Shown: positions 1-55,884 of the stretch, in pieces
Position numbering within the stretch: position 1 is the stretch's first letter
Layout: every line of letters starts with the position of its first letter
Notes under the pieces: model-generated
The model's input: the letters and a program-made list of their open reading frames with translations, nothing else
The model's database searches: none
Told to the model about the DNA's origin: nothing
Position numbers and translations under genes: made by a program
Source: Nanobdellota archaeon
GTDB lineage: Archaea > Nanobdellota > Nanobdellia > Pacearchaeales > GW2011-AR1
Assembly: GCA_018816335.1 (NCBI GenBank)
Contig: JAHIVP010000036.1
Location: 1-55,884, forward strand
DNA length: 55,884 bases
Direction of reading: 5' to 3'

Positions 1-35
1 AACAATCAAATGACTAAACGATTTGGGACGGAACT

Positions 36-50
36 AAACCCTTCGGGTTT
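36..50. other. small hairpin
   Basis: AAACCC and GGGTTT pair around a three-base loop, just upstream of the larger folded region at 71-173. It may be an extra stem of that RNA. Nothing similar precedes the second copy near 7060, so its relevance is uncertain. Confidence 0.35.
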
Positions 51-70
51 TCCTTCGGAGAGTTTAATAT

Positions 71-173
71 GGATTAAAGAGCAGTCTAACGACTGCCCGA
101 ATTTTTACTCTGTAAAAACTCTCCTTAATCCCAATAAATTATATTAAATTTTAAAAAAGTCCTCCAAGCGAGG
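71..173. ncRNA. structured RNA element, copy A
   Basis: No ORF here. GGATTAA (71-77) pairs with TTAATCC (125-131) and encloses two hairpins: GCAGTC/GACTGC (81-86/91-96, loop TAAC) and TTTTTAC/GTAAAAA (102-108/112-118). A third hairpin CCTC/GAGG (161-164/170-173) follows an A-rich linker. The same order of stems, with different bases but pairing kept, occurs at 7058-7180. Shared unpaired blocks are TTAAAGAG, CCC(G/A)AA and CTTAA. The transcribed strand cannot be decided from symmetric stems. It could also be a DNA-level element. Confidence 0.55.
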
Positions 174-202
174 CAAACAAAAACAATAGATATAACAAAC
201 TC

Positions 203-243
203 AACACCCCTGTAGAAATTGTGCAGGAGATAGGTATTGGTGT
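203..243. other. possible nested hairpin
   Basis: ACACC (near 203) can pair with GGTGT (near 239), enclosing CCTG...CAGG. It lies between RNA copy A and the first gene's promoter. There is no counterpart at copy B. It may be chance or part of a longer RNA. Confidence 0.25.
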
Positions 244-288
244 GATAGTTATGATTAAATTAATAAAACTACTGATTAGTTAAAAGAA

Positions 289-300
289 AAATATAAATAC
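289..300 (+). promoter_or_regulatory. archaeal promoter (BRE/TATA)
   Basis: GAAAAATATAAATAC ends 24 bases before the ATG at 324, the spacing expected for a leaderless archaeal transcript. Confidence 0.6.
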
Positions 301-323
301 TCAAGAGGTTACATAATTAAAAG

Positions 324-1307
324 ATGGTTGAAAAAGAGGTTGAAAACAGCAATAGTATTTCCCAAATTCAGTTTGAAGTTCTTAAATATCTAACCCAATT
401 CTTAACAATTACAGAAATAGCAAAACAGCGTAAAACCTCTAGAACAGCAGTATACAAGCAAATTAACAAGCTTTTAGAAAAAGGATATATTAGAAAATTA
501 GATAAATCTTTTGGGGTTACGGATTTAGGAAATAGGGGGTTACACTCTTTCATAGGGTTTACAAATAACATCAGACTTCATAATCTAGCAATAAAAATCC
601 AACTAAAACAAAAACCAAGAAATTGGGATTTAAAAAGAACAAAACTAGCACAAATAAGAATCCACTCAAAACAAGTAAACATAAAAAACAACTCCTATGA
701 AATCCACCCATTCTCAAATGTAAAAATCAAAACAACAACAAATTCAATAATATTCTACTTACCAGCAACATATGGAAAAAACACAGATGAAGCATTTAAA
801 ACAGCTTTAGATATTTTATGGAAATCAATACCAAAAGTAGAAGATATGTTTAATATTTTCTTAATCAAAGACAAATCAATAAATCTAGAAATTATCTCAA
901 ACCATTATTCAAAATTACAAGACAGCTTAGCAAAACTATACAGAAAACAAGGAGATAAATTATACATAACAGACGAGAAAGGAAAGGTATGGCTAATAGC
1001 AGATTTTAGCTTTAGAGTTGATGAGTTAGAAACTATAGACACAATAAAAGCAAAAGAAGACATGGATGTAGTAAAATCTTTTTTTAATGAACTAAGAAAA
1101 GAACCAGTTACAACAACTCAAATTCTAGGAATGATTAGAGATGTAACAGCAAATCAAGTGGTTTTTGATAGAAATATGAAGTCACATATTGAAGTAATTA
1201 GAGGTATTGGAAAGGGTATGAATCAATTAACAAAAGCTCTAAAAGAAGTAAAAACAGAAAACATAAAGCTAAGACAAAAACAACAAACTTCTTTGGAAGA
1301 TTTCTAA
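324..1307 (+). CDS. winged-helix DNA-binding protein
   Basis: A 327-residue probable transcription regulator. Residues about 18-70 form a winged helix: FLTITEIAKQRKTSRTAVYK is a helix-turn-helix, followed by LLEKGYIRK as wing. The middle (70-200) resembles no family I can name. The C-terminus (270-325) is helical and charged, probably coiled coil. It starts 24 bases after a TATA box and is separated from the next gene by about 45 bases with its own TATA. It may regulate the downstream surface-protein genes; that is inference from position. Confidence 0.8.
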   Translation: MVEKEVENSNSISQIQFEVLKYLTQFLTITEIAKQRKTSRTAVYKQINKLLEKGYIRKLDKSFGVTDLGNRGLHSFIGFTNNIRLHNLAIKIQLKQKPRNWDLKRTKLAQIRIHSKQVNIKNNSYEIHPFSNVKIKTTTNSIIFYLPATYGKNTDEAFKTALDILWKSIPKVEDMFNIFLIKDKSINLEIISNHYSKLQDSLAKLYRKQGDKLYITDEKGKVWLIADFSFRVDELETIDTIKAKEDMDVVKSFFNELRKEPVTTTQILGMIRDVTANQVVFDRNMKSHIEVIRGIGKGMNQLTKALKEVKTENIKLRQKQQTSLEDF

Positions 1308-1352
1308 ATAGTTAATTTTAAATATTATAGAAACCTTTATAAGTCATCAAAA

Positions 1353-3203
1353 ATGAACAAAAGTGCAAAATTTAGAACAGCAATAGGAGTAATTATTTCA
1401 ATTATTTTATTAGGTATTTTAATTTTAAACTTTAATATCCCAAATTATCAAGCACTAAATGATGGAAAAATATGCCCTTATGGTTGTAATAAAATATCTC
1501 CTTCTAATTGGACATCAACAGCAAATATAACAGTAGAATTCTTTTTCAATGCAACAGATGAAACAGGGTTAGCTAATATGTCTTTATTTGTTTGGAACTC
1601 ATCAGGATTTATATTTTATCAAAGTAAAAGAGATGTAACAGGAACATTTAATATAACTAGCTTTAATGTAACTTTCACTTATAATGATATATATAATTGG
1701 TCAGGATTAGTAGTTGATTCAGACAACAATAACAATTGGACAGATTGGTTTTCAAATATGAATTGGAGTATAAATCAGACAGGATTTGATGAAGTAGCAC
1801 CTTATGGTAATCACATATCTCCTTCTAATTGGACATCAACAGCAAATACAACAGTAGAATTTTTTGTAAATGCAACAGATGAAACAGCTTTATCAAATGT
1901 TTCCCTTCATATATGGAATAGTTCAGGATTTTTAGTTCATCAAAACTTAACAAATATCACAGGGACATTTAACCAAACTTCTTGGAATTATACTTTCACT
2001 TATAATGATATTTATAATTGGAGTGCTTTAATTTATGATACATCTAATAATTTTAATTGGACTAATGAGCTAAATGGTGTTGCAGATATAAATTGGAGTT
2101 TCAATCAGACAGGATTTGACACAACAAGCCCAACATTAACTATTAGAAGTCCAATAAATTCAACAAACTATTCAACTTCTATAATAGAATTTAATGTTTC
2201 AGCAAATGAAAACTTATCATGGTGTGGATATTCTCTAAATGGAGGTTCAAATATATCAATGACTAAATTTAATGTTACTTACTTTAATTATACAAATACC
2301 ACTATACCAGATGGAAATCATAATGTAAGCTTTGCTTGTAATGATACATCTAACAACTTTGCTTCAACAGGAAGAATTGATTTTATAGTAGATGCAACAG
2401 CTCCAACAATAACACTAAACACTCCTGAAGATGGAACTCAAGATACAGATGGGGTTGTAAGATTTACATTCACACCAACAGACACAAACACAATACAAAA
2501 TTGTTCTTTAATATCTCAATCAGGAGTTTACACAACAATGACATCAATTTCTAATGGAGGTTCAAATGTTATAGAAGTAGTGAGTGTAGACATAAACCAT
2601 GAATTATATGGAGATGATATACAATGGAGTGTAAATTGTACAGATAATTTCAATAATGTAGGAAACTCAACAATTTTCAACTTAGATACACAAGATGGTG
2701 TGGATGGTGGGGGGAGTGGTGGTGGTGGAGGAACAACAACAAGTGGAGATAGAGAAAACCCACTAAGAATGGATATGTTCTACCAAGAAGAATGGGAAAC
2801 AAACTCCCAAGAAAAATTAGTTTTAAGAGTTTATAATTCAGAGGGAGTTTTATATCAACCTCCAAACATAAGTTTAGATTTTACTATTAAAGGAGTTAAA
2901 AAAGTAAATGATTATGTTCAAGATAATGAATTTAATGTAGTATTTGAAATAGATAAAGATGCAGAATTAGGATTAAAAACAATTAAAATAATAGCAATAG
3001 ACAACAGAGAAATCTCAGCAGACATGACATTTGAGATTAGAACAACAACAATTCCTGAATTATCTTTAGGAATATCAGATGATACATGGACACTAATATT
3101 TTGGATAATTGGAGGTCTAATTGTTTTAGTTATATTTGTTTTACTTGCTACAGTAATCTCTAGAGACAAATCAAGACCTCAATCTACTACATCTTTTAGC
3201 TAG
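1353..3203 (+). CDS. membrane-anchored Ig-like surface glycoprotein
   Basis: 616 residues. An N-terminal hydrophobic segment (about 9-28) is followed by two tandem repeats of about 110 residues (about 40-150 and 150-262), both containing SPSNWTSTAN and ATDET. Further Ig-like domains follow, then a glycine linker near 450-460, another beta-rich domain and a C-terminal membrane helix (about 585-605) with a basic tail. Asn-X-Ser/Thr sequons are very dense, as in N-glycosylated archaeal surface proteins. It is probably an outward-facing adhesin-like or virion-surface protein. A promoter AAACCTTTATAAG lies just upstream. Confidence 0.8.
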   Translation: MNKSAKFRTAIGVIISIILLGILILNFNIPNYQALNDGKICPYGCNKISPSNWTSTANITVEFFFNATDETGLANMSLFVWNSSGFIFYQSKRDVTGTFNITSFNVTFTYNDIYNWSGLVVDSDNNNNWTDWFSNMNWSINQTGFDEVAPYGNHISPSNWTSTANTTVEFFVNATDETALSNVSLHIWNSSGFLVHQNLTNITGTFNQTSWNYTFTYNDIYNWSALIYDTSNNFNWTNELNGVADINWSFNQTGFDTTSPTLTIRSPINSTNYSTSIIEFNVSANENLSWCGYSLNGGSNISMTKFNVTYFNYTNTTIPDGNHNVSFACNDTSNNFASTGRIDFIVDATAPTITLNTPEDGTQDTDGVVRFTFTPTDTNTIQNCSLISQSGVYTTMTSISNGGSNVIEVVSVDINHELYGDDIQWSVNCTDNFNNVGNSTIFNLDTQDGVDGGGSGGGGGTTTSGDRENPLRMDMFYQEEWETNSQEKLVLRVYNSEGVLYQPPNISLDFTIKGVKKVNDYVQDNEFNVVFEIDKDAELGLKTIKIIAIDNREISADMTFEIRTTTIPELSLGISDDTWTLIFWIIGGLIVLVIFVLLATVISRDKSRPQSTTSFS

Positions 3204-3268
3204 AAAAAGCGAAATGTTTAAATAATCCTTATTCTTTACTTATTCAATAAAATGAACTTAAATTCAGA

Positions 3269-3691
3269 ATGACTAAAGGAAAAGCAGAGAAAATTCAGAA
3301 GAATGTAGAATTAGTCAGTTTATTATCTTCTTATATTTCTAGTATGAATGTTGGGGATAAAGTAAAAATGACACCTTTAGCCAAGTCAATAATTCTTAGC
3401 AATAAGAACTCTCCCCATGTTCATACTGTTAGAGGAAAACTAGATGAAGCAGAAATATGGCAAGAAGTAACAGAAAACATAAAATTCTCAAGAAAAAAGA
3501 ATAAGCTAGAAGAAGTAGAAAAAATAGAACCAGACAAATCAGAAATCTTCTTAAAAAAGGAAATAAGAAACGGAATAGCTAACTTATCAAATAGAATTGA
3601 TTTAATTGAACACAATCAAAATAAAATAATAGAAACATTAAACTTATTTTCAGAAAACTTAAAAAAACATCTAGAACAAATACCAAAATGA
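3269..3691 (+). CDS. small protein with helical/coiled-coil C-terminus
   Basis: 140 residues, soluble. Residues 1-70 may form a small winged helix (LSSYISSMNVGDKVKMTPLA then VRGKLDEAEIW). Residues 95-138 are amphipathic and probably coiled coil (LSNRIDLIEHNQNKIIETL). The stop overlaps the next start (ATGA at 3688), so translation is coupled to the secreted protein downstream. A TATA-like TGTTTAAATAA lies near 3214. An earlier ATG at 3252 runs straight into a stop, so 3269 is used. No family recognised. Confidence 0.7.
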   Translation: MTKGKAEKIQKNVELVSLLSSYISSMNVGDKVKMTPLAKSIILSNKNSPHVHTVRGKLDEAEIWQEVTENIKFSRKKNKLEEVEKIEPDKSEIFLKKEIRNGIANLSNRIDLIEHNQNKIIETLNLFSENLKKHLEQIPK

Positions 3692-5115
3692 AAAAATGGA
3701 TTTTAGTAATCCTAATAATAGCTTTGACCACATTAACCTCAGCACAGCTTTCTATATCTCCAAACCCAATTAATATTGATGTAAAAGTAGGAGAACAAAA
3801 AACATTCCAGCTAACAATGAATAATTCTTTTAATTTTGCTATAATGGATTTTGAATTCACAAACCTAACAGGATTCACTTTCCCAAATGTAACCTTAGAC
3901 CCCCACACTTCAGGAACAATAGATTTCACAGTTAATAGACAAAATAGTATTTCAGCTTCTATACCTTCTAAAGTTGGATTTAAATATTTAGTAGAACTTC
4001 CACAAGAAATAGAAACACATTACATAAACATAACAGAAATGGGATATTCTCCTAACTTCTTAGCAATAAAACAAGGAGACACAGTAGTATGGAGAAACAT
4101 AGATGACATAACCCACACAGTAACTTCAGGAATATTTGATTACAATATTGGAGTAAATCAATCAGCATCACATTTATTTAATGAAGTAAGAGAAGTAAAC
4201 TATCAAGACTTAATAGTTTTCTACGGAGGAACAATTGATGTATTAAATAAAACAGCACAATCTAAAGCTCATAATCCTAACTATGATATAATATGGACAG
4301 TTAATGTAAATTCAATATCAGACCCAACCCAACTACAAGTAACTATAGATGATAATGATTATACAGTAGAAGCCACAGGAGTTAAAGAAGGTTCTATAAA
4401 AATAGAAAACATAGGAAATAAAACAGCAGAAAGAATAGAATTAACATCTTCATCTGACTGGCTTAAATTTGATGAAAACAATTTTGATTTAGCAACAGGA
4501 GATAAAAACTTTGTAACCTTTAAAATCCAACCAAGAATATATAGCTCTAATGAAACTAATATGACTTATCATTTTGATGTAACAGTTAAAGCTTCTAACT
4601 CAGACCCTTATATAACCCCTATTTCTGTGTATGTACCATATTCTGATGTCATGGAAGATTTAGACACAGCAGAGGGCTTCCTAACATGGTTCTGGGGGGT
4701 TTATTGCGTAGACCACCCTGAAATATTCCTGTGTAATACTTCAGCTACAACAGGGGGGGGAGAAGGGGGAGTAGAATACAGAGATGTAGAGATTCCTATG
4801 AATGTTTCAGCAGTTGATTTTTATAATTTAATAAGAAGAATTCAAAGAATGGAAGATTCCAACCAAAGAACAGATAATGAACTAAAACTCTTAGCAGACA
4901 AATGGGGTTTAACAATGCCTCAACTTATGAACTTAATGAATCAATCAGTAGCTTTACAAGTAGAAAATGAAGACAAAGAAAAAGAAAGCTCAATCTCAAG
5001 ATGGATATTTGGGATATGTGTATTAATATCAATATCAATATTTCTCATAGTAAGAGCTGTATCAAAATATAATTATAAAAAGAACTTAGCAGGGGAGTAT
5101 CACTTTAAAAGATGA
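3688..5115 (+). CDS. secreted cupredoxin-like, C-terminally anchored protein
   Basis: 475 residues. A signal peptide (1-19, ending TSA before QLS) precedes Ig-like beta domains. Near residues 110-190 is a plastocyanin-like module: PNFLAIKQGDTVVWRN then ITHTVTSG. The usual downstream Cys-X-X-His-Met copper loop is not visible, so it probably does not bind copper. A later domain (235-330) is again beta-rich, then a Gly-rich stretch, a helical segment and a membrane helix (about 440-460). Operon with 3269 and 5112 through overlapping start and stop codons. Confidence 0.75.
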   Translation: MKKWILVILIIALTTLTSAQLSISPNPINIDVKVGEQKTFQLTMNNSFNFAIMDFEFTNLTGFTFPNVTLDPHTSGTIDFTVNRQNSISASIPSKVGFKYLVELPQEIETHYINITEMGYSPNFLAIKQGDTVVWRNIDDITHTVTSGIFDYNIGVNQSASHLFNEVREVNYQDLIVFYGGTIDVLNKTAQSKAHNPNYDIIWTVNVNSISDPTQLQVTIDDNDYTVEATGVKEGSIKIENIGNKTAERIELTSSSDWLKFDENNFDLATGDKNFVTFKIQPRIYSSNETNMTYHFDVTVKASNSDPYITPISVYVPYSDVMEDLDTAEGFLTWFWGVYCVDHPEIFLCNTSATTGGGEGGVEYRDVEIPMNVSAVDFYNLIRRIQRMEDSNQRTDNELKLLADKWGLTMPQLMNLMNQSVALQVENEDKEKESSISRWIFGICVLISISIFLIVRAVSKYNYKKNLAGEYHFKR

Positions 5116-5324
5116 AAACATTAAACGAAGTAAAAAAAGATAGAGATGAAATATTAAGGAAGTATCGTTCATTACAAAAAAGATATACAGAATTCATAAA
5201 AAATTGTGAAAGAAGAATTAAAGAAGTAGTTAATATGGAATGGAGTAAAGGAATGGAATATATTTTAAAAGAGATTGAAGAAATATTTAAAGAAGAAGCA
5301 GGAGATAAATTAAATGAGAGATAG
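5112..5324 (+). CDS. small coiled-coil protein
   Basis: 70 residues, highly charged and nearly all helical (EVKKDRDEILRKYRSLQKRY). Its start overlaps the stop of 3688 (ATGA) and its end overlaps the next start, so it belongs to one translationally coupled run. Function unknown. Confidence 0.7.
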   Translation: MKTLNEVKKDRDEILRKYRSLQKRYTEFIKNCERRIKEVVNMEWSKGMEYILKEIEEIFKEEAGDKLNER

Positions 5325-5544
5325 ATATTGGATTACAGGAGTTCAGTTGAGAATGTTAAAATCAACTCCTAATGAGAAAGATAGAGAAAAGTTAATAAAA
5401 GAAATTAATCAAAAACAATTTATAGGAGATTTAGAAGTTTTTAATAGGATTATAGATTTAAGTAAATCTATTCAAAAAGATGTAAAATCAAAGAAGAAAA
5501 ATAAAAAAGGAGGAACATCATGTTTGATGTCAAATATGGATTAA
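5314..5544 (+). CDS. small basic helical protein
   Basis: 76 residues. It begins MRDRYWITGVQLRMLK and ends in a Lys-rich tail. It overlaps 5112 by 11 bases. Near its 3' end AAAAAAGGAGG serves as a strong ribosome-binding site for a nine-codon ORF (5520-5549) whose stop overlaps the ATG at 5546. No family recognised. Confidence 0.65.
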   Translation: MRDRYWITGVQLRMLKSTPNEKDREKLIKEINQKQFIGDLEVFNRIIDLSKSIQKDVKSKKKNKKGGTSCLMSNMD

Positions 5545-5545
5545 T

Positions 5546-6175
5546 ATGAAAACAATTTGGAAAGTTCTGCTACCTTTGTTTGGGGGATTAATTTTAATAG
5601 GTATGGCTTTATTTATTGTAATTGTATTTGACCAGTCTTGGCGGTGGTTATGGGGAGTTTTGATATTGTTGTTTGTGGCTGGGGTGGTGGTAGGAATAAT
5701 AAAATTAATATTATTAAAGTTTAATAAGAGACCTCCAGAGCAAATAAAACTAGATATATCTTCTGCTAAGGCTAGAGCTATTTATGAACAAAAAATGGAT
5801 ACAGATAATCCTGATAATTTTAAAATAAAGAATTCTATACTTCTTAGAGTTGGTGAAAAAGGAAAAGAAAAAACTCCTATTCTACACTTAGAAGGTAAAG
5901 GAACAGAACTAAATCAAGACAGAGATATTATTATTAATTTAAATAATCCTAAAAAAGAAATGACTATATTGATTGATGCTTCTAAAGATGAAGTTGAAAA
6001 AGCAATAAGAGTTATAGCAGAACACCCTCCTGAAGAAGAACAAACAGAAACAACAATAGGAATGGATATGATGGGAAGACCAACAACAACTACTAAAATT
6101 AGAAGACCAAGCACATCTTTAGAAAGAAAAATGGAAGAAGAAAAAGCAAAAGCAGAGGAGGTTGGAGGAATATAA
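5546..6175 (+). CDS. membrane protein with cytoplasmic domain
   Basis: 209 residues. Two membrane helices (about 6-26 and 34-54) are followed by a soluble mixed alpha/beta domain (about 65-170) and a charged tail containing TTIGMDMMGRPTTTTKIRR. It ends one base into the next start (6175). It may form a membrane complex with the proteins from 6175 and 6795, inferred from the overlapping genes. No family recognised. Confidence 0.7.
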   Translation: MKTIWKVLLPLFGGLILIGMALFIVIVFDQSWRWLWGVLILLFVAGVVVGIIKLILLKFNKRPPEQIKLDISSAKARAIYEQKMDTDNPDNFKIKNSILLRVGEKGKEKTPILHLEGKGTELNQDRDIIINLNNPKKEMTILIDASKDEVEKAIRVIAEHPPEEEQTETTIGMDMMGRPTTTTKIRRPSTSLERKMEEEKAKAEEVGGI

Positions 6176-6798
6176 TGGCATGGTGGATATGGATTTCTAT
6201 AATATTTGGAACAATGGTTATAACAGGAACAGGAATAGCACTAATAAAACTAAGACAAGCAAGAGGAAGAATAGAAGTAACAGCAAACCAACCTTTATGT
6301 GAGAATCTGTGTAGAACTGAATTTACAGATGGATATGGACTAGGAATTGTAACTCAACAACTTCCAAGAAAAAATGGAACAACTTTTATAGAATATATAC
6401 CTTTAGATATAGAGCAAGGAGAAGAAATACCTCAACCACCAAAACAATCATTAATAGTAAAAGATGAATTTATAAAAAGACTAGCAAGAGGAGAAGGATT
6501 TTCTAGGAGAGAGTATATGAAATTTGTTGCTAGGTCTAAAGTAGATTTACCAGAAAAAATGAGAGATACAGATGAAGGAAGATGGGAAACAAAAGAAGGA
6601 CAATTAGCACATATACAAAATGTGTTTGGTCAAGGAATAATCTCAGGAGATGAAGCAATAGCAGAAGCAATGAAACAATATGCAAGAGGACAGATTCCTA
6701 AGTCTACACTAGCTCAGATAAAGGAAATCAATGAAAAGATAAGAGAAATGCAAATGACTAAGAATTTAGAACAAGAACAGGGAGGTGAGAAAAAGTGA
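6175..6798 (+). CDS. single-pass membrane protein
   Basis: 207 residues. One N-terminal membrane helix (3-24) is followed by a soluble domain with one Cys pair (PLCENLCRTEF) and a helical, Gln/Glu-rich C-terminus. Start and stop overlap both neighbours. It may partner with the protein at 5546. Family unknown. Confidence 0.7.
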   Translation: MAWWIWISIIFGTMVITGTGIALIKLRQARGRIEVTANQPLCENLCRTEFTDGYGLGIVTQQLPRKNGTTFIEYIPLDIEQGEEIPQPPKQSLIVKDEFIKRLARGEGFSRREYMKFVARSKVDLPEKMRDTDEGRWETKEGQLAHIQNVFGQGIISGDEAIAEAMKQYARGQIPKSTLAQIKEINEKIREMQMTKNLEQEQGGEKK

Positions 6799-7013
6799 AT
6801 AAATACTTTAATAGAATAAATATATGGGGGATATTAGGTATTGTAGCATTAATTTTAGGAGGATTTAGAATAGGAGAATTTTATGAATCAGGGGTAATCC
6901 ATGTAGGAGGAGTAGTGTGTATTATAATAGGAATATTAATTATCTCTATAATTTTTGGTTTCACAAGAGCTAGAATAAATAGATTAGAAGAAGAACAAGA
7001 AAAGAGGGTATAA
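6795..7013 (+). CDS. small two-helix membrane protein
   Basis: 72 residues, starting with GTG overlapping the previous stop (GTGA). Two membrane helices (about 10-26 and 33-54) and a short charged tail. Last gene of the 3.3-7.0 kb run. A GTG start coupled to the preceding gene fits the operon arrangement. Confidence 0.65.
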   Translation: MNKYFNRINIWGILGIVALILGGFRIGEFYESGVIHVGGVVCIIIGILIISIIFGFTRARINRLEEEQEKRV

Positions 7014-7057
7014 CATACTTTATAGGGGGATTATTAATAGTTTATTATTGATAATAT

Positions 7058-7180
7058 GCGTTAAAGAGTTCGCAAAATATTCTTTTTGCTCACCCAAATT
7101 TTTTGCTACGCAAAAAACTTTCCTTAACTCCAATATTCACAGACTGCATCCAAATTTAAAAAAATGCTCCAGAGGTGGTG
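7058..7180. ncRNA. structured RNA element, copy B
   Basis: Counterpart of 71-173. GTTAA (7060-7064) pairs with TTAAC (7124-7128). Inside are GCAAAA/TTTTGC (7072-7077/7084-7089) and TTTTTTGC/GCAAAAAA (7099-7106/7110-7117, loop TAC). A weaker hairpin around CTCCAGAGGTGG (7167-7178) sits where CCTC/GAGG sits in copy A. Stem bases differ from copy A while pairing is kept, so selection on structure is likely. It fills most of the gap between 7013 and 7356. Confidence 0.6.
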
Positions 7181-7191
7181 TTCAACTAATT

Positions 7192-7205
7192 TGAACAATT
7201 ATTCA
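7192..7205. promoter_or_regulatory. orphan TGAA-N6-TTCA palindrome
   Basis: TGAACAATTATTCA matches the element-wide operator, but no convincing TATA box follows at the usual distance. It may be an auxiliary site for the promoter at 7299-7333. Confidence 0.4.
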
Positions 7206-7298
7206 AAATGGTGCATTGTTGCATTAACTGGACTTTTTGTTTTGGTGTTTTATCGACTACAAATTAAAATTTATGGAAATTGTTGATAAATCCTTTTT

Positions 7299-7333
7299 TG
7301 AACATTTATTCAAAAAAAGGAAAAGTATTTAAA
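7299..7333 (+). promoter_or_regulatory. operator plus TATA box for 7356
   Basis: TGAACATTTATTCA (7299-7312) is followed by AAAAAAAGGAAAAG and TATTTAAATG. The ATG is about 24 bases after the TATA box. Same arrangement as ten other promoters in the window. Confidence 0.65.
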
Positions 7334-7355
7334 TGATAAAAACTTAAATAGAATC

Positions 7356-7643
7356 ATGGTAAAACATCAAGCAAAGTCAATAAAAGAAATTTGGAAGATT
7401 TACCAAAATTATGATTATATGGGTTCTGAAGAATCTTATGTTTATAGAGGATATTTATTTAAAGATGGTGGTTATTCTGGTTCTGTGGAAATGTTTAATA
7501 TATCAACTGGGAAATCAGTAGAGCATTTTGATGCTAATAGAATGTCTTATGAAAAATTTTCTAATGCTGTAAAACAAATAATCAAACTAAGAGCAAAAAG
7601 CACACAAGATTATTTTGATAAATTGGAGAAGATGGGAAAATGA
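7356..7643 (+). CDS. small hypothetical protein
   Basis: 95 residues, soluble. The first half is beta-rich with many aromatics (SYVYRGYLFKDGGYSG) and the C-terminus is helical (FSNAVKQIIKLRAKS). It overlaps the next gene by four bases and shares the operator-bearing promoter. Not recognised. Confidence 0.65.
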   Translation: MVKHQAKSIKEIWKIYQNYDYMGSEESYVYRGYLFKDGGYSGSVEMFNISTGKSVEHFDANRMSYEKFSNAVKQIIKLRAKSTQDYFDKLEKMGK

Positions 7644-7891
7644 CATTAAAAGATTGGAGGAAAGGTGTTGATGATGAAGAATCTGTAAGATTTTATAAAG
7701 ATATGTCTAAAGGTTATAAATGGATAACTATTTATTGGGATGAAATACCTGAAGGAAAAAAAAGCATTAGAAATCAAGGTTTCAAACACCTAATGTATAT
7801 AGAGGGGTCTAGTATTGAAGAACAAAGACATGCATTCAAAACCAAATCTCAAGCCATTGCTTTCGCAAGAAGATATATGCGAAGCCATTAA
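7640..7891 (+). CDS. small protein, QALAFAKQYMR family
   Basis: 83 residues. The N-terminus MTLKDWRKG and C-terminal helix FKTKSQAIAFARRYMRSH match at least four other small proteins here (12520, 13035, 13498, 47539). The middle is beta-rich and variable. A short beta sheet plus one helix is likely. Coupled to 7356. Function unknown; paralogy suggests a repeatedly duplicated element-specific family. Confidence 0.7.
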   Translation: MTLKDWRKGVDDEESVRFYKDMSKGYKWITIYWDEIPEGKKSIRNQGFKHLMYIEGSSIEEQRHAFKTKSQAIAFARRYMRSH

Positions 7892-7968
7892 CCATTTTCT
7901 AAAAACAAATAATAATTTCTAAGAAAACTCAGTATTCTGAACTAAAACTTAAAATAGTGAATTTACCA

Positions 7969-7981
7969 TAATGTTTATATA
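7969..7981 (+). promoter_or_regulatory. TATA box for the RNA at 8023
   Basis: ATGTTTATATAC lies about 45 bases before the stem-loop at 8023-8074. Just upstream is TAGTGAATTTACCA (about 7961-7974), near-identical to the second palindrome motif seen at 11177 and 30309, and TGAACTAAAACTTA, a degenerate form of the first. Confidence 0.5.
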
Positions 7982-7999
7982 CTTTCTCTACTTATTAAA

Positions 8000-8080
8000 A
8001 GTAACAATTTTTAATCATATTCAGGGAGGTTGGAGCGACCTGAACCCATAAGAACTCAGGTCATATGCCTCCCTTACTAA
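8000..8080 (+). ncRNA. small structured RNA with two nested stems
   Basis: No ORF. AGGGAGG (8023-8029) pairs with CCTCCCT (8068-8074), and inside it GACCTGA (8037-8043) pairs with TCAGGTC (8056-8062). Stem GC content is far above the surroundings. A TATA box lies upstream and no coding start follows for 200 bases, favouring an independent RNA over a leader. Family not recognised. The rest of 7892-8275 holds a second TATA (TTATATATAAACC near 8170) and a short inverted repeat, TATGAA...TTCATA. Confidence 0.55.
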
Positions 8081-8230
8081 TTATAAAAAGAAAGCAAATA
8101 TATTTAGTATTAAATAAAATAATTCTATTAAAGAGGAAAAATCAACCACCATTAAAATTAGAAGAGTAACTTATATATAAACCTTTCTCTCCGACGATAT
8201 ATGAATATGTTTTCATACTTAATTTATTTC

Positions 8231-8264
8231 TGAATTAAAGTTCAAAAACGAAAACTATTTAAAG
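8231..8264 (+). promoter_or_regulatory. operator plus TATA box for 8276
   Basis: TGAATTAAAGTTCA (8231-8244), then AAAACGAAAA as BRE and CTATTTAAAG. The gene starts 12 bases after the TATA box, closer than most, so a start further inside (codon 4, ATG) may be used. Confidence 0.65.
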
Positions 8265-8275
8265 ATTGGAATTGT

Positions 8276-8476
8276 ATGTTAGGTATGAGAAAACTAACAG
8301 CATCCCAAAAGGCAATAATAAGAAGATGGATAAAAATGCATAAAGGAAATGTGAGTTATCCTCCAGTAGACCAAATGATTGATGATGGAACATATGATAA
8401 GTTAGAATCTATAAATGACACCGAAATCCTTTATCAAGAAGTAAATAGGTTTGCTATGGATGAGGATATGAAATAG
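8276..8476 (+). CDS. small hypothetical protein
   Basis: 66 residues, soluble and helical. Given the TATA position, the methionine at codon 4 (MRKLTASQKAIIRRW) is a likely alternative start. Controlled by the operator at 8231. Not recognised. Confidence 0.55.
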   Translation: MLGMRKLTASQKAIIRRWIKMHKGNVSYPPVDQMIDDGTYDKLESINDTEILYQEVNRFAMDEDMK

Positions 8477-8479
8477 AAT

Positions 8480-8566
8480 ATGGGAACAAATACAAATACA
8501 AAACAGCTAAAAAGAGATATTGCTAGAATTAAAACCATTGAAATAAATAAGCTTCCAATTCATTAA
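8480..8566 (+). CDS. possible 28-residue peptide
   Basis: ATG four bases after the previous stop gives a short basic peptide (MGTNTNTKQLKRDIARIK) whose end overlaps the convergent gene 8529. Too short for confidence. Confidence 0.25.
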   Translation: MGTNTNTKQLKRDIARIKTIEINKLPIH

Positions 8567-8876
8567 CAAACTTAGCAACAGGATAACGACACCCATAAAA
8601 TCTTCCTTGTTCCATTTGTTTCTGATGTATTCTCTCATGTTTTATTGTTTGTTCATCAGCATAGGTTTCATCAATAGTTATATTACCACTTGAAGAATCA
8701 AAAAAACCAGTAACCATATAACCAGCATCTTCTAATATCTCTAATCCATTATCAGAACAAACAGAAACCACAGAAAGATAAGAAGGCTTGACAACATTAA
8801 AATATCCCCACAGCCCAAAACTTATCACTAAGGCAATAATACCCAACAATATCATTAATTTATAATCACTTCTCAT
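8529..8876 (-). CDS. membrane-anchored minimal HExxH metallopeptidase-like protein
   Basis: 115 residues. One N-terminal membrane helix (8-28) is followed by a small domain with TIKHERIHQKQ, a zincin-type HExxH motif (about 80-84), then GCRYPVAKFVNELEAY, where a Glu could be the third zinc ligand. Two other Cys may form a disulfide. The fold is much shorter than classical zincins. Probable extracytoplasmic peptidase, but activity is unproven. Adjacent to the HNH gene with two bases between. Confidence 0.65.
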   Translation of the reverse strand: MRSDYKLMILLGIIALVISFGLWGYFNVVKPSYLSVVSVCSDNGLEILEDAGYMVTGFFDSSSGNITIDETYADEQTIKHERIHQKQMEQGRFYGCRYPVAKFVNELEAYLFQWF

Positions 8877-8878
8877 TT

Positions 8879-9211
8879 TTAATATAATTTAGAAACACCA
8901 AGATAATAATCCTCTCTAAATTTTATGAATAAATTATTAATTGGAGAGTCTTCATTTTGTTCTAAAGATAATTTTTTATCATTAATCCATTTATTAAACA
9001 ATAGTTTATCATTAGGAGATGAAACATGACATAATTTACATAGAGAAACTAAATTATCAATCTGTGTTAAACCACCAAATTGTTCAGGAGTGATATGATG
9101 AATCTCTAGTCCATCTCCATTATGAAATTTCATTCCACATTTTTGACATTGGTAATTATCTCTTATGATAACTTTTATTCTATAACTTTTATTCAATTGT
9201 TTCTTTTTCAT
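8879..9211 (-). CDS. HNH endonuclease
   Basis: 110 residues. Zinc-binding HNH core: YQCQKCGMKF, LEIHHITPEQFGG, NLVSLCKLCH. The Cys pairs bind structural zinc and the HH is the catalytic region. Small stand-alone HNH proteins like this occur in phages and mobile elements as homing or packaging-associated nucleases. It overlaps the 3' end of the serine recombinase gene by 23 bases, so the two are probably co-translated. Confidence 0.85.
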   Translation of the reverse strand: MKKKQLNKSYRIKVIIRDNYQCQKCGMKFHNGDGLEIHHITPEQFGGLTQIDNLVSLCKLCHVSSPNDKLLFNKWINDKKLSLEQNEDSPINNLFIKFREDYYLGVSKLY

Positions 9212-9962
9212 CTTCTATACCATTTACCTTATTAAATACACTATCTTCAATTATCTTAGGATGAGTCCCTTTTTTAATTTTTCCATTGAATTCAATATCT
9301 CCAATATAAACTCTATTTCTAATCATATTATAATAACTCTGATGACTAATCCCATATTTATCACAAACCTTTCTATAACCCTCTCCAGCTAAAGTCATAT
9401 GAAATACATCTTTAACCATATCAACTTTTTTATCATTGATAACAATAATCTTTTTCTTCTTGTTCCATTTATATCCTGTAGGAACTCTCCCAACAATAAT
9501 CCCTTTATTAAACTTGCTTTCCAAAGTCAACCCTAACCTTTCAGATGTAAGTTGTCTTTCTAATTCTGCAAACCCAGAAATAACAACAAAGAAAAACTTA
9601 CCCATAGCTGAGGTTGTATCAATATTCTCAGAGATAGAAATAAAATCAACTCCTAATTCTCTAAGCTCATCTAAAGTAATTAAAGCCTCCTTAACATTTC
9701 TAAAAGCCCTATCAAACTTATATATTAATATAGCAGAAAACTTTTCATTGTGAGCATCTAATAACATCTGTTTAAATTCCTTTCTACCTTTTATTGATTT
9801 ACCAGAAACCCCTTCATCTTTATAACTCCTAAAAACTTCCCAGCCCTTGAACTTTGCATATTCATATAATTTATCCAACTGAGCCTGTATACTATAACCT
9901 TCTTTTTTCTGTTCATCACTTGAAACTCTTACATAGATTGAGATTTTTTTCTTCTGTTCCAT
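9189..9962 (-). CDS. serine recombinase (compact integrase-like)
   Basis: 257 residues. Resolvase domain: IYVRVSSDEQ with the catalytic serine, YKDEGVSGKS, YKFDRAFRN, FAELERQLTSERL. A short Recombinase-type domain follows (GRVPTGYKWNKKKK, YRKVCDKYGISHQSYYNMIR, YIGDIEFNGK). Typical large serine integrases are 450-550 residues with a long zinc-ribbon/coiled-coil end; that end is missing. The neighbouring 56-residue zinc-ribbon gene overlaps its start. It could integrate, invert or resolve the element. No att site is visible nearby. Confidence 0.85.
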   Translation of the reverse strand: MEQKKKISIYVRVSSDEQKKEGYSIQAQLDKLYEYAKFKGWEVFRSYKDEGVSGKSIKGRKEFKQMLLDAHNEKFSAILIYKFDRAFRNVKEALITLDELRELGVDFISISENIDTTSAMGKFFFVVISGFAELERQLTSERLGLTLESKFNKGIIVGRVPTGYKWNKKKKIIVINDKKVDMVKDVFHMTLAGEGYRKVCDKYGISHQSYYNMIRNRVYIGDIEFNGKIKKGTHPKIIEDSVFNKVNGIEDEKETIE

Positions 9963-10099
9963 TCTCTTTTTTCTTTATATATTTTAGATTTTACTTTAGC
10001 TAAACAATTAGTACATACCCCATATTTATACACTCTTTTTTGTTGTCTAAGAGGATGCCCACAATCATCACATTTTTTAGTAGGTTTTTTTCTTTTCAT
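9929..10099 (-). CDS. small zinc-ribbon protein
   Basis: 56 residues: basic, with a CDDCG...CTNC zinc ribbon (residues 10-32) and a Lys/Arg-rich tail. It overlaps the recombinase start by 34 bases in another frame and overlaps the gene upstream. It may bind DNA and could assist the recombinase, which lacks its own zinc ribbon; that is inference. Confidence 0.6.
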   Translation of the reverse strand: MKRKKPTKKCDDCGHPLRQQKRVYKYGVCTNCLAKVKSKIYKEKREWNRRKKSQSM

Positions 10100-10244
10100 C
10101 TAACATACCCTCCAATTTTCTTGTAACATATATTCTTGCTTGGTGGTGATATTCAATAGGATTGTCATGAAGTAGTTGTCTATTCTGCTCAAAAAATTCC
10201 TTGTAAAACTCAGATTTATATCTATCTCTTTCATCTTCCCTCAT
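10077..10244 (-). CDS. small helical protein
   Basis: 55 residues (MREDERDRYKSEFYKEFF...), soluble and charged. Its start overlaps the stop of the upstream gene (ATGA at 10241-10244) and its end overlaps the zinc-ribbon gene. Not recognised. Confidence 0.55.
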   Translation of the reverse strand: MREDERDRYKSEFYKEFFEQNRQLLHDNPIEYHHQARIYVTRKLEGMLDEKKKTY

Positions 10245-10495
10245 ATTCCCCCCCCAACATATTTAGCTTCATCTTGGATTGGAGAAACAATACCCTCTAA
10301 CATTTTATCAACTTTTTCAACCCAAGTTCTCCTAGTATCATCATTAGGAATCTGCTCTAATAAACAATATATAATTCTTAATTCATATTCATGTTCTTCA
10401 TCAGAAACATTACATCCATCTTTTCTCAACCATTCAACTCTTGACATAATCTGATTATAACCAGATACATTTCTATCACTAAACCATCTACTCAT
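10241..10495 (-). CDS. small hypothetical protein
   Basis: 84 residues, soluble and acidic, helical. Start and stop overlap both neighbours, indicating an operon running 11165 to 8529. Not recognised. Confidence 0.6.
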   Translation of the reverse strand: MSRWFSDRNVSGYNQIMSRVEWLRKDGCNVSDEEHEYELRIIYCLLEQIPNDDTRRTWVEKVDKMLEGIVSPIQDEAKYVGGGI

Positions 10496-11001
10496 TTTCC
10501 ACCTTGAAAAAACCAGTACCTTGAAAGTCTTGAATATTCACTAACAAAAGCTTTCAATCCACCAGAAAAATTTACTATTTTAATCACAGCAAGTCTAACT
10601 TGTTTTACATGGGTCTTAGTTTTAGCATTACTAAATCCCCTCATAATAAAAGTGCCTTCATAACCTATCACTTCAAGAGTTAGATTCTTAACTTCTTCTA
10701 CAGTAGAAATCCTAGAAGGGTCTACATCTATTCTTATTAAAGGATGATAAACCATTCTCTTAGCATAAGGTCTGAGCTTCCTAGACCAGTTTCTATATCC
10801 TGCTTTACTCATAGGTCTTTTCTCCCAGAAGTATAATTTAATAGGGTCTCCTCTCTGCCTTCTCGGTTTATATGGTTTCAGAACACCACCAACTTTTCTT
10901 TTCTTTTTTACAGGTTTTCCTCTATAGAATTTCCTCTGCTTTCCCTTATCTTTTCTAAATCCAATACCCAAAGAACCCTTTGTTCTTACCATTTTACCCA
11001 C
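10492..11001 (-). CDS. basic protein, unknown
   Basis: 169 residues. The first 65 are very rich in Lys, Arg and Gly (KGKQRKFYRGKPVKKKRK), likely nucleic-acid binding. The C-terminal half is a mixed alpha/beta domain with IRIDVDPSRISTVEEVKNL. The start could be codon 4 (10992). A role in nucleoid or replication processes is possible. No family recognised. Confidence 0.65.
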   Translation of the reverse strand: MGKMVRTKGSLGIGFRKDKGKQRKFYRGKPVKKKRKVGGVLKPYKPRRQRGDPIKLYFWEKRPMSKAGYRNWSRKLRPYAKRMVYHPLIRIDVDPSRISTVEEVKNLTLEVIGYEGTFIMRGFSNAKTKTHVKQVRLAVIKIVNFSGGLKAFVSEYSRLSRYWFFQGGK

Positions 11002-11165
11002 TTATCCCCACCCCTATCTCCATAAGAAATAAGGGGGTTATGTATATGTTTATAGACGATAGATGACTGAAAATTCTCCCCAGTGTCAACTTTATTTAAC
11101 AATAACCAATACCCATTCAACTTTAGAACTATTCCTTGCATCATTATATTAGTGTTTTCTCCCAT
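10986..11165 (-). CDS. small hypothetical protein
   Basis: 59 residues from ATG 11165 (MGENTNIMMQGIVLKLNGYW). A longer reading from a GTG at 11192 would start inside a perfect palindrome overlapping a TATA-like GTTAAATAG, so the shorter start is preferred. First gene of the minus operon. Not recognised. Confidence 0.5.
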   Translation of the reverse strand: MGENTNIMMQGIVLKLNGYWLLLNKVDTGENFQSSIVYKHIHNPLISYGDRGGDKWVKW

Positions 11166-11176
11166 TAGAGCCTCTG

Positions 11177-11198
11177 TAAATAGTGAATTCACTATTTA
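11177..11198. promoter_or_regulatory. perfect 22-bp palindrome (operator)
   Basis: The centre is AATAGTGAATTCACTATT, extended by TA on each side. It covers the likely TATA of the gene at 11165, so a bound protein would block transcription. Related TAGTRAATTYACTA sites occur at about 7961, 11389, 29866 and 30309. Confidence 0.6.
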
Positions 11199-11403
11199 AC
11201 ATTAGGTTATTTTTTTCTTGGTTGTCTCATCTTTACCCTACCCACCCTGATGAATTTAATTGATTTACTTATATATAACCATTCCTATTGTAAAATCAAC
11301 GAACTTTATAAAAGTTTGCCTTTTTAACATACCTCTCGCAAAACCTCACAGGGCTGAACATTATTAGTTAGAGGGTTTACCCACTTGTTAGTAAATTCAC
11401 TAT
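11199..11403. other. intergenic region without a visible gene
   Basis: TATA-like stretches (CTTATATATAACC near 11270, CTTTATAAAAG near 11305) and a TAGTAAATTCACTA site (about 11389-11402) are visible, but no ORF and no strong stem. Possibly promoter DNA. Confidence 0.3.
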
Positions 11404-11438
11404 TGTGAATTCAATTTCAGAAAACGAAACATTTAAAT
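11404..11438 (+). promoter_or_regulatory. operator plus TATA box
   Basis: TGAATTCAATTTCA (11404-11417), GAAAACGAAACA, then TTTAAATATAAG. It drives the folded RNA at 11460-11582 and probably the gene at 11585. It partly abuts the second palindrome motif at 11389. Confidence 0.65.
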
Positions 11439-11459
11439 ATAAGTTTATCTTAATTATAG

Positions 11460-11582
11460 TATCACCTCTTTTTTCCCAACTGGAGATAAACACCTGCTTG
11501 TTTGTTAGGTGTTGGTTGAGTAAGTTGAGTAAGGGGTCACCCTGAAGTAACTGAAGAAATGAATCTCCAGCTAGGGTTTATA
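11460..11582 (+). ncRNA. structured leader or independent RNA
   Basis: CTGGAGAT (11480-11487) pairs perfectly with ATCTCCAG (11563-11570), enclosing ACACCT/AGGTGT (11490-11495/11507-11512) and a GGG/CCC hairpin (11534-11542). GTTGAGTAA is tandemly repeated between them. The expected transcription start is about 11455. The fold ends 15 bases before the ATG at 11585, so it could be a cis-acting leader such as a riboswitch or thermosensor, or a separate RNA. No known class recognised. Confidence 0.55.
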
Positions 11583-11584
11583 AA

Positions 11585-11908
11585 ATGATAACTTATCAAG
11601 CACTAGCAGACTTTATGAATATAATAATAATCAACAATAGTTTTATTTTTTTATCTATTTGGTCAATAGTACATTTTATATCAGGAGGGATTGTAATGTA
11701 TATAATATTGAAATTAAAATTAAAGCATCCCTATCTAACATTATTATTTCTTTTAATCTCTTATGAGGTATTTGAATTAGCAACTTATGGAACAATATTT
11801 ATATTAAAAGAATCATCTCTTGATATAATCTGGGATTTAATTGTGGGGATGGGGGGTGGGGTGGTGGCTTACTATTTTACTAACCAATCCACTATCAATT
11901 CTTCTTGA
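11585..11908 (+). CDS. membrane protein, about three helices
   Basis: 107 residues with membrane segments near 15-38, 48-65 and 75-100. No catalytic motif. Preceded by the structured RNA. Its 3' end overlaps the convergent gene by 72 bases, so one of the two may be shorter. Function unknown. Confidence 0.6.
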   Translation: MITYQALADFMNIIIINNSFIFLSIWSIVHFISGGIVMYIILKLKLKHPYLTLLFLLISYEVFELATYGTIFILKESSLDIIWDLIVGMGGGVVAYYFTNQSTINSS

Positions 11909-12052
11909 TTCTATTTTTTTGACAACAGATTCAGTTACTCTCGGAAGATAAATTCCTATACCAACAGCTAATGAGCTAGTAAGAACAAAAGAATATAAAA
12001 CACCTCTCCAATCATTTTCTAAACAATATCTTATTTCTTTTATTAATCCCAT
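11837..12052 (-). CDS. small membrane protein
   Basis: 71 residues with one membrane segment (about 18-38). It has its own minus-strand promoter, TTTATATATT (12083-12074), and shares the palindrome at 12087-12100 with the divergent gene 12140. Convergent overlap with 11585. Confidence 0.55.
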   Translation of the reverse strand: MGLIKEIRYCLENDWRGVLYSFVLTSSLAVGIGIYLPRVTESVVKKIESRRIDSGLVSKIVSHHPTPHPHN

Positions 12053-12073
12053 TTATTAATTAGAGAAATAGAA

Positions 12074-12120
12074 TATATAAACTTTCTGAATTAAAATTCA
12101 AAACTAAAGATTTAAATAAA
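12074..12120. promoter_or_regulatory. bidirectional operator with two TATA boxes
   Basis: TGAATTAAAATTCA (12087-12100) sits between a minus-strand TATA (12074-12083) and a plus-strand TTTAAATAAA (12111-12120). The symmetrical placement supports this palindrome as a regulator-binding site. Confidence 0.7.
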
Positions 12121-12139
12121 GTTAACGAGTAATTAAGAT

Positions 12140-12487
12140 ATGAAGAAAATAAGAATTTGGTTTGCAATTTTAATATTGATTTTATTTCTTTCTTTTGGAG
12201 GAATATATACTTTTTTATCATTTGAGAAATTAAATAGTATAGGCATTGGGTTTGGTTTATCTCATACTTGGCATTTAATAATCGGAATATCAACAATAGT
12301 TCTAGGAGTAGTATTTTCTATATTAACTTTATTAACAGACTTTTTAAAAAAATTCAGAAAACTCGGACAAAAATACTGGTATTTCTTTATCTTTTTTGAT
12401 GTAATTAAATGGATTCTAATTATAGGATTAGGATTTTTCTTTTTAAGTAAATCCCCTGAAGTAGCTAAATCATTATTAACAAGATAA
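12140..12487 (+). CDS. membrane protein, three helices
   Basis: 115 residues. Membrane segments near 5-26, 40-65 and 82-105 with short basic loops. Divergent from 11837-12052 and under the shared operator. Function unknown. Confidence 0.65.
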   Translation: MKKIRIWFAILILILFLSFGGIYTFLSFEKLNSIGIGFGLSHTWHLIIGISTIVLGVVFSILTLLTDFLKKFRKLGQKYWYFFIFFDVIKWILIIGLGFFFLSKSPEVAKSLLTR

Positions 12488-12519
12488 AGATTTAAATAAA
12501 CTAAATAGTTAAATAAAAC

Positions 12520-12741
12520 ATGGCAACTAAAGAATGGAAACCAAATCGGATGGAGGATGATTATTGGGTGAAGATAAAAAAAGGTGAGAGATATGATGAG
12601 GTTATGATTACAAATGCAAACGAGATTAGCAAAACAAGAAAAGGATATATTGTTGCTACACATAAATTAAATAGAATAAAATACTTTAAATCAAAATCCC
12701 AAGCTCTTGGATTCGCAAAACAATACATGAGGACACATTAA
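12520..12741 (+). CDS. small protein, QALAFAKQYMR family
   Basis: 73 residues: MATKEWKPN, a variable beta-rich middle and C-terminal FKSKSQALGFAKQYMRTH. A TATA GATTTAAATAAA near 12488 precedes it. First of a local cluster of paralogs at 12520, 13035, 13498 and 13710. Function unknown. Confidence 0.7.
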   Translation: MATKEWKPNRMEDDYWVKIKKGERYDEVMITNANEISKTRKGYIVATHKLNRIKYFKSKSQALGFAKQYMRTH

Positions 12742-12748
12742 TTATTTC

Positions 12749-12780
12749 TGAATTAAAATTCAAAACGAAAGTTTTAAATA
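12749..12780 (+). promoter_or_regulatory. operator plus TATA box for 12802
   Basis: TGAATTAAAATTCA (12749-12762), AAACGAAAG, TTTTAAATA. The ATG is 22 bases after the TATA box. Confidence 0.65.
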
Positions 12781-12801
12781 GTTTGAGATTGTAGGTTAGT
12801 T

Positions 12802-13032
12802 ATGGTAATGAATCAAAAATATAGTGTTGTTACAATGTCAGGAAGAAAGGTTTATACTTTAAGAGGACTATTAAAAAAATACCAAAAAACTGGGACAACT
12901 AATAAAAAGCCAAGTCAATTAAGAAAAGAATTAAGAGGACAACCAATTCTTAAAGGATTACTCGGTCCAATGTGGGACAGAACAACAATTAGATATGAAA
13001 CAGCAGAAGTTTATGAGAGGTTAAGTAGTTAA
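12802..13032 (+). CDS. small basic hypothetical protein
   Basis: 76 residues, basic, no membrane segment: RKVYTLRGLLKKYQKTG then PSQLRKELRGQ. It is followed two bases later by a QALAFAKQYMR family member. It may form a two-gene unit with it, as 7356/7640 do. Not recognised. Confidence 0.6.
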   Translation: MVMNQKYSVVTMSGRKVYTLRGLLKKYQKTGTTNKKPSQLRKELRGQPILKGLLGPMWDRTTIRYETAEVYERLSS

Positions 13033-13034
13033 AA

Positions 13035-13274
13035 ATGGCAACAAAAGATTGGAAAAAGGTTTATGAAGGAAGCTCAGCTATAGCTTATGCTTCCCAAGAT
13101 AGGGAAATTGAAATAACTAAAACAGTATTTGGGAATAGTGGACAATTTGCTCCTAAAAGTAAAGATAAATGGAGTGTCTTTAAATTTGTTAATAATAAAC
13201 CTGTTTCAATTATGAAAGATAAATCAAAATCACAAGCCCTTGCTTATGCAAGACAATACATGAGGACACATTAA
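13035..13274 (+). CDS. small protein, QALAFAKQYMR family
   Basis: 79 residues: MATKDWKKVYEG, middle with WSVFKFVNNKPVS, end KSKSQALAYARQYMRTH. DNA around the last 15 codons is nearly the same as in 12520 (CAATACATGAGGACACATTA), pointing to recent duplication or recombination. Confidence 0.7.
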   Translation: MATKDWKKVYEGSSAIAYASQDREIEITKTVFGNSGQFAPKSKDKWSVFKFVNNKPVSIMKDKSKSQALAYARQYMRTH

Positions 13275-13279
13275 TTAAA

Positions 13280-13495
13280 ATGGCAAGATATAAAATAACC
13301 AAAGGAACACCAGAACCAAGATTTGAATTAACTTATTTAAATAAGGGAAATATTTTTGAGTTGTATCATGAACCCTCTGGGGGGATAGATAAATTTAGTG
13401 AAAAAGAATTGTTAAAATGGGGATTTACTAAAACTCAATTAAATTTTGTTAAGAAAAAAGGAACAACTAATTTTGTTAGTGGAGGAAAGAGTTAA
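13280..13495 (+). CDS. small hypothetical protein
   Basis: 71 residues, basic. FELYHEPSGGIDKFSEKEL then WGFTKTQLNFVKKKG. Sits between two QALAFAKQYMR genes. Not recognised. Confidence 0.6.
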   Translation: MARYKITKGTPEPRFELTYLNKGNIFELYHEPSGGIDKFSEKELLKWGFTKTQLNFVKKKGTTNFVSGGKS

Positions 13496-13497
13496 AA

Positions 13498-13708
13498 ATG
13501 GCAACTAAAGATTGGGAAATAAAGTTTGAAAGTGGTGGACAAGTATTATGGAGAAATAAAAAGAATAATCACCATATACAAATTGCAGATGATTATGGAG
13601 AAGGTTGGTTTTTTAGTGAATTATGGAATCAAAAATAAAAATGAAAAAATATTCAAATCAAAAGCACAAGCTCTTGCATTTGCAAAACAATACATGAGGA
13701 ATAATTAA
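13498..13708 (+). pseudogene. frameshifted QALAFAKQYMR family member
   Basis: From ATG 13498 the reading gives MATKDWEIKFESGG... and stops at 13638 (SELWNQK). One base over, the frame continues KNEKIFKSKAQALAFAKQY to 13708, the family's C-terminus. The two parts together have the family's usual length, so one base was gained (or two lost) in the A-run near 13630. It could be a real mutation, a programmed +1 shift or a sequence error. Confidence 0.65.
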
Positions 13709-13709
13709 A

Positions 13710-13949
13710 ATGGCATGGAAAAAAACAGATAGTCAAAGCTGGAAAAGAAACAATGGAAAAGAACTCTTATATGCTGATGAAGATGTTAGTAACAAGGGAG
13801 AGACTATTTATGTTGTAAGATATGAAGACCAAAATGGAGAAAGTATTATCTTTAAAGATTATAAATGGCAGAAAGCATTAAATTATGCAAAAAAAGTTTC
13901 TAAACAATCAGGATTAATTAAAACACATCCCTCAGTATATAAAATTTAA
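13710..13949 (+). CDS. divergent QALAFAKQYMR-like small protein
   Basis: 79 residues: MAWKKTDSQSWKRN and a beta-rich middle, then YKWQKALNYAKKVSK where the family helix should be, with an extra tail. It overlaps the convergent minus gene by four bases. Assigned to the family by layout more than by sequence. Confidence 0.55.
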   Translation: MAWKKTDSQSWKRNNGKELLYADEDVSNKGETIYVVRYEDQNGESIIFKDYKWQKALNYAKKVSKQSGLIKTHPSVYKI

Positions 13950-14356
13950 GAATCTATTTCTTCAACCATAACCCCCTCCCCCACCCCTTCAATATTCCCA
14001 CCACCTTCACCTTTTACAATTAATGATTCTGGAATATAATAATATCCTTGTTTATCCTTTTTATAAAATTTCTTTTTTCTAAATTCTGTGTTTATTATGA
14101 GGGCATTTTTTCTTGATTTTTTATATAAACCTTTTCCACTTATAAATTCAATAATTGTTTTTCCAATATCTTCATTATTATAACTACAAACAATAGTCAT
14201 TGGATATTTTCCATGTCCACAACAACAGGCAAGAATTCTAAAGTCTCCTTCTTTATGTTTTTTCAATTTATCAAAGATAACATTAAGTCTTTTAACAAAG
14301 TTTTTCATACAAGGGTCTATTCTTCTTGAATTGTTTTTTGGATTAAATTTACACAT
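13946..14356 (-). CDS. small protein sharing its C-terminal tail with the ATPase
   Basis: 136 residues. A Cys/His-containing N-terminal domain (ILACCCGHGKYP; Cys residues could bind metal) is followed by a basic region. The tail reads VKGEGGGNIEGVGEGVMVEE, almost the same as the tail of the ATPase C-half just upstream (VKGEGGGKFRGEGVMVEE). The DNA for both tails is near-identical over about 30 bases. Start overlaps the ATPase stop. Likely acts with the ATPase through the same partner. Confidence 0.65.
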   Translation of the reverse strand: MCKFNPKNNSRRIDPCMKNFVKRLNVIFDKLKKHKEGDFRILACCCGHGKYPMTIVCSYNNEDIGKTIIEFISGKGLYKKSRKNALIINTEFRKKKFYKKDKQGYYYIPESLIVKGEGGGNIEGVGEGVMVEEIDS

Positions 14357-16055
14357 CTTCCTCCCCCCCTTCTATTTCTTCAACCATAACCCCCTCCCCC
14401 CTAAACTTCCCACCACCTTCACCTTTAACAAAATTATCTTCAAAGTCTTCACCTGATTCTTCTTCAACTTTCTCAGCATACTTATCAATATAATTCTTTA
14501 CAGTTTTATGACTTTTAATTCCCATTTCTTTAGCAATAGCTCTATAACTTAGTGAAGCATCTTTCTGCTTCATATCATAACACAACTTCATTATCTGCTC
14601 TTTACTCTTATCTTCTTTCTCCTGAGCTTTCTCCTCTCTTTCAATAATCCCAGACTTAGCAAGAATCTTATCTTGTTTTATTCTATCTTCTTTCTCCTTT
14701 TCTTCTTTATATTGTTTTTCTTTTCTTTTCAATTTCTCTTTAAACTTCAACTCCTCTGCTTTATACATTTCTTTCATCTCACTAATCAAATCAGTATATC
14801 TAACCATCTTCTCACTAAAGTATTTTTTATACATTTCAAAGAAATTATAATGAGGTTCACAGTGCATATGAGATGGAAACCAAAGCCTTATAGCTCCTAA
14901 GTCCTCTTTAATATCTTTTCCAGCAGAAATAAGAAAACTATTTTGATATTCCATATTACTTAACTGTTCTCTTATATCTCTTTTGTAATTTCTAGCTTTA
15001 CTTAATTTCTCAACATCTCTAGCCCCACCTAATTCTCCTATCAAAGTAACAGTAGCAGAATCAGAAACATCCTCATCTATATCAGAAAAAACCTGTGAAT
15101 CTAATATAGAACTCATCCCCCTTCCCATACTTCTCATTGTAGATAAATTCTCTTTAATAGCTTCAGATAAAAACATTTTATAACCTTGAGGCTTAAAAGG
15201 AACTAACTTTCTAACTTCAGGAATAATAATACATAAAGGTCTCTTAGCTAGATTCTTATGTTTAACAATCTGAGAAAACAAACTCAAAACAACAAACTCT
15301 TTAAGTTTATCATCCTCAATCCAATTAGTAACAAAAACATGATAGTGAGAAGGGTCTGTTAAAATCTTACCCCAATCTAATTTTAATCTACAACTATCTT
15401 TAGTAAGAAAAAAATCCCTTTTAAAAGGTTTAAGATAATTAGAAATCTCAGTAACAGACTTAGCTGTTCCTGATTTAACACTCAATCCAAAATTATTCCA
15501 GTCAGGATGAATATCCTTTTTATCTTTTTTACCTCTAACAGCATCTTGAACATGATGTAGTAATCCAAATATTCCATCTTCTTTTCCAATATTTTGAGAA
15601 GTATTAACTAATAATTTAACAGTATCAGTATCCCAAGAAGTTTCTGCTAACATTCCCCATTCCTTTCTTCCCAAGTCTTTTAAACTAAAAGTAAAAAAAT
15701 TCATATCAGGAAGAAAACCATTAGGAATAGAAAATGTAAATGGATGATATAATTTAACCTTTTTTCCTTCAGGTATTTTACCTTGTTTTTTAAGTTCATT
15801 AGTATGATATAATTCATCAGCAGGAAACATAGAATAACCCCATTCAAGTTCAATTTTAGGGTCAGCAATAACAAGAACAATATATCCTAACTTATGTAAT
15901 TCCTCAGCAATAGATTCAGATGCAAGTCCTTTCCCCCATCCTGAATTATGGACTAAAATATTATTAGCAATAAAATTATGATTTTTACTAACAACTAAAT
16001 CAGATGTATCTTCTAGTCCAATTCTTTTTATAGATTTTATCTTTTCAAGTTTCAT
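14349..16055 (-). CDS. split-intein C-half fused to the main part of a HerA/FtsK-like ATPase
   Basis: 568 residues. Residues 1-37 are a C-terminal intein piece: TSDLVVSKNHNFIANNILVH (block F/G) ending His-Asn before Ser38. From Ser38 the host protein continues SGWGKGLASESIAEEL. Joined to the N-half's ...ILGK this rebuilds a P-loop GKSGWGKG, with Gly in the last position as in VirD4-type proteins. Later motifs: PLCIIIPEVRKLVPF (Walker B-like) and MGRGMSSILDSQ. Residues about 430-540 hold a long charged helix and a helix-turn-helix (LSYRAIAKEMGIKSHKTVK). A DNA-pumping ATPase for packaging or conjugation is likely. The predicted spliced product is 561 residues. Confidence 0.85.
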   Translation of the reverse strand: MKLEKIKSIKRIGLEDTSDLVVSKNHNFIANNILVHNSGWGKGLASESIAEELHKLGYIVLVIADPKIELEWGYSMFPADELYHTNELKKQGKIPEGKKVKLYHPFTFSIPNGFLPDMNFFTFSLKDLGRKEWGMLAETSWDTDTVKLLVNTSQNIGKEDGIFGLLHHVQDAVRGKKDKKDIHPDWNNFGLSVKSGTAKSVTEISNYLKPFKRDFFLTKDSCRLKLDWGKILTDPSHYHVFVTNWIEDDKLKEFVVLSLFSQIVKHKNLAKRPLCIIIPEVRKLVPFKPQGYKMFLSEAIKENLSTMRSMGRGMSSILDSQVFSDIDEDVSDSATVTLIGELGGARDVEKLSKARNYKRDIREQLSNMEYQNSFLISAGKDIKEDLGAIRLWFPSHMHCEPHYNFFEMYKKYFSEKMVRYTDLISEMKEMYKAEELKFKEKLKRKEKQYKEEKEKEDRIKQDKILAKSGIIEREEKAQEKEDKSKEQIMKLCYDMKQKDASLSYRAIAKEMGIKSHKTVKNYIDKYAEKVEEESGEDFEDNFVKGEGGGKFRGEGVMVEEIEGGEEDV

Positions 16056-16894
16056 ATTATTTTTTTTAATATGGGAATTAAGGAGTTATTTATTTTATCT
16101 TCATTAAAGTGGTATATTGTATAACCTATATTTTTTAGTTCTTGGTCTCTTAACATTTCTTTACATTCATCACTATGCCAATATGAGCCATCACACTCTA
16201 TAATAACTTTTTTATTAATTAATCTAAAATCTGGAAATTTAAAACCATTCCTTGTTTTTAAGTATTTGTTAAATAGATAATCTTTATTCTCAATAAGACC
16301 AATTATATCTAATATTCTTTTCATTTCTATTTCAATATTAGTTTTTTTATTTCTTCTTAGTTTGGAATTGATTTGTAGTTTTGGGTTTGCTTTGTATAAT
16401 TCACTTTTCTTTTTCCTCACATCATGTCTTTTAGCTGGATTATTTGTAAGATTTCTAGCTGTAAGCTCAGGATTCTTTCTACCTTTCCAATATCCATCAT
16501 AATCCGAAAGTTGATTTCTTTTTATATTAAATTTAATGAGATAATTCCTTATTGTTTCAGTACAAACATTTAAAGATTCAGCAATTTCCCTACATGATTT
16601 ATTTTTATGAATATACTCTTTGATAAAATATTCTTTGGGTAAATCAAGTTTTAAGTTTGCTTTACTAATATTTTTACAATGTTGTTTAGTTCTAATTCTA
16701 CCTTTAAGTGCTTTTGATATTTTATCATTATCTCTAAATTTATCTATTGTTATTTTAAGTTGTTCTTTCCTACCCCTAATAGTAACCCCTTTTCTTAGTA
16801 GAATTTTTTTTACAGTAGTACAACATTTAACATTAATAATTGGACATAATTGCCTTAAACTAAATCCTGATTTATATAATTCAACAATATCCAT
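16052..16894 (-). CDS. Vsr-like homing endonuclease inside the split ATPase gene
   Basis: 280 residues. Two helix-turn-helix segments (residues 5-35 and about 95-115: CREIAESLNVCTETIRNYLI) and a basic linker precede a Vsr/DUF559-type nuclease domain: FPDFRLINKKVIIECDGSYW, then HSD and IGYTIYHFNED. It lies between the intein halves on the same strand; its stop overlaps the C-half start (ATGA). Free-standing Vsr-like endonucleases between split-intein halves are the known 'fractured gene' arrangement (Dassa and colleagues, 2009). It probably cleaves the intact ATPase gene. Confidence 0.8.
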   Translation of the reverse strand: MDIVELYKSGFSLRQLCPIINVKCCTTVKKILLRKGVTIRGRKEQLKITIDKFRDNDKISKALKGRIRTKQHCKNISKANLKLDLPKEYFIKEYIHKNKSCREIAESLNVCTETIRNYLIKFNIKRNQLSDYDGYWKGRKNPELTARNLTNNPAKRHDVRKKKSELYKANPKLQINSKLRRNKKTNIEIEMKRILDIIGLIENKDYLFNKYLKTRNGFKFPDFRLINKKVIIECDGSYWHSDECKEMLRDQELKNIGYTIYHFNEDKINNSLIPILKKII

Positions 16895-16895
16895 T

Positions 16896-17036
16896 TTACT
16901 TAGTTTTTAGCTTTTTTATTATAACATATTCTCCTTCTTTTATGTCACAACTTTTGGGAATGGTAACTAACTTTTGATTTATTTTTTTATTTATCCATAC
17001 TTTCATAATTACTTCTTTAATTCCCTTTGAATCCAT
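16896..17036 (-). CDS. AbrB/SpoVT-like 46-residue protein
   Basis: MKVWINKKINQKLVTIPKSC then DIKEGEYVIIKKL is a swapped-hairpin AbrB pattern. It has its own minus-strand promoter (AAAAGGTTTATATAG, about 17067-17053), 17 bases before its ATG. It stops one base before the endonuclease ATG, so the two form a small unit inside the broken ATPase gene. It may repress its own unit. Confidence 0.65.
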   Translation of the reverse strand: MDSKGIKEVIMKVWINKKINQKLVTIPKSCDIKEGEYVIIKKLKTK

Positions 17037-17052
17037 AATATTATATAATATT

Positions 17053-17067
17053 AGAACTATATAAACC
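17053..17067 (-). promoter_or_regulatory. promoter inside the split ATPase locus
   Basis: Read on the minus strand, CGAAAAGGTTTATATAG is a good BRE/TATA placed after the N-half stop and ahead of the AbrB-like and endonuclease genes. The C-half could thus be made from a different transcript than the N-half. Confidence 0.6.
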
Positions 17068-17073
17068 TTTTCG

Positions 17074-17457
17074 TTATTTTACTAAGATTAAATCACCTTC
17101 TTTTATATGTGATAGTTTTGTTTCTTCAATAGAATTACCTTTTTTAACAAAAAATATATGGTCTTTTGAAGCCTTGATTTTCTTTCCAGATTCAGTTTCA
17201 ATTTCAAAAACTTCTTTTTTACCAGATTTTATTTTAGTTGCTAAATCTATCTCTTTTCTTTTTTTATCCAAGTTGTAGCTATAAACACTAAATGTTTGAT
17301 TATGGTTTAAATCACCAATTTTCAATTTTCCTTTTGGTGTATCTATCTGGCTATCATTAGAGATACACTTACCTAAAATTAAATATTGCTCATTTCTTAC
17401 TTTTCCATATTCATCTTTTAAAGAGAAGTAGGTATGGGTTTCAGTTATTAATCTCAT
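17074..17457 (-). CDS. ATPase N-terminal exon fused to split-intein N-half
   Basis: 127 residues. Residues 1-30 are host protein ending QYLILGK. Cys31 starts an intein: CISNDSQIDTPKGKLKIGDL (block A) and KKIKASKDHIFFV (block B, with the conserved His). It ends in IKEGDLILVK. No C-terminal splice region is present; that part is encoded at 16055. The junction is exactly inside the P-loop, a favoured intein site. Start overlaps the Hjc-like gene by 17 bases. Confidence 0.88.
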   Translation of the reverse strand: MRLITETHTYFSLKDEYGKVRNEQYLILGKCISNDSQIDTPKGKLKIGDLNHNQTFSVYSYNLDKKRKEIDLATKIKSGKKEVFEIETESGKKIKASKDHIFFVKKGNSIEETKLSHIKEGDLILVK

Positions 17458-17776
17458 GTGGATGATATAAATATTTAGTTATTTTTACTTTAGGTTTTCC
17501 CCTTCCTAGATATTTATAAATCCATAACTCAGCCATAATCCCTTGAATCTTAGCAAATGTTCTAATCCTTTCAAATTGCTCTAACTCTCTTTTATTAGGA
17601 TAATAATTCTTTTGGTGACACTCTTTTACTTCAACTACTTTAATAACTTCCCCACAACATATAACCATAAAGTCAGCTCCTTGAGAACCAATAGCAATCT
17701 TAGTAACATTATCTTTTCCAAACTCATTTATCAGTTGATGTTTTGCAATTAACTCTGAAGCATATCCTTTTCTCAT
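17441..17776 (-). CDS. Hjc-like PD-(D/E)XK nuclease
   Basis: 111 residues, near the length of archaeal Holliday-junction resolvases. Motifs: RKGYASELIAKHQL (catalytic Glu), GSQGADFMVI (Asp) and KVVEVKECHQKNYYPNK (E-X-K), then a basic C-terminus. Likely resolves branched DNA in replication or packaging. Translation overlaps the ATPase N-half and the gene upstream. Confidence 0.75.
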   Translation of the reverse strand: MRKGYASELIAKHQLINEFGKDNVTKIAIGSQGADFMVICCGEVIKVVEVKECHQKNYYPNKRELEQFERIRTFAKIQGIMAELWIYKYLGRGKPKVKITKYLYHPHEINN

Positions 17777-18066
17777 CCTAATTCCTCCCTATATTTATTT
17801 ACTTGTGCATCTATCCCAGTTCTAATTTTAAGTTTTTTTTCTGCTTTAATTATCCCACTAATTCTTGTTAGCATATATGAAACTTGTTTATTATTAATAA
17901 CTTGATTCTCCATTAAAAAGTTTACAACCATCTTTATTTTATTAAAAGTTATTTGCTCTTTTTCTTTCTTCAGTTTCTTTATTTTGTCTCTTATACAATT
18001 TCTTGCTCTTGTTAATTTTACTATTAATTCTTCTTTATCTAGCCGTTGTAGTTGTTTTTTGCTCAT
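17773..18066 (-). CDS. small helical protein
   Basis: 97 residues, charged, probably coiled coil near residues 10-60 (LVKLTRARNCIRDKIKKLKK). Overlaps both neighbours by four bases. Not recognised. Confidence 0.65.
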   Translation of the reverse strand: MSKKQLQRLDKEELIVKLTRARNCIRDKIKKLKKEKEQITFNKIKMVVNFLMENQVINNKQVSYMLTRISGIIKAEKKLKIRTGIDAQVNKYREELG

Positions 18067-18287
18067 CCTAATTTAAATGTCTCCGTTTTATTTTGATAGT
18101 AACAAGTACACCAATCGTCAATAGCCCAATTTCCACTATTTTTTATACTATGGTATAAAGCTCCTCTTTCTTCACATTTTTCTTTACACATAGAATCAGA
18201 AACTACTCCAAAAATTATTCCAATAAAAACAAAAACTATAGCAATAATAACTACAATTACAACCAACAATCCGAATGTTATTCTCAT
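18063..18287 (-). CDS. small membrane-anchored Cys-containing protein
   Basis: 74 residues: a membrane helix (5-30) followed by a short domain with four Cys (SMCKEKCEERG, WCTCYYQNK), probably outside the cell and disulfide-bonded. Coupled by overlap to both neighbours. Confidence 0.65.
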   Translation of the reverse strand: MRITFGLLVVIVVIIAIVFVFIGIIFGVVSDSMCKEKCEERGALYHSIKNSGNWAIDDWCTCYYQNKTETFKLG

Positions 18288-18802
18288 CCTGTTCCTCCTT
18301 CAGCTATAATCTCAGACTGTCCAAATTGTCTTTTATGTGGTTCTATTTTTCTAAATCCTGTATGTTCTAATATCTTAAAAGCATCACTAGGAATTGTCTG
18401 TCTTTGTAATGTAGATATTTTAATTAGAGTTACAAAACAATCATATAGTTCTCTTTGTAGTAAAGCAACCTTAGAAGCAGTCTTCAAAAAGAACTTTTTA
18501 AGTATAATCTCTTTTTTTTCTTTCTTAGCAAATTTCTTATCTTCAATAGCATCATAAAATGTCTTCACCTTAGCAATATGTTTATTTAAAACAATAATAT
18601 CTTTTTTAGTTTTCTCCCAATCTTTTTCTAATTCTTCATACTTGCTTTTTACATATTTTTCTCCTAAGTCAGATATTAAAAGATTAACAGTTTCAATCAT
18701 ATAATAAACATCAACTGATAGTCTTTCAGAACAATACATCCCTAGATTCCTTAAACATATCTGACTTACTAAAGGACTAACTGATTTTAATTTACTTTCC
18801 AT
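18284..18802 (-). CDS. soluble helical protein
   Basis: 172 residues, helix-rich and basic, with LVSQICLRNLGMYCSERLSV near the start and coiled-coil segments at 55-110. Not recognised. Ribosome-binding and stop overlap are typical of this operon. Confidence 0.65.
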   Translation of the reverse strand: MESKLKSVSPLVSQICLRNLGMYCSERLSVDVYYMIETVNLLISDLGEKYVKSKYEELEKDWEKTKKDIIVLNKHIAKVKTFYDAIEDKKFAKKEKKEIILKKFFLKTASKVALLQRELYDCFVTLIKISTLQRQTIPSDAFKILEHTGFRKIEPHKRQFGQSEIIAEGGTG

Positions 18803-18822
18803 TTTAATTTATTTATTAATTA

Positions 18823-19056
18823 TTAAATATCCTCCATCTTTTCAATTCTATATAATAATTGATGACAAACTAAAAAAGCACATTCATCACAAACATATCT
18901 TCTAGATTTTTGTCCTTTATTATTAGTTGTTGGAATAGAGCAATTGTTCTTTGTATCTACCTCATATCTACTAATTAGTTTACCACATAGTGAACAGTAA
19001 ATCCAATAGCTTCTATCTATTTTTGTTTTTTTCATTTTATTCAGTTTTATTTTCAA
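18823..19056 (-). CDS. small four-Cys zinc-binding protein
   Basis: 77 residues with two Cys pairs: IYCSLCGKLISRYEV and RRYVCDECAF. A TTG start at 19056 sits seven bases after AAGGAGGT, which favours it over the ATG at 19035. Possibly a transcription or adaptor factor. Confidence 0.6.
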   Translation of the reverse strand: MKIKLNKMKKTKIDRSYWIYCSLCGKLISRYEVDTKNNCSIPTTNNKGQKSRRYVCDECAFLVCHQLLYRIEKMEDI

Positions 19057-19197
19057 TTACTGAACCTCCTTTTCATCATATATTTTTATTTGATTTAAAA
19101 TCATAGATAATAAATTAATACAACAATCTTTTCTGCAAATCTCTTTATGTTTTTCTAATAATTTAATTATTTCTTCTTTTTTTAATTTTGTTTCCAT
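19057..19197 (-). CDS. small peptide with Cys motif
   Basis: 46 residues, helical, containing EICRKDCCINLL. Its end holds the AGGAGGT site used by the next gene. Overlaps the HNH gene's end by 16 bases. Not recognised. Confidence 0.5.
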   Translation of the reverse strand: METKLKKEEIIKLLEKHKEICRKDCCINLLSMILNQIKIYDEKEVQ

Positions 19198-19568
19198 TTT
19201 ATATTCCTATTTATATGTTCCTCGCAGTAAGGATGCCAACTTTCAAATTTACCATTTACTACCTCAATAAATTCATCAGGAATCTTTTTCATACATTCCC
19301 AACAAGTAATATTATGAACTAATTTATGTGGATGAACATATCTTTTTATTGTAGTTGTACTATACTTAGAGCCATCACCTAACTTTGGTCTCCAATGATT
19401 AATTCCATGAACATCATCATGGCATTTTCTACATAAAACTTGAAGATTATTGCGTTTCCCATTTGCTATCCCATCTTTATGATGAACAGTCAAGTGGTAT
19501 TGAATTCCACATTTACTACAAAGATGCTTATCCTTAGGTATCTTACCATATTTATTTGTAATAACCAT
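19182..19568 (-). CDS. HNH endonuclease
   Basis: About 128 residues from ATG 19568 (MVITNKYGKIPKDKH). HNH core: HLCSKCGIQYHLTVHHKDG, NNLQVLCRKCHDDVH. A second Cys pair (CWECM...C) lies nearer the C-terminus. An earlier reading to 19637 would overlap the upstream gene in full, so the ATG one base after that gene's stop is chosen. Second HNH protein in the window; possibly packaging-related or a mobile nuclease. Confidence 0.8.
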   Translation of the reverse strand: MVITNKYGKIPKDKHLCSKCGIQYHLTVHHKDGIANGKRNNLQVLCRKCHDDVHGINHWRPKLGDGSKYSTTTIKRYVHPHKLVHNITCWECMKKIPDEFIEVVNGKFESWHPYCEEHINRNIKWKQN

Positions 19569-19569
19569 T

Positions 19570-19809
19570 TTATAAACAACTCTCCCCAACATGAACACCA
19601 TACTCCACCATTTCTTCTCTACAATATTCATTAGCAAATCTAATAGCTTCTTGTAGTGTGCTAAATCTTTTTAACTTAGTTTCTTCACTAGGGATAAAAT
19701 TATTATCAACACAATAATGAAGATGAACTTCAAACTGATTATTCTTCCATTCCTTATTTCTTAAAATTATTAATTGATTATTTGATGACATTTTATTCTG
19801 GGTATTCAT
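19570..19809 (-). CDS. small protein, distant QALAFAKQYMR-like helix
   Basis: 79 residues (or 73 from codon 7). FSTLQEAIRFANEYCREE near residues 48-66 has the same spacing as the KSQALAFAKQYMR helix of the plus-strand family. Similarity is weak. Overlaps the upstream gene. Confidence 0.55.
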   Translation of the reverse strand: MNTQNKMSSNNQLIILRNKEWKNNQFEVHLHYCVDNNFIPSEETKLKRFSTLQEAIRFANEYCREEMVEYGVHVGESCL

Positions 19810-20152
19810 AACCTAACATTCCTATTGTTGCTTTTCTATATATATCTCCAACATCAAAACCTAAATCTTCAGTTTGTTGTGTTATAACTTTTAATGCTTG
19901 AATTATCAACTTCATATCTACTTTCATATGTTGTCTTATCTTATTAAATCTTTTCTCATCAAATTTATCAGATACTAAGAATTTTCTCCATAACTTATTA
20001 ATTCCCCTAGATTCAACATTAGCATTAAGAACAGATACAGAGATATTATAACAACAATAAAAATTCCAAATACCCCTACTATAATTTCTATTTAACATAT
20101 GTTCCTGAAACAGATTAATCTTCTTTTCCATGATTTGTTGTATTAATCTCAT
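19793..20152 (-). CDS. hypothetical helical protein
   Basis: 119 residues, soluble, helix-rich with Cys near residues 32-33 (FYCCYNISVSV). Start overlaps the zinc-ribbon gene stop (ATGA). Not recognised. Confidence 0.6.
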   Translation of the reverse strand: MRLIQQIMEKKINLFQEHMLNRNYSRGIWNFYCCYNISVSVLNANVESRGINKLWRKFLVSDKFDEKRFNKIRQHMKVDMKLIIQALKVITQQTEDLGFDVGDIYRKATIGMLGYEYPE

Positions 20153-20310
20153 CCTACATAACTCCTATTTTTTTCTTCACCATCATAAAGAGGATTAGGA
20201 CTTATCTTTCCACAAATAGGACACTCAACATATTCTTCAACAAGAGAACCATCTGCTATTTCAATCTGACTTCCACATCCACCTTTCCTTTTATTACATT
20301 CTATTATCAT
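20149..20310 (-). CDS. small zinc-ribbon protein
   Basis: 53 residues: MIIECNKRKGGCGSQIEI then YVECPICGKIS, a CxnC/CxxC zinc ribbon. Start and stop overlap both neighbours by four bases, strong evidence that it is translated. Confidence 0.65.
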   Translation of the reverse strand: MIIECNKRKGGCGSQIEIADGSLVEEYVECPICGKISPNPLYDGEEKNRSYVG

Positions 20311-20684
20311 TCTTCATCTCCAAATATAGTAAAAAACAAATCTATCAAGTAACACATTCTACCTCTGTTTTCTTTTACATAATATTTAATTGTTTCCATA
20401 GCATAATGAGAACCTATATCACTCCCAGACCCAAAATCCTCTAAAGAATATCTAATCATCTTAGCATCAAAATCATCAAGTAAAATTAATATTTTTTTAG
20501 CATCTTCTCCAAACAAACCAATATTACTACTAAGAAAATCATAACACTTAATAAATAACTTAGCTACATTTAAACTATCATATGAGATTGCTTTTCTAAG
20601 TTTCCTCATTTCCTCTAGTTCATCATCTTCAATTAAATCTACATCTTCTAGCTTAGTTTTAATGTTTTCTATATTAATATCCAT
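20307..20684 (-). CDS. acidic hypothetical protein
   Basis: 125 residues, acidic and helical (DVDLIEDDELEEMRKLRKAI). No membrane segment. Overlaps the upstream gene by 11 bases. Not recognised. Confidence 0.65.
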   Translation of the reverse strand: MDINIENIKTKLEDVDLIEDDELEEMRKLRKAISYDSLNVAKLFIKCYDFLSSNIGLFGEDAKKILILLDDFDAKMIRYSLEDFGSGSDIGSHYAMETIKYYVKENRGRMCYLIDLFFTIFGDEE

Positions 20685-21036
20685 CTTTAAGTTTTATTTT
20701 ATTTTTTAAACAATACCACTTTATATTTCTCATGTTAATATTTTCTCCATATTTTTCTATTAATTTATCTCTAACATGATATACAGACTTACCTTTCATA
20801 GTTTTTATAAATTTCTTGAAACTCTTAGATGAGAACAACTCAGGGTCTGGGTCAGTTTCTCTTGGAACAAAAATAATATTATTCAAATCACATATTTCTC
20901 TAAGCTCCTTATAACTATACAAGTTTCCTAAAATCAATTGAAAATCAAACTTAGTCTGTTTCATAGTAAATCCTTCATCTGCAAAACTTCTCAACAATTT
21001 AATTTTTTCTTTATCAAATATTTTATTTGTTTTCAT
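20674..21036 (-). CDS. hypothetical protein
   Basis: 120 residues, basic at the ends. SFADEGFTMKQTKFDFQ and two later helices could form helix-turn-helix units, but no family is clear. Overlaps the gene upstream by 14 bases. Confidence 0.6.
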   Translation of the reverse strand: MKTNKIFDKEKIKLLRSFADEGFTMKQTKFDFQLILGNLYSYKELREICDLNNIIFVPRETDPDPELFSSKSFKKFIKTMKGKSVYHVRDKLIEKYGENINMRNIKWYCLKNKIKLKDGY

Positions 21037-21190
21037 TATTAATTATCTCCATAATTTTATCATAGACCTCACTTACATCTGTCTTCAATATAGTAATTGT
21101 TTTTGTTGGTTTCTTGATTCCCTTAAATCCCTTTTCATATCTTCCAATTATTATCCTAACTCCATTAGTATTGTTCTTTAGTAGTTCCAT
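21023..21190 (-). CDS. first small gene of the minus operon
   Basis: 55 residues from ATG 21190 (MELLKNNTNGVRIIIGRY); an ATG at 21202 would add four. The promoter GAAAAGGTTTAAATAC (about 21229-21214) is about 24 bases upstream of 21190, favouring the shorter form. Not recognised. Confidence 0.55.
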   Translation of the reverse strand: MELLKNNTNGVRIIIGRYEKGFKGIKKPTKTITILKTDVSEVYDKIMEIINNENK

Positions 21191-21213
21191 TAATATAATC
21201 ATTTATAATAAGT

Positions 21214-21229
21214 ATTTAAACCTTTTCTA
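21214..21229 (-). promoter_or_regulatory. promoter of the 21.2-13.9 kb minus operon
   Basis: Minus-strand AGAAAAGGTTTAAATAC is a strong BRE/TATA. Most downstream genes overlap or nearly touch, so they are likely one transcript, apart from the internal promoter at 17053. Confidence 0.6.
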
Positions 21230-21258
21230 CACATAGAATTTAGATGATTATTTCTAAT

Positions 21259-21282
21259 ACCGAATAACTATGACTTATTCGG
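21259..21282. other. hairpin outside the transposon end
   Basis: ACCGAATAA and TTATTCGGT pair around CTATGAC. It may be a terminator or binding site. The same CCGAATAAC word occurs at 31661, ahead of the AbrB gene of the second transposon. Confidence 0.4.
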
Positions 21283-21352
21283 TTATATATGGAAAAATCC
21301 TTGTGTAAATTTTTTGTCTTTATAAATGGATTTTCCAAGAGAGTGTTCGGAA

Positions 21353-22591
21353 TTAGTGGCTTTTGATTACATTTTCTTCTCCTGTTAAGTTCGTGGCTTT
21401 TTGTTGTTTAATTGAATTTAATAAAAGTGTGTTCCATCTATTTCCATTAACTCCAATTCCACATTTTTCAGCAGGAGTTAATTTATCTCTTGTATTTTTC
21501 CTTACAAAGTTATGGAATACTCTAAAACCATCTTGATAACTTTGAACTTCTGTAACTCCTCTCCTGATTTTGTGAAATTCTTTTTGGTGTGAGTGATGGC
21601 TTTCTATTGCGTTGTTGTTAACAACTTTTCTTTTTCCAACAATAGAAGTATGCTTAACCTTTCTCTCATTGCCCCAATTTCTAAACGCTTTTCTAACTCC
21701 GTCTTGATAACCTGCGTATCTATCTGTTATAATCTGAAAGGGGATTTTTCCATTTTGTTTATGTGCTTCTTTGAAAACATGAACAGCGTCTTTTGATTTT
21801 CTACTTCTGCCCGAACATTCAGAAGCCAATAAGAATTTAGTTTTATTATCCATAACATTCCAAACATAATCATAATTTTTATTTGGGTTTTTCTTATCCT
21901 TTCCTCTTTTAGTCAAAATTAAGGTTTCGTCTGCGTTCCATACTCCTTTAATTTGTGGTTGTATTGTCTTGCTATATTTGTTCATTATCTTGCTAAACTT
22001 CAAAACCCAATCTCTAATAGTTACATGGCTTAATTTTAATCCATAGAATTGAGAAAATTGGTCTGCAATATCTCTATAAGATAAACCCTTATAATAACAA
22101 TCCATAGCCAAACAGACAAGTTTAGAATTTCCTTTAAGGTATTTTATTGGTTCTAATACAAATCTTTTCTTGCATGATTTACAGCAGTAAATTTGTTTTT
22201 CTCCTCTTGCTGTATTTCTTTTACCTCTCTTAAACATCTTATCGCAAGAACAATAAGGGCAAACATCTTTTTGAGGTTGTTCTATAATTAATTCTATTTC
22301 TTGAGTTACTTCTGGCTTAACTTCATATTTTGCTTTAATCTTTTCAAAAAGCAAAATTGCTTTAATGTGTTTGCAGTATAATCCTTTTCCTTTACATCTT
22401 CTTTGAAAGTCCTCGCACTCGCAAGAATAACTATCAATATGCGTAACTTTGTATTTCTTGCTTGAATTTTGAGAAGGCACAAGATAAGTAAACTCGTCTA
22501 TACTTTCAGGGTTGCCTTTTTCTAAAATTGCTTTTGCTCGTTCTTCTCTCCAAGAGGAGAAATTTTTTATGTATTCTGTTGTTTGTTCCAT
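21353..22591 (-). CDS. IS6/IS240-like DDE transposase with SWIM and zinc-ribbon domains
   Basis: 412 residues. SWIM-type zinc finger (about 50-80: SYSCECEDFQRRCKG...CKH), zinc ribbon (CPYCSCDKMFKRG, CCKSCKKRF), a helix-turn-helix region, then the catalytic core: WNADET, ITDRYAGYQDG, and NNAIESHHSHQKEFHKIRRG (D-D-E). The stop codon lies within the left terminal repeat, 14 bases from the end. Divergent promoter TTTATATATAACC. It probably moves the whole R-M cassette. Confidence 0.85.
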   Translation of the reverse strand: MEQTTEYIKNFSSWREERAKAILEKGNPESIDEFTYLVPSQNSSKKYKVTHIDSYSCECEDFQRRCKGKGLYCKHIKAILLFEKIKAKYEVKPEVTQEIELIIEQPQKDVCPYCSCDKMFKRGKRNTARGEKQIYCCKSCKKRFVLEPIKYLKGNSKLVCLAMDCYYKGLSYRDIADQFSQFYGLKLSHVTIRDWVLKFSKIMNKYSKTIQPQIKGVWNADETLILTKRGKDKKNPNKNYDYVWNVMDNKTKFLLASECSGRSRKSKDAVHVFKEAHKQNGKIPFQIITDRYAGYQDGVRKAFRNWGNERKVKHTSIVGKRKVVNNNAIESHHSHQKEFHKIRRGVTEVQSYQDGFRVFHNFVRKNTRDKLTPAEKCGIGVNGNRWNTLLLNSIKQQKATNLTGEENVIKSH

Positions 22592-22659
22592 TTTATCTAT
22601 TAGTTATTTACTAATTATATTAGTATATGGTTATATATAAACCTTTCGGTTTTTTCTGC

Positions 22660-22693
22660 AAACCTTTAAATATATGGATATCCATAGATATCC
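22660..22693 (+). promoter_or_regulatory. promoter and near-palindromic operator
   Basis: CCTTTAAATATAT is the TATA box and GGATATCCATAGATATCC (22676-22693) lies directly between it and the GTG start. A protein bound there would block transcription; the DUF2080-like product is the natural candidate. Confidence 0.6.
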
Positions 22694-22882
22694 GTGATAA
22701 ACATAAATACGACGACAGCAAAAAAACTTATTTTAGAAAGTGAGTATGAAAGGATTTATACCGACGAGGTTAAAACAAATGGTGGAAATTCTGGGAAGAT
22801 TGGATGTAAAAAAGAGTTTATCGGCAGGGAAGTTGTTATTTTTGTTCTTAAAGACAGAGGGAGTAAAAAAGATGGAAAATGA
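22694..22882 (+). CDS. DUF2080-like transposon-encoded protein
   Basis: 62 residues from GTG. AKKLILESEYERIYTDEVKT then GNSGKIGCKKEFIGREVVIF match the short archaeal 'transposon-encoded protein' family DUF2080, usually beside DDE transposases. Divergent from the transposase. Leaderless GTG start about 25 bases after the TATA box. Confidence 0.7.
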   Translation: MININTTTAKKLILESEYERIYTDEVKTNGGNSGKIGCKKEFIGREVVIFVLKDRGSKKDGK

Positions 22883-23087
22883 ACTAAGATTAATGGTAAA
22901 AGTTTTTGAAGATAAGATTAACAAGACAGAAGAAGAATACAAAAAAAAGAATAATGGGCAAGTTGATAGAGAAAAGATGGATAGATATGTTAATAGAAAA
23001 TTGAAAAAAGAGATTATGATATTGAATTTTGTTAATATAATGCCTTCTGCCCAAGCTGTGAATATTACCAAAAGATTTAAATACTAA
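22872..23087 (+). CDS. small helical protein
   Basis: 71 residues from ATG 22872, overlapping the DUF2080-like stop by 11 bases. Charged and probably coiled coil. A longer reading from 22740 is possible but would sit on top of the DUF2080-like gene, so the inner start is chosen. Role unknown. Confidence 0.5.
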   Translation: MENELRLMVKVFEDKINKTEEEYKKKNNGQVDREKMDRYVNRKLKKEIMILNFVNIMPSAQAVNITKRFKY

Positions 23088-23108
23088 TTATCTTTCCTAT
23101 TGACTAAT

Positions 23109-23375
23109 ATGGTTAATCCAATTCCAAAATGGGTGTGGAAGCGTTACGCTAAACTATGGCAAAAGTTTAGTGATAAATCTTTTACCTTTGAACAGGCAAA
23201 AAAAGAGCTTAAATTTGTAGATGGAAATACTTTAAGTGTTATGTTCAATGAATTAAAAACTGCTGGATGGATTGCTGTTAATCTTGATGAGAAAGATACC
23301 AGAAAGCGAGTTTATAATTTGTTAAATCCTATAACTATCGTGGAGAGTGTAAAAAATGATATTAAAAAAAATTAA
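23109..23375 (+). CDS. winged-helix regulator of the R-M operon
   Basis: 88 residues from ATG 23109 (a TTG at 23100 is an alternative). FTFEQAKKELKFVDGNTLSV and LKTAGWIAVNLDEKDTRKRV form a winged helix-turn-helix. A TATA AAGATTTAAATAC precedes it. Likely a control protein setting R-M expression. The next gene starts inside its end. Confidence 0.7.
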   Translation: MVNPIPKWVWKRYAKLWQKFSDKSFTFEQAKKELKFVDGNTLSVMFNELKTAGWIAVNLDEKDTRKRVYNLLNPITIVESVKNDIKKN

Positions 23376-24474
23376 GACAGAACATACAGACAAAAAAACA
23401 GGAATGGTTTTGAAGAGAATCACAACATCAGAATGGGAAACTCATAACCACAAGATAGCTGTTAATAATTCTTTATTTAATTGTGAAAAATCAAGAATAG
23501 AAAATCAAAAACCAATTCTTCCTGCTCATTTTCAAGTTTATCATATCTTCTTTAATAAGAAAAAGAAAATTTGGAATTTTGATAGGGTTGCAGAAAGTAA
23601 AGCACATTCTTCAAGGGTAGGAAGATTTTATTTACCTTTCCAACAAAGAAATGCTAATCAATGGAGTGGTCTAACTTTTCAGGAAGCAGAGGCAGATTTT
23701 CAGGAGTTAGTTAATAGAGGTTTAACATTTGTCCCTTATCCTGTCCCATTAGACGCAGATTTAGAAAAATGGAGAGAAAGAAAAGCAGACGCATTAACTT
23801 TTCTAACTCCAAGCCAAACATTATTTCCTATTTTCTGCACAAAACATCAGAGAGATTTATTTGAAGAAATTTTTAATTATGAATTTGAAAACTCCAAATT
23901 AATCGGCGTTCAATGTTATGGACTTAATGACGCTAACACATTACTTAATTTAACAAAAATAAAATTAAGAAACCAGATGTTACAAACAGGCGACGAAGCA
24001 CCTTTACTTATAGGATTAAATTATGAAAAAGTTTTAAGAAGTTTATCTTGTGTGTCTGGAAATTTTGCTTATTCTTGTTATGGATTTGATGTTTTGTCTT
24101 GTAGACAAATGAATATGGAGAATATGCCAACAGAGGTAATAAAAAATATGATTGGCAAGGAAATAGAAGAGATTATGAGGTATGATAGAGTTTTAGGTGG
24201 CTTTAATCGTTCGGCAGAGCAGGAATTTTGGGATGACATTAATATGACAAGAGTATTTTTAGAAAATGTTGATGTTACACAAGGATTAACACCTTATCAA
24301 GCGATACAATGGGCGAATCATAGAGGGCAACAGAAAGATTTTGATATATTGAATGATTATATTTTAGAAACTGCTTATGATGAAAATGCTCTTTTGAATT
24401 TTATTAACAATAATAAAGAAAAATGGGCAGTATTCTATAAAACTAAAATTATGCAGACAGCAGGAGTTATCTAA
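23356..24474 (+). CDS. unknown 372-residue protein in the type III R-M operon
   Basis: Soluble alpha/beta protein with no motif I can name. Visible blocks: SSRVGRFYLPFQQRN, RGLTFVPYPVPLDADLEKW, ADALTFLTPSQTLFPIFC and NFAYSCYGFDVLSCRQMN. The repeated strand-helix pattern could be a TIM-like barrel. It overlaps the winged-helix gene and ends at the base before mod, so it is part of this cassette. It might be an added specificity, modification or effector subunit. Standard type III systems need only Mod and Res. Confidence 0.7.
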   Translation: MILKKIKTEHTDKKTGMVLKRITTSEWETHNHKIAVNNSLFNCEKSRIENQKPILPAHFQVYHIFFNKKKKIWNFDRVAESKAHSSRVGRFYLPFQQRNANQWSGLTFQEAEADFQELVNRGLTFVPYPVPLDADLEKWRERKADALTFLTPSQTLFPIFCTKHQRDLFEEIFNYEFENSKLIGVQCYGLNDANTLLNLTKIKLRNQMLQTGDEAPLLIGLNYEKVLRSLSCVSGNFAYSCYGFDVLSCRQMNMENMPTEVIKNMIGKEIEEIMRYDRVLGGFNRSAEQEFWDDINMTRVFLENVDVTQGLTPYQAIQWANHRGQQKDFDILNDYILETAYDENALLNFINNNKEKWAVFYKTKIMQTAGVI

Positions 24475-26181
24475 ATGGCAAAACCAAATTATTCAAATTG
24501 GGATAAGAAGGATTTAATTAAAGAAGTTGAAGCATTAAAAAAGCAGAAAACTTTTGGATTGGTATGGGAGAGAGATAAATCAAAAGAAGTTTTTGACTAT
24601 TATCTTAATTGGGATGGAACACAGAATAAAGAAACTTTTGGAGATGAAGAAGGTAAATTTCCTGTTCTAAAAGAAGTTAAAGGAAAAGCAATAGATAACG
24701 AAGACCCAAAATACAATCTTATGATTGAAGGGGATAATTATCATGCTCTTGCTGTTCTAAACTTTATACACAATAAGGCGATAGATGTTATTTACATAGA
24801 CCCCCCATATAATACAGGTGCGAGAAATTGGAAATATAATAATGATTATGTGGATAAAGAAGACGCTTATAGACATAGTAAATGGTTAAATTTCATGGAG
24901 AAGAGATTAAAGATTGCTAAAAATCTCTTAAAGAAAGATGGTGTTTTAATCTGTGCTATTGATGAGAATGAGTTATGGAGATTAGGTTGTTTATTAGAAG
25001 AGATATTTTTTGATTATAATGTTCATTTAGTTACAATAGTTCATAATCCAAAGGGAGTTCAAGGTAAAAACTTTTCTTACACCAATGAGTTTGCATATTT
25101 TGTTGTTCCCAGAGGACAGAAAGTAATAGGAAACAGAAAATTAAGAGAAGATGAGATATATTGGAGTAATTTAAGGAATTGGGGTGGAGAATCTTTAAGG
25201 AAAGACGCTAAAAATTGCTTTTATCCTATAATTGTTAAAGGGAATAAAATTGTTGGTTTTGGAGATGTTCCAAAAAATGATTTTCATCCAAAAAAACAAA
25301 CAGAACAGAAAGGAGATTTATCTTACATTTATCCCATAGATGTTCAGGGAGTTGAGAGAAAATGGAGATATGCCCGACAAAGTGTAGAATCAATAAAAGA
25401 ATTTCTTAAAGTCAGAAAATCTAAAGATAGAATTGAGATAGAGATAGGAAAAGACTTTGGAACTGTAAGAACTGTATGGCAAGACGCAAAGTATGACGCT
25501 TCTGAATATGGAACAAAATTAGTAAATGCTTTAGTCCCTAATGGAAATTTTGATTTTCCAAAATCTGTTTATGCAGTTCATGATTGTATTTATCCAATAA
25601 TTTCAGAAAGAAAAAATGCAGTTGTTCTTGATTATTTTGCAGGTTCAGGAACAACAGGACACGCCACTATGATGTTAAATAAACAGGATGGTGGAAACAG
25701 AAAGTTTATTTTATGCACCAATAACGAAAATAAAATATCAGAAGAGGTTTGTTACCCAAGAATAAAAGCAGTAATAAAAGGGAATGAAAAATATCCAGAC
25801 ATTACAGGAATAAAAGATAACTTCAAATATTTTAAAACTGATTTTGTTGAATCTGCACCAACAGACCAAAACAAAAAGAAGATAGTGGATAAATCCACAG
25901 AAATGTTATGTATTAAGGAAAATGCCTTTAAGCCGATTATTGACAAGAAAGGTTATAAGGTTTTCAAAAATTCAGACATTCATTTAGGAATTATTTTTGA
26001 TGACGAGCAAATAGAAAAATTTGTTAAAGAAGCAAAAAACATTAAAGGAAAATTTCATGTTTATGTTTTCTCTTTTGATGACAGCGTTCCAAAAGAAGAA
26101 TTTAAAAGTATGGAAGGAAGAATTAAATTATGCCCTATTCCAGAGGTTATACTTCATGTTTATAGGAAAATTTTCAAATGA
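24475..26181 (+). CDS. mod: type III DNA adenine methyltransferase (Mod)
   Basis: 568 residues. Motif IV DPPYNTGARNW (about residue 108) precedes motif I DYFAGSGTTGHATMM (about 386), the beta-class order. The middle is the variable target-recognition domain (about 190-350). It binds S-adenosylmethionine and methylates adenine in an asymmetric site, and also gives Res its specificity. Overlaps res by four bases (ATGA). Confidence 0.92.
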   Translation: MAKPNYSNWDKKDLIKEVEALKKQKTFGLVWERDKSKEVFDYYLNWDGTQNKETFGDEEGKFPVLKEVKGKAIDNEDPKYNLMIEGDNYHALAVLNFIHNKAIDVIYIDPPYNTGARNWKYNNDYVDKEDAYRHSKWLNFMEKRLKIAKNLLKKDGVLICAIDENELWRLGCLLEEIFFDYNVHLVTIVHNPKGVQGKNFSYTNEFAYFVVPRGQKVIGNRKLREDEIYWSNLRNWGGESLRKDAKNCFYPIIVKGNKIVGFGDVPKNDFHPKKQTEQKGDLSYIYPIDVQGVERKWRYARQSVESIKEFLKVRKSKDRIEIEIGKDFGTVRTVWQDAKYDASEYGTKLVNALVPNGNFDFPKSVYAVHDCIYPIISERKNAVVLDYFAGSGTTGHATMMLNKQDGGNRKFILCTNNENKISEEVCYPRIKAVIKGNEKYPDITGIKDNFKYFKTDFVESAPTDQNKKKIVDKSTEMLCIKENAFKPIIDKKGYKVFKNSDIHLGIIFDDEQIEKFVKEAKNIKGKFHVYVFSFDDSVPKEEFKSMEGRIKLCPIPEVILHVYRKIFK

Positions 26182-28370
26182 TAGAATTAAAAGATTATCA
26201 GGAAATAGCAATAGAGAAGTTAAAAGACGAAGTTAATGAGTTGTTAGAAGCAGATGATAGTAAAATCTGCGTCTTTAAATCTCCGACAGGTTCAGGAAAA
26301 ACTTTAATGATGGCAGACGCATTAAAGAGATTAGTTAGATTAAGAGAAGACAATAAAAAATTATCTTTTATTTGGATTTCAGTAAATAAACTTCATGACC
26401 AAAGCAAAGGTAGTTTAGAAAAATATTATGAAGATACAAGAATAATAAAATGTTCTAATTTTGAAGATTTACAAGATAAAACAATAGACGAGAACGAAAT
26501 TTTGTTTTTTAATTGGCAGAGCATTAACAAAAAAGATAATATCTATATAAGAGAGAATGAGCAAGACAATAATCTTTCTAATATCATAACAAATACTAAA
26601 GACGAAGGAAGAGAGATTATTTTAGTAATTGACGAAAGTCATCATACAGCAGACGCACAAAAATCAAAGGAAGTTATTGACGCAATAAACCCAAAAGTTA
26701 CTATTGAAGTGTCGGCTACTCCAAAGATAAAAGATATTTCCAGAATTGTTGAAGTTGATTTTAAGAAAGTCCAAGAAGAAGGAATGATAAAGAAAGAAGT
26801 AACAATAAACCCAGAAATAGACAAAATAAAAGTAAGTGGAAAAAGCACAGATGACATAGTTATTGATACTGCTTTAAAGAAAAGAAAGGAATTAAGCAAA
26901 CTTTATGAAAAAGTTGGCTCAAATATTAATCCTCTTATTTTGATTCAGTTGCCAGATAATAAGGCAGGAGTTCTTGATAGAAAAGAAGATATTATAGAAA
27001 AACTAAAGAAAAAGGGAATAACCACAGACAATAGAAAATTAGCCATTTATCTTTCAGATAAAGATAGTAAAATTAATCTTGAAAATATAAGCAAACCAGA
27101 CAACGAAGTAGAAGTTTTATTATTCAAACAGGCAATAGCATTGGGATGGGATTGTCCAAGAGCACAGATTTTGGTTTTATTTAGGGATTGGAAAAGTATA
27201 GAGTTTTCAATTCAAACAATAGGCAGAATAATGAGAATGCCTGAATTTTATCATTATGACGAAGATGAATTAAATAGGGGTTTTGTTTTTACTAATTTAT
27301 CTGATGTAAAAATTGCAGAGGACATAGCAAAAGATTATATTACCATTCATGAGGCAAAAAGAAGAGATGACTATAAAGAGATTAAACTTAATTCTTCTTA
27401 TTTGAAAAGACAAAGAGAGAAAACAAGATTATCTGGAGAATTTTCTAAAATCTTTTTGGATGTTGCTAAAGAAGATAAATTAAAAGAAAAGATAAACAAA
27501 AATCCTACTGAATCAATTAATAGTTTAATGATTGATGGAAGAATAGTTAATCTTGATAAAATTCAATTAATTCAATCTAAAAATCATTTAGAGATTAAGA
27601 AAACAGCTAAAGAATTGCAGTATCAATTTGATTTATTTCTTCGTTCTGTCTGCACACCTTACGCACCTGTTGATTCAAGTAGAGTTATAAGAACAACATT
27701 ATACCGATTTTTTAACAAGGAAATAGGGATGGATGATTATACAGAAATTCAAAAAATTATTTTAGGAACAGAAAATAATCAATATTTTAGAGATTCATTA
27801 GAGAAAGCTAAGGAAGTTTATGATAAATTGATTGTTCAAAAATTAAAAGAAGAAAGAGAAAGTGAGGAATATATTTGGGAAGTTCCTGAATCTGTAATGT
27901 ATAATAGCAAAGCAAAAGAAATAGATTATAAAAAATCTGTTATGAAACCTCATTTTTCAAAAGCCGAGAGCAAACCAGAAAAAGATTTTATTGGTTTTTT
28001 AGAAAAATCTGATAATAATGTAGTATGGTGGTATAAGAATGGAGATAGCACAGAAAAAAAGTATTTTTCTGTGAAATATAGGGATAGTAAAAAGGTTCCG
28101 AGAGGATTTTATGTTGATTTTATTGTTTTAACTAAAGATGGAAAGATAGGGCTTTTTGATACAAAGGCAGGGAGAACAGCAGAAGATTCAAAACAAAAAG
28201 CCGAAGCCCTACAAAAATACATAAAAGAACAAAACGAGAAGCATAATAAGAAATTATGGGGTGGGATAGTTGTTCCGAAGAACGACAGCTTTAGATATAA
28301 CTCACAAGAGAAATATCAATTTAACGAAGCAAATTTAGGGGAAGATTGGGATTTTTTGGATTTCAAATAA
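26178..28370 (+). CDS. res: type III restriction subunit (Res)
   Basis: 730 residues. Superfamily 2 helicase: FKSPTGSGKTLMMADAL (Walker A), IDESHH (DEAH-like), VSATPK (motif III), QTIGRIMRMPE (motif VI). A PD-(D/E)XK nuclease lies near the C-terminus: YVDFIVLTKDGKIGLFDTKA. All key residues present, so it is likely active. Shorter than classic EcoP1I Res (about 970). Its stop is four bases from a subterminal repeat of the transposon. Confidence 0.92.
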   Translation: MIELKDYQEIAIEKLKDEVNELLEADDSKICVFKSPTGSGKTLMMADALKRLVRLREDNKKLSFIWISVNKLHDQSKGSLEKYYEDTRIIKCSNFEDLQDKTIDENEILFFNWQSINKKDNIYIRENEQDNNLSNIITNTKDEGREIILVIDESHHTADAQKSKEVIDAINPKVTIEVSATPKIKDISRIVEVDFKKVQEEGMIKKEVTINPEIDKIKVSGKSTDDIVIDTALKKRKELSKLYEKVGSNINPLILIQLPDNKAGVLDRKEDIIEKLKKKGITTDNRKLAIYLSDKDSKINLENISKPDNEVEVLLFKQAIALGWDCPRAQILVLFRDWKSIEFSIQTIGRIMRMPEFYHYDEDELNRGFVFTNLSDVKIAEDIAKDYITIHEAKRRDDYKEIKLNSSYLKRQREKTRLSGEFSKIFLDVAKEDKLKEKINKNPTESINSLMIDGRIVNLDKIQLIQSKNHLEIKKTAKELQYQFDLFLRSVCTPYAPVDSSRVIRTTLYRFFNKEIGMDDYTEIQKIILGTENNQYFRDSLEKAKEVYDKLIVQKLKEERESEEYIWEVPESVMYNSKAKEIDYKKSVMKPHFSKAESKPEKDFIGFLEKSDNNVVWWYKNGDSTEKKYFSVKYRDSKKVPRGFYVDFIVLTKDGKIGLFDTKAGRTAEDSKQKAEALQKYIKEQNEKHNKKLWGGIVVPKNDSFRYNSQEKYQFNEANLGEDWDFLDFK

Positions 28371-28519
28371 AAAGCCACGCCCCTTAACACTATTATTCAA
28401 GCCACGAAAACTTAACACTCTCATTTTCCAAAACATTTATAAAGCTTATGTGTAGCACTTTCAAAAAAAGTATATTAAGTTTGTTGACTTTATAATATTA
28501 GAAGGGAGGAAAAAATAAA

Positions 28520-28675
28520 ATGAAACTGACAGAAAAACAACTGAGAGAAAAGTTTAGCAAGTGCGAAGTATGTGGAACTGTAGCAGATGAAAGTATACCC
28601 ACAGACGAATTGTGTGGTATTTGTGATAAATGCTTTGCAAGAAAGGATGTCCAAAAAGCTTTGTTTAGGATATAA
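28520..28675 (+). CDS. small zinc-binding protein
   Basis: 51 residues: FSKCEVCGTVADES then ELCGICDKCF, two CxxC pairs. GGGAGG nine bases upstream is a ribosome-binding site. First gene after the transposon; a TATA (TTTATAATATT) is near 28490. Confidence 0.6.
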   Translation: MKLTEKQLREKFSKCEVCGTVADESIPTDELCGICDKCFARKDVQKALFRI

Positions 28676-28690
28676 CAAAGCAAACCAAAA

Positions 28691-28801
28691 ATGAAAACAA
28701 GAACTTGCAAAAGATGTGGACAGATAATTCCAAAGATAAAATATCCAAAGCATCTCATAGAGGCACATAGAGATTTCAGTAAGATTGATAAACAAAAATG
28801 A
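28691..28801 (+). CDS. 36-residue C2H2-like zinc finger
   Basis: TCKRCGQIIPKIKYPKHLIE followed by AH is a CxxC...HxxxxH finger. Its stop overlaps the next start by four bases. Likely DNA or RNA binding; short but plausible. Confidence 0.55.
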   Translation: MKTRTCKRCGQIIPKIKYPKHLIEAHRDFSKIDKQK

Positions 28802-29328
28802 AAGCAATTGGATACCATGAAGAAAGACAACACTGGGATGTATTTGATATTAAAGTGAGTAGCATACAAGCTAAGATAATTGTTGATAAATTAGCAAGAC
28901 ACTTTAAGCTTTCAATTACCAATGTTGTGTTTTATGGTTGGAAAGATAGTGGACAAGCATCTAGATGGAGAGCAAGAATAAGGTTATGTCACACTCCAAG
29001 TATTGGGGTTATTTGCCATGAAGTTAACCATTTTCTTTGCTGGAAAAAGTTTGGTGTATCTGGGGTTAGACATGGTACTAAAACATGGTGCAGACAGTTA
29101 CAAATCATCATTAACTATGTTAGGAAGATGAATTTTTGGAATGATGAATTTGCTAGAAGAACTGCTCCTAAACCACAAAAACCAGAACCAACAAAATTAG
29201 AGATTAGATTGAAAAAGATTGAAAGACTAGAGAATAACATCAAAAGACACAACACTAGAATAAAGAGATGTCAAACTCTAATCAAAAAAACTAATAGAAA
29301 AATCTCTGCATTGAAAAGATTTATTTAA
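28798..29328 (+). CDS. zincin-like protein with coiled-coil tail
   Basis: 176 residues. Residues 60-100: ARIRLCHTPSIGVICHEVNH gives an HExxH zinc motif, and a downstream HGTKTW may supply a third ligand. Residues 125-175 are a long basic coiled coil. The pattern resembles small phage SprT/zincin-like proteins. Function could be peptidase or a metal-bound structural protein. Confidence 0.65.
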   Translation: MKAIGYHEERQHWDVFDIKVSSIQAKIIVDKLARHFKLSITNVVFYGWKDSGQASRWRARIRLCHTPSIGVICHEVNHFLCWKKFGVSGVRHGTKTWCRQLQIIINYVRKMNFWNDEFARRTAPKPQKPEPTKLEIRLKKIERLENNIKRHNTRIKRCQTLIKKTNRKISALKRFI

Positions 29329-29363
29329 CATTATTTTTTTTTGTAAATTTTCTAAAAATATAA

Positions 29364-29377
29364 ATTTATAAACATCA
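29364..29377 (+). promoter_or_regulatory. promoter for 29394
   Basis: AAATTTATAAACATC, 18-25 bases before the ATG at 29394. A T-run at 29335-29342 just before may end the preceding transcript. Confidence 0.5.
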
Positions 29378-29393
29378 ATCCCCTATAAAAAAC

Positions 29394-30011
29394 ATGGGAA
29401 TACTAACTGCAACAAGGTGGGGAGCATTATCAATCTTCAAGTTCATAATAAGACATTGGTATATCTTTGTTCTTATGATTATTATTTTCCCAACAATCAT
29501 TCAATCAATAGCTCATGCAAGAGAAACTAACAACCCAGCATATCCTTTTCTTCAATTAGGAGTTAGACTATCAAATGCAGACCACTTAATTTATGAAGAT
29601 GTTCAATTATTAAAAGAAGACCCATCACTATTAGTTGGATTAAAAAACCCAGAGCAAGGAGTATGGTCTAAATTCAAATATGGATGGGCTTTTTTCTGGG
29701 GAGTGATATGGAGATTATTTGGAAACATTTGGTTAATCACAGTTCCATTTGTTTTCTTTTATAGAGTTCTAAAAATGAGACAAACATCTGAACCAGCAAA
29801 AAATCTAACAATGGCATTAATATTTGGATTCTTATTTATCTTATTTATTAATCTAATTATTATAATAGTGAATTTACTATCAGCAGAACCAACTTTAATT
29901 TTACCAGAAGGAGATATGTATGATAAGTCTTGGTTTTTAATAAAAATAGTATTACCTTTTCATGGGATAATCGCACTAGCTAACTATATATATACCTCAC
30001 TTGGAAAGTGA
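29394..30011 (+). CDS. membrane protein, about four helices
   Basis: 205 residues. Membrane segments near 20-38, 100-125, 140-165 and 180-200, with a loop of about 60 residues between the first two. Near its 3' end a TAGTGAATTTACTA site (29866-29879) is read as codons. Convergent with 29997. Possibly a virion or secretion membrane component. Not recognised. Confidence 0.65.
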   Translation: MGILTATRWGALSIFKFIIRHWYIFVLMIIIFPTIIQSIAHARETNNPAYPFLQLGVRLSNADHLIYEDVQLLKEDPSLLVGLKNPEQGVWSKFKYGWAFFWGVIWRLFGNIWLITVPFVFFYRVLKMRQTSEPAKNLTMALIFGFLFILFINLIIIIVNLLSAEPTLILPEGDMYDKSWFLIKIVLPFHGIIALANYIYTSLGK

Positions 30012-30350
30012 AAAGAATCCTGCTTTTTTCTTATAGTATTTATAAAACACACCCTTAGCAGGTTTGTATAATTCATTTTCCATTAACTTACCTTCTAGTA
30101 ACCCACCATTAATAACATAATAATTGACTCTTTTTTTCTCTGTAGATTCATTATTGTTAACTAATTCAAATGTTCCATCTTCAATAAGTTGCTTAAACCA
30201 CTTTAAAAATTCTTTACTATTTTCAGGAGCTTTTGCTATTTTTTCAAAATCAGACCTACACCCACCAACACTTTCTGTGAAGATTCCTCCTTTAAGAAAT
30301 TTGCTATTTAGTAAATTCACTATCCACTTAAATTCTATCTCTGGTTTCAT
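29997..30350 (-). CDS. possible winged-helix regulator
   Basis: 117 residues, soluble. FLKWFKQLIEDGTFELVNNN and KKRVNYYVINGGLLEGK look like a winged helix, as in replication or transcription regulators. A TAGTAAATTCACTA site (30309-30322) lies inside its first 15 codons, and related half-sites lie upstream, suggesting self-control. Promoter TTTATAAAG and TTTAAACC words lie near 30355-30380. Confidence 0.55.
   Translation of the reverse strand: MKPEIEFKWIVNLLNSKFLKGGIFTESVGGCRSDFEKIAKAPENSKEFLKWFKQLIEDGTFELVNNNESTEKKRVNYYVINGGLLEGKLMENELYKPAKGVFYKYYKKKAGFFSLSK
30309..30322. promoter_or_regulatory. TAGTRAATTYACTA operator candidate
   Basis: TAGTAAATTCACTA within the start of the gene 29997-30350, with related sites at 29866 and 11177. 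Position fits a roadblock or autorepression site. Confidence 0.45.
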
Positions 30351-30439
30351 ACTTTTATAAAGAGTATTTACTATTTAAACCTTTTTAATAATAGTGTTTT
30401 CACTAAAGCCTTTAAAAAGCCCAAAAACCTATAAAAATC

Positions 30440-30496
30440 ATGGTGGTAAATAATACCTTAATTTATATAGAATTGAAAGGAGGTTTTTTTAAATGA
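30440..30496 (+). CDS. 18-residue leader peptide
   Basis: Reads MVVNNTLIYIELKGGFFK; its TGA overlaps the ATG at 30493. The AAAGGAGGT ribosome-binding site of the next gene is inside it (codons for KGG). Similar short ORFs precede 5546 and 48036, so coupling may be real. Confidence 0.4.
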   Translation: MVVNNTLIYIELKGGFFK

Positions 30497-31521
30497 ATAA
30501 AAAAGGAAATGTTCTCGCAGTTTTAATGCTTCTATTCATGGGTGTACTTGCAGTATCAGTTGTTTTGTTGATTACTGGAGTTATTGAATTACCTACAACA
30601 ACAGTTTCAACAGCAACATCTACACAGACAGCACAACAGGTGGCTACAGCAACTAAGACAGGAGATATTGCTTCTTTAGGAGTTTATGTTAGAGACTTAG
30701 CTAATGATGATATTAACACAAAACTTGCAGTTGCAACATACTGTCAAGATGATAAAGGTGAATTTATCATAGATGGAACAACATCTTCTACAACAGCAGA
30801 AATTACAGGTAAAACAGAAATAGGTAGAACAGTAACTTGTTGGGCATTTAGTTCAACAATTCAATCAGACCCTAAGACAATTAAGATTGATGGTGAATCA
30901 CCTCACATTGTTATTGACGCTTATACAATAACTGGAGATGGAAATCTTCAATTCTACACAGATACATTTACAACAGGAACAGGAGTAACTAATGTTACAA
31001 TTGCAAGTGCTGGACAATCTGATACACTTCAGAAAATGAAGTATACTAATAATGTATCAGACAAATTCTTGCCTCTAGGAGGATTTTACTTTGCTACTGC
31101 TTCAGGTTCAAATGTTTCAGGTGTTGATATTTCAGGAAGTGCTACACTAGGTGGAATGGACCACGCATCTACTCAAATTGTTAGTTCTGTTTTAACTTCA
31201 AGAGTGGCTACAAGAAAAGACAACTTTGATTTTGTTTTTGAAGTTGACGATGATAGCACAAAAGCTGGAAATCAAGTTTTATTGATGGATGAGCAAGATT
31301 ACTTAGAATCAGGAACAGTTGTAATTGAAGCTTCTTCAACAGCTTGTAATCCACAGGCAGGAGTAGGAGATTTAGTAAGTTCTTTTGCTTTTACTAAAGG
31401 TTATTACAGGTCATCTATTGAGAACTCTGTTAAATACGGACATGAAACTGATGCAACTACAGCTTCATTAGTAAGTGCTAATGATGTAATAGGAGCAACA
31501 TTCTACTGTAACTCTGATTAA
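30493..31521 (+). CDS. probable abundant pilin-like or virion surface protein
   Basis: 342 residues. MNKKGNVLAVLMLLFMGVLA is a Lys-Lys-Gly followed by a hydrophobic helix, like archaeal type IV pilin leaders. The rest is Thr/Ser/Ala-rich and beta-strand-rich, with Cys pairs near residues 83/113 and at the C-terminus. It has the best Shine-Dalgarno in the window (AAAGGAGGT) and a T-rich terminator after it; codon use appears more even than in neighbours. Strong expression is likely. A capsid or pilus subunit is inference. Confidence 0.75.
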   Translation: MNKKGNVLAVLMLLFMGVLAVSVVLLITGVIELPTTTVSTATSTQTAQQVATATKTGDIASLGVYVRDLANDDINTKLAVATYCQDDKGEFIIDGTTSSTTAEITGKTEIGRTVTCWAFSSTIQSDPKTIKIDGESPHIVIDAYTITGDGNLQFYTDTFTTGTGVTNVTIASAGQSDTLQKMKYTNNVSDKFLPLGGFYFATASGSNVSGVDISGSATLGGMDHASTQIVSSVLTSRVATRKDNFDFVFEVDDDSTKAGNQVLLMDEQDYLESGTVVIEASSTACNPQAGVGDLVSSFAFTKGYYRSSIENSVKYGHETDATTASLVSANDVIGATFYCNSD

Positions 31522-31530
31522 GGCTAATCA

Positions 31531-31563
31531 ATTTATTTTTTTATTTTCTTTTTCTTTTTTTTT
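31531..31563 (+). terminator. T-rich terminator
   Basis: Two long runs of T after the 31521 stop (ATTTATTTTTTTATTTTC and following T-run), as used for termination in archaea. Just before the transposon at 31613. Confidence 0.6.
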
Positions 31564-31674
31564 ACTTCTACTGTTAAGTTTGTTATTATTTTATAATTAC
31601 TACTCTATATAGTGTATTGTTAAGTTAATTGGGCTTAATCTAAGACTTTGATTTTTTAAGCCGAATAACCAAAA

Positions 31675-31686
31675 AGTATTTAAATG
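31675..31686 (+). promoter_or_regulatory. promoter for the AbrB-like gene
   Basis: AAAAAGTATTTAAATGTGG, about 30 bases before the ATG at 31715. The word CCGAATAACC just upstream also occurs near the left end of the first transposon. Confidence 0.55.
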
Positions 31687-31714
31687 TGGTTTAACTTAAT
31701 TTTATTAAGAGAAT

Positions 31715-31957
31715 ATGGAAATAAAAAACATTCCAATGGTAGAAAAGAGAAAATTAGTAGCTTCTGGTTCATCAGTTGTAGCTGTGATACCAAAACAATG
31801 GTTAGAGGGTAATGGATTAAAAGCAGGAGATGAAGTTTTGATGATAGCTAATGGAGATTTAAAGTTTCAAAAGATGACAGGAGAAAACATAGAGAGAATA
31901 AAAAATCAACTTAATAATCAGATGACTTCAAACCCAATCAGTAGTGAGGGTACCTAA
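31715..31957 (+). CDS. AbrB/SpoVT-like regulator
   Basis: 80 residues. KRKLVASGSSVVAVIPKQWL then GLKAGDEVLMIANGDLKF is an AbrB-type swapped hairpin; a helical tail follows. Likely binds its own or the R-M promoter. The structured RNA follows directly. Confidence 0.75.
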   Translation: MEIKNIPMVEKRKLVASGSSVVAVIPKQWLEGNGLKAGDEVLMIANGDLKFQKMTGENIERIKNQLNNQMTSNPISSEGT

Positions 31958-31962
31958 TTTGC

Positions 31963-32061
31963 TGGTAGAAGTGTTCTAAGTTCGCGACTTAGAATTGAGT
32001 TGTCTTGAAATCAAGCAGGGTGGATAGGCAACTCACATCTGACACGACACCATCTTTTTTT
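31963..32061 (+). ncRNA. three-way-junction RNA with T-run end
   Basis: TGGT (31963-31966) pairs with ACCA (32049-32052), GTG (31971-31973) with CAC (32043-32045). Inside, TTCTAAGT/ACTTAGAA (31974-31981/31987-31994, loop TCGCG) and GAGTTG/CAACTC (31997-32002/32029-32034), which encloses CTTG/CAAG. Seven T follow at 32055-32061. It has no ORF and begins six bases after the AbrB stop. Could be a 3' UTR fold or independent RNA. Confidence 0.6.
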
Positions 32062-32135
32062 CTTGGTGAATATGAAATAATAGAGAAATTTGGGTTGTCA
32101 TAATAACTTAAGATACTACTTATATTTATATCTTT

Positions 32136-32273
32136 CTATTTCTCTACTTTTAAAGCTTTCTTTAATAAGTCTCTAACGGCTTCATTATTATTCTTTAAAC
32201 TTTTATCTATCTTATACTTTAAAACCTCTTTCCATAACTTTTCATCACAATCAAAAATAAGCTTTTTAGCCAT
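32136..32273 (-). CDS. ribbon-helix-helix-like small regulator
   Basis: 45 residues: MAKKLIFDCDEKLWKEVLKY then NNNEAVRDLLKKALKVEK, a beta-strand plus two helices as in Arc/CopG. Its promoter (AAAGGTTTATAAATAATC, minus) is back-to-back with the transposase promoter. It probably binds the TTAATAGCTATTAA-type sites between them. Confidence 0.6.
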   Translation of the reverse strand: MAKKLIFDCDEKLWKEVLKYKIDKSLKNNNEAVRDLLKKALKVEK

Positions 32274-32293
32274 ATTAATAAGTGTTAATGATT

Positions 32294-32399
32294 ATTTATA
32301 AACCTTTGCTTTTTACTAACAACCATTAATAGCTATTAACAGAAAGGTTTATAAAGGTCTTATTCCTATTATTAATAACCATTAATAACCATTAACAAT
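32294..32399. promoter_or_regulatory. divergent promoters with repeated operator
   Basis: A minus TATA (near 32296-32304) and a plus TATA (AAAGGTTTATAAAGG, near 32343) flank TTAATAGCTATTAA (32326-32339, perfect palindrome). ATTAATAACC occurs twice in tandem further on (32370-32395). Regulation of transposase and RHH together is likely. Confidence 0.6.
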
Positions 32400-32406
32400 A
32401 GACAAA

Positions 32407-33342
32407 ATGAAACATAAACAAGAACAACAAAAAACAAAATGTCCTCACTGCAAAAGCGAAGAAGTAGTTAAGCGAGGATTATTTGAAACAAAAGCACATG
32501 GAAAGCAACAAAGGTTTTTCTGTAAAAAATGCTTAAAGAAATTCATAGTTAGAACTGCCTTTTATAGAATGAGGAATAATGAGAAGAAGATAACATTATG
32601 TTTAGACCTATTCTATAAAGGAGTAAGCACAAGAAAAGTTCAAGAACACCTACAAATGTTTTATCCTCATAATAGTTCTTGGGTTAGCATTTATTCTTGG
32701 GTTATTAAGTATAGTAAGATGATAGGAAATTTTACAGATAAACTTAAAATTAATGTTGGTTCTGAAATGCAAATTGATGAAGTTGAGTATCACAGAAGAA
32801 TAAGCCATAAAGCACACAAGGGAGTAGAAAAGAATTGGTTTATAGATAGTGTAGACCCAGATACAAAATTCTTAATAGCTTCCGACTATGTAAGGAATAG
32901 GGATTTAAAAGAAGTTAAGAAAGTTTTAATTTTAGCTAAGAGTAAAACAGAAAAACAAATATCCATTATAACTTCTGATGGTTGGTTAGCATACCCTCGT
33001 GCAATACAAAAGATATTTACAATAAAAGAAAAGAGTAATAGTAAAACTTTTGGAGTTATACATAATAAAGTTAATGCAAGTAAGGGAGAGGGATTTAATC
33101 ATCCTATTGAAAGATTACATAATAATCTAAGAGCAAGAACAAAAATCTTTAGAGGTTTTCATGGTTCAGTAGATAGTGCAAGGGCAATATTAAAAGGATT
33201 TGAGATAAGTTATAACTTTATTATAAAACATCAAGCTATAAACTGCTGTCCTTATGAGTTAGCTATTCCTGAATTAAAAGAAAAGTTAGAGTTGAATAAG
33301 TGGTTATCCCTAATTAAATTAGCACAACAACAAACTATTTAA
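32407..33342 (+). CDS. IS6/IS240-like DDE transposase
   Basis: 311 residues. Zinc ribbon CPHCKSEEVVKRGLF...FFCKKCLKKF, helix-turn-helix (YKGVSTRKVQEHLQMF), then DDE core: QIDEVEYH, ITSDGWLAYPRA, and NHPIERLHNNLRARTKIFRG. Related to the 412-residue transposase at 21353 but lacks the SWIM finger. Followed two bases later by the methylase. Confidence 0.82.
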   Translation: MKHKQEQQKTKCPHCKSEEVVKRGLFETKAHGKQQRFFCKKCLKKFIVRTAFYRMRNNEKKITLCLDLFYKGVSTRKVQEHLQMFYPHNSSWVSIYSWVIKYSKMIGNFTDKLKINVGSEMQIDEVEYHRRISHKAHKGVEKNWFIDSVDPDTKFLIASDYVRNRDLKEVKKVLILAKSKTEKQISIITSDGWLAYPRAIQKIFTIKEKSNSKTFGVIHNKVNASKGEGFNHPIERLHNNLRARTKIFRGFHGSVDSARAILKGFEISYNFIIKHQAINCCPYELAIPELKEKLELNKWLSLIKLAQQQTI

Positions 33343-33344
33343 AA

Positions 33345-34331
33345 ATGTTAAAACCTTTAAAAGAAGATAAGATAAAAAAGCAGATGGAAAATTTAAAAAC
33401 ACTAAAAGAGAAGAAAGAAGAATTTTTAAAAACAATTTTAAGTAAGACCTATCCAAAAAGTATGAATAAATATAAAAGAGTTCCTTGTTCAACAATTAGA
33501 TATGCTGGTGGGAAAACCTTAGCTGTTGGTCATGTTATTGAGTTATTACCTACAAATATAAAAAAAGTTGTTTCTCCATTTTTTGGTGGTGGTTCTATTG
33601 AAATAGCTATGAGTAAATATTTAGGTTTAGAAGTTAGAGGTTTTGAGATTTTTGATATTCTGTGTAATTATTGGAAATATCAAATAGAACAACCTAACTT
33701 ACTTTATAAAAAATTAAAAGAATTAAAACCAACAAAAGAACAATTTGAAGAAATAAGAAAAATATTAGTTAAGGTTTGGAAAAAAGAAATTACCTTAGAC
33801 CCATTAACTCTTGCTGTTTATTATGTCTATAACTTTAATTTATCTTATGGACCTGGCTTTATGGGTTGGACTTCTGATATTTACTTAAATGAAAACAAAT
33901 ATAATAAAATGATAGAAAGAATTAGAGATTTTGACCCAAAAAATCTTAAGGTAGAATGTGCAGATTTTCAAGATATAATAAAAAACAATCCTAATGAATT
34001 TCTTTATTGCGACCCCCCTTATTACATAGGAGAAGATAGCAAGATGTTTAAAGGAATTTATCCTATGAGAAATATCCCTGTTCATCATAATGGATTTAAA
34101 CATGAAGCATTAAGAGATTTGCTTAAAAATCATAAGGGTGGTTTTATTCTTTCTTATAATGATTGTCCTACAATAAGAGAATATTATAAAGATTTTGAAA
34201 TAACCTCTCCGAGCTGGCAATATACTATGGGTCAGGGAGAAACAAGAATAGGAAAAAATAGAATAGAAAATGGAGAAAATCATGTTAAGGGTTCTCACGA
34301 ATTAATAATTTTTTGTCCACCAAAAAATTAG
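33345..34331 (+). CDS. D12-class DNA N6-adenine methyltransferase
   Basis: 328 residues. IRYAGGKTLAVGHVIELLP, motif I VSPFFGGGSIEIA, target-recognition region, motif IV LYCDPPYYIG. Dam/MboI-type architecture, S-adenosylmethionine dependent. An extra 40-residue helical N-terminus is unusual. Starts two bases after the transposase stop, so it is translated with it. Convergent with the nuclease gene: a type II-like R-M pair. Confidence 0.85.
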   Translation: MLKPLKEDKIKKQMENLKTLKEKKEEFLKTILSKTYPKSMNKYKRVPCSTIRYAGGKTLAVGHVIELLPTNIKKVVSPFFGGGSIEIAMSKYLGLEVRGFEIFDILCNYWKYQIEQPNLLYKKLKELKPTKEQFEEIRKILVKVWKKEITLDPLTLAVYYVYNFNLSYGPGFMGWTSDIYLNENKYNKMIERIRDFDPKNLKVECADFQDIIKNNPNEFLYCDPPYYIGEDSKMFKGIYPMRNIPVHHNGFKHEALRDLLKNHKGGFILSYNDCPTIREYYKDFEITSPSWQYTMGQGETRIGKNRIENGENHVKGSHELIIFCPPKN

Positions 34332-34336
34332 TTATC

Positions 34337-34942
34337 TTAAACTATTTCAGAATTATCTTTTTTTACACTTTTCTTAGCATTTTTTTTACGATAATCCTCA
34401 TAACTTACTCTAACCCACTCAGGCCAACGATACCCTTTCCCCTTACCTCTACTTTGAAAATGCCAATCGGGATATTTTCCCTCTATACTTTTATAATCTT
34501 CATTACACTTTTCTTCCATTTCTTTAAATGCAACAACCATACCTCTTTCACTTCCAAAAAGTCCTTTAATTTCAGATTCTATTTCATCTGAAACTATAAC
34601 ATAAAATTCTACTTTTTTTCCCTCATCAAGTTCTTTTTTTATTAATAAATGAATACCATAACTTCTGATACTTGGACCACCTTGCATAGCACCCTCATAG
34701 AAGTTCATAGTAGACTTAATTCCCCCTTTTCCTTGTGAGCCACCAATTTTAATGATTTCTCCATTAACTACAATAAGATATACAAAACCTACTCTTTTCC
34801 TTAATCTAATTTGTTCTAAAGGGTTACCCTTTTCATCTTTAAGATTTTCTAAATAATTGAATTTTATATGATTTTGAGCATGTTCAGTATTAAGAACGAC
34901 ATCAGCTATCTTGAAACATGTTTTAACCTCGCTTATTTTCAT
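34337..34942 (-). CDS. GIY-YIG-like restriction endonuclease
   Basis: 201 residues. RVGFVYLIVVNGEIIKIGGS resembles a GIY-YIG motif (here VYL...IKIG), followed by conserved R (PSIRSYGIHLL) and E (DEIESEIKG). The basic C-terminus may bind DNA. It converges with the adenine methylase, five bases apart, as in restriction-modification pairs such as GIY-YIG enzymes of the Hpy188I and Eco29kI type. Assignment rests on motif and context. Confidence 0.6.
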   Translation of the reverse strand: MKISEVKTCFKIADVVLNTEHAQNHIKFNYLENLKDEKGNPLEQIRLRKRVGFVYLIVVNGEIIKIGGSQGKGGIKSTMNFYEGAMQGGPSIRSYGIHLLIKKELDEGKKVEFYVIVSDEIESEIKGLFGSERGMVVAFKEMEEKCNEDYKSIEGKYPDWHFQSRGKGKGYRWPEWVRVSYEDYRKKNAKKSVKKDNSEIV

Positions 34943-35016
34943 GGAAGTTTAAGTATTAAAGAACTTAAAAACCTATCTAAAAAGCCCAATTAACTTAACA
35001 ATGTATCTATATAGTA

Positions 35017-35030
35017 ACATTTATATACAT
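35017..35030 (+). promoter_or_regulatory. promoter for 35049
   Basis: ACATTTATATACATT, immediately outside the transposon's right end, about 20 bases before the ATG. It shows the insertion left this promoter intact. Confidence 0.55.
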
Positions 35031-35048
35031 TAATTAACATTAATTTCT

Positions 35049-35231
35049 ATGAAAGCAACAAACCATATTTTAGTTGATGATGAGGTAAAAGAATTTATCA
35101 ATAAAAAGAAACTTATAAATGATGAATCAAATAATTCTGCATTAAGAAGAATTTTAAATTTATCCCCAATTATATTTAATAAAAAAGGAGGTAAAAAAAA
35201 TGGGAAAGATAATTGCAAAAAAAGTAGTTGA
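35049..35231 (+). CDS. ribbon-helix-helix/antitoxin-like protein
   Basis: 60 residues: HILVDDEVKEFINKKKLIND then NNSALRRILNLSP is an archaeal VapB/RHH-like pattern; the tail is Lys-rich. No toxin gene follows, so a regulator role is likelier. Its 3' end contains the AAAGGAGGT site for 35200. Confidence 0.65.
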   Translation: MKATNHILVDDEVKEFINKKKLINDESNNSALRRILNLSPIIFNKKGGKKNGKDNCKKSS

Positions 35232-35373
35232 TAGAAAAGCAGGATTCCTTTACTATGTTGACGGACAAGGAAATGTTTGTCAAGCAGAAATGAAACGAGG
35301 AAAAAAAGGTGCAAGAGCAGAAAAGAGAACTACAAAGAAACCAGCTAAGAAAACTACTAAAAAGAAAAAGTAG
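35200..35373 (+). CDS. small Lys-rich protein
   Basis: 57 residues: a beta-rich first half (GFLYYVDGQGNVCQAEM) and a histone-tail-like KKPAKKTTKKKK end. AAAGGAGGT seven bases before the ATG. Probably binds DNA or RNA; similar short basic proteins are common in archaea. Confidence 0.65.
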   Translation: MGKIIAKKVVDRKAGFLYYVDGQGNVCQAEMKRGKKGARAEKRTTKKPAKKTTKKKK

Positions 35374-35407
35374 TTAAATTTAAATTATTTATTTTTATTT
35401 TTTTACT

Positions 35408-35590
35408 ATGTTAATACAAATAAAACCAGAAGAAATCAAAACAAGTCTTAAAGAGTTCATGGGAAAAATGAGACTAGCAACTTTAAGAGGCTGGGATTTC
35501 TGGTTATCAGGGAGAGGAGACGGACAAATAATAATAAACTTGGAGATAAAAAATGAAAGAGTTAACCATAAACGGAATAAAAGATATTGA
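35408..35590 (+). CDS. small hypothetical protein
   Basis: 60 residues: IKPEEIKTSLKEFMGKMRLA then FWLSGRGDGQIIINLE. It overlaps the next gene by 38 bases and contains its ribosome-binding sequence. Not recognised. Confidence 0.5.
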   Translation: MLIQIKPEEIKTSLKEFMGKMRLATLRGWDFWLSGRGDGQIIINLEIKNERVNHKRNKRY

Positions 35591-36008
35591 TGAAGTAAAA
35601 GAAATAGAAATCCCATCAAAAGAACCAGAAACATTCACAAAACAAGAAAAAAAGGAATATATTAGAGAATCAAATAAAGAACCAATAGCAAAACAAAATG
35701 GTATTATGGCAATTTCAAAGAGTAAATTTTATTTGCTATTAAGCATCTTAATAGTGGTGGTTTTACTCTTTGGGCTGAATATCATTTGGAGCAATGTTAT
35801 CTTCTCTGGGAAGGACTTTGCTTCAAATGTTACAATAGAAAACATAAACAATATAGATACTCCTGATGTACCTATAACTCAAGAAATACAAAATGATTTT
35901 ACAATTGAGAATAAAATAGAAATTCCAGTTGATATACAAGAGGAAATAGATGAGATAAAAGATACAGTAGATAAAATTTTAGATGAGGTTAAGAATCAAA
36001 CAGCATGA
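35553..36008 (+). CDS. single-pass membrane protein
   Basis: 151 residues: acidic N-terminus, a membrane helix near 55-80 (LLLSILIVVVLLFGLNII) and an acidic outer domain ending in a coiled coil. Function unknown. Followed by the homing-endonuclease gene. Confidence 0.65.
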   Translation: MKELTINGIKDIDEVKEIEIPSKEPETFTKQEKKEYIRESNKEPIAKQNGIMAISKSKFYLLLSILIVVVLLFGLNIIWSNVIFSGKDFASNVTIENINNIDTPDVPITQEIQNDFTIENKIEIPVDIQEEIDEIKDTVDKILDEVKNQTA

Positions 36009-36016
36009 CATAGAAA

Positions 36017-36874
36017 ATGTTTAAAAAAGGAAATTGTTTTTGGAAGTTAAGAAAAACTTTTAAACACTCAAATAAAACAAAGAAAAAACTAAGTAATTCC
36101 CGTATTAATGGAATTATTGATGGACACATAATTCCATGGAACAAGGGATTAACAATGAAAATGGATAAAAGGGTTAAAAAAATTGCAGAAATGTCCATTT
36201 TTCAGAAAGGTCATAAATTGAATATTGGTAGGATTCATTCTAAAGAAACAATAGAAAAAATGAGAGTTTCTCAGAAGGGTATAAAGAAAAAACCACACAC
36301 TAAAGAATGGAAAATTAATCATAGTATTAGAATGAAAGGAATCTTTAATCCAATGTATGGAAAGAATCACACAAAAAAGACTAAAATAAAAATAAGTAAT
36401 AGTTTGAAAGGTAATCCTTCTCCAATGAAAGGAAAAATTCGTATGGACATTAGAGGAAGAAATAATCCTATGGCAAATCAAAAAATAAGACTAAAGGCAA
36501 TTAAGAGGTCATTATTAGCACAGCAATTAAAACCATCAAAACCAGAAAGAGAAATGATAAAATTAATAGAAATGAATAATCTCAATTTTGATTATGTTGG
36601 GGATGGTAAATTAATTATTGGAGGATTTAATCCAGACTTTATTTCTAAAGATAATAAAAAAATTATAGAAATTTTTAGTATCTATTGGCATAAACTAGCA
36701 AAGATAAAAGAAAGAGATAAGAGAAGATTACAAACATATTTTAATAAAGGGTTTAGAACTTTAATTTTATGGAGTGATGAATTTGATAATCCTAATAATA
36801 TACTCAAAAAGGTTATTAATTTTAATTCGTCTAAATTTTGGGGAACACAAGGCAATTCGCATATATCAAAATGA
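36017..36874 (+). CDS. NUMOD3/Vsr-like free-standing homing endonuclease
   Basis: 285 residues. NUMOD3-type DNA-binding repeats (HSKETIEKMRVSQKG, TKIKISNSLKGNPSPMKGK) precede a Vsr-like nuclease: PEREMIKLIE, NPDFISKDNKKIIEIFSIYW with H next, and RTLILWSDEFDN. Same nuclease class as the enzyme at 16052 but with different DNA-binding modules. It likely inserted between neighbouring genes without breaking one. Confidence 0.75.
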   Translation: MFKKGNCFWKLRKTFKHSNKTKKKLSNSRINGIIDGHIIPWNKGLTMKMDKRVKKIAEMSIFQKGHKLNIGRIHSKETIEKMRVSQKGIKKKPHTKEWKINHSIRMKGIFNPMYGKNHTKKTKIKISNSLKGNPSPMKGKIRMDIRGRNNPMANQKIRLKAIKRSLLAQQLKPSKPEREMIKLIEMNNLNFDYVGDGKLIIGGFNPDFISKDNKKIIEIFSIYWHKLAKIKERDKRRLQTYFNKGFRTLILWSDEFDNPNNILKKVINFNSSKFWGTQGNSHISK

Positions 36875-37020
36875 AGAGAAAATTTCAATGCAAAGACAAC
36901 CCTATGGTGTTTGTTAGTTTAGATGAATGTGAAAAGTGCAAAACAAAAGAAGAGTGTTTACATTATAAATATGAAATTGAATTTAATAAAAAACAGGAGG
37001 AAAAAGAAAATGGCAATTGA
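36871..37020 (+). CDS. small Cys-rich protein
   Basis: 49 residues from ATG 36871: FQCKDNPMVFVSLDECEKCK then KEECLHYKYE, a likely zinc site. A longer upstream reading would overlap the endonuclease. The AGGAGG for the next gene is inside it. Confidence 0.55.
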   Translation: MKRKFQCKDNPMVFVSLDECEKCKTKEECLHYKYEIEFNKKQEEKENGN

Positions 37021-37195
37021 TGAAACAGAAATCTTAGAAAGTATAGAAATTGAAGAAAGACATATGAGTAGATGTCACTGGAGAGATGTAGCAAAAACCC
37101 AAATAGAAGGGAATCACTATCAAAAGTGTTTACATTGTGAAGGTGAAGAATATGAGTGTTTTTCATATTTCCCAAGATTTAAAGTACCAAATTAA
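37010..37195 (+). CDS. small Cys/His protein
   Basis: 61 residues from ATG 37010, ten bases after AGGAGG. MSRCHWRDVAK then YQKCLHCEGEEYECFSYF gives C/H/C/C/C, probably zinc-binding. Not recognised. Confidence 0.6.
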   Translation: MAIDETEILESIEIEERHMSRCHWRDVAKTQIEGNHYQKCLHCEGEEYECFSYFPRFKVPN

Positions 37196-37201
37196 TAAAA
37201 A

Positions 37202-38197
37202 ATGAAAAATAAAGCAAGTGCAGGAGTGATATTTGTAATCATAGTAATAGTCATATTTATAGGATTAATCATAACAGGAATAGTTATAGGGAATAAAAAA
37301 GGTTGGTTTAATGGAGATGAACCTATAAATCCATCATTAATAAAAATGTATTTAATGGCTAGAGATATGAATACTAAAGAAACACAAACAGCAAATTATG
37401 TTTTAGACTACAATAGAAACCCAGCAGTAATTATATCTCAAGGAGAATTAACTAAGGATTGGAATGAAGTAATAGTTCCAAACAATCAACTCTATCATTT
37501 ATGGTGCTGGAATGAAAACCATTATGTAATAAAAGCAAGTAAAATGTTTACATTACAAGAGTTAACATCTAATATATCCAAGCATACTTGTGATATGGTT
37601 AAAATTGGAGACATTTCAATTGTTCATTATGGAGACTTATCAAGAAAGGAGAACCTAATAACTTTTAATATAACAACTAAAGATTACTTTAAAAAACTCT
37701 CAGCTTGTTTTGAATGGTCAGCAGGAATAGTATCTGTTCATGCTAAAAATCAAAATGTATTATGTGAAAAAGGAAATTGGGTTAATTGGAGTTTTTACAA
37801 TGCAACAGATGAAACTTATAATTATCTTCCAAAAGATATGTGGAGATGTGGTGAATGTGAAGATGTATATTGTGAACAAACAGAAAAATGTGAATTAGTT
37901 GAAGGAAGATACTGCAAAATAAAAAATATAGAAGTTCCAAACAGATATAGGGGATTAGTTGATAGTTGTTATTATTTTGGAAAATCTCTAAACAATGAAA
38001 CATTCACAATAGAACTAGAAGTTGAAACACTAGATAATAAAAACATCTTAGATTTCATTAAAATATATTTCTTTGATAAAGACAGAAGATATAATCCTGT
38101 TGAAGGAATGTGGACATATCAATCAGAATTAAATGGAGAAAATTTAGGGAATCCTAAAGACTTTGAATATAGGATTGATTATTACAATGAAAATTAA
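37202..38197 (+). CDS. membrane-anchored extracellular protein
   Basis: 331 residues. N-terminal anchor (8-29), then an outside domain with sequons (NIS, NIT, NWS, NAT) and a Cys cluster near 220-240 (WRCGECEDVYCEQTEKCELV). The C-terminal part is beta-rich. A surface protein of unknown function. The next gene's ATG overlaps its end. Confidence 0.65.
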   Translation: MKNKASAGVIFVIIVIVIFIGLIITGIVIGNKKGWFNGDEPINPSLIKMYLMARDMNTKETQTANYVLDYNRNPAVIISQGELTKDWNEVIVPNNQLYHLWCWNENHYVIKASKMFTLQELTSNISKHTCDMVKIGDISIVHYGDLSRKENLITFNITTKDYFKKLSACFEWSAGIVSVHAKNQNVLCEKGNWVNWSFYNATDETYNYLPKDMWRCGECEDVYCEQTEKCELVEGRYCKIKNIEVPNRYRGLVDSCYYFGKSLNNETFTIELEVETLDNKNILDFIKIYFFDKDRRYNPVEGMWTYQSELNGENLGNPKDFEYRIDYYNEN

Positions 38198-38738
38198 TTA
38201 CGGATGTGGATATGATAAAAAAGAAGGTTGGATTAATATAGATACTAATAAAGAATGTAAACCTGATATTTTAATAAACAAAAATAATCTTAAATTACCT
38301 TTTGAAGATGAGACAATAGAGTATATTTTATCTAGATATTGTTTAGAACATATTAATAAAGAAAATATCCAAGAACTAATAAGAGAATTTCATAGGATAT
38401 TAATTAATAAAGGAATTCTAGAACTTTATCTTCCACATTACACAGGAACACATATTAAATATTTAGACCACAAAACTATGTTTGGAATAAATAGTTTTTA
38501 TGGAAATGATATAAGATGTAAAAATCCTACAAATAAAAACGAACCTAAATTTAAAATAAAACAAAATCTAACACTTTTTGGATGTGAAAGTTATCAATCA
38601 AAAAATCCATTTATTGTTAGAGGTGTTAATAAATTAAGTTTTTTATTTAATGTAACAGAAACATGGCAAAAGATATGTGAAAAATATCTATGGGGTGGAT
38701 TTGAAGAAATACACTATATAATGGAGAAAATTAAATGA
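38187..38738 (+). CDS. SAM-dependent methyltransferase-like protein
   Basis: 183 residues from ATG 38187 (MKINYGCGYDKKEGWINIDT). The GCG..KEGW.NID motif and LPFEDETIEYILSRYCLEHI are methyltransferase-11-like. Small and glycosylation-locus-like enzymes have this pattern. An earlier start (38163) would extend into 37202. Possibly modifies a glycan or surface component. Confidence 0.7.
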   Translation: MKINYGCGYDKKEGWINIDTNKECKPDILINKNNLKLPFEDETIEYILSRYCLEHINKENIQELIREFHRILINKGILELYLPHYTGTHIKYLDHKTMFGINSFYGNDIRCKNPTNKNEPKFKIKQNLTLFGCESYQSKNPFIVRGVNKLSFLFNVTETWQKICEKYLWGGFEEIHYIMEKIK

Positions 38739-38929
38739 ACCATAAAAAAAACTTAATAAGAAGTTTAATAACAGGACTACTAAGTATGATAACTATTTTT
38801 GTAGCTTATGGTATGAATGAAATGATTATAATATCAAACTTTATTGTGATTTTTGTTCTAACATGGGCTGGAGGAATAATAGTTGGAAAATGGTATGATA
38901 TAAAAGAAAAATGGAAAAAAAACATATAA
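38735..38929 (+). CDS. small membrane protein
   Basis: 64 residues, two membrane helices (10-27 and 32-50). Overlaps both neighbours by 4 and 19 bases. Function unknown. Confidence 0.55.
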   Translation: MNHKKNLIRSLITGLLSMITIFVAYGMNEMIIISNFIVIFVLTWAGGIIVGKWYDIKEKWKKNI

Positions 38930-41490
38930 AAGAAATTAAATTGCATAATCATTTTAGAAAGTGGTTATTTGGATTTTTATTAATTGGAATAATAATTTGT
39001 ATTAGTTATGTAGGAATGGGTATTATGGCTACTGATGATTCTTGTAATAATAATGAAATTTGTGAACAAGGAGAAACATTAGATAGTTGTCCTAATGATT
39101 GTTTAACTTTATCTGATAAAGGAATTAATTTAGTTTCACTAGCTCATGGAGGATATTTTGATTACTCTGATTATGAGATTGATTATTTAGCAAATACCTA
39201 TCAAATGTTAGAAACTGCCTATGATATACATATGATGAATAGCCCTAATTTTTTTAATAGATTACAAGAAAGTAATGAAAATTTAAGCATATTACTTTAT
39301 GACCATGGGGGATATCGTTCTCCATATTATGGTCTTAGTTTTCTTAATTGGAGTGAAACATGGACAAATCGCCATGATTGGATTCTTAATGATGCTCCAT
39401 ATTGTGGGGGTTGTGAGAATTTAGCTTCTTATGATTCTAATTGGAATCCTTGTCCAAGCACTTGTGAAGAAGCAGTAGAATTTAGAACAAATATAGAGAG
39501 TGAATCTTTAACTAATCATTTAGGAGAATTTTATTCTTTTTTTTCTGAAGGTGGAAAATATAATATAGAAGGAACAGAAATAGGGAATGTAAGTTTTGTA
39601 GGTGTAAAAGTAGATAATGTAGAATATGGAGCTTTCTACAACAGACATTATAATTATGATGAATTTTCTAACAGCCTAAAAAACTTTCTTGGAGATATTA
39701 AGCAAAATATGGGAAATAAATTATTACTTTATAATGGTTTATACTTTAATACTGCTAATGATATAAACAATTATCATTCAGCTCCTTTAGAGGTTACTGA
39801 TGGTGCTTTATCTGAAATATTTTGTATGTATGATGGAAATCCGTTAAGTAAAGAAATTATTATGGGTTATATAGATACAATTACTAATAATCCAGATAAA
39901 CTAATTTATATTATTTCAAGAGGAGCTTATGGAAATAATAATTTATTACCTGAAGAAATAGATAAGAACAGATTTTGTTTAAGTCTTTATTTAATAGCAA
40001 AGCAGAAAAAAACATTTTATTCATACCATCCCCTTTTTGGTCCTGCTGGGAATGTTGATTTGAAAAAACAAAGAAATGGAAAAATGTATAGTATGTCATC
40101 AGAAAATCTTGTTAATGTTGGTGAACCTTTAAATGATTATGAAATATTAAATAACAATGTTTTACATAGAGAGTTTGAAAATGCTAATGTTTATGTTAAT
40201 CTAGAGGATTCTAGCAGAACTATAAAGTTACCATATAATATGTGGGATTTAGAAGGAGATTCTATGAATGAAGTAACACTTGATTCAAACCAAGCAACAA
40301 TCTTATTTAATCAAGAGAACTTAGTTTGCAATAGTGATGGAAAGTGTGAAGATGTTGAAAATAGGAAAAATTGTCCTAGTGATTGTGATGTTAAAATAAT
40401 TGATGATTTTGAAGATGGAGATTTAAAAGAATACAAGACCTATACCAGAGCAAGTGGAATTGATGGAATATCACACCAATATAATATTTTATATAAGGTA
40501 GTTCAAGAAAATAATAATAAATTTTTAGATTTTAAATGTCAAGGAAATAACTTTTTAGATTGTATAGTAACTAATCAAGGTAATGCTATAACAATAACAC
40601 GCCCTGTAAATAAATGGCAATATACAAAATATCCAAACACAATAGCTGAGTTTAAAATAAAGAATAAAGAAACAGGATACCCATTAATAATTGGATTTAG
40701 AGTTGAAACTGATATTCCTTTTGATGATGAGAGACCTAGTTTTTATTTTATGTTTTATTCTAATAAAGGCAAAAGTGAATTCCCAGAAGATGGTTTTTTT
40801 GATTTAAATGGAGATATTGAAAATATAAATCTTTTTGGAAATTTAAGATTTGGAATTGATACAAATGAAAGCTGGAAAAGTTTTACAATAGATTTACAAG
40901 AAGATATTAATAAATTTCTTCCTAGTGTAAACATAGTTGATATTGGAGATGTAATTATAGGAGGTAATGGTTATCTTGATGACATTAAGTTATTATCTGG
41001 GGGGGATGAGATTAATAATGAAACTTTTTTAACTGTTGTTGGAGACTTTGATGGAGATGGTTTTAATGAAGACTTCTATTGGTATTCTGAGGGAAATTAT
41101 AATGTCTATTCTCCTGAAAAAATTTCATCAGGATATTTATATAATTCAGCATGGGACTTAATGAATCCAGAATATATAGAAAGAATTTATGCTGGTGATT
41201 TTGATGGTGATGGGGCTGATGAAATAGTCGCTTTACAAGATGCTGGTAGTTTATATTGGATGTATGTTTGGGAAGTTTATGACCATTCAGGTTGGTGGAA
41301 AGGATACCCCAAAACTTCGTATCCTTTAAAAAATTCAATAAGAACTAATGTAATTCCTAATTATATTAATAGTTTTTTAGTAGGCGATTTTGGTAATAAT
41401 GGTATTGATGAATTAGTAGGTTATCAAGATGGGTGGTTTTATGTTTGGGATATAAATCGGTTGATTGCAGATAGCAGAGGATATATTTAA
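38911..41490 (+). CDS. large extracellular FG-GAP protein
   Basis: 859 residues. N-terminal membrane anchor (20-40), a Cys motif (CNNNEICEQGETLDSCPNDC), an alpha/beta domain (about 60-460) that looks like a glycoside-hydrolase barrel, a second Cys motif (CNSDGKCEDVENRKNCPSDC), a beta domain, and three FG-GAP-type calcium repeats (VGDFDGDGFNEDF, AGDFDGDGADEIV, VGDFGNNGIDELV). Probably a cell-surface or virion-spike enzyme or binder. The hydrolase reading is tentative. Confidence 0.7.
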   Translation: MEKKHIKEIKLHNHFRKWLFGFLLIGIIICISYVGMGIMATDDSCNNNEICEQGETLDSCPNDCLTLSDKGINLVSLAHGGYFDYSDYEIDYLANTYQMLETAYDIHMMNSPNFFNRLQESNENLSILLYDHGGYRSPYYGLSFLNWSETWTNRHDWILNDAPYCGGCENLASYDSNWNPCPSTCEEAVEFRTNIESESLTNHLGEFYSFFSEGGKYNIEGTEIGNVSFVGVKVDNVEYGAFYNRHYNYDEFSNSLKNFLGDIKQNMGNKLLLYNGLYFNTANDINNYHSAPLEVTDGALSEIFCMYDGNPLSKEIIMGYIDTITNNPDKLIYIISRGAYGNNNLLPEEIDKNRFCLSLYLIAKQKKTFYSYHPLFGPAGNVDLKKQRNGKMYSMSSENLVNVGEPLNDYEILNNNVLHREFENANVYVNLEDSSRTIKLPYNMWDLEGDSMNEVTLDSNQATILFNQENLVCNSDGKCEDVENRKNCPSDCDVKIIDDFEDGDLKEYKTYTRASGIDGISHQYNILYKVVQENNNKFLDFKCQGNNFLDCIVTNQGNAITITRPVNKWQYTKYPNTIAEFKIKNKETGYPLIIGFRVETDIPFDDERPSFYFMFYSNKGKSEFPEDGFFDLNGDIENINLFGNLRFGIDTNESWKSFTIDLQEDINKFLPSVNIVDIGDVIIGGNGYLDDIKLLSGGDEINNETFLTVVGDFDGDGFNEDFYWYSEGNYNVYSPEKISSGYLYNSAWDLMNPEYIERIYAGDFDGDGADEIVALQDAGSLYWMYVWEVYDHSGWWKGYPKTSYPLKNSIRTNVIPNYINSFLVGDFGNNGIDELVGYQDGWFYVWDINRLIADSRGYI

Positions 41491-41505
41491 TAGACACTAT
41501 TAAAA

Positions 41506-41649
41506 ATGGAAAAAACCAGAGAAGAATTAGAAAAAGAATTAGCAGAGATGAAAAGAACAAAAAGAATAGAATCTTTAATAAAGATAATAGGTTATTCAAT
41601 ACTTCTAGTAATATTTGGGTATGCTCTGTTAAGATTATATTTGAATTAA
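41506..41649 (+). CDS. small tail-anchored protein
   Basis: 47 residues: charged helical start (MEKTREELEKELAEMKRTKR) and one membrane helix. Its stop lies inside the operator palindrome at 41642-41655. Confidence 0.5.
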   Translation: MEKTREELEKELAEMKRTKRIESLIKIIGYSILLVIFGYALLRLYLN

Positions 41650-41675
41650 AATTCAAAATAGATAATTTTATATAT
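41642..41675 (+). promoter_or_regulatory. operator plus TATA box for 41696
   Basis: TGAATTAAAATTCA (41642-41655), AAATAGATAAT, then TTTATATAT. The ATG is 20 bases after. Confidence 0.68.
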
Positions 41676-41695
41676 TACAAAACCTTTAAAAACCT

Positions 41696-42685
41696 ATGGC
41701 AGAAAAGAAATATCTAGAAAACGAGATTAAAGAAATAATTTTCTATATTTTCTTTGGAGTTTTCATGACAATAATTCTCCCTCTAGCAGTTGGATTTGGA
41801 TTAAAAGCATTTGAAGAATCTTTTGTTGCTGGAAGACCTTTAATGTTTGGAGATTTTATTGTAACCTATATGATATACTATATAATGATTATTGCTGGTA
41901 TGTCTTTAATTATTTTCTCAATAGGAAATATGTTAATTCATAAAAAAGGAGAACATCCATCAACTCAGAAAAATCCTTCTTGGTTTACTTTATTTTCAGT
42001 AAGTTTTATATTTAATCCAGAACAAAATGGTCTTCTATACAAATTATCAGAATATATTGGATTCAAAGGAGAATCTAATTTTATGAGGTGGAGTTTATCT
42101 ATTTTTAGAGTTCTTGTAGTTGGAACTATAATATTTGTTGGTGTAGGTTTAATACAAACAATAACTCATACAGCATTTGTAGGAATACCTCAAATGCCTT
42201 TTCAGATGACAGAAACAGCTTCAGTTATATTCTCAGCAGAACCTCCAGCATTTGCAGAAACAACAATGTTCTTAGTATTATTCTGTTTTTTAATGGGAAT
42301 AAATGCTTATTTATGTTCTAAGTTTAGATTAGGATTAGTAGGTTTCTTTATCATAGGACTAATAATAGTATCTCCTTTAATAGGAATAAGCTGGATGGCT
42401 TTCCATAATATAGTATATGGGAATTCAGATGCAAGTTTATTAGCCACATTTATGTTTGGATTCTTAGGTTCAGTTCTTACTCTCTTAACTGGAACTTTCT
42501 TGTTTTTTTACTTGTGGCATTTCTGGAATAATGTTTTTGTTAAATTATCAGAATTAGCAACTGTTAGAGAAGACCTTATTTTATTTACAATTATAGCTCT
42601 AGTAGTATTAATAGTAGTATGGATAGCAGGAGAAATTATTAGAGCAAGAAGAAAAAATAAGGTAGAAGTTTATGTTCCAGAATGA
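41696..42685 (+). CDS. polytopic membrane protein
   Basis: 329 residues with about seven membrane helices (near 12-36, 52-76, 133-158, 190-210, 216-240, 250-278, 298-318). No transporter signature. It overlaps the transglutaminase-like gene (ATGA), so the two are made together. Confidence 0.7.
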   Translation: MAEKKYLENEIKEIIFYIFFGVFMTIILPLAVGFGLKAFEESFVAGRPLMFGDFIVTYMIYYIMIIAGMSLIIFSIGNMLIHKKGEHPSTQKNPSWFTLFSVSFIFNPEQNGLLYKLSEYIGFKGESNFMRWSLSIFRVLVVGTIIFVGVGLIQTITHTAFVGIPQMPFQMTETASVIFSAEPPAFAETTMFLVLFCFLMGINAYLCSKFRLGLVGFFIIGLIIVSPLIGISWMAFHNIVYGNSDASLLATFMFGFLGSVLTLLTGTFLFFYLWHFWNNVFVKLSELATVREDLILFTIIALVVLIVVWIAGEIIRARRKNKVEVYVPE

Positions 42686-43611
42686 AAAAAATAATAGCAA
42701 CAACATCAGCAATAATCTTAGTAGCAATTTTAGTATCTTTAGTAGGGATTGTAATATTTCAAAATCTAGCTAATGAATGTGGAGATGATATATGTGAATT
42801 ATCAGACCTTAAAACCTGTGGACAAGATTGTAAACCAACTTGTTCTTATGGATATTACTCTGGATTAATTGGAAAAAATATGTCTAAGGAAAAAGTCCAA
42901 GAATTAGTAAGAGAGGAATGTTCTCCTTTATGGGATGATATATATACAGAATCAAGAGTTTCACTAGGAATATCAGATGATTATGTATCAAGAACAAGAG
43001 AGTTTAATTTTGATAATTGGGAAGTGCAAAAAGTTCTTCCTGAATTTAAAGGAAAATATACAAAAGCTGAAACAATTACTAGGGCAGTAGGAGATTGGGT
43101 TTATTTTAATGTAGAATATCATGGCTACTTAGATTTTAATGATTGTTTTAGAAATAGAGCTTCAGATATAATAAGAAGAGGTTATGGTTTATGTTCAACA
43201 ATGACTAAAGTGAATATAGCATTATTAAGAGGGATGGGAATAGCATCAAGACCAGTTTTAGGATGTGTTCATTCAGCAGAGTTTTATTCATCTGTTCCTT
43301 TATCATATCAAGAAAGACCTTTATTACAAAAATTAGTAGACCAACCAATATTTAGAAAACCAAATGTTCCTGCTATAGAACTTGACCCTGAAGTAGAGGG
43401 AATAGTTACATCTAGAGGGGGGTTACACACTTGGCTAGAAGTTTGGCTTCCTGAAAAAGGATGGGTAATTCTAGAACCAACAACAGGATATTTAATTGAC
43501 CCAAAATCAACAGATTACTTAGTTTATAAAAGAGAACCAAATGATGCAGATTTTTGTGGATTAGATAATCAGCTTCATTCTTCTTTCTTACAGAAGTGTA
43601 GAGCTTTCTGA
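42682..43611 (+). CDS. secreted transglutaminase-like protein
   Basis: 309 residues. Anchor/signal helix (5-27), Cys motif (CGDDICELSDLKTCGQDC) and a transglutaminase-like core: RRGYGLCSTMTKVNIALLRG (catalytic Cys), GGLHTWLEVWLPEKGW (His), LEPTTG (acid). Such domains cleave or crosslink proteins. It may process envelope or surface proteins. No promoter between it and 41696. Confidence 0.8.
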   Translation: MKKIIATTSAIILVAILVSLVGIVIFQNLANECGDDICELSDLKTCGQDCKPTCSYGYYSGLIGKNMSKEKVQELVREECSPLWDDIYTESRVSLGISDDYVSRTREFNFDNWEVQKVLPEFKGKYTKAETITRAVGDWVYFNVEYHGYLDFNDCFRNRASDIIRRGYGLCSTMTKVNIALLRGMGIASRPVLGCVHSAEFYSSVPLSYQERPLLQKLVDQPIFRKPNVPAIELDPEVEGIVTSRGGLHTWLEVWLPEKGWVILEPTTGYLIDPKSTDYLVYKREPNDADFCGLDNQLHSSFLQKCRAF

Positions 43612-43669
43612 ATAAAAGTTCAAAAATAGAAAAGTATATAAATGATTAGTTCCTATATAAGATAAGAAA
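43606..43669 (+). promoter_or_regulatory. operator/promoter, copy 1 of a duplicated 64-bp block
   Basis: TGAATAAAAGTTCA (43609-43622), AAAATAGAAAAG, TATATAAATG. The block is identical to 44850-44913 up to the start codon, apart from one A. Copying of a whole promoter unit is apparent. Confidence 0.7.
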
Positions 43670-43670
43670 A

Positions 43671-44807
43671 ATGCCTAAAAGTAAAAAGTTTAAAATAATT
43701 AATGCAATACTTATTTTATCTATTTTATTAATTCCAAATGTTCTTGCTATTAATACTAATGTTAAAACATTACCAAATAGTCCATTAGCATACTTTTTTG
43801 TTGTTTCTATTCCAGAGGGTATAGAGATGTTTTTTACATTTAATAAAGAGGAAAAATTAATAAAAAGAACATTACTTTCAGAAAAAAGATTATTAGAATT
43901 ACAAAAATTAAATCAGATAAATGCTCCTATTTCTACACAACAAAAAGTAGTTAATAGATATAATAAAGCATTAGATAAAGTAGATGAAATGATAAAAAAA
44001 GGAATAATTTCTTCTGAAGAAAAAAGAAAAATAATAGAAAATAATCTTAATAAAGTAAAAGATAGAGAAAAACAAATTCCTTCAGATTTGATTCAATTAC
44101 CTATTGTTATAGGGAAAAATTCTTGTGGAGGAAATTCAGGGCAATTTTGTGAAAAAACTTTTAGATGTACTTGTGGTTTTAGTCAAGACTGTAAAGCTGA
44201 CCAAGTAGGAACTTGTACTAAATCTAAAATAGATGAAATAGCAGATGGATTATATTGTCCAATGATTTATGCTCCTGTATGTGGAAATGATGGAAAAACC
44301 TACCCTAGTGAATGTGTAGCAATACAAAGAAAAGTGATGGTCAATAAAAAAGGAGAATGTGGAGAAGAAGAAAAGAAACAAGAACCAATATCTTCTTGTA
44401 AAACAGATAAACAATGTCAAGATACTAAAAGAAGTTGTTATTTTAAATGTATAGATGGCAATTGTAACGAAATTATGACTTTTGTAAAATTATCTCCTTA
44501 TCCTGATTGTGAAAGTTCTATATCTCCAGCACCAATACCTACTCCAAAACCAATACCAGACCCATCACAACCTCCTAAAGAAGAACCTACTCCAAAACCA
44601 ATACCAGACCCATCACAACCTCCTAAAGAAGAACCTACTCCAATAACTCTCCCACCAGTAATAAAGACTTGTAATTCTAATGAAGAATGTATTAATAGAT
44701 TAAGAAGTTGTAATTCTAAATGTATCAATGAAGAATGTACAATAGTTAATACATTCGCACCAACTGGGAACTATCCTAATTGTGAAAAAAGATATGGAAT
44801 ATTGTAA
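43671..44807 (+). CDS. secreted DUF5667-like protein with Kazal domain
   Basis: 378 residues. Signal peptide (1-25); NSPLAYFFVVSIPEGIEMFF then TLLSEKRLLELQKL is DUF5667-like. Residues about 195-225 are a Kazal inhibitor domain (CPMIYAPVCGNDGKTYPSEC). A proline linker contains two exact 48-bp repeats (44538-44585, 44586-44633; PTPKPIPDPSQPPKEE). Two related Cys repeats (CKTDKQCQDTKRSCYFKC and CNSNEECINRLRSCNSKC) flank the linker. A protease inhibitor on the surface is plausible. Confidence 0.78.
   Translation: MPKSKKFKIINAILILSILLIPNVLAINTNVKTLPNSPLAYFFVVSIPEGIEMFFTFNKEEKLIKRTLLSEKRLLELQKLNQINAPISTQQKVVNRYNKALDKVDEMIKKGIISSEEKRKIIENNLNKVKDREKQIPSDLIQLPIVIGKNSCGGNSGQFCEKTFRCTCGFSQDCKADQVGTCTKSKIDEIADGLYCPMIYAPVCGNDGKTYPSECVAIQRKVMVNKKGECGEEEKKQEPISSCKTDKQCQDTKRSCYFKCIDGNCNEIMTFVKLSPYPDCESSISPAPIPTPKPIPDPSQPPKEEPTPKPIPDPSQPPKEEPTPITLPPVIKTCNSNEECINRLRSCNSKCINEECTIVNTFAPTGNYPNCEKRYGIL
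44538..44633 (+). repeat. two-unit 48-bp coding repeat
   Basis: Tandem identical 48-bp units encoding PTPKPIPDPSQPPKEE inside the Kazal-domain protein; a third partial unit follows. A flexible linker with length variation by slippage is expected. Confidence 0.75.
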
Positions 44808-44849
44808 AACCTTTTTTAACCACAGTATACAATTGTTAATTTATATTTT

Positions 44850-44913
44850 TTCTGAATAAAAGTTCAAAAATAGAAAAGTATATAAATGATTAGTTCCTAT
44901 ATAAGATAAGAAA
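44850..44913 (+). promoter_or_regulatory. operator/promoter, copy 2
   Basis: TGAATAAAAGTTCA (44853-44866), then the same TATA and leader as at 43606-43669. Drives 44914. Confidence 0.7.
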
Positions 44914-45150
44914 ATGGCAAGAAAATCTTATAATCCGTTTAAAATGTGGGGTGCTTGGGTTGGTACTATATTATTAGGTATATGGTATTGGGTTCAAATA
45001 CCTAATGTTATTAATAAACCTATAAATCAATTTTTTAGTTTTATAAGAGGTGATTTTGCTATTGAATATCTTATATTGGGAATTTATCTTATCATAGGTT
45101 TCCTACTAGGTTGGGGAATACATAGTATAGTAAGAGCATCAAGAAAATAA
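44914..45150 (+). CDS. small membrane protein, NPFKMWGAWVG family
   Basis: 78 residues with two membrane helices. Begins MARKSYNPFKMWGAWVGTIL and ends FLLGWGIHSIVRASRK. The protein at 48036 has the same ends with a longer middle. A paired membrane scaffold is possible. Confidence 0.68.
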   Translation: MARKSYNPFKMWGAWVGTILLGIWYWVQIPNVINKPINQFFSFIRGDFAIEYLILGIYLIIGFLLGWGIHSIVRASRK

Positions 45151-45154
45151 TTTC

Positions 45155-45191
45155 TGAATAAAAGTTCAAAAAAGCAAAACTTTATATATTA
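45155..45191 (+). promoter_or_regulatory. operator plus TATA box for 45210
   Basis: TGAATAAAAGTTCA (45155-45168), AAAAAGCAAAAC, TTTATATATT. The ATG is about 19 bases after. Confidence 0.68.
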
Positions 45192-45209
45192 TGATAACTT
45201 TAAAAACCT

Positions 45210-47519
45210 ATGGCATTGAAAACTAAGAACTTAGTAGCTATGATTATTATAGGAGTTTTTGTTCTAGGAATTATTGGTTTATTATTTTTTATAAATAAAG
45301 ATAATGGACTTAATATATCTACATCTGGATTACAGGCAAGTGGTTCATATGAATGTCTTTCAGGATATACTTGTGAAGCAACTCCTATATTGAAATGTAT
45401 TAATCCAACATCAGAAGAAAGAATAGTAATTGCTAGAGTACAAGATTTTAATTATGGGGAAAATTATCCACAACATTGGATTGCTCTTGCAAATGAGTAT
45501 GGAAATTTAGAATCTTGGACATATTCAAGTTTAGTAATTCATTCAGTAACACTTTATTTAGATTATAACCCCCAATATTGGCACAAAGATTTTACCCTTT
45601 TTGATTTACCTTATGACAGAGAAGGATTTTTCACAACTTGTTCAATTGGAAGTGATAAATGTTTATATGTAATACAAAGTGCAAGTGCTGGAAAATATTA
45701 TATGTATAAACAAAGAACTGGGGCAGATATAAACCCAGAACAATTATATAATTGTGAAGGAAGAGAATTATGTTCAGGAACACAATCAATGTATTCTTGT
45801 TCAAAAACAGTAACTACAAATACAGAAACACAAACACTAAGTTGGAACAGAGATTATCCAACACCAACAGAGGGATACAAACCTTATAGTTTTTTCTTAG
45901 ATGGAGATACAGAAAATAATTTAATATCATTTTCAGGAGAAATTGAATACACTAGAACAATAAAACTTCCAGAGCCAATAACAGAATGTACTGCTTCAAA
46001 TGGAGAAATATTATCTATTGGACAACAAGCTTGTAGTATTATTAATTCAAACATATTAGAAAAATGTATATCTAATATAAATACTGGAAACGCAGAATTA
46101 AAGGAAATACCTTTAATTGGAGATTGTTGTGAATCAAACTCAGATTGTAATGATAATAATCCTGCAACTAATGATGTTTGTTCAAGTAATTCATGTTTAA
46201 ATATAGAGATAGAAGATTTTTGTGCAACATCATCAGACTGCCCACATCAAGACCAATCATGTCAAAATAATGCTTGTATATTTCCAACAACAGGAGACTA
46301 TTGCTCAGCATCACAATTAGGAACAAAAAAATGTATAGGAAGTGTTTTACAAAAATGTATATATTTCACAGGATGGGATAATGCTTACATATGGGGATTT
46401 GAACAAGATTGTGGTGAATCAGATAAAGTGTGTGTATCCTCAGGTTGTATAACTTATGGAACTGTAAATTTTAATACAGAAGATTCATATGGTGTTGGAA
46501 AAGAAATAATAATAAAACCATTAATTTATTCAAGTCAAAGCTTATCTGGAAAATCAGCAAAAATAATATTATTACAACAAGAATTATTTTCAGATAATTA
46601 TCAAGTAATAGAACAAAAACTTAATTTAGGAGTTTTATTTGATAATTCTTTATCAGAAGTTAAGTTTAATGGATTAACAAGAAGTGGAAAAATAAAATTT
46701 GAATTAACTATTTTTGATACTTCACTACCTGATAAAGAAATAAATTTCACAAGTGATGAAATAGAAATAAAACCATCTCTAAAAATATCCCCAAGTATTT
46801 CTCCACAAGTAACAAATACAGGACAAGATTTATCAGTTAGTTTAATTATTACTGATGAAAATGGAGATAGTATAACTTCACCAATCGGAGTAAGTGTAAT
46901 AATTCAATTAGGATTAAATACAATATCTCCTTCTTATACATCAAGTTCAGAAATAAGATTTAATCCAGTATCTTTCACAGGTTTTGCTTTAATTACTATA
47001 ACAGCAGAAGCAACAGGTTATGTAAGAGCAGAAGAATCAATACAAACTGAAATAATAAAATCTAATATAGCACAAAAAGTAAAAGTAGATGGAATTAATT
47101 ATGAATCACTAGATGAAGGAAGAATAAATGTAGGTTCAAGAAAAATATCTGTGGGAATAGAAAAAGGAGGAGTTGCAATGAAATTAGATTCAATATCTTT
47201 AGAAATGCAAAGACCTGATTCAGGATTTGATAGTTTAACTTTCACTCCAAATTATGATAAAACAGAATGGAGTGCAACATATAATTTCTTAGAAGAGCAT
47301 AAAACATATACACTTATAGGTGTTGCAAGTGATTTCACTAATGGTGTAGAATACGACATCAACCCATCTTTCAGCACTGTTGGAGGAACAGTTGATTGTA
47401 ATTTATATCCTGAACATCCTGATTGTAAAGGAGGAATACCATTCTGGGTTTGGATTATAGGTGGAGTTGTATTGTTAGGAATTATAATTGGAATTATAAT
47501 CGCAGTGAGGAGAAGATGA
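45210..47519 (+). CDS. large secreted, doubly anchored Cys-rich protein
   Basis: 769 residues. N-terminal helix (9-29), a Cys-rich part (35-430), beta-sandwich domains (430-730) and a C-terminal helix (744-765, WVWIIGGVVLLGIIIGIII) with RRR at the end. ESNSDCNDNNPATNDVCSSN and SSDCPHQDQSCQNNACIF are typical archaeal Cys repeats. Probably spans the surface layer or virion envelope. Under the shared operator. Confidence 0.75.
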   Translation: MALKTKNLVAMIIIGVFVLGIIGLLFFINKDNGLNISTSGLQASGSYECLSGYTCEATPILKCINPTSEERIVIARVQDFNYGENYPQHWIALANEYGNLESWTYSSLVIHSVTLYLDYNPQYWHKDFTLFDLPYDREGFFTTCSIGSDKCLYVIQSASAGKYYMYKQRTGADINPEQLYNCEGRELCSGTQSMYSCSKTVTTNTETQTLSWNRDYPTPTEGYKPYSFFLDGDTENNLISFSGEIEYTRTIKLPEPITECTASNGEILSIGQQACSIINSNILEKCISNINTGNAELKEIPLIGDCCESNSDCNDNNPATNDVCSSNSCLNIEIEDFCATSSDCPHQDQSCQNNACIFPTTGDYCSASQLGTKKCIGSVLQKCIYFTGWDNAYIWGFEQDCGESDKVCVSSGCITYGTVNFNTEDSYGVGKEIIIKPLIYSSQSLSGKSAKIILLQQELFSDNYQVIEQKLNLGVLFDNSLSEVKFNGLTRSGKIKFELTIFDTSLPDKEINFTSDEIEIKPSLKISPSISPQVTNTGQDLSVSLIITDENGDSITSPIGVSVIIQLGLNTISPSYTSSSEIRFNPVSFTGFALITITAEATGYVRAEESIQTEIIKSNIAQKVKVDGINYESLDEGRINVGSRKISVGIEKGGVAMKLDSISLEMQRPDSGFDSLTFTPNYDKTEWSATYNFLEEHKTYTLIGVASDFTNGVEYDINPSFSTVGGTVDCNLYPEHPDCKGGIPFWVWIIGGVVLLGIIIGIIIAVRRR

Positions 47520-47538
47520 AAGGAGGTATAAATTAAAA

Positions 47539-47790
47539 ATGGCAATAAAAGATTGGAAGATAGCATCATCATATGTGGAAGGAGACGGAACTATTGTATT
47601 TGTGTGGTATAAAGATAAAAATGCAGTTATGATTGAATCAGATAGGAAATATCTTAAATCACATTTTGTTACTATTGGAGAATTAGATACTAATGCACTA
47701 GGAGATTATAAAGCTTGGGGGAAGAATAAAGAATTCAAAACAAAATCACAAGCATTATCTTACGCAAAACAATACATGAGGAATAATTAG
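47539..47790 (+). CDS. small protein, QALAFAKQYMR family
   Basis: 83 residues: MAIKDWKIASSYVEG, beta-rich middle, C-terminal FKTKSQALSYAKQYMRNN. AAAGGAGGT about 14 bases before the ATG, inside a six-codon ORF (MKGGIN). The only family member in this half of the window, placed among membrane-protein genes. Confidence 0.72.
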   Translation: MAIKDWKIASSYVEGDGTIVFVWYKDKNAVMIESDRKYLKSHFVTIGELDTNALGDYKAWGKNKEFKTKSQALSYAKQYMRNN

Positions 47791-47793
47791 AAG

Positions 47794-47985
47794 ATGAACA
47801 TAGTAAAAGACACACTAGGAGATTGGAAACACTGGATAGGATGGATTATAACAACAATAGCAATCATAGGAGTTTTCCATTATCTAGGTGTTCACGGGTT
47901 ACATACACCATTCTACCACCCACTAATATTATTAATAGTTATAGTAATCATAGATTTCATTAAACATATAATTAAATTACAGTAG
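47794..47985 (+). CDS. small membrane protein
   Basis: 63 residues, two membrane helices (12-30, 40-58) with His-rich loop (HYLGVHGLHTPFYHP). Two bases after the family gene's stop. Function unknown. Confidence 0.6.
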   Translation: MNIVKDTLGDWKHWIGWIITTIAIIGVFHYLGVHGLHTPFYHPLILLIVIVIIDFIKHIIKLQ

Positions 47986-47988
47986 AAG

Positions 47989-48033
47989 ATGAAAAAGTCA
48001 ATAAGAGAAAAATTGAAAGGAGGTTTAAAATAA
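47989..48033 (+). CDS. 14-residue leader peptide
   Basis: MKKSIREKLKGGLK then stop, two bases before the ATG at 48036. It contains the AAAGGAGGT site of that gene, like the leader before 30493. Confidence 0.3.
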   Translation: MKKSIREKLKGGLK

Positions 48034-48035
48034 AA

Positions 48036-48368
48036 ATGAGTAAAAAATATAATCCATTTAAGATGTGGGGTGCTTGGGTTGGTGCGGGGATTGGTTTAAT
48101 TATTGCAATATCTTTAATTATGAATTTTTTTGTATCCGCGCCAATAGTTGTTTATTCAAATCCTTACGCATTTGTTATGGCACAATTATATGATAATTGT
48201 GCTTATGGTGTAGATTCTTCTGGAAATCTATATTCTGGAGTCTGTGATAAATATTTAATTTCAAGAAATATAACAACACTTATTATAAGTGAAATATTTT
48301 TTAAGATGTTAGCAGGTTTCCTAATAGGATGGGGAATACATAGCTTAATAAGGGGGCTGAGGAAGTGA
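48036..48368 (+). CDS. membrane protein, NPFKMWGAWVG family
   Basis: 110 residues: MSKKYNPFKMWGAWVGAGIG, an outside loop with Cys (DNCAYGVDSSGNLYSGVC), then FLIGWGIHSLIRGLRK. Two or three membrane helices. Paralog of 44914. Its stop overlaps a GTG start. Confidence 0.68.
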   Translation: MSKKYNPFKMWGAWVGAGIGLIIAISLIMNFFVSAPIVVYSNPYAFVMAQLYDNCAYGVDSSGNLYSGVCDKYLISRNITTLIISEIFFKMLAGFLIGWGIHSLIRGLRK

Positions 48369-48514
48369 AAAATAAGAAATGGTTAATAGCACTAATTATA
48401 TTAGCAATAGCAACGATAATTGATTTATTTGTTGTAGACCCTGTCCCATTTGTAGATGAAGTATTATTAATCGCAGGAACAATCTTCGTAGGATATAAAA
48501 CTTTAATAAAATGA
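48365..48514 (+). CDS. small membrane protein (GTG start)
   Basis: 49 residues from GTG 48365, overlapping the previous stop. Membrane helices with VVDPVPFVDEVLLIAGTIFV, reminiscent of DUF1232-type proteins. Its stop overlaps the next ATG. Confidence 0.58.
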   Translation: MKNKKWLIALIILAIATIIDLFVVDPVPFVDEVLLIAGTIFVGYKTLIK

Positions 48515-48657
48515 GCAAATTCCATAAATTCCAATCTGTAACTTTATTAATAGCAGTAGCATTATTATGGTATGCTCCATTTTTAGAACAAAAAACAGCT
48601 ATAATAATCTCATCAAGTATTATCGGAGTAAATGCTTTAATTGAACTTATAAGTTAA
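48511..48657 (+). CDS. small membrane protein
   Basis: 48 residues, two membrane helices, start overlapping the previous stop (ATGA). One base before the next gene. Not recognised. Confidence 0.58.
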   Translation: MSKFHKFQSVTLLIAVALLWYAPFLEQKTAIIISSSIIGVNALIELIS

Positions 48658-48658
48658 A

Positions 48659-49783
48659 ATGAAAAAAACATATTTAATATTTATAGCTTTATTCTTCTCT
48701 TTACTATTAGTTAATTCTGTTAAAGCAGATTTTCCAGCACCACATATTATAAGCACATTAGATGCTTTAGAAACACAACCAGAAACAAATTTCAAAAGAA
48801 TATGTAGGAGTAATTTAGAAGTTTGTTTAGGATTTAATATTTGTGGAGCAGATTCAACAGTTGTTCATTATTTAACTCGTTCTGGAAAAGAAATATACAG
48901 AGGAACACACACAAAAAAAGCAGTTGATAATTGTTTTAAATTAGCAGGAAATGATGAACAATTACAAGCAGGTTGTATTGGATGGGGATTACACTTAACC
49001 CAAGACCCTAATTCTCATGGTAAAAATGGATATACCTCATCATCAATAAGCAAATATAAAGCAACAAATTTAATGTTACATCCAGTAACAGAAAGAGTTT
49101 ATGAAACTTATGCTATAGAAAACAGCAAATATTCAGCAGATTATATAAATAATTTAGTATCTACAAATTGTGATATTTTTTACAAAGACCCAAAATACTT
49201 AAAACTATTAAATGAAGCATCAGGATTAACACTTGATAATGATGTTCAAATAGTTCAAACAGCTTTAAGTGGGCAAGGAAAATATAGTAGTGAACAAATA
49301 TGGGGCAAAAAAGTTGATTTACCAAACTGGTGGTATTATTTATTAATTGCAATTATAATAATTTCTTTAACTGCTTTCTTAGGTATAGCAATATTTGGAT
49401 ATAGATTAAGAATAACTTTAATGATTTTCTGGGGAATTGTTTTAATAATCTCAGGAGTTGTTTTATTATCATTAATATTAGGAACTTCTTTTATATGGTA
49501 TAATGGAGTTGTAGATGTTTTTGGATGGATAATCTCTATTCCAAATATAGATAATTATATAGATACTTCATTTGATTTAACTAAACAATATCTTGACACA
49601 GGAATTTTAAGAATAACAGATGCTACAGGATTAGATAGTTATATAGGCACAACATTTATGAGTGGTGCTTTAAGTGATGCAGAATCAACAGGAAAAGTTT
49701 TATGGTCAACAATAGGAATAATATTTGTTTTATTATTAGTAGGAACAACTATAATTTCCTTTGTTTGGAAGAAGAAAAGATAG
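48659..49783 (+). CDS. zinc phospholipase C/S1-nuclease-like membrane protein
   Basis: 374 residues. Signal peptide (1-23). Residues 55-200 contain DSTVVHYL, THTKKAVDNC and GCIGWGLHLTQDPNSHGKNG, the helix-with-His/Asp pattern of zinc-dependent phospholipase C. Three membrane helices follow (about 226-246, 255-275, 348-368). Possible role in membrane remodelling, entry or lysis. Motif based; activity unproven. Confidence 0.62.
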   Translation: MKKTYLIFIALFFSLLLVNSVKADFPAPHIISTLDALETQPETNFKRICRSNLEVCLGFNICGADSTVVHYLTRSGKEIYRGTHTKKAVDNCFKLAGNDEQLQAGCIGWGLHLTQDPNSHGKNGYTSSSISKYKATNLMLHPVTERVYETYAIENSKYSADYINNLVSTNCDIFYKDPKYLKLLNEASGLTLDNDVQIVQTALSGQGKYSSEQIWGKKVDLPNWWYYLLIAIIIISLTAFLGIAIFGYRLRITLMIFWGIVLIISGVVLLSLILGTSFIWYNGVVDVFGWIISIPNIDNYIDTSFDLTKQYLDTGILRITDATGLDSYIGTTFMSGALSDAESTGKVLWSTIGIIFVLLLVGTTIISFVWKKKR

Positions 49784-49813
49784 ATTTATAAACCTTACTT
49801 ACTTACTTATTCT

Positions 49814-49960
49814 ATGAAAACAATCAACGAAACATTTGAAGACAAAGAATTCACTCTAATGAAAAAAATGAAGAAAAAGTTAAGTTGGCATGATTTTATT
49901 ATATTGCTAACCCAACACGCACAAGAATCAATTAAAAGAGGAGATTTTAAAATATTATAA
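49814..49960 (+). CDS. antitoxin-like small protein
   Basis: 48 residues: MKTINETFEDKEFTLMKKMK then LSWHDFIILLTQHAQES, an archaeal VapB-like/RHH pattern (Trp-X-X-Phe-Ile). TATA GATTTATAAACC about 20 bases upstream. No toxin gene seen beside it. Confidence 0.6.
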   Translation: MKTINETFEDKEFTLMKKMKKKLSWHDFIILLTQHAQESIKRGDFKIL

Positions 49961-49962
49961 CA

Positions 49963-49990
49963 CAATGGTTCAGCACCTGTTTGTCACGCA
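49963..49990 (+). pseudogene. partial tRNA-Asp copy
   Basis: GCACCTGTTTGTCACGCA (49973-49990) is identical to the anticodon arm of the tRNA-Asp at 50052-50069, and the ten bases before also resemble its D-arm. The copy breaks off inside the anticodon stem. This is what a tRNA-directed recombination site or a broken duplicate would leave. Confidence 0.65.
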
Positions 49991-50009
49991 TAATACTATA
50001 GTCATAAGA

Positions 50010-50019
50010 TTATTTAAAT
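50010..50019 (+). promoter_or_regulatory. promoter of tRNA-Asp
   Basis: TTATTTAAATC, about 18 bases before the tRNA. Confidence 0.5.
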
Positions 50020-50028
50020 CTTTCGTAT

Positions 50029-50100
50029 GGGCGAGTAGCATAATGGCTAATGCACCTGTTTGTCACGCAGGTCATCCGAGTTCGATTCTCGGCTCGTCCA
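50029..50100 (+). tRNA. tRNA-Asp (GTC)
   Basis: Cloverleaf: acceptor GGGCGAG/CTCGTCC (50029-50035/50093-50099), D stem GCAT/ATGC, anticodon stem CCTGT/GCAGG (50055-50059/50067-50071) with loop TTGTCAC, anticodon GTC at 50062-50064, T stem CCGAG/CTCGG with TTCGATT. The discriminator is A; CCA is not encoded beyond it. One G-U in the acceptor. The only tRNA in the window. Confidence 0.9.
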
Positions 50101-50110
50101 CAGTGACAAA

Positions 50111-50962
50111 ATGATTGATTGGATACCTATTTTAATAGTTGCAACAATATTAGCAATAATAATAGAAATCATACATTTTGCAGTTGATATGTATATTATT
50201 AAACATATAAAAACAAAAGATAATCTTATGTCTAAAATAAAAATAATATCTTCTTTTATAATAACTCTTGTAATTATCTCTGCTATCTTTTCTGGATTTT
50301 ACACAACATCAACAAATGAACACACAGTTTTAACAAAAATAAACGGAAAAAGAATAATCATAAAAGATACAGGTTTCCACTTTTCTTTCTTATCAACAAG
50401 ACAAACAATAGATTTAAGAGAACAATTTATGACTTTCCCTGCAAATGAAAGATTTGATGATTCAGATATTATATTAACAAAAGATAAAATTCCAATAAGA
50501 ATATCAGCAGTTTTCAGCTATAAAGTAATTGATTCAGAAACATGGGCTATAAAAATAAGAAACCCAGAAGAACAATTATTCTTACAACTAACTTCTATAA
50601 TAATAGAAACAATACAAGAAAAAACCTATAATGAAATAATAAATAGAAATCAAGTAGAACAGGAAATATTTAATAAAATAAATCAAAAAGCAATAGAAAA
50701 ACTATCTTTCAAGTTTGTAAAAACAGCAGATACTTTAGATGTTGTAGATGCAAAAACCAAAGCAGAAGCAAATGAAATTAGAACCAAAAGTTTAATAAAA
50801 CAATCAGAATCAGAAGCACAATCAAATAAATTATTACAAGAATCATTAAAAGATTTCACACCACAACAAATAGAATATTTAAAAACAAAACTCTTAGCAA
50901 ATAATCCAAACCTTAAATGGGCTATCCCATATGGAACAAATCTAAATATTAATTCTGAATAA
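50111..50962 (+). CDS. SPFH/band-7 membrane protein
   Basis: 283 residues from ATG 50111 (MIDWIPILIVATILAI); a longer frame would start inside the tRNA. Two membrane helices (3-24, 45-65), then a band-7 domain (ISAVFSYKVIDSETWAIKIR, EQLFLQLTSIIIETIQEKTY), a coiled coil (AKTKAEANEIRTKSLIKQSE) and a tail. Prohibitin/stomatin-like proteins assemble into membrane rings. The coding end overlaps the operator of the next gene. Confidence 0.78.
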   Translation: MIDWIPILIVATILAIIIEIIHFAVDMYIIKHIKTKDNLMSKIKIISSFIITLVIISAIFSGFYTTSTNEHTVLTKINGKRIIIKDTGFHFSFLSTRQTIDLREQFMTFPANERFDDSDIILTKDKIPIRISAVFSYKVIDSETWAIKIRNPEEQLFLQLTSIIIETIQEKTYNEIINRNQVEQEIFNKINQKAIEKLSFKFVKTADTLDVVDAKTKAEANEIRTKSLIKQSESEAQSNKLLQESLKDFTPQQIEYLKTKLLANNPNLKWAIPYGTNLNINSE

Positions 50963-50991
50963 AAATTCAAAAAGCAAACATTTATATAAAT
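50956..50991 (+). promoter_or_regulatory. operator plus TATA box for 51010
   Basis: TGAATAAAAATTCA (50956-50969), AAAAGCAAACA, TTTATATAAA. The ATG is about 20 bases after. Confidence 0.68.
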
Positions 50992-51009
50992 TAGATTATT
51001 ATATAAATT

Positions 51010-51492
51010 ATGGCTAAGAGAAACAAGCTTATGTATTTAGTATTAGGAATTTTAATGATTAGTTCAGTTATAGCTTCTACTGGAGTTAGTATTGGGGTAA
51101 CTTACTATGATGAAAATGGAAATGTTATAAATATAAATGGAGAAGATAATAATAATTCTCAAGATAATAATGAAACCCCTGAAGAACCAGCAGAAGTAAC
51201 TTTGGATAGCCTATTAGCAAGAATAGAAGTTTTAGAGCAGAGAGTAACTGAATTAGAAAGCTGGAGAATTACTGTCACAGAAACATTAAATATGTTAATG
51301 AATAGTGTTCCTTTATTTACAGCAGGAAACAACTACTTAAAATATTTGAGTAAAACATATAAGAAAAAGATGGTATGTGGATATATGCAAGAAATGGAAT
51401 TAACAGAATATTCTGATTTAGATTTAGATTGTACTGCTAAATATAAAACTTACAGAAGTGGAAGAATTAGACAAATTTGCAATTGTATATAA
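51010..51492 (+). CDS. secreted coiled-coil protein
   Basis: 160 residues. Signal peptide (1-22), an Asn/Asp/Glu-rich linker (about 45-60), a trimer-like coiled coil (DSLLARIEVLEQRVTELESW) and a small Cys-containing C-terminal domain (four Cys). Fibre- or spike-like build. Function inferred from shape only. Confidence 0.7.
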   Translation: MAKRNKLMYLVLGILMISSVIASTGVSIGVTYYDENGNVININGEDNNNSQDNNETPEEPAEVTLDSLLARIEVLEQRVTELESWRITVTETLNMLMNSVPLFTAGNNYLKYLSKTYKKKMVCGYMQEMELTEYSDLDLDCTAKYKTYRSGRIRQICNCI

Positions 51493-51493
51493 A

Positions 51494-51841
51494 ATGTCAA
51501 AAGATAAAGATAAATTTGGAAAAACAGATATAGCTCAGATTTTAGCAGGAGCATTTATAATTGGAAGTACAGCTTTTATGGGTGCTGAAAGAACAATATC
51601 TTTATTTTTAGGATTTTCAATATTTATGGTTTTTCTTACAGTTGCAGTAATAATATTTGGGATAACAAGTTTGAAAAGAAGTGGATTTTTTATGAGATTA
51701 GCAATAACAATTCCAGCATTATTTTTAATTGCTTTGTTATTAGAATTTATGGTAACACAACAAATAAATATCTCTAAGGTATTTGTATATACAGGAATTG
51801 CATTACCTATAAGTGCTGGTATTGATGCTTTGAGAGATTAA
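51494..51841 (+). CDS. polytopic membrane protein
   Basis: 115 residues from ATG 51494 (MSKDKDKFGKTDIAQILAGA). About four membrane helices; the ends are short and charged. A longer reading from 51458 would lie within the previous gene. One base before the next gene. Confidence 0.62.
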   Translation: MSKDKDKFGKTDIAQILAGAFIIGSTAFMGAERTISLFLGFSIFMVFLTVAVIIFGITSLKRSGFFMRLAITIPALFLIALLLEFMVTQQINISKVFVYTGIALPISAGIDALRD

Positions 51842-51842
51842 A

Positions 51843-53084
51843 ATGGCTAAAGATAGAGATACAACAAATAAAATAATATTTATTATTCTATCTTTACTTT
51901 TAGGTATATTTTTTATCTTGTGGGGGAAAGCCCATATTTTTCTAGCAACTTTAATTCCTCGTTTACATTTTTGTAGTTATCTTGCTTGTGTAATATTTTC
52001 ATTAATATGGTTTGTATTTATGTTAATAGGGATATTTTTTCTTTATAAAAAAAAGAAACTAAAAAAGATATGGTATATCCCATTTATTGTTATATTAATT
52101 GTTGGATTTATTTTAATGAATCTAACTTATTGTGATTCAGAAGGTACTCACTTTGGGTTTAGATTTGGTTCACAATCAGTAGTTGGTGGAGCAGATTGTC
52201 AACAAGGAGTAGATTGTGCAGGAGATATTGTAGCAGTTCCAATTCCACCATGTTATGAAACAGATGATGGACAAGATTATATAACTAGAGGTATGATTTT
52301 AAGTGGGGCTAATCTAGAAGATATGTGTATGAGTCCAAATGTTTTAAGAGAAAGATATTGCAACTCAGAATTAACTTACACTTCTGAAGATATTAGATGT
52401 TCAGACTTATTTGGATTAGATTGGATGTGTGAGAATTCCGAATGTGTTTTAAATGCAACTCCAACAACTCCAACACCACCAGCACCAACACCATCCCCCC
52501 CACCAGAAGAAGATGAAACAGAAACAAATTGTGGAGATGGAGTAGATAATGATTTAGATGGAGATATAGATTGTGCAGATTCTGATTGTAATATTCCTTT
52601 TATAGATGGGGGTTGTGGAGATTTTGATTATAGTTGCCAACATCTTTCTGAATATCCAACTTGTGGTGGAACTTGTCCTATAGATGAAGAATGTATTGTT
52701 TACTATGCAGGAGATGGAACATTAGATGGGGGGTGGTGTGAATGTATGCCAATAGGAGAAACTTCTTGTGGAGATTCTGGTGGTTGTGATGGTTGGTGTT
52801 TAGAAGGAGATAGATGTGTCTGGGATTCAGCAGGGTGTTTTTGTGAATTTGATTTAGGTTGTTTAGAAACAGATGGTGGTATTGACCCAACAGTAGGAGG
52901 AGTAACAACATATTTTCCAGTCCAATCTATAGATGAATGTGTATTTAAAACAGATAGATTAATTGAATATAGTTGTGGAGTGGATAATACAATAGAATCT
53001 CAAGAGATAGATTGTGAAAATTTGGGTTTAGTTTGTATTGAATCTTATCCAGACCCAGCTTATTGTGGAGAAGGAGAATTATAA
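51843..53084 (+). CDS. membrane protein with large secreted Cys-rich domain
   Basis: 413 residues. Three membrane helices (11-30, 38-60, 74-92), then a Cys-rich region with a Pro/Thr linker (TPTTPTPPAPTPSPPPEE) and CGDGVDNDLDGDIDCADSDC, a calcium-type Cys repeat common in secreted proteins. Probably surface exposed. One base between it and the next gene. Confidence 0.68.
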   Translation: MAKDRDTTNKIIFIILSLLLGIFFILWGKAHIFLATLIPRLHFCSYLACVIFSLIWFVFMLIGIFFLYKKKKLKKIWYIPFIVILIVGFILMNLTYCDSEGTHFGFRFGSQSVVGGADCQQGVDCAGDIVAVPIPPCYETDDGQDYITRGMILSGANLEDMCMSPNVLRERYCNSELTYTSEDIRCSDLFGLDWMCENSECVLNATPTTPTPPAPTPSPPPEEDETETNCGDGVDNDLDGDIDCADSDCNIPFIDGGCGDFDYSCQHLSEYPTCGGTCPIDEECIVYYAGDGTLDGGWCECMPIGETSCGDSGGCDGWCLEGDRCVWDSAGCFCEFDLGCLETDGGIDPTVGGVTTYFPVQSIDECVFKTDRLIEYSCGVDNTIESQEIDCENLGLVCIESYPDPAYCGEGEL

Positions 53085-53085
53085 A

Positions 53086-54051
53086 ATGGCAAAAAAAAAG
53101 ATTAACTATGGAGGGATAGTTTGGTTATTATTTATTGTTTTAGTTTTAGGAGCTAGTATATATGTTTTCTTTAAATATTCAGGAGTTTATGTTGTTCAAG
53201 AGCTAGAATCAACAAGTTCAGACGGAAAAGTTACATTACAAGCAAGTTTTTATAACTTTGGAGGATTAAGACAAACTTGGGTATCAGGACAAGAAGCAAC
53301 TCATGTAACATTTAGTTTAAAAGCATCAAATACAGGAAGTGTAGATTTATTTAATATAGAAGTAGTAAACCAAAATGCTAATTTAGGAAATGCTTTTGAT
53401 AATCTTCCAATAATTCTAAATTTTCCTATAAATTCTACAGATGTAGTTTTAGGAGATACAAAACAAGAATGTCCAATAGGAGATGAATGTGATTTAGGAG
53501 AGGATTGTATTGAAGGAAATTGTTATTTAAATTTACAACCTTTTGCAATAGGTTATGAACAAAATGATGTTGAGTTTTCTTTACAACTACAAGGTGACTA
53601 CACTGGGTCTTTTGGAGAAACAGAGCAAGATTTATCAAATATAGTTTCTATTATATATGATATAAGAATAGAGGAAACAGAACCTTCTTATGTTAAGTTT
53701 AGAACTGATGATTTAACTTATGATTCAGATTCATCCATTGCTTATGGGACTTCATGTGATGGAAGTGATTTGGTGATTTATGGAGAAGAAACAAGTTCAT
53801 TGATGACTACAGAATCTTGTGAAGATTATTTTGATAGTATATTATTAAATTACATTATAGGAGACTTGAGTTATTCAGGAACAAATAGCTTAATCTTAGG
53901 GACAAGAAGTGAATTTTCTGGAACAATATATATAGGGGAAACAGATGATGATGGTGTAGGCTGTAAGTGGGTGAGATATTCAGATTCAAGAACAGGAACA
54001 GTATCAATATCATCAGTATCATCAACCCCCTCAATGGAATTAGATTGTTAA
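53086..54051 (+). CDS. anchored surface protein, YVKFRT-domain family
   Basis: 321 residues from ATG 53086. N-terminal anchor (8-28), a beta domain (about 35-215) and a C-terminal module starting SYVKFRTDDLTYDSDSS and ending SMELDC. The protein at 54131 has the same plan and C-terminal module (TYVKFRTESLSYQADPD...GMEVAC). Possibly subunits of one filament or envelope. Confidence 0.7.
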   Translation: MAKKKINYGGIVWLLFIVLVLGASIYVFFKYSGVYVVQELESTSSDGKVTLQASFYNFGGLRQTWVSGQEATHVTFSLKASNTGSVDLFNIEVVNQNANLGNAFDNLPIILNFPINSTDVVLGDTKQECPIGDECDLGEDCIEGNCYLNLQPFAIGYEQNDVEFSLQLQGDYTGSFGETEQDLSNIVSIIYDIRIEETEPSYVKFRTDDLTYDSDSSIAYGTSCDGSDLVIYGEETSSLMTTESCEDYFDSILLNYIIGDLSYSGTNSLILGTRSEFSGTIYIGETDDDGVGCKWVRYSDSRTGTVSISSVSSTPSMELDC

Positions 54052-54073
54052 AATAGTAACAGCTTGTCAGTTT

Positions 54074-54110
54074 TGAACTTAAATTCAAAAAAACCAAAAC
54101 ATTTAAATAC
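54074..54110 (+). promoter_or_regulatory. operator plus TATA box for 54131
   Basis: TGAACTTAAATTCA (54074-54087), AAAAAAACCAAAACA, TTTAAATAC. The ATG is about 21 bases after. Confidence 0.66.
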
Positions 54111-54130
54111 TTTAATATCCTAAAAACCAT

Positions 54131-55642
54131 ATGGCAGAGAAAAAGAAAAGAAGACTTGCTATTATTCTACCAATCATAATTATATTACTTTTAGGAATTG
54201 GGATATATTTCTTTGTAACTTTTGAACCTACTGCAAAAACAGAAGTAACAGATATTTCAGAAGATGGTTCAGCAGGATTATTTGCAACATTTTATGACGA
54301 AGATGGAAACGCTATTAGTGTAAGTGGAGGATTAGCTCAATCATTCTTCGGACAAAACGCACCACAAGTATCTTATATTACATTTTTAATTAAGGTAAAA
54401 TATGTAGCTCCAACAGGTGGAGAAACTCCTGTAGATATTAATAATTTAATATTATACCAACCATCAGTAGGATTAAGTGAAAATGTGGTAAAAGATTCAT
54501 ATTTAATTTCATCTATTGCAACAACACAGACAACTTTTGTAGATTTAATAAATACTAAAGGAAGTTGTACATCAGATGCACAGTGTGATACTACTGAAAA
54601 ATGTAAAGACACAAACTCTGATACTATTCTAGACTCATGTTTAATTGATTTAGATAATTATGAAAGTGCTAATCTAGGGGTAGCTAATAATGTAGATTTT
54701 AAAACAAAGATTAAAGGAGAGATTTTAGGAGCATTTGGAGTACCATCAGATATTATAAGTGATGAAGTATTATTAACTTATGATATTAGAGGAGATTTTT
54801 GCTCAGATGGAACAGCTTATAAATCTTGTAGCTTTACAAACCCATTAACACCAAAATTATGTCAAGAACAAAACCTATTAGGAGTAGTAGACCTTTATAA
54901 TAATGCAGAGGTATGTGGATGTCCAGTAGATTATAGTGTTTCAGGCTCAGGATTTGGCTCAACTTGTATAATAGATACTTGTACAGATGCAGATAGTACA
55001 TCATTATTTACTTGTACTATAAATCCAGTAACAAACTTACAAACAAGTTTAACTGCTAATTTAAGATATTGTGCAACAGCAGGAGCAAGTTTAGTAGAGG
55101 ATTGTAGAGGAGCAGATGGAACAGCAGGTAATGGAGATGATTGTGGATGTGCAATTGACTTTCAAGGAACTACAGGAACTTGTGAAGTGTCTGGAATATG
55201 TGCTTACCCAACATATGGTGGGGGATTAGTAGCAAATATCACAGAAAGTGGAACAAGTGGGTCATCAAGTGGTGGTGGAGGAACTTATGTTAAGTTTAGA
55301 ACTGAAAGTTTAAGTTATCAAGCAGACCCAGATATATCTTATGGAACAAGTTGTACAACAGCAGATTTAGTAGGATATGGGACTACTGATGGAGAATCTG
55401 TAATATCATCAGGAACTTGTGATTCTACATTAGATACAGTTTATTTTTCAATACCTTGTGATGCTAGTTATGGTTGTTGGATAGGGATGAGAAATGGATA
55501 TTTAACTGTATGTGGAACAGAAACAAACTTACCATCTGGGAGAAAACATAACTATCTATATTACACTACTGGATATTTTGGGAGTGGAGTATCTCTATCA
55601 TCAACATTAGGAGTAGCTCCTGGAATGGAAGTAGCTTGTTAA
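54131..55642 (+). CDS. anchored surface protein, YVKFRT-domain family
   Basis: 503 residues. N-terminal anchor (8-29), beta domains, a Cys-rich middle (about 140-360), a Ser/Gly linker (GTSGSSSGGGG), then the C-terminal module shared with 53086 (YGTSC, DLVGYG, CGTETNLPSGRK). Very low Lys/Arg content outside the anchor. Under the shared operator and followed by a hairpin terminator. Confidence 0.72.
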   Translation: MAEKKKRRLAIILPIIIILLLGIGIYFFVTFEPTAKTEVTDISEDGSAGLFATFYDEDGNAISVSGGLAQSFFGQNAPQVSYITFLIKVKYVAPTGGETPVDINNLILYQPSVGLSENVVKDSYLISSIATTQTTFVDLINTKGSCTSDAQCDTTEKCKDTNSDTILDSCLIDLDNYESANLGVANNVDFKTKIKGEILGAFGVPSDIISDEVLLTYDIRGDFCSDGTAYKSCSFTNPLTPKLCQEQNLLGVVDLYNNAEVCGCPVDYSVSGSGFGSTCIIDTCTDADSTSLFTCTINPVTNLQTSLTANLRYCATAGASLVEDCRGADGTAGNGDDCGCAIDFQGTTGTCEVSGICAYPTYGGGLVANITESGTSGSSSGGGGTYVKFRTESLSYQADPDISYGTSCTTADLVGYGTTDGESVISSGTCDSTLDTVYFSIPCDASYGCWIGMRNGYLTVCGTETNLPSGRKHNYLYYTTGYFGSGVSLSSTLGVAPGMEVAC

Positions 55643-55665
55643 GTAATCATCCGAAGAACAATGTT

Positions 55666-55696
55666 AGGTGACCAACCTTTTTTATTTTTATTTTTC
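55666..55696 (+). terminator. hairpin plus T-run terminator
   Basis: AGGT (55666-55669) pairs with ACCT (55675-55678), followed at once by T-rich sequence. It ends the surface-protein cluster. Confidence 0.6.
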
Positions 55697-55704
55697 TAAA
55701 ATTT

Positions 55705-55722
55705 AAACAAAAGATTTATATA
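55705..55722 (+). promoter_or_regulatory. promoter for the last partial gene
   Basis: AAAAGATTTATATATAACC, about 25 bases before the ATG at 55744. Confidence 0.55.
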
Positions 55723-55743
55723 TAACCTATTTCTTATAATACC

Positions 55744-55884
55744 ATGTTCCACAAAATAAAAACTTGCCAAGAGGTTGCTTTCAGCAATTCTCAATCTAAC
55801 TTATTTCCAAATATAATATTCAGAGAACTAAACAAAAGAAGAACTTGGCAATTAAGCCAAGTATCTTCTCTGCTATTAACAAAA
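55744..55884 (+). CDS. partial gene running off the window
   Basis: 47 codons without a stop: MFHKIKTCQEVAFSNSQSNL then FRELNKRRTWQLSQVSSL. Basic and helical. No family recognised; the 3' end is outside the window. Confidence 0.55.
   Translation, partial: MFHKIKTCQEVAFSNSQSNLFPNIIFRELNKRRTWQLSQVSSLLLTK

What the first reader, a model, noticed from the sequence alone, without database searches (positions are those of the whole stretch)
14349..17457. Fractured ATPase gene: split intein with an AbrB-like gene and a Vsr-like endonuclease between the halves
The N-half ends its host part with LILGK, then Cys31 begins a clear intein block A and block B. The C-half starts with block F/G and ends His-Asn before SGWGKG. 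Joined, the host parts restore a P-loop (GKSGWGKG). Between them on the same strand lie a 46-residue AbrB-like gene with its own TATA box and a 280-residue Vsr-like endonuclease. Fractured genes with free-standing endonucleases are known from metagenomes; an internal promoter and AbrB-like regulator appear to be an addition, and the host is a packaging/transfer-type ATPase.
Basis: partly seen in the sequence, partly recalled or inferred. Interest (0 to 1): 0.92.

Follow-up and report, generated by a model that had tools for sequence, protein, structure and literature searches.

The report
Split-intein ATPase gene carrying regulated endonuclease
In a mobile element of a tiny (DPANN) archaeon, a gene for an ATP-driven enzyme is cut in two by a parasitic DNA cassette that should glue the two protein halves back together, and the cassette carries a small regulator gene with its own promoter that turned out to sit in front of quite different homing endonucleases in at least seven other loci.

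Summary
A P-loop ATPase gene is broken inside its Walker A motif by 1,423 bp: IntN (97 aa, N-terminal Cys) at the end of one gene and IntC (37 aa, His-Asn before Ser) at the start of another. Joined, the host parts give 561 aa; an unbroken orthologue (562 aa, 39% identity) lies in a related element of a Nanoarchaeota MAG. No other copy was found in the (82% complete) genome. This is the known 'fractured gene' arrangement, now in a DPANN element.

The new part is what lies between. The 46-aa AbrB-like ORF is not a chance passenger. Its TATA box sits exactly 29 nt before the ATG, the spacing of ten other genes in the window, and a perfect 16-bp palindrome fills the gap between promoter and start codon. 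The same small gene directly precedes homing endonucleases of three nuclease types (Vsr-like, HNH-type, LAGLIDADG) at eight distinct loci, six with a perfect palindrome. A search for TATA plus palindrome alone found one of them. I infer a portable autorepressor module that controls homing endonucleases; here the C-terminal half of the ATPase is coupled to it. Splicing, repression and homing are untested.

The parts
17368..17457 (-). N-terminal host part (N-extein), 30 residues MRLITETHTYFSLKDEYGKVRNEQYLILGK; its start overlaps the end of the upstream gene 17441-17776
   Evidence: aligns with the start of the unbroken homologue
17074..17367 (-). IntN, 97 residues from Cys1, plus stop codon
   Evidence: TIGR01445 E=8e-12; PF14890 E=5.9e-11
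17058..17065 (-). Archaeal TATA box TTTATATA, first base 29 nt before the ATG of the 46-aa gene
   Evidence: the same 29-nt spacing in ten other genes of the window; random expectation of a TTTAWAWA at 28-31 nt is 0.4%
17037..17052 (.). Perfect 16-bp palindrome AATATTATATAATATT between TATA box and start codon, proposed operator
   Evidence: one of 3 perfect 16-bp palindromes in the window and the only one next to a start codon; same or symmetric variant in five other AbrB-endonuclease loci
16896..17036 (-). 46-aa AbrB-like small gene, proposed autorepressor
   Evidence: homologues; alignment; TIGR01439 0.0017 for two members
16052..16894 (-). 280-aa free-standing Vsr-like endonuclease with helix-turn-helix regions; nuclease domain about 16058-16369 (residues 176-279)
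   Evidence: PF04480 DUF559 3.5e-8 above cut-off; TIGR00632 vsr 9.6e-7; conserved PDF...IECDGxYWH
15945..16055 (-). IntC, 37 residues ending His-Asn; start codon overlaps the endonuclease stop (ATGA)
   Evidence: TIGR01443 above cut-off; PF14890 2.7e-6
14349..15944 (-). C-terminal host part (C-extein) from Ser+1: rest of the Walker A motif, ATPase body, C-terminal helix-turn-helix
   Evidence: 39% identity end to end with L015/L004

Best explanation
A class-1 intein sits between residues 2 and 3 of the P-loop (GK|SGWGKG) of an ATPase gene of a mobile element in a Nanobdellota (DPANN) archaeon. A two-gene homing-endonuclease module, with its own promoter, lies at the place where endonuclease domains usually sit inside inteins, so the intein and its host gene are fractured. 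SHOWN by sequence: the anatomy, the intact splice-site residues, the unbroken relative, the leaderless-type promoter, the palindrome, and the recurrence of the small gene in front of other endonucleases. INFERRED: (1) the N-half is translated from the upstream operon and the C-half from the AbrB-endonuclease transcript, to which it is coupled by an overlapping stop/start; (2) the two halves trans-splice into the 561-aa ATPase; (3) the endonuclease cuts intein-less alleles so that the 1,423-bp cassette is copied in; (4) the AbrB-like protein binds the palindrome over the transcription start as a dimer and represses its own operon, keeping the endonuclease low once established. The same control unit is joined to other nuclease families elsewhere. 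A side effect here is that half of the element's ATPase is under the parasite's promoter.
For: Intein halves match N- and C-splicing models. Unbroken homologues: G007/L015 (JAHIWS010000025.1, Nanoarchaeota MAG), G237 and G305. Same element type around L015: the gene upstream of the ATPase and other genes resemble window genes. The only intein relative in the own genome is in another gene on G000:C39. TATA spacing of 29 nt shared with ten other genes. The small gene precedes endonucleases at eight distinct loci: window Vsr-like; L047 Vsr-like; L050 Vsr-like; L082 NUMOD3 plus Vsr-like end; L048 HNH-type; L073 HNH; L049 LAGLIDADG_1; L058 LAGLIDADG_3. Perfect palindrome next to the start codon in six of eight, in two versions that differ by a symmetric double change. 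TATA plus palindrome has 6 matches in 368 genomes, 4 of them these promoters, and found L082 in viral contigs without using the protein.
Against: No experiment. The small protein has no Pfam match and only marginal AbrB-model matches; the same domain is also fused to cytidylyltransferase-like enzymes in DPANN chromosomes, where DNA binding is not obvious. Two further loci have a stand-alone copy without an endonuclease (L076; G086, two copies). L050 and L047 lack the perfect palindrome. Block B has Ser instead of Thr in TxxH. Endonuclease and ATPase structure models were of too low confidence to use.
Confidence: 0.72

Rival explanations
1. Ordinary fractured gene of the type described by Dassa et al. 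2009: split intein plus free-standing Vsr-like endonuclease. The 46-aa gene is a passenger without a role in it.
For: Anatomy fits that description. The small protein's family assignment is weak.
Against: The small gene stands in front of endonucleases of three nuclease types at eight loci, usually with the same promoter-palindrome unit.
Confidence: 0.15
2. Toxin-antitoxin-like pair: the AbrB/MazE-like protein neutralises the nuclease by direct binding and stabilises the cassette.
For: AbrB/MazE-type proteins are often antitoxins (general knowledge); one member and one fusion protein match the MazE/PemI model weakly.
Against: The proteins are 37-47 aa with almost nothing beyond the presumed DNA-binding core, so there is no obvious toxin-binding tail, and the same small protein is paired with unrelated nucleases.
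Confidence: 0.08
3. Decaying gene: the ATPase was destroyed by the insertion and the halves no longer splice.
For: No splicing assay; SxxH instead of TxxH in block B; one genome only.
Against: All ORFs are open, all other splice residues are present, the start/stop coupling is tight, no second ATPase copy was found, and the C-half keeps 39% identity end to end with the intact homologue.
Confidence: 0.08
4. The two halves work as separate subunits and the intein parts are remnants.
For: Nothing specific.
Against: The break lies inside the P-loop itself, which two separate chains could hardly rebuild without ligation.
Confidence: 0.03

Closest known systems
Fractured genes with split inteins and Vsr-like (EDxHD) homing endonucleases (Dassa et al. 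2009, Nucleic Acids Res 37:2560; not held here, cited through PMC7090010, PMC12350094 and PMC10448857)
   Same: Gene broken at the canonical intein split point, IntN and IntC on separate genes, free-standing Vsr-like endonuclease between
   Different: Element of a DPANN archaeon; ATPase P-loop host; own leaderless promoter, palindrome and AbrB-like gene in front of the endonuclease. I could not read the original to check all its examples for such a gene
I-TevI autorepression in phage T4 (PMC2988022)
   Same: Homing endonuclease kept low by repression at its own promoter
   Different: I-TevI is itself the repressor and binds an operator resembling its homing site; here a separate small protein shared by several nuclease families is proposed
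Controller (C) proteins of restriction-modification systems (PMC3874152, seen in the search list; details from general knowledge)
   Same: Small autoregulator gene directly in front of a nuclease gene, regulating a mobile nuclease
   Different: C proteins are helix-turn-helix proteins paired with restriction enzymes and methyltransferases; here an AbrB-like protein with homing endonucleases
gp41-1 / NrdJ-1 split inteins
   Same: Split position and fragment sizes similar; gp41-1 matched at E=1.6e-9 and NrdJ-1 at 1.9e-6
   Different: Low identity; archaeal element; different host gene

Membership tests
Class-1 split intein | N-terminal Cys, N-terminal splicing region | tested here: met
   TIGR01445 full-length match E=8e-12; Cys31
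Class-1 split intein | Block B TxxH | tested here: inconclusive
   SKDH: His present, Ser in place of Thr
Class-1 split intein | C-terminal region with His-Asn and a Cys/Ser/Thr +1 residue | tested here: met
   NILVHN|S; TIGR01443 above cut-off; +1 Ser aligns with Ser/Thr of the P-loop
Class-1 split intein | Trans-splicing activity | not testable with these tools
   needs co-expression
Fractured gene | Host gene is contiguous in relatives | tested here: met
   L015/L004, L017, L018 unbroken at the site
Fractured gene | Free-standing endonuclease between the halves | tested here: met
   280-aa ORF, DUF559 above cut-off, Vsr models below cut-off
Fractured gene | Endonuclease cuts the intein-less allele | not testable with these tools
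   needs a cleavage assay
Vsr/EDxHD homing endonuclease | Vsr-fold nuclease core with conserved acidic and His residues | tested here: inconclusive
   TIGR00632 9.6e-7 and PF03852 9.5e-4, both below cut-off; PDF...IECDGxYWH conserved; structure model too poor
AbrB (SpoVT-AbrB) DNA-binding family | Match to a family model | tested here: inconclusive
   no AbrB-type Pfam match at E<=10; TIGR01439 E=0.0017 for two of nine members; archaeal AbrB structures 5itm and 2l66 at E about 0.2
HerA/FtsK-type packaging or transfer ATPase | Match to such a family | tested here: not met
   no such match for the window protein; the homologue L018 matches AAA at 2.8e-7 and FtsK only at 0.043

The most novel reading that the evidence does not exclude
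A portable control unit (leaderless TATA promoter, 16-bp palindromic operator and AbrB-like mini-gene) is shared by unrelated homing endonuclease families in DPANN archaea and their viruses, a counterpart of restriction-modification controller genes. In this locus it entered a gene by way of an intein and so placed half of the element's ATPase under a parasite's repressor.
Probability: 0.55. Interest if true: 0.82.

Novelty: new variant of a known kind. Interest (0 to 1): 0.74.

Why it matters
Natural split inteins are valued protein-joining tools and few from archaeal elements have been described; how they arise is debated. Here a module with its own promoter lies at the endonuclease site of an intein, which fits the idea that invasion by a free-standing endonuclease gene creates split inteins. 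The recurrent regulator-operator unit makes an open question testable: how free-standing homing endonucleases are kept from harming the genome they live in. The literature search found no paper that pairs AbrB-like proteins with homing endonucleases.

Tried and rejected
Endonuclease and ATPase searches of viral contigs gave no close relatives. Most viral hits of the C-half query are intein C-ends in other genes, for example a DNA polymerase III alpha-type protein in L007. The endonuclease has no match in the phage collection; the intein there matches only ordinary phage inteins. AlphaFold models of the endonuclease (pLDDT 47) and the unbroken ATPase (pLDDT 39) were too poor for fold searches, which I left out. 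A broader palindrome pattern in viral contigs recovered only L082 among AbrB genes, so a palindrome before an ATG is not diagnostic by itself. Two pattern matches in genomes (L113, L114) have no AbrB gene. The contig shows no terminal repeat, so circularity is not shown.
Full report
OBSERVATION. On the minus strand the N-half (17074-17457) has 30 host residues and then CISNDSQI..., a 97-aa IntN. The C-half (14349-16055) begins with a 37-aa IntC ending NILVHN and continues SGWGKG. IntN matches TIGR01445 over the whole model (E=8e-12) and IntC matches TIGR01443 above its cut-off. PF14890 matches N-half, C-half and joined intein at 5.9e-11, 2.7e-6 and 5e-16. Solved inteins match the joined sequence along its length, with DnaB, DnaE, gp41-1 and DnaX inteins best. 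The insert measures 1,423 bp, 15945-17367.

UNBROKEN GENE. In the own genome (82% complete) the two halves are the only copies. A relative in the same family holds an unbroken gene of 562 aa, 39% identical end to end with the joined 561-aa protein. Its contig is JAHIWS010000025.1, a Nanoarchaeota MAG, phylum Nanobdellota. That contig encodes other proteins that resemble window genes, by eye from the translations: the gene just upstream of the ATPase, a Lys/Arg-rich 171-aa protein, a serine recombinase and a 176-aa protein. So it is the same kind of element. Two more distant unbroken homologues lie in G237 and G305. In the four-protein alignment the intein falls between positions 2 and 3 of the P-loop, and Ser+1 of the intein aligns with Ser or Thr of the relatives. 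Walker B is VVLDE or IVLDE in two homologues. The family is a P-loop NTPase with a C-terminal helix-turn-helix; a packaging or transfer role is not shown.

ENDONUCLEASE. The 280-aa protein matches DUF559 above cut-off (3.5e-8) and Vsr models at 9.6e-7 and 9.5e-4, below cut-off. Its helix-turn-helix regions match several HTH families weakly. The nuclease core PDF...IECDGSYWH is shared with relatives. A recent phage paper describes EDxHD/Vsr homing endonucleases with reference to Dassa et al. 2009 (PMC12350094).

PROMOTER. Eleven genes of the window have TTTAWAWA with its first base exactly 29 nt before the start codon; the 46-aa gene is one of them. Randomly chosen positions have such a box at 28-31 nt in 0.4% of cases. 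This is the signature of archaeal leaderless transcripts (general knowledge). None of 17457, 17776, 18066 and 18287 showed a box of 7 or 8 matches, so the N-half is probably expressed from further upstream. The endonuclease starts right behind the 46-aa gene, and the C-half start overlaps the endonuclease stop. So the small gene, the endonuclease and the C-half form one unit.

THE SMALL GENE IS RECURRENT. A search of 186 relatives with the 46-aa protein found 40-47-aa homologues. Reading their surroundings gave an endonuclease gene directly downstream in four of them: L047 (G033) Vsr-like 225 aa; L048 (G028:C14) HNH-type 269 aa; L049 (G028:C11) LAGLIDADG 179 aa; L050 (G043) Vsr-like 351 aa. 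The HNH-type call for L048 rests on similarity to the 283-aa protein of L015 and on the visible motif; Pfam and PHROGs gave nothing. Profile searches then added L058 (G364), followed by a LAGLIDADG_3 protein of 474 aa, and L073 (IMGVR_UViG_3300022868_000035, with two near-identical contigs), followed by an HNH protein of 216 aa. A pattern of TATA box plus palindrome, with no protein information, picked out L082 (IMGVR_UViG_3300035701_000031) in viral contigs; it has the small gene and then a NUMOD3 protein of 321 aa whose end resembles the Vsr-like protein 36017-36874 of the window. Stand-alone copies without an endonuclease are L076 and the two copies in G086. So eight of ten distinct stand-alone loci carry an endonuclease, of three nuclease types. 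One weaker hit (G024:C42, E=0.009) is a longer antitoxin-like gene before a PIN-like gene and was not counted.

THE PALINDROME. A perfect 16-bp palindrome lies directly before the start codon in the window, L058, L048, L049 and L082, and 3 nt before the annotated start in L073/L094. Two versions occur, AATATTATATAATATT and AATATTAATTAATATT, related by a symmetric double change. The window has three perfect 16-bp palindromes in all and only this one is beside a start codon. As a bare sequence with two mismatches allowed it is not rare for AT-rich DNA, so the weight rests on position and recurrence. In 368 genomes TATA plus this palindrome class matched six places, four being these promoters; the reversed control pattern matched three.

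WHAT THE SMALL PROTEIN IS. Evidence for an AbrB-like fold is modest: TIGR01439 at 0.0017 for two members, MazE/PemI at 0.041 for one, archaeal AbrB structures at E about 0.2, and designed double-psi barrels somewhat better, through a short GDYVEVKKV stretch. Pfam gives nothing of that kind. A related domain is fused to cytidylyltransferase-like proteins in several DPANN chromosomes.

MECHANISM. Trans-splicing of the two halves, homing by the endonuclease, and autorepression through the palindrome are inferences. The nearest precedent for repression of a homing endonuclease is I-TevI, which represses its own promoter; the same review describes seven free-standing T4 endonuclease genes as apparently promoter-less cassettes (PMC2988022). 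A separate regulator shared by unrelated nucleases was not found in the literature searched. The pairing with unrelated nucleases speaks against an antitoxin that binds the nuclease.

VERDICT. The arrangement itself is a known kind. The promoter-palindrome-AbrB-like unit in front of several kinds of homing endonuclease is the new element.

Noticed in passing
36017-36874 (+): A second free-standing endonuclease: NUMOD3 repeats (2.8e-11) and a DUF559/Vsr-like end, similar to the L082 endonuclease (1e-14); no AbrB-like gene seen in front of it.
   Followed up: partly
8879-9211 (-) and 19182-19637 (-): Two HNH endonuclease genes; with the two Vsr-like ones this element is rich in possible homing endonucleases.
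   Followed up: partly
L002 25-2154 (G000:C39): The only other intein relative of the C-half query in the own genome: in a gene that looks like a peptide chain release factor (by eye), with an endonuclease-containing intein in one piece.
   Followed up: partly
12140, 12520, 12802, 29394, 41696, 45210, 51010, 54131 (+); 12052, 17036, 30350 (-): Eleven start codons with a TTTAWAWA box at exactly 29 nt, a clear leaderless-promoter signature usable to map transcription units.
   Followed up: yes
14349-14420 and 13946-14030 (-): The ATPase and its downstream neighbour (136 aa) end in nearly the same tail, VKGEGGG...GEGVMVEEI; the unbroken homologue ends similarly (GAGVMIEEIED). Possibly a docking or sorting tail shared by two proteins.
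   Followed up: no
12520-13949 (+): A row of small genes of about 46-79 aa with similar starts (MATKDWK...) and ends (KSQALAFAKQYMRTH), apparently tandem paralogues.
   Followed up: no
L034 1492-2046 (G000:C28) and L059-L069: The same small AbrB-like domain fused to cytidylyltransferase-like proteins in many DPANN chromosomes.
   Followed up: partly
L058, G364:C21: An AbrB-LAGLIDADG module behind a gene that looks like a ribonuclease Z-type hydrolase (by eye), with the same promoter-palindrome sequence as in the window.
   Followed up: partly
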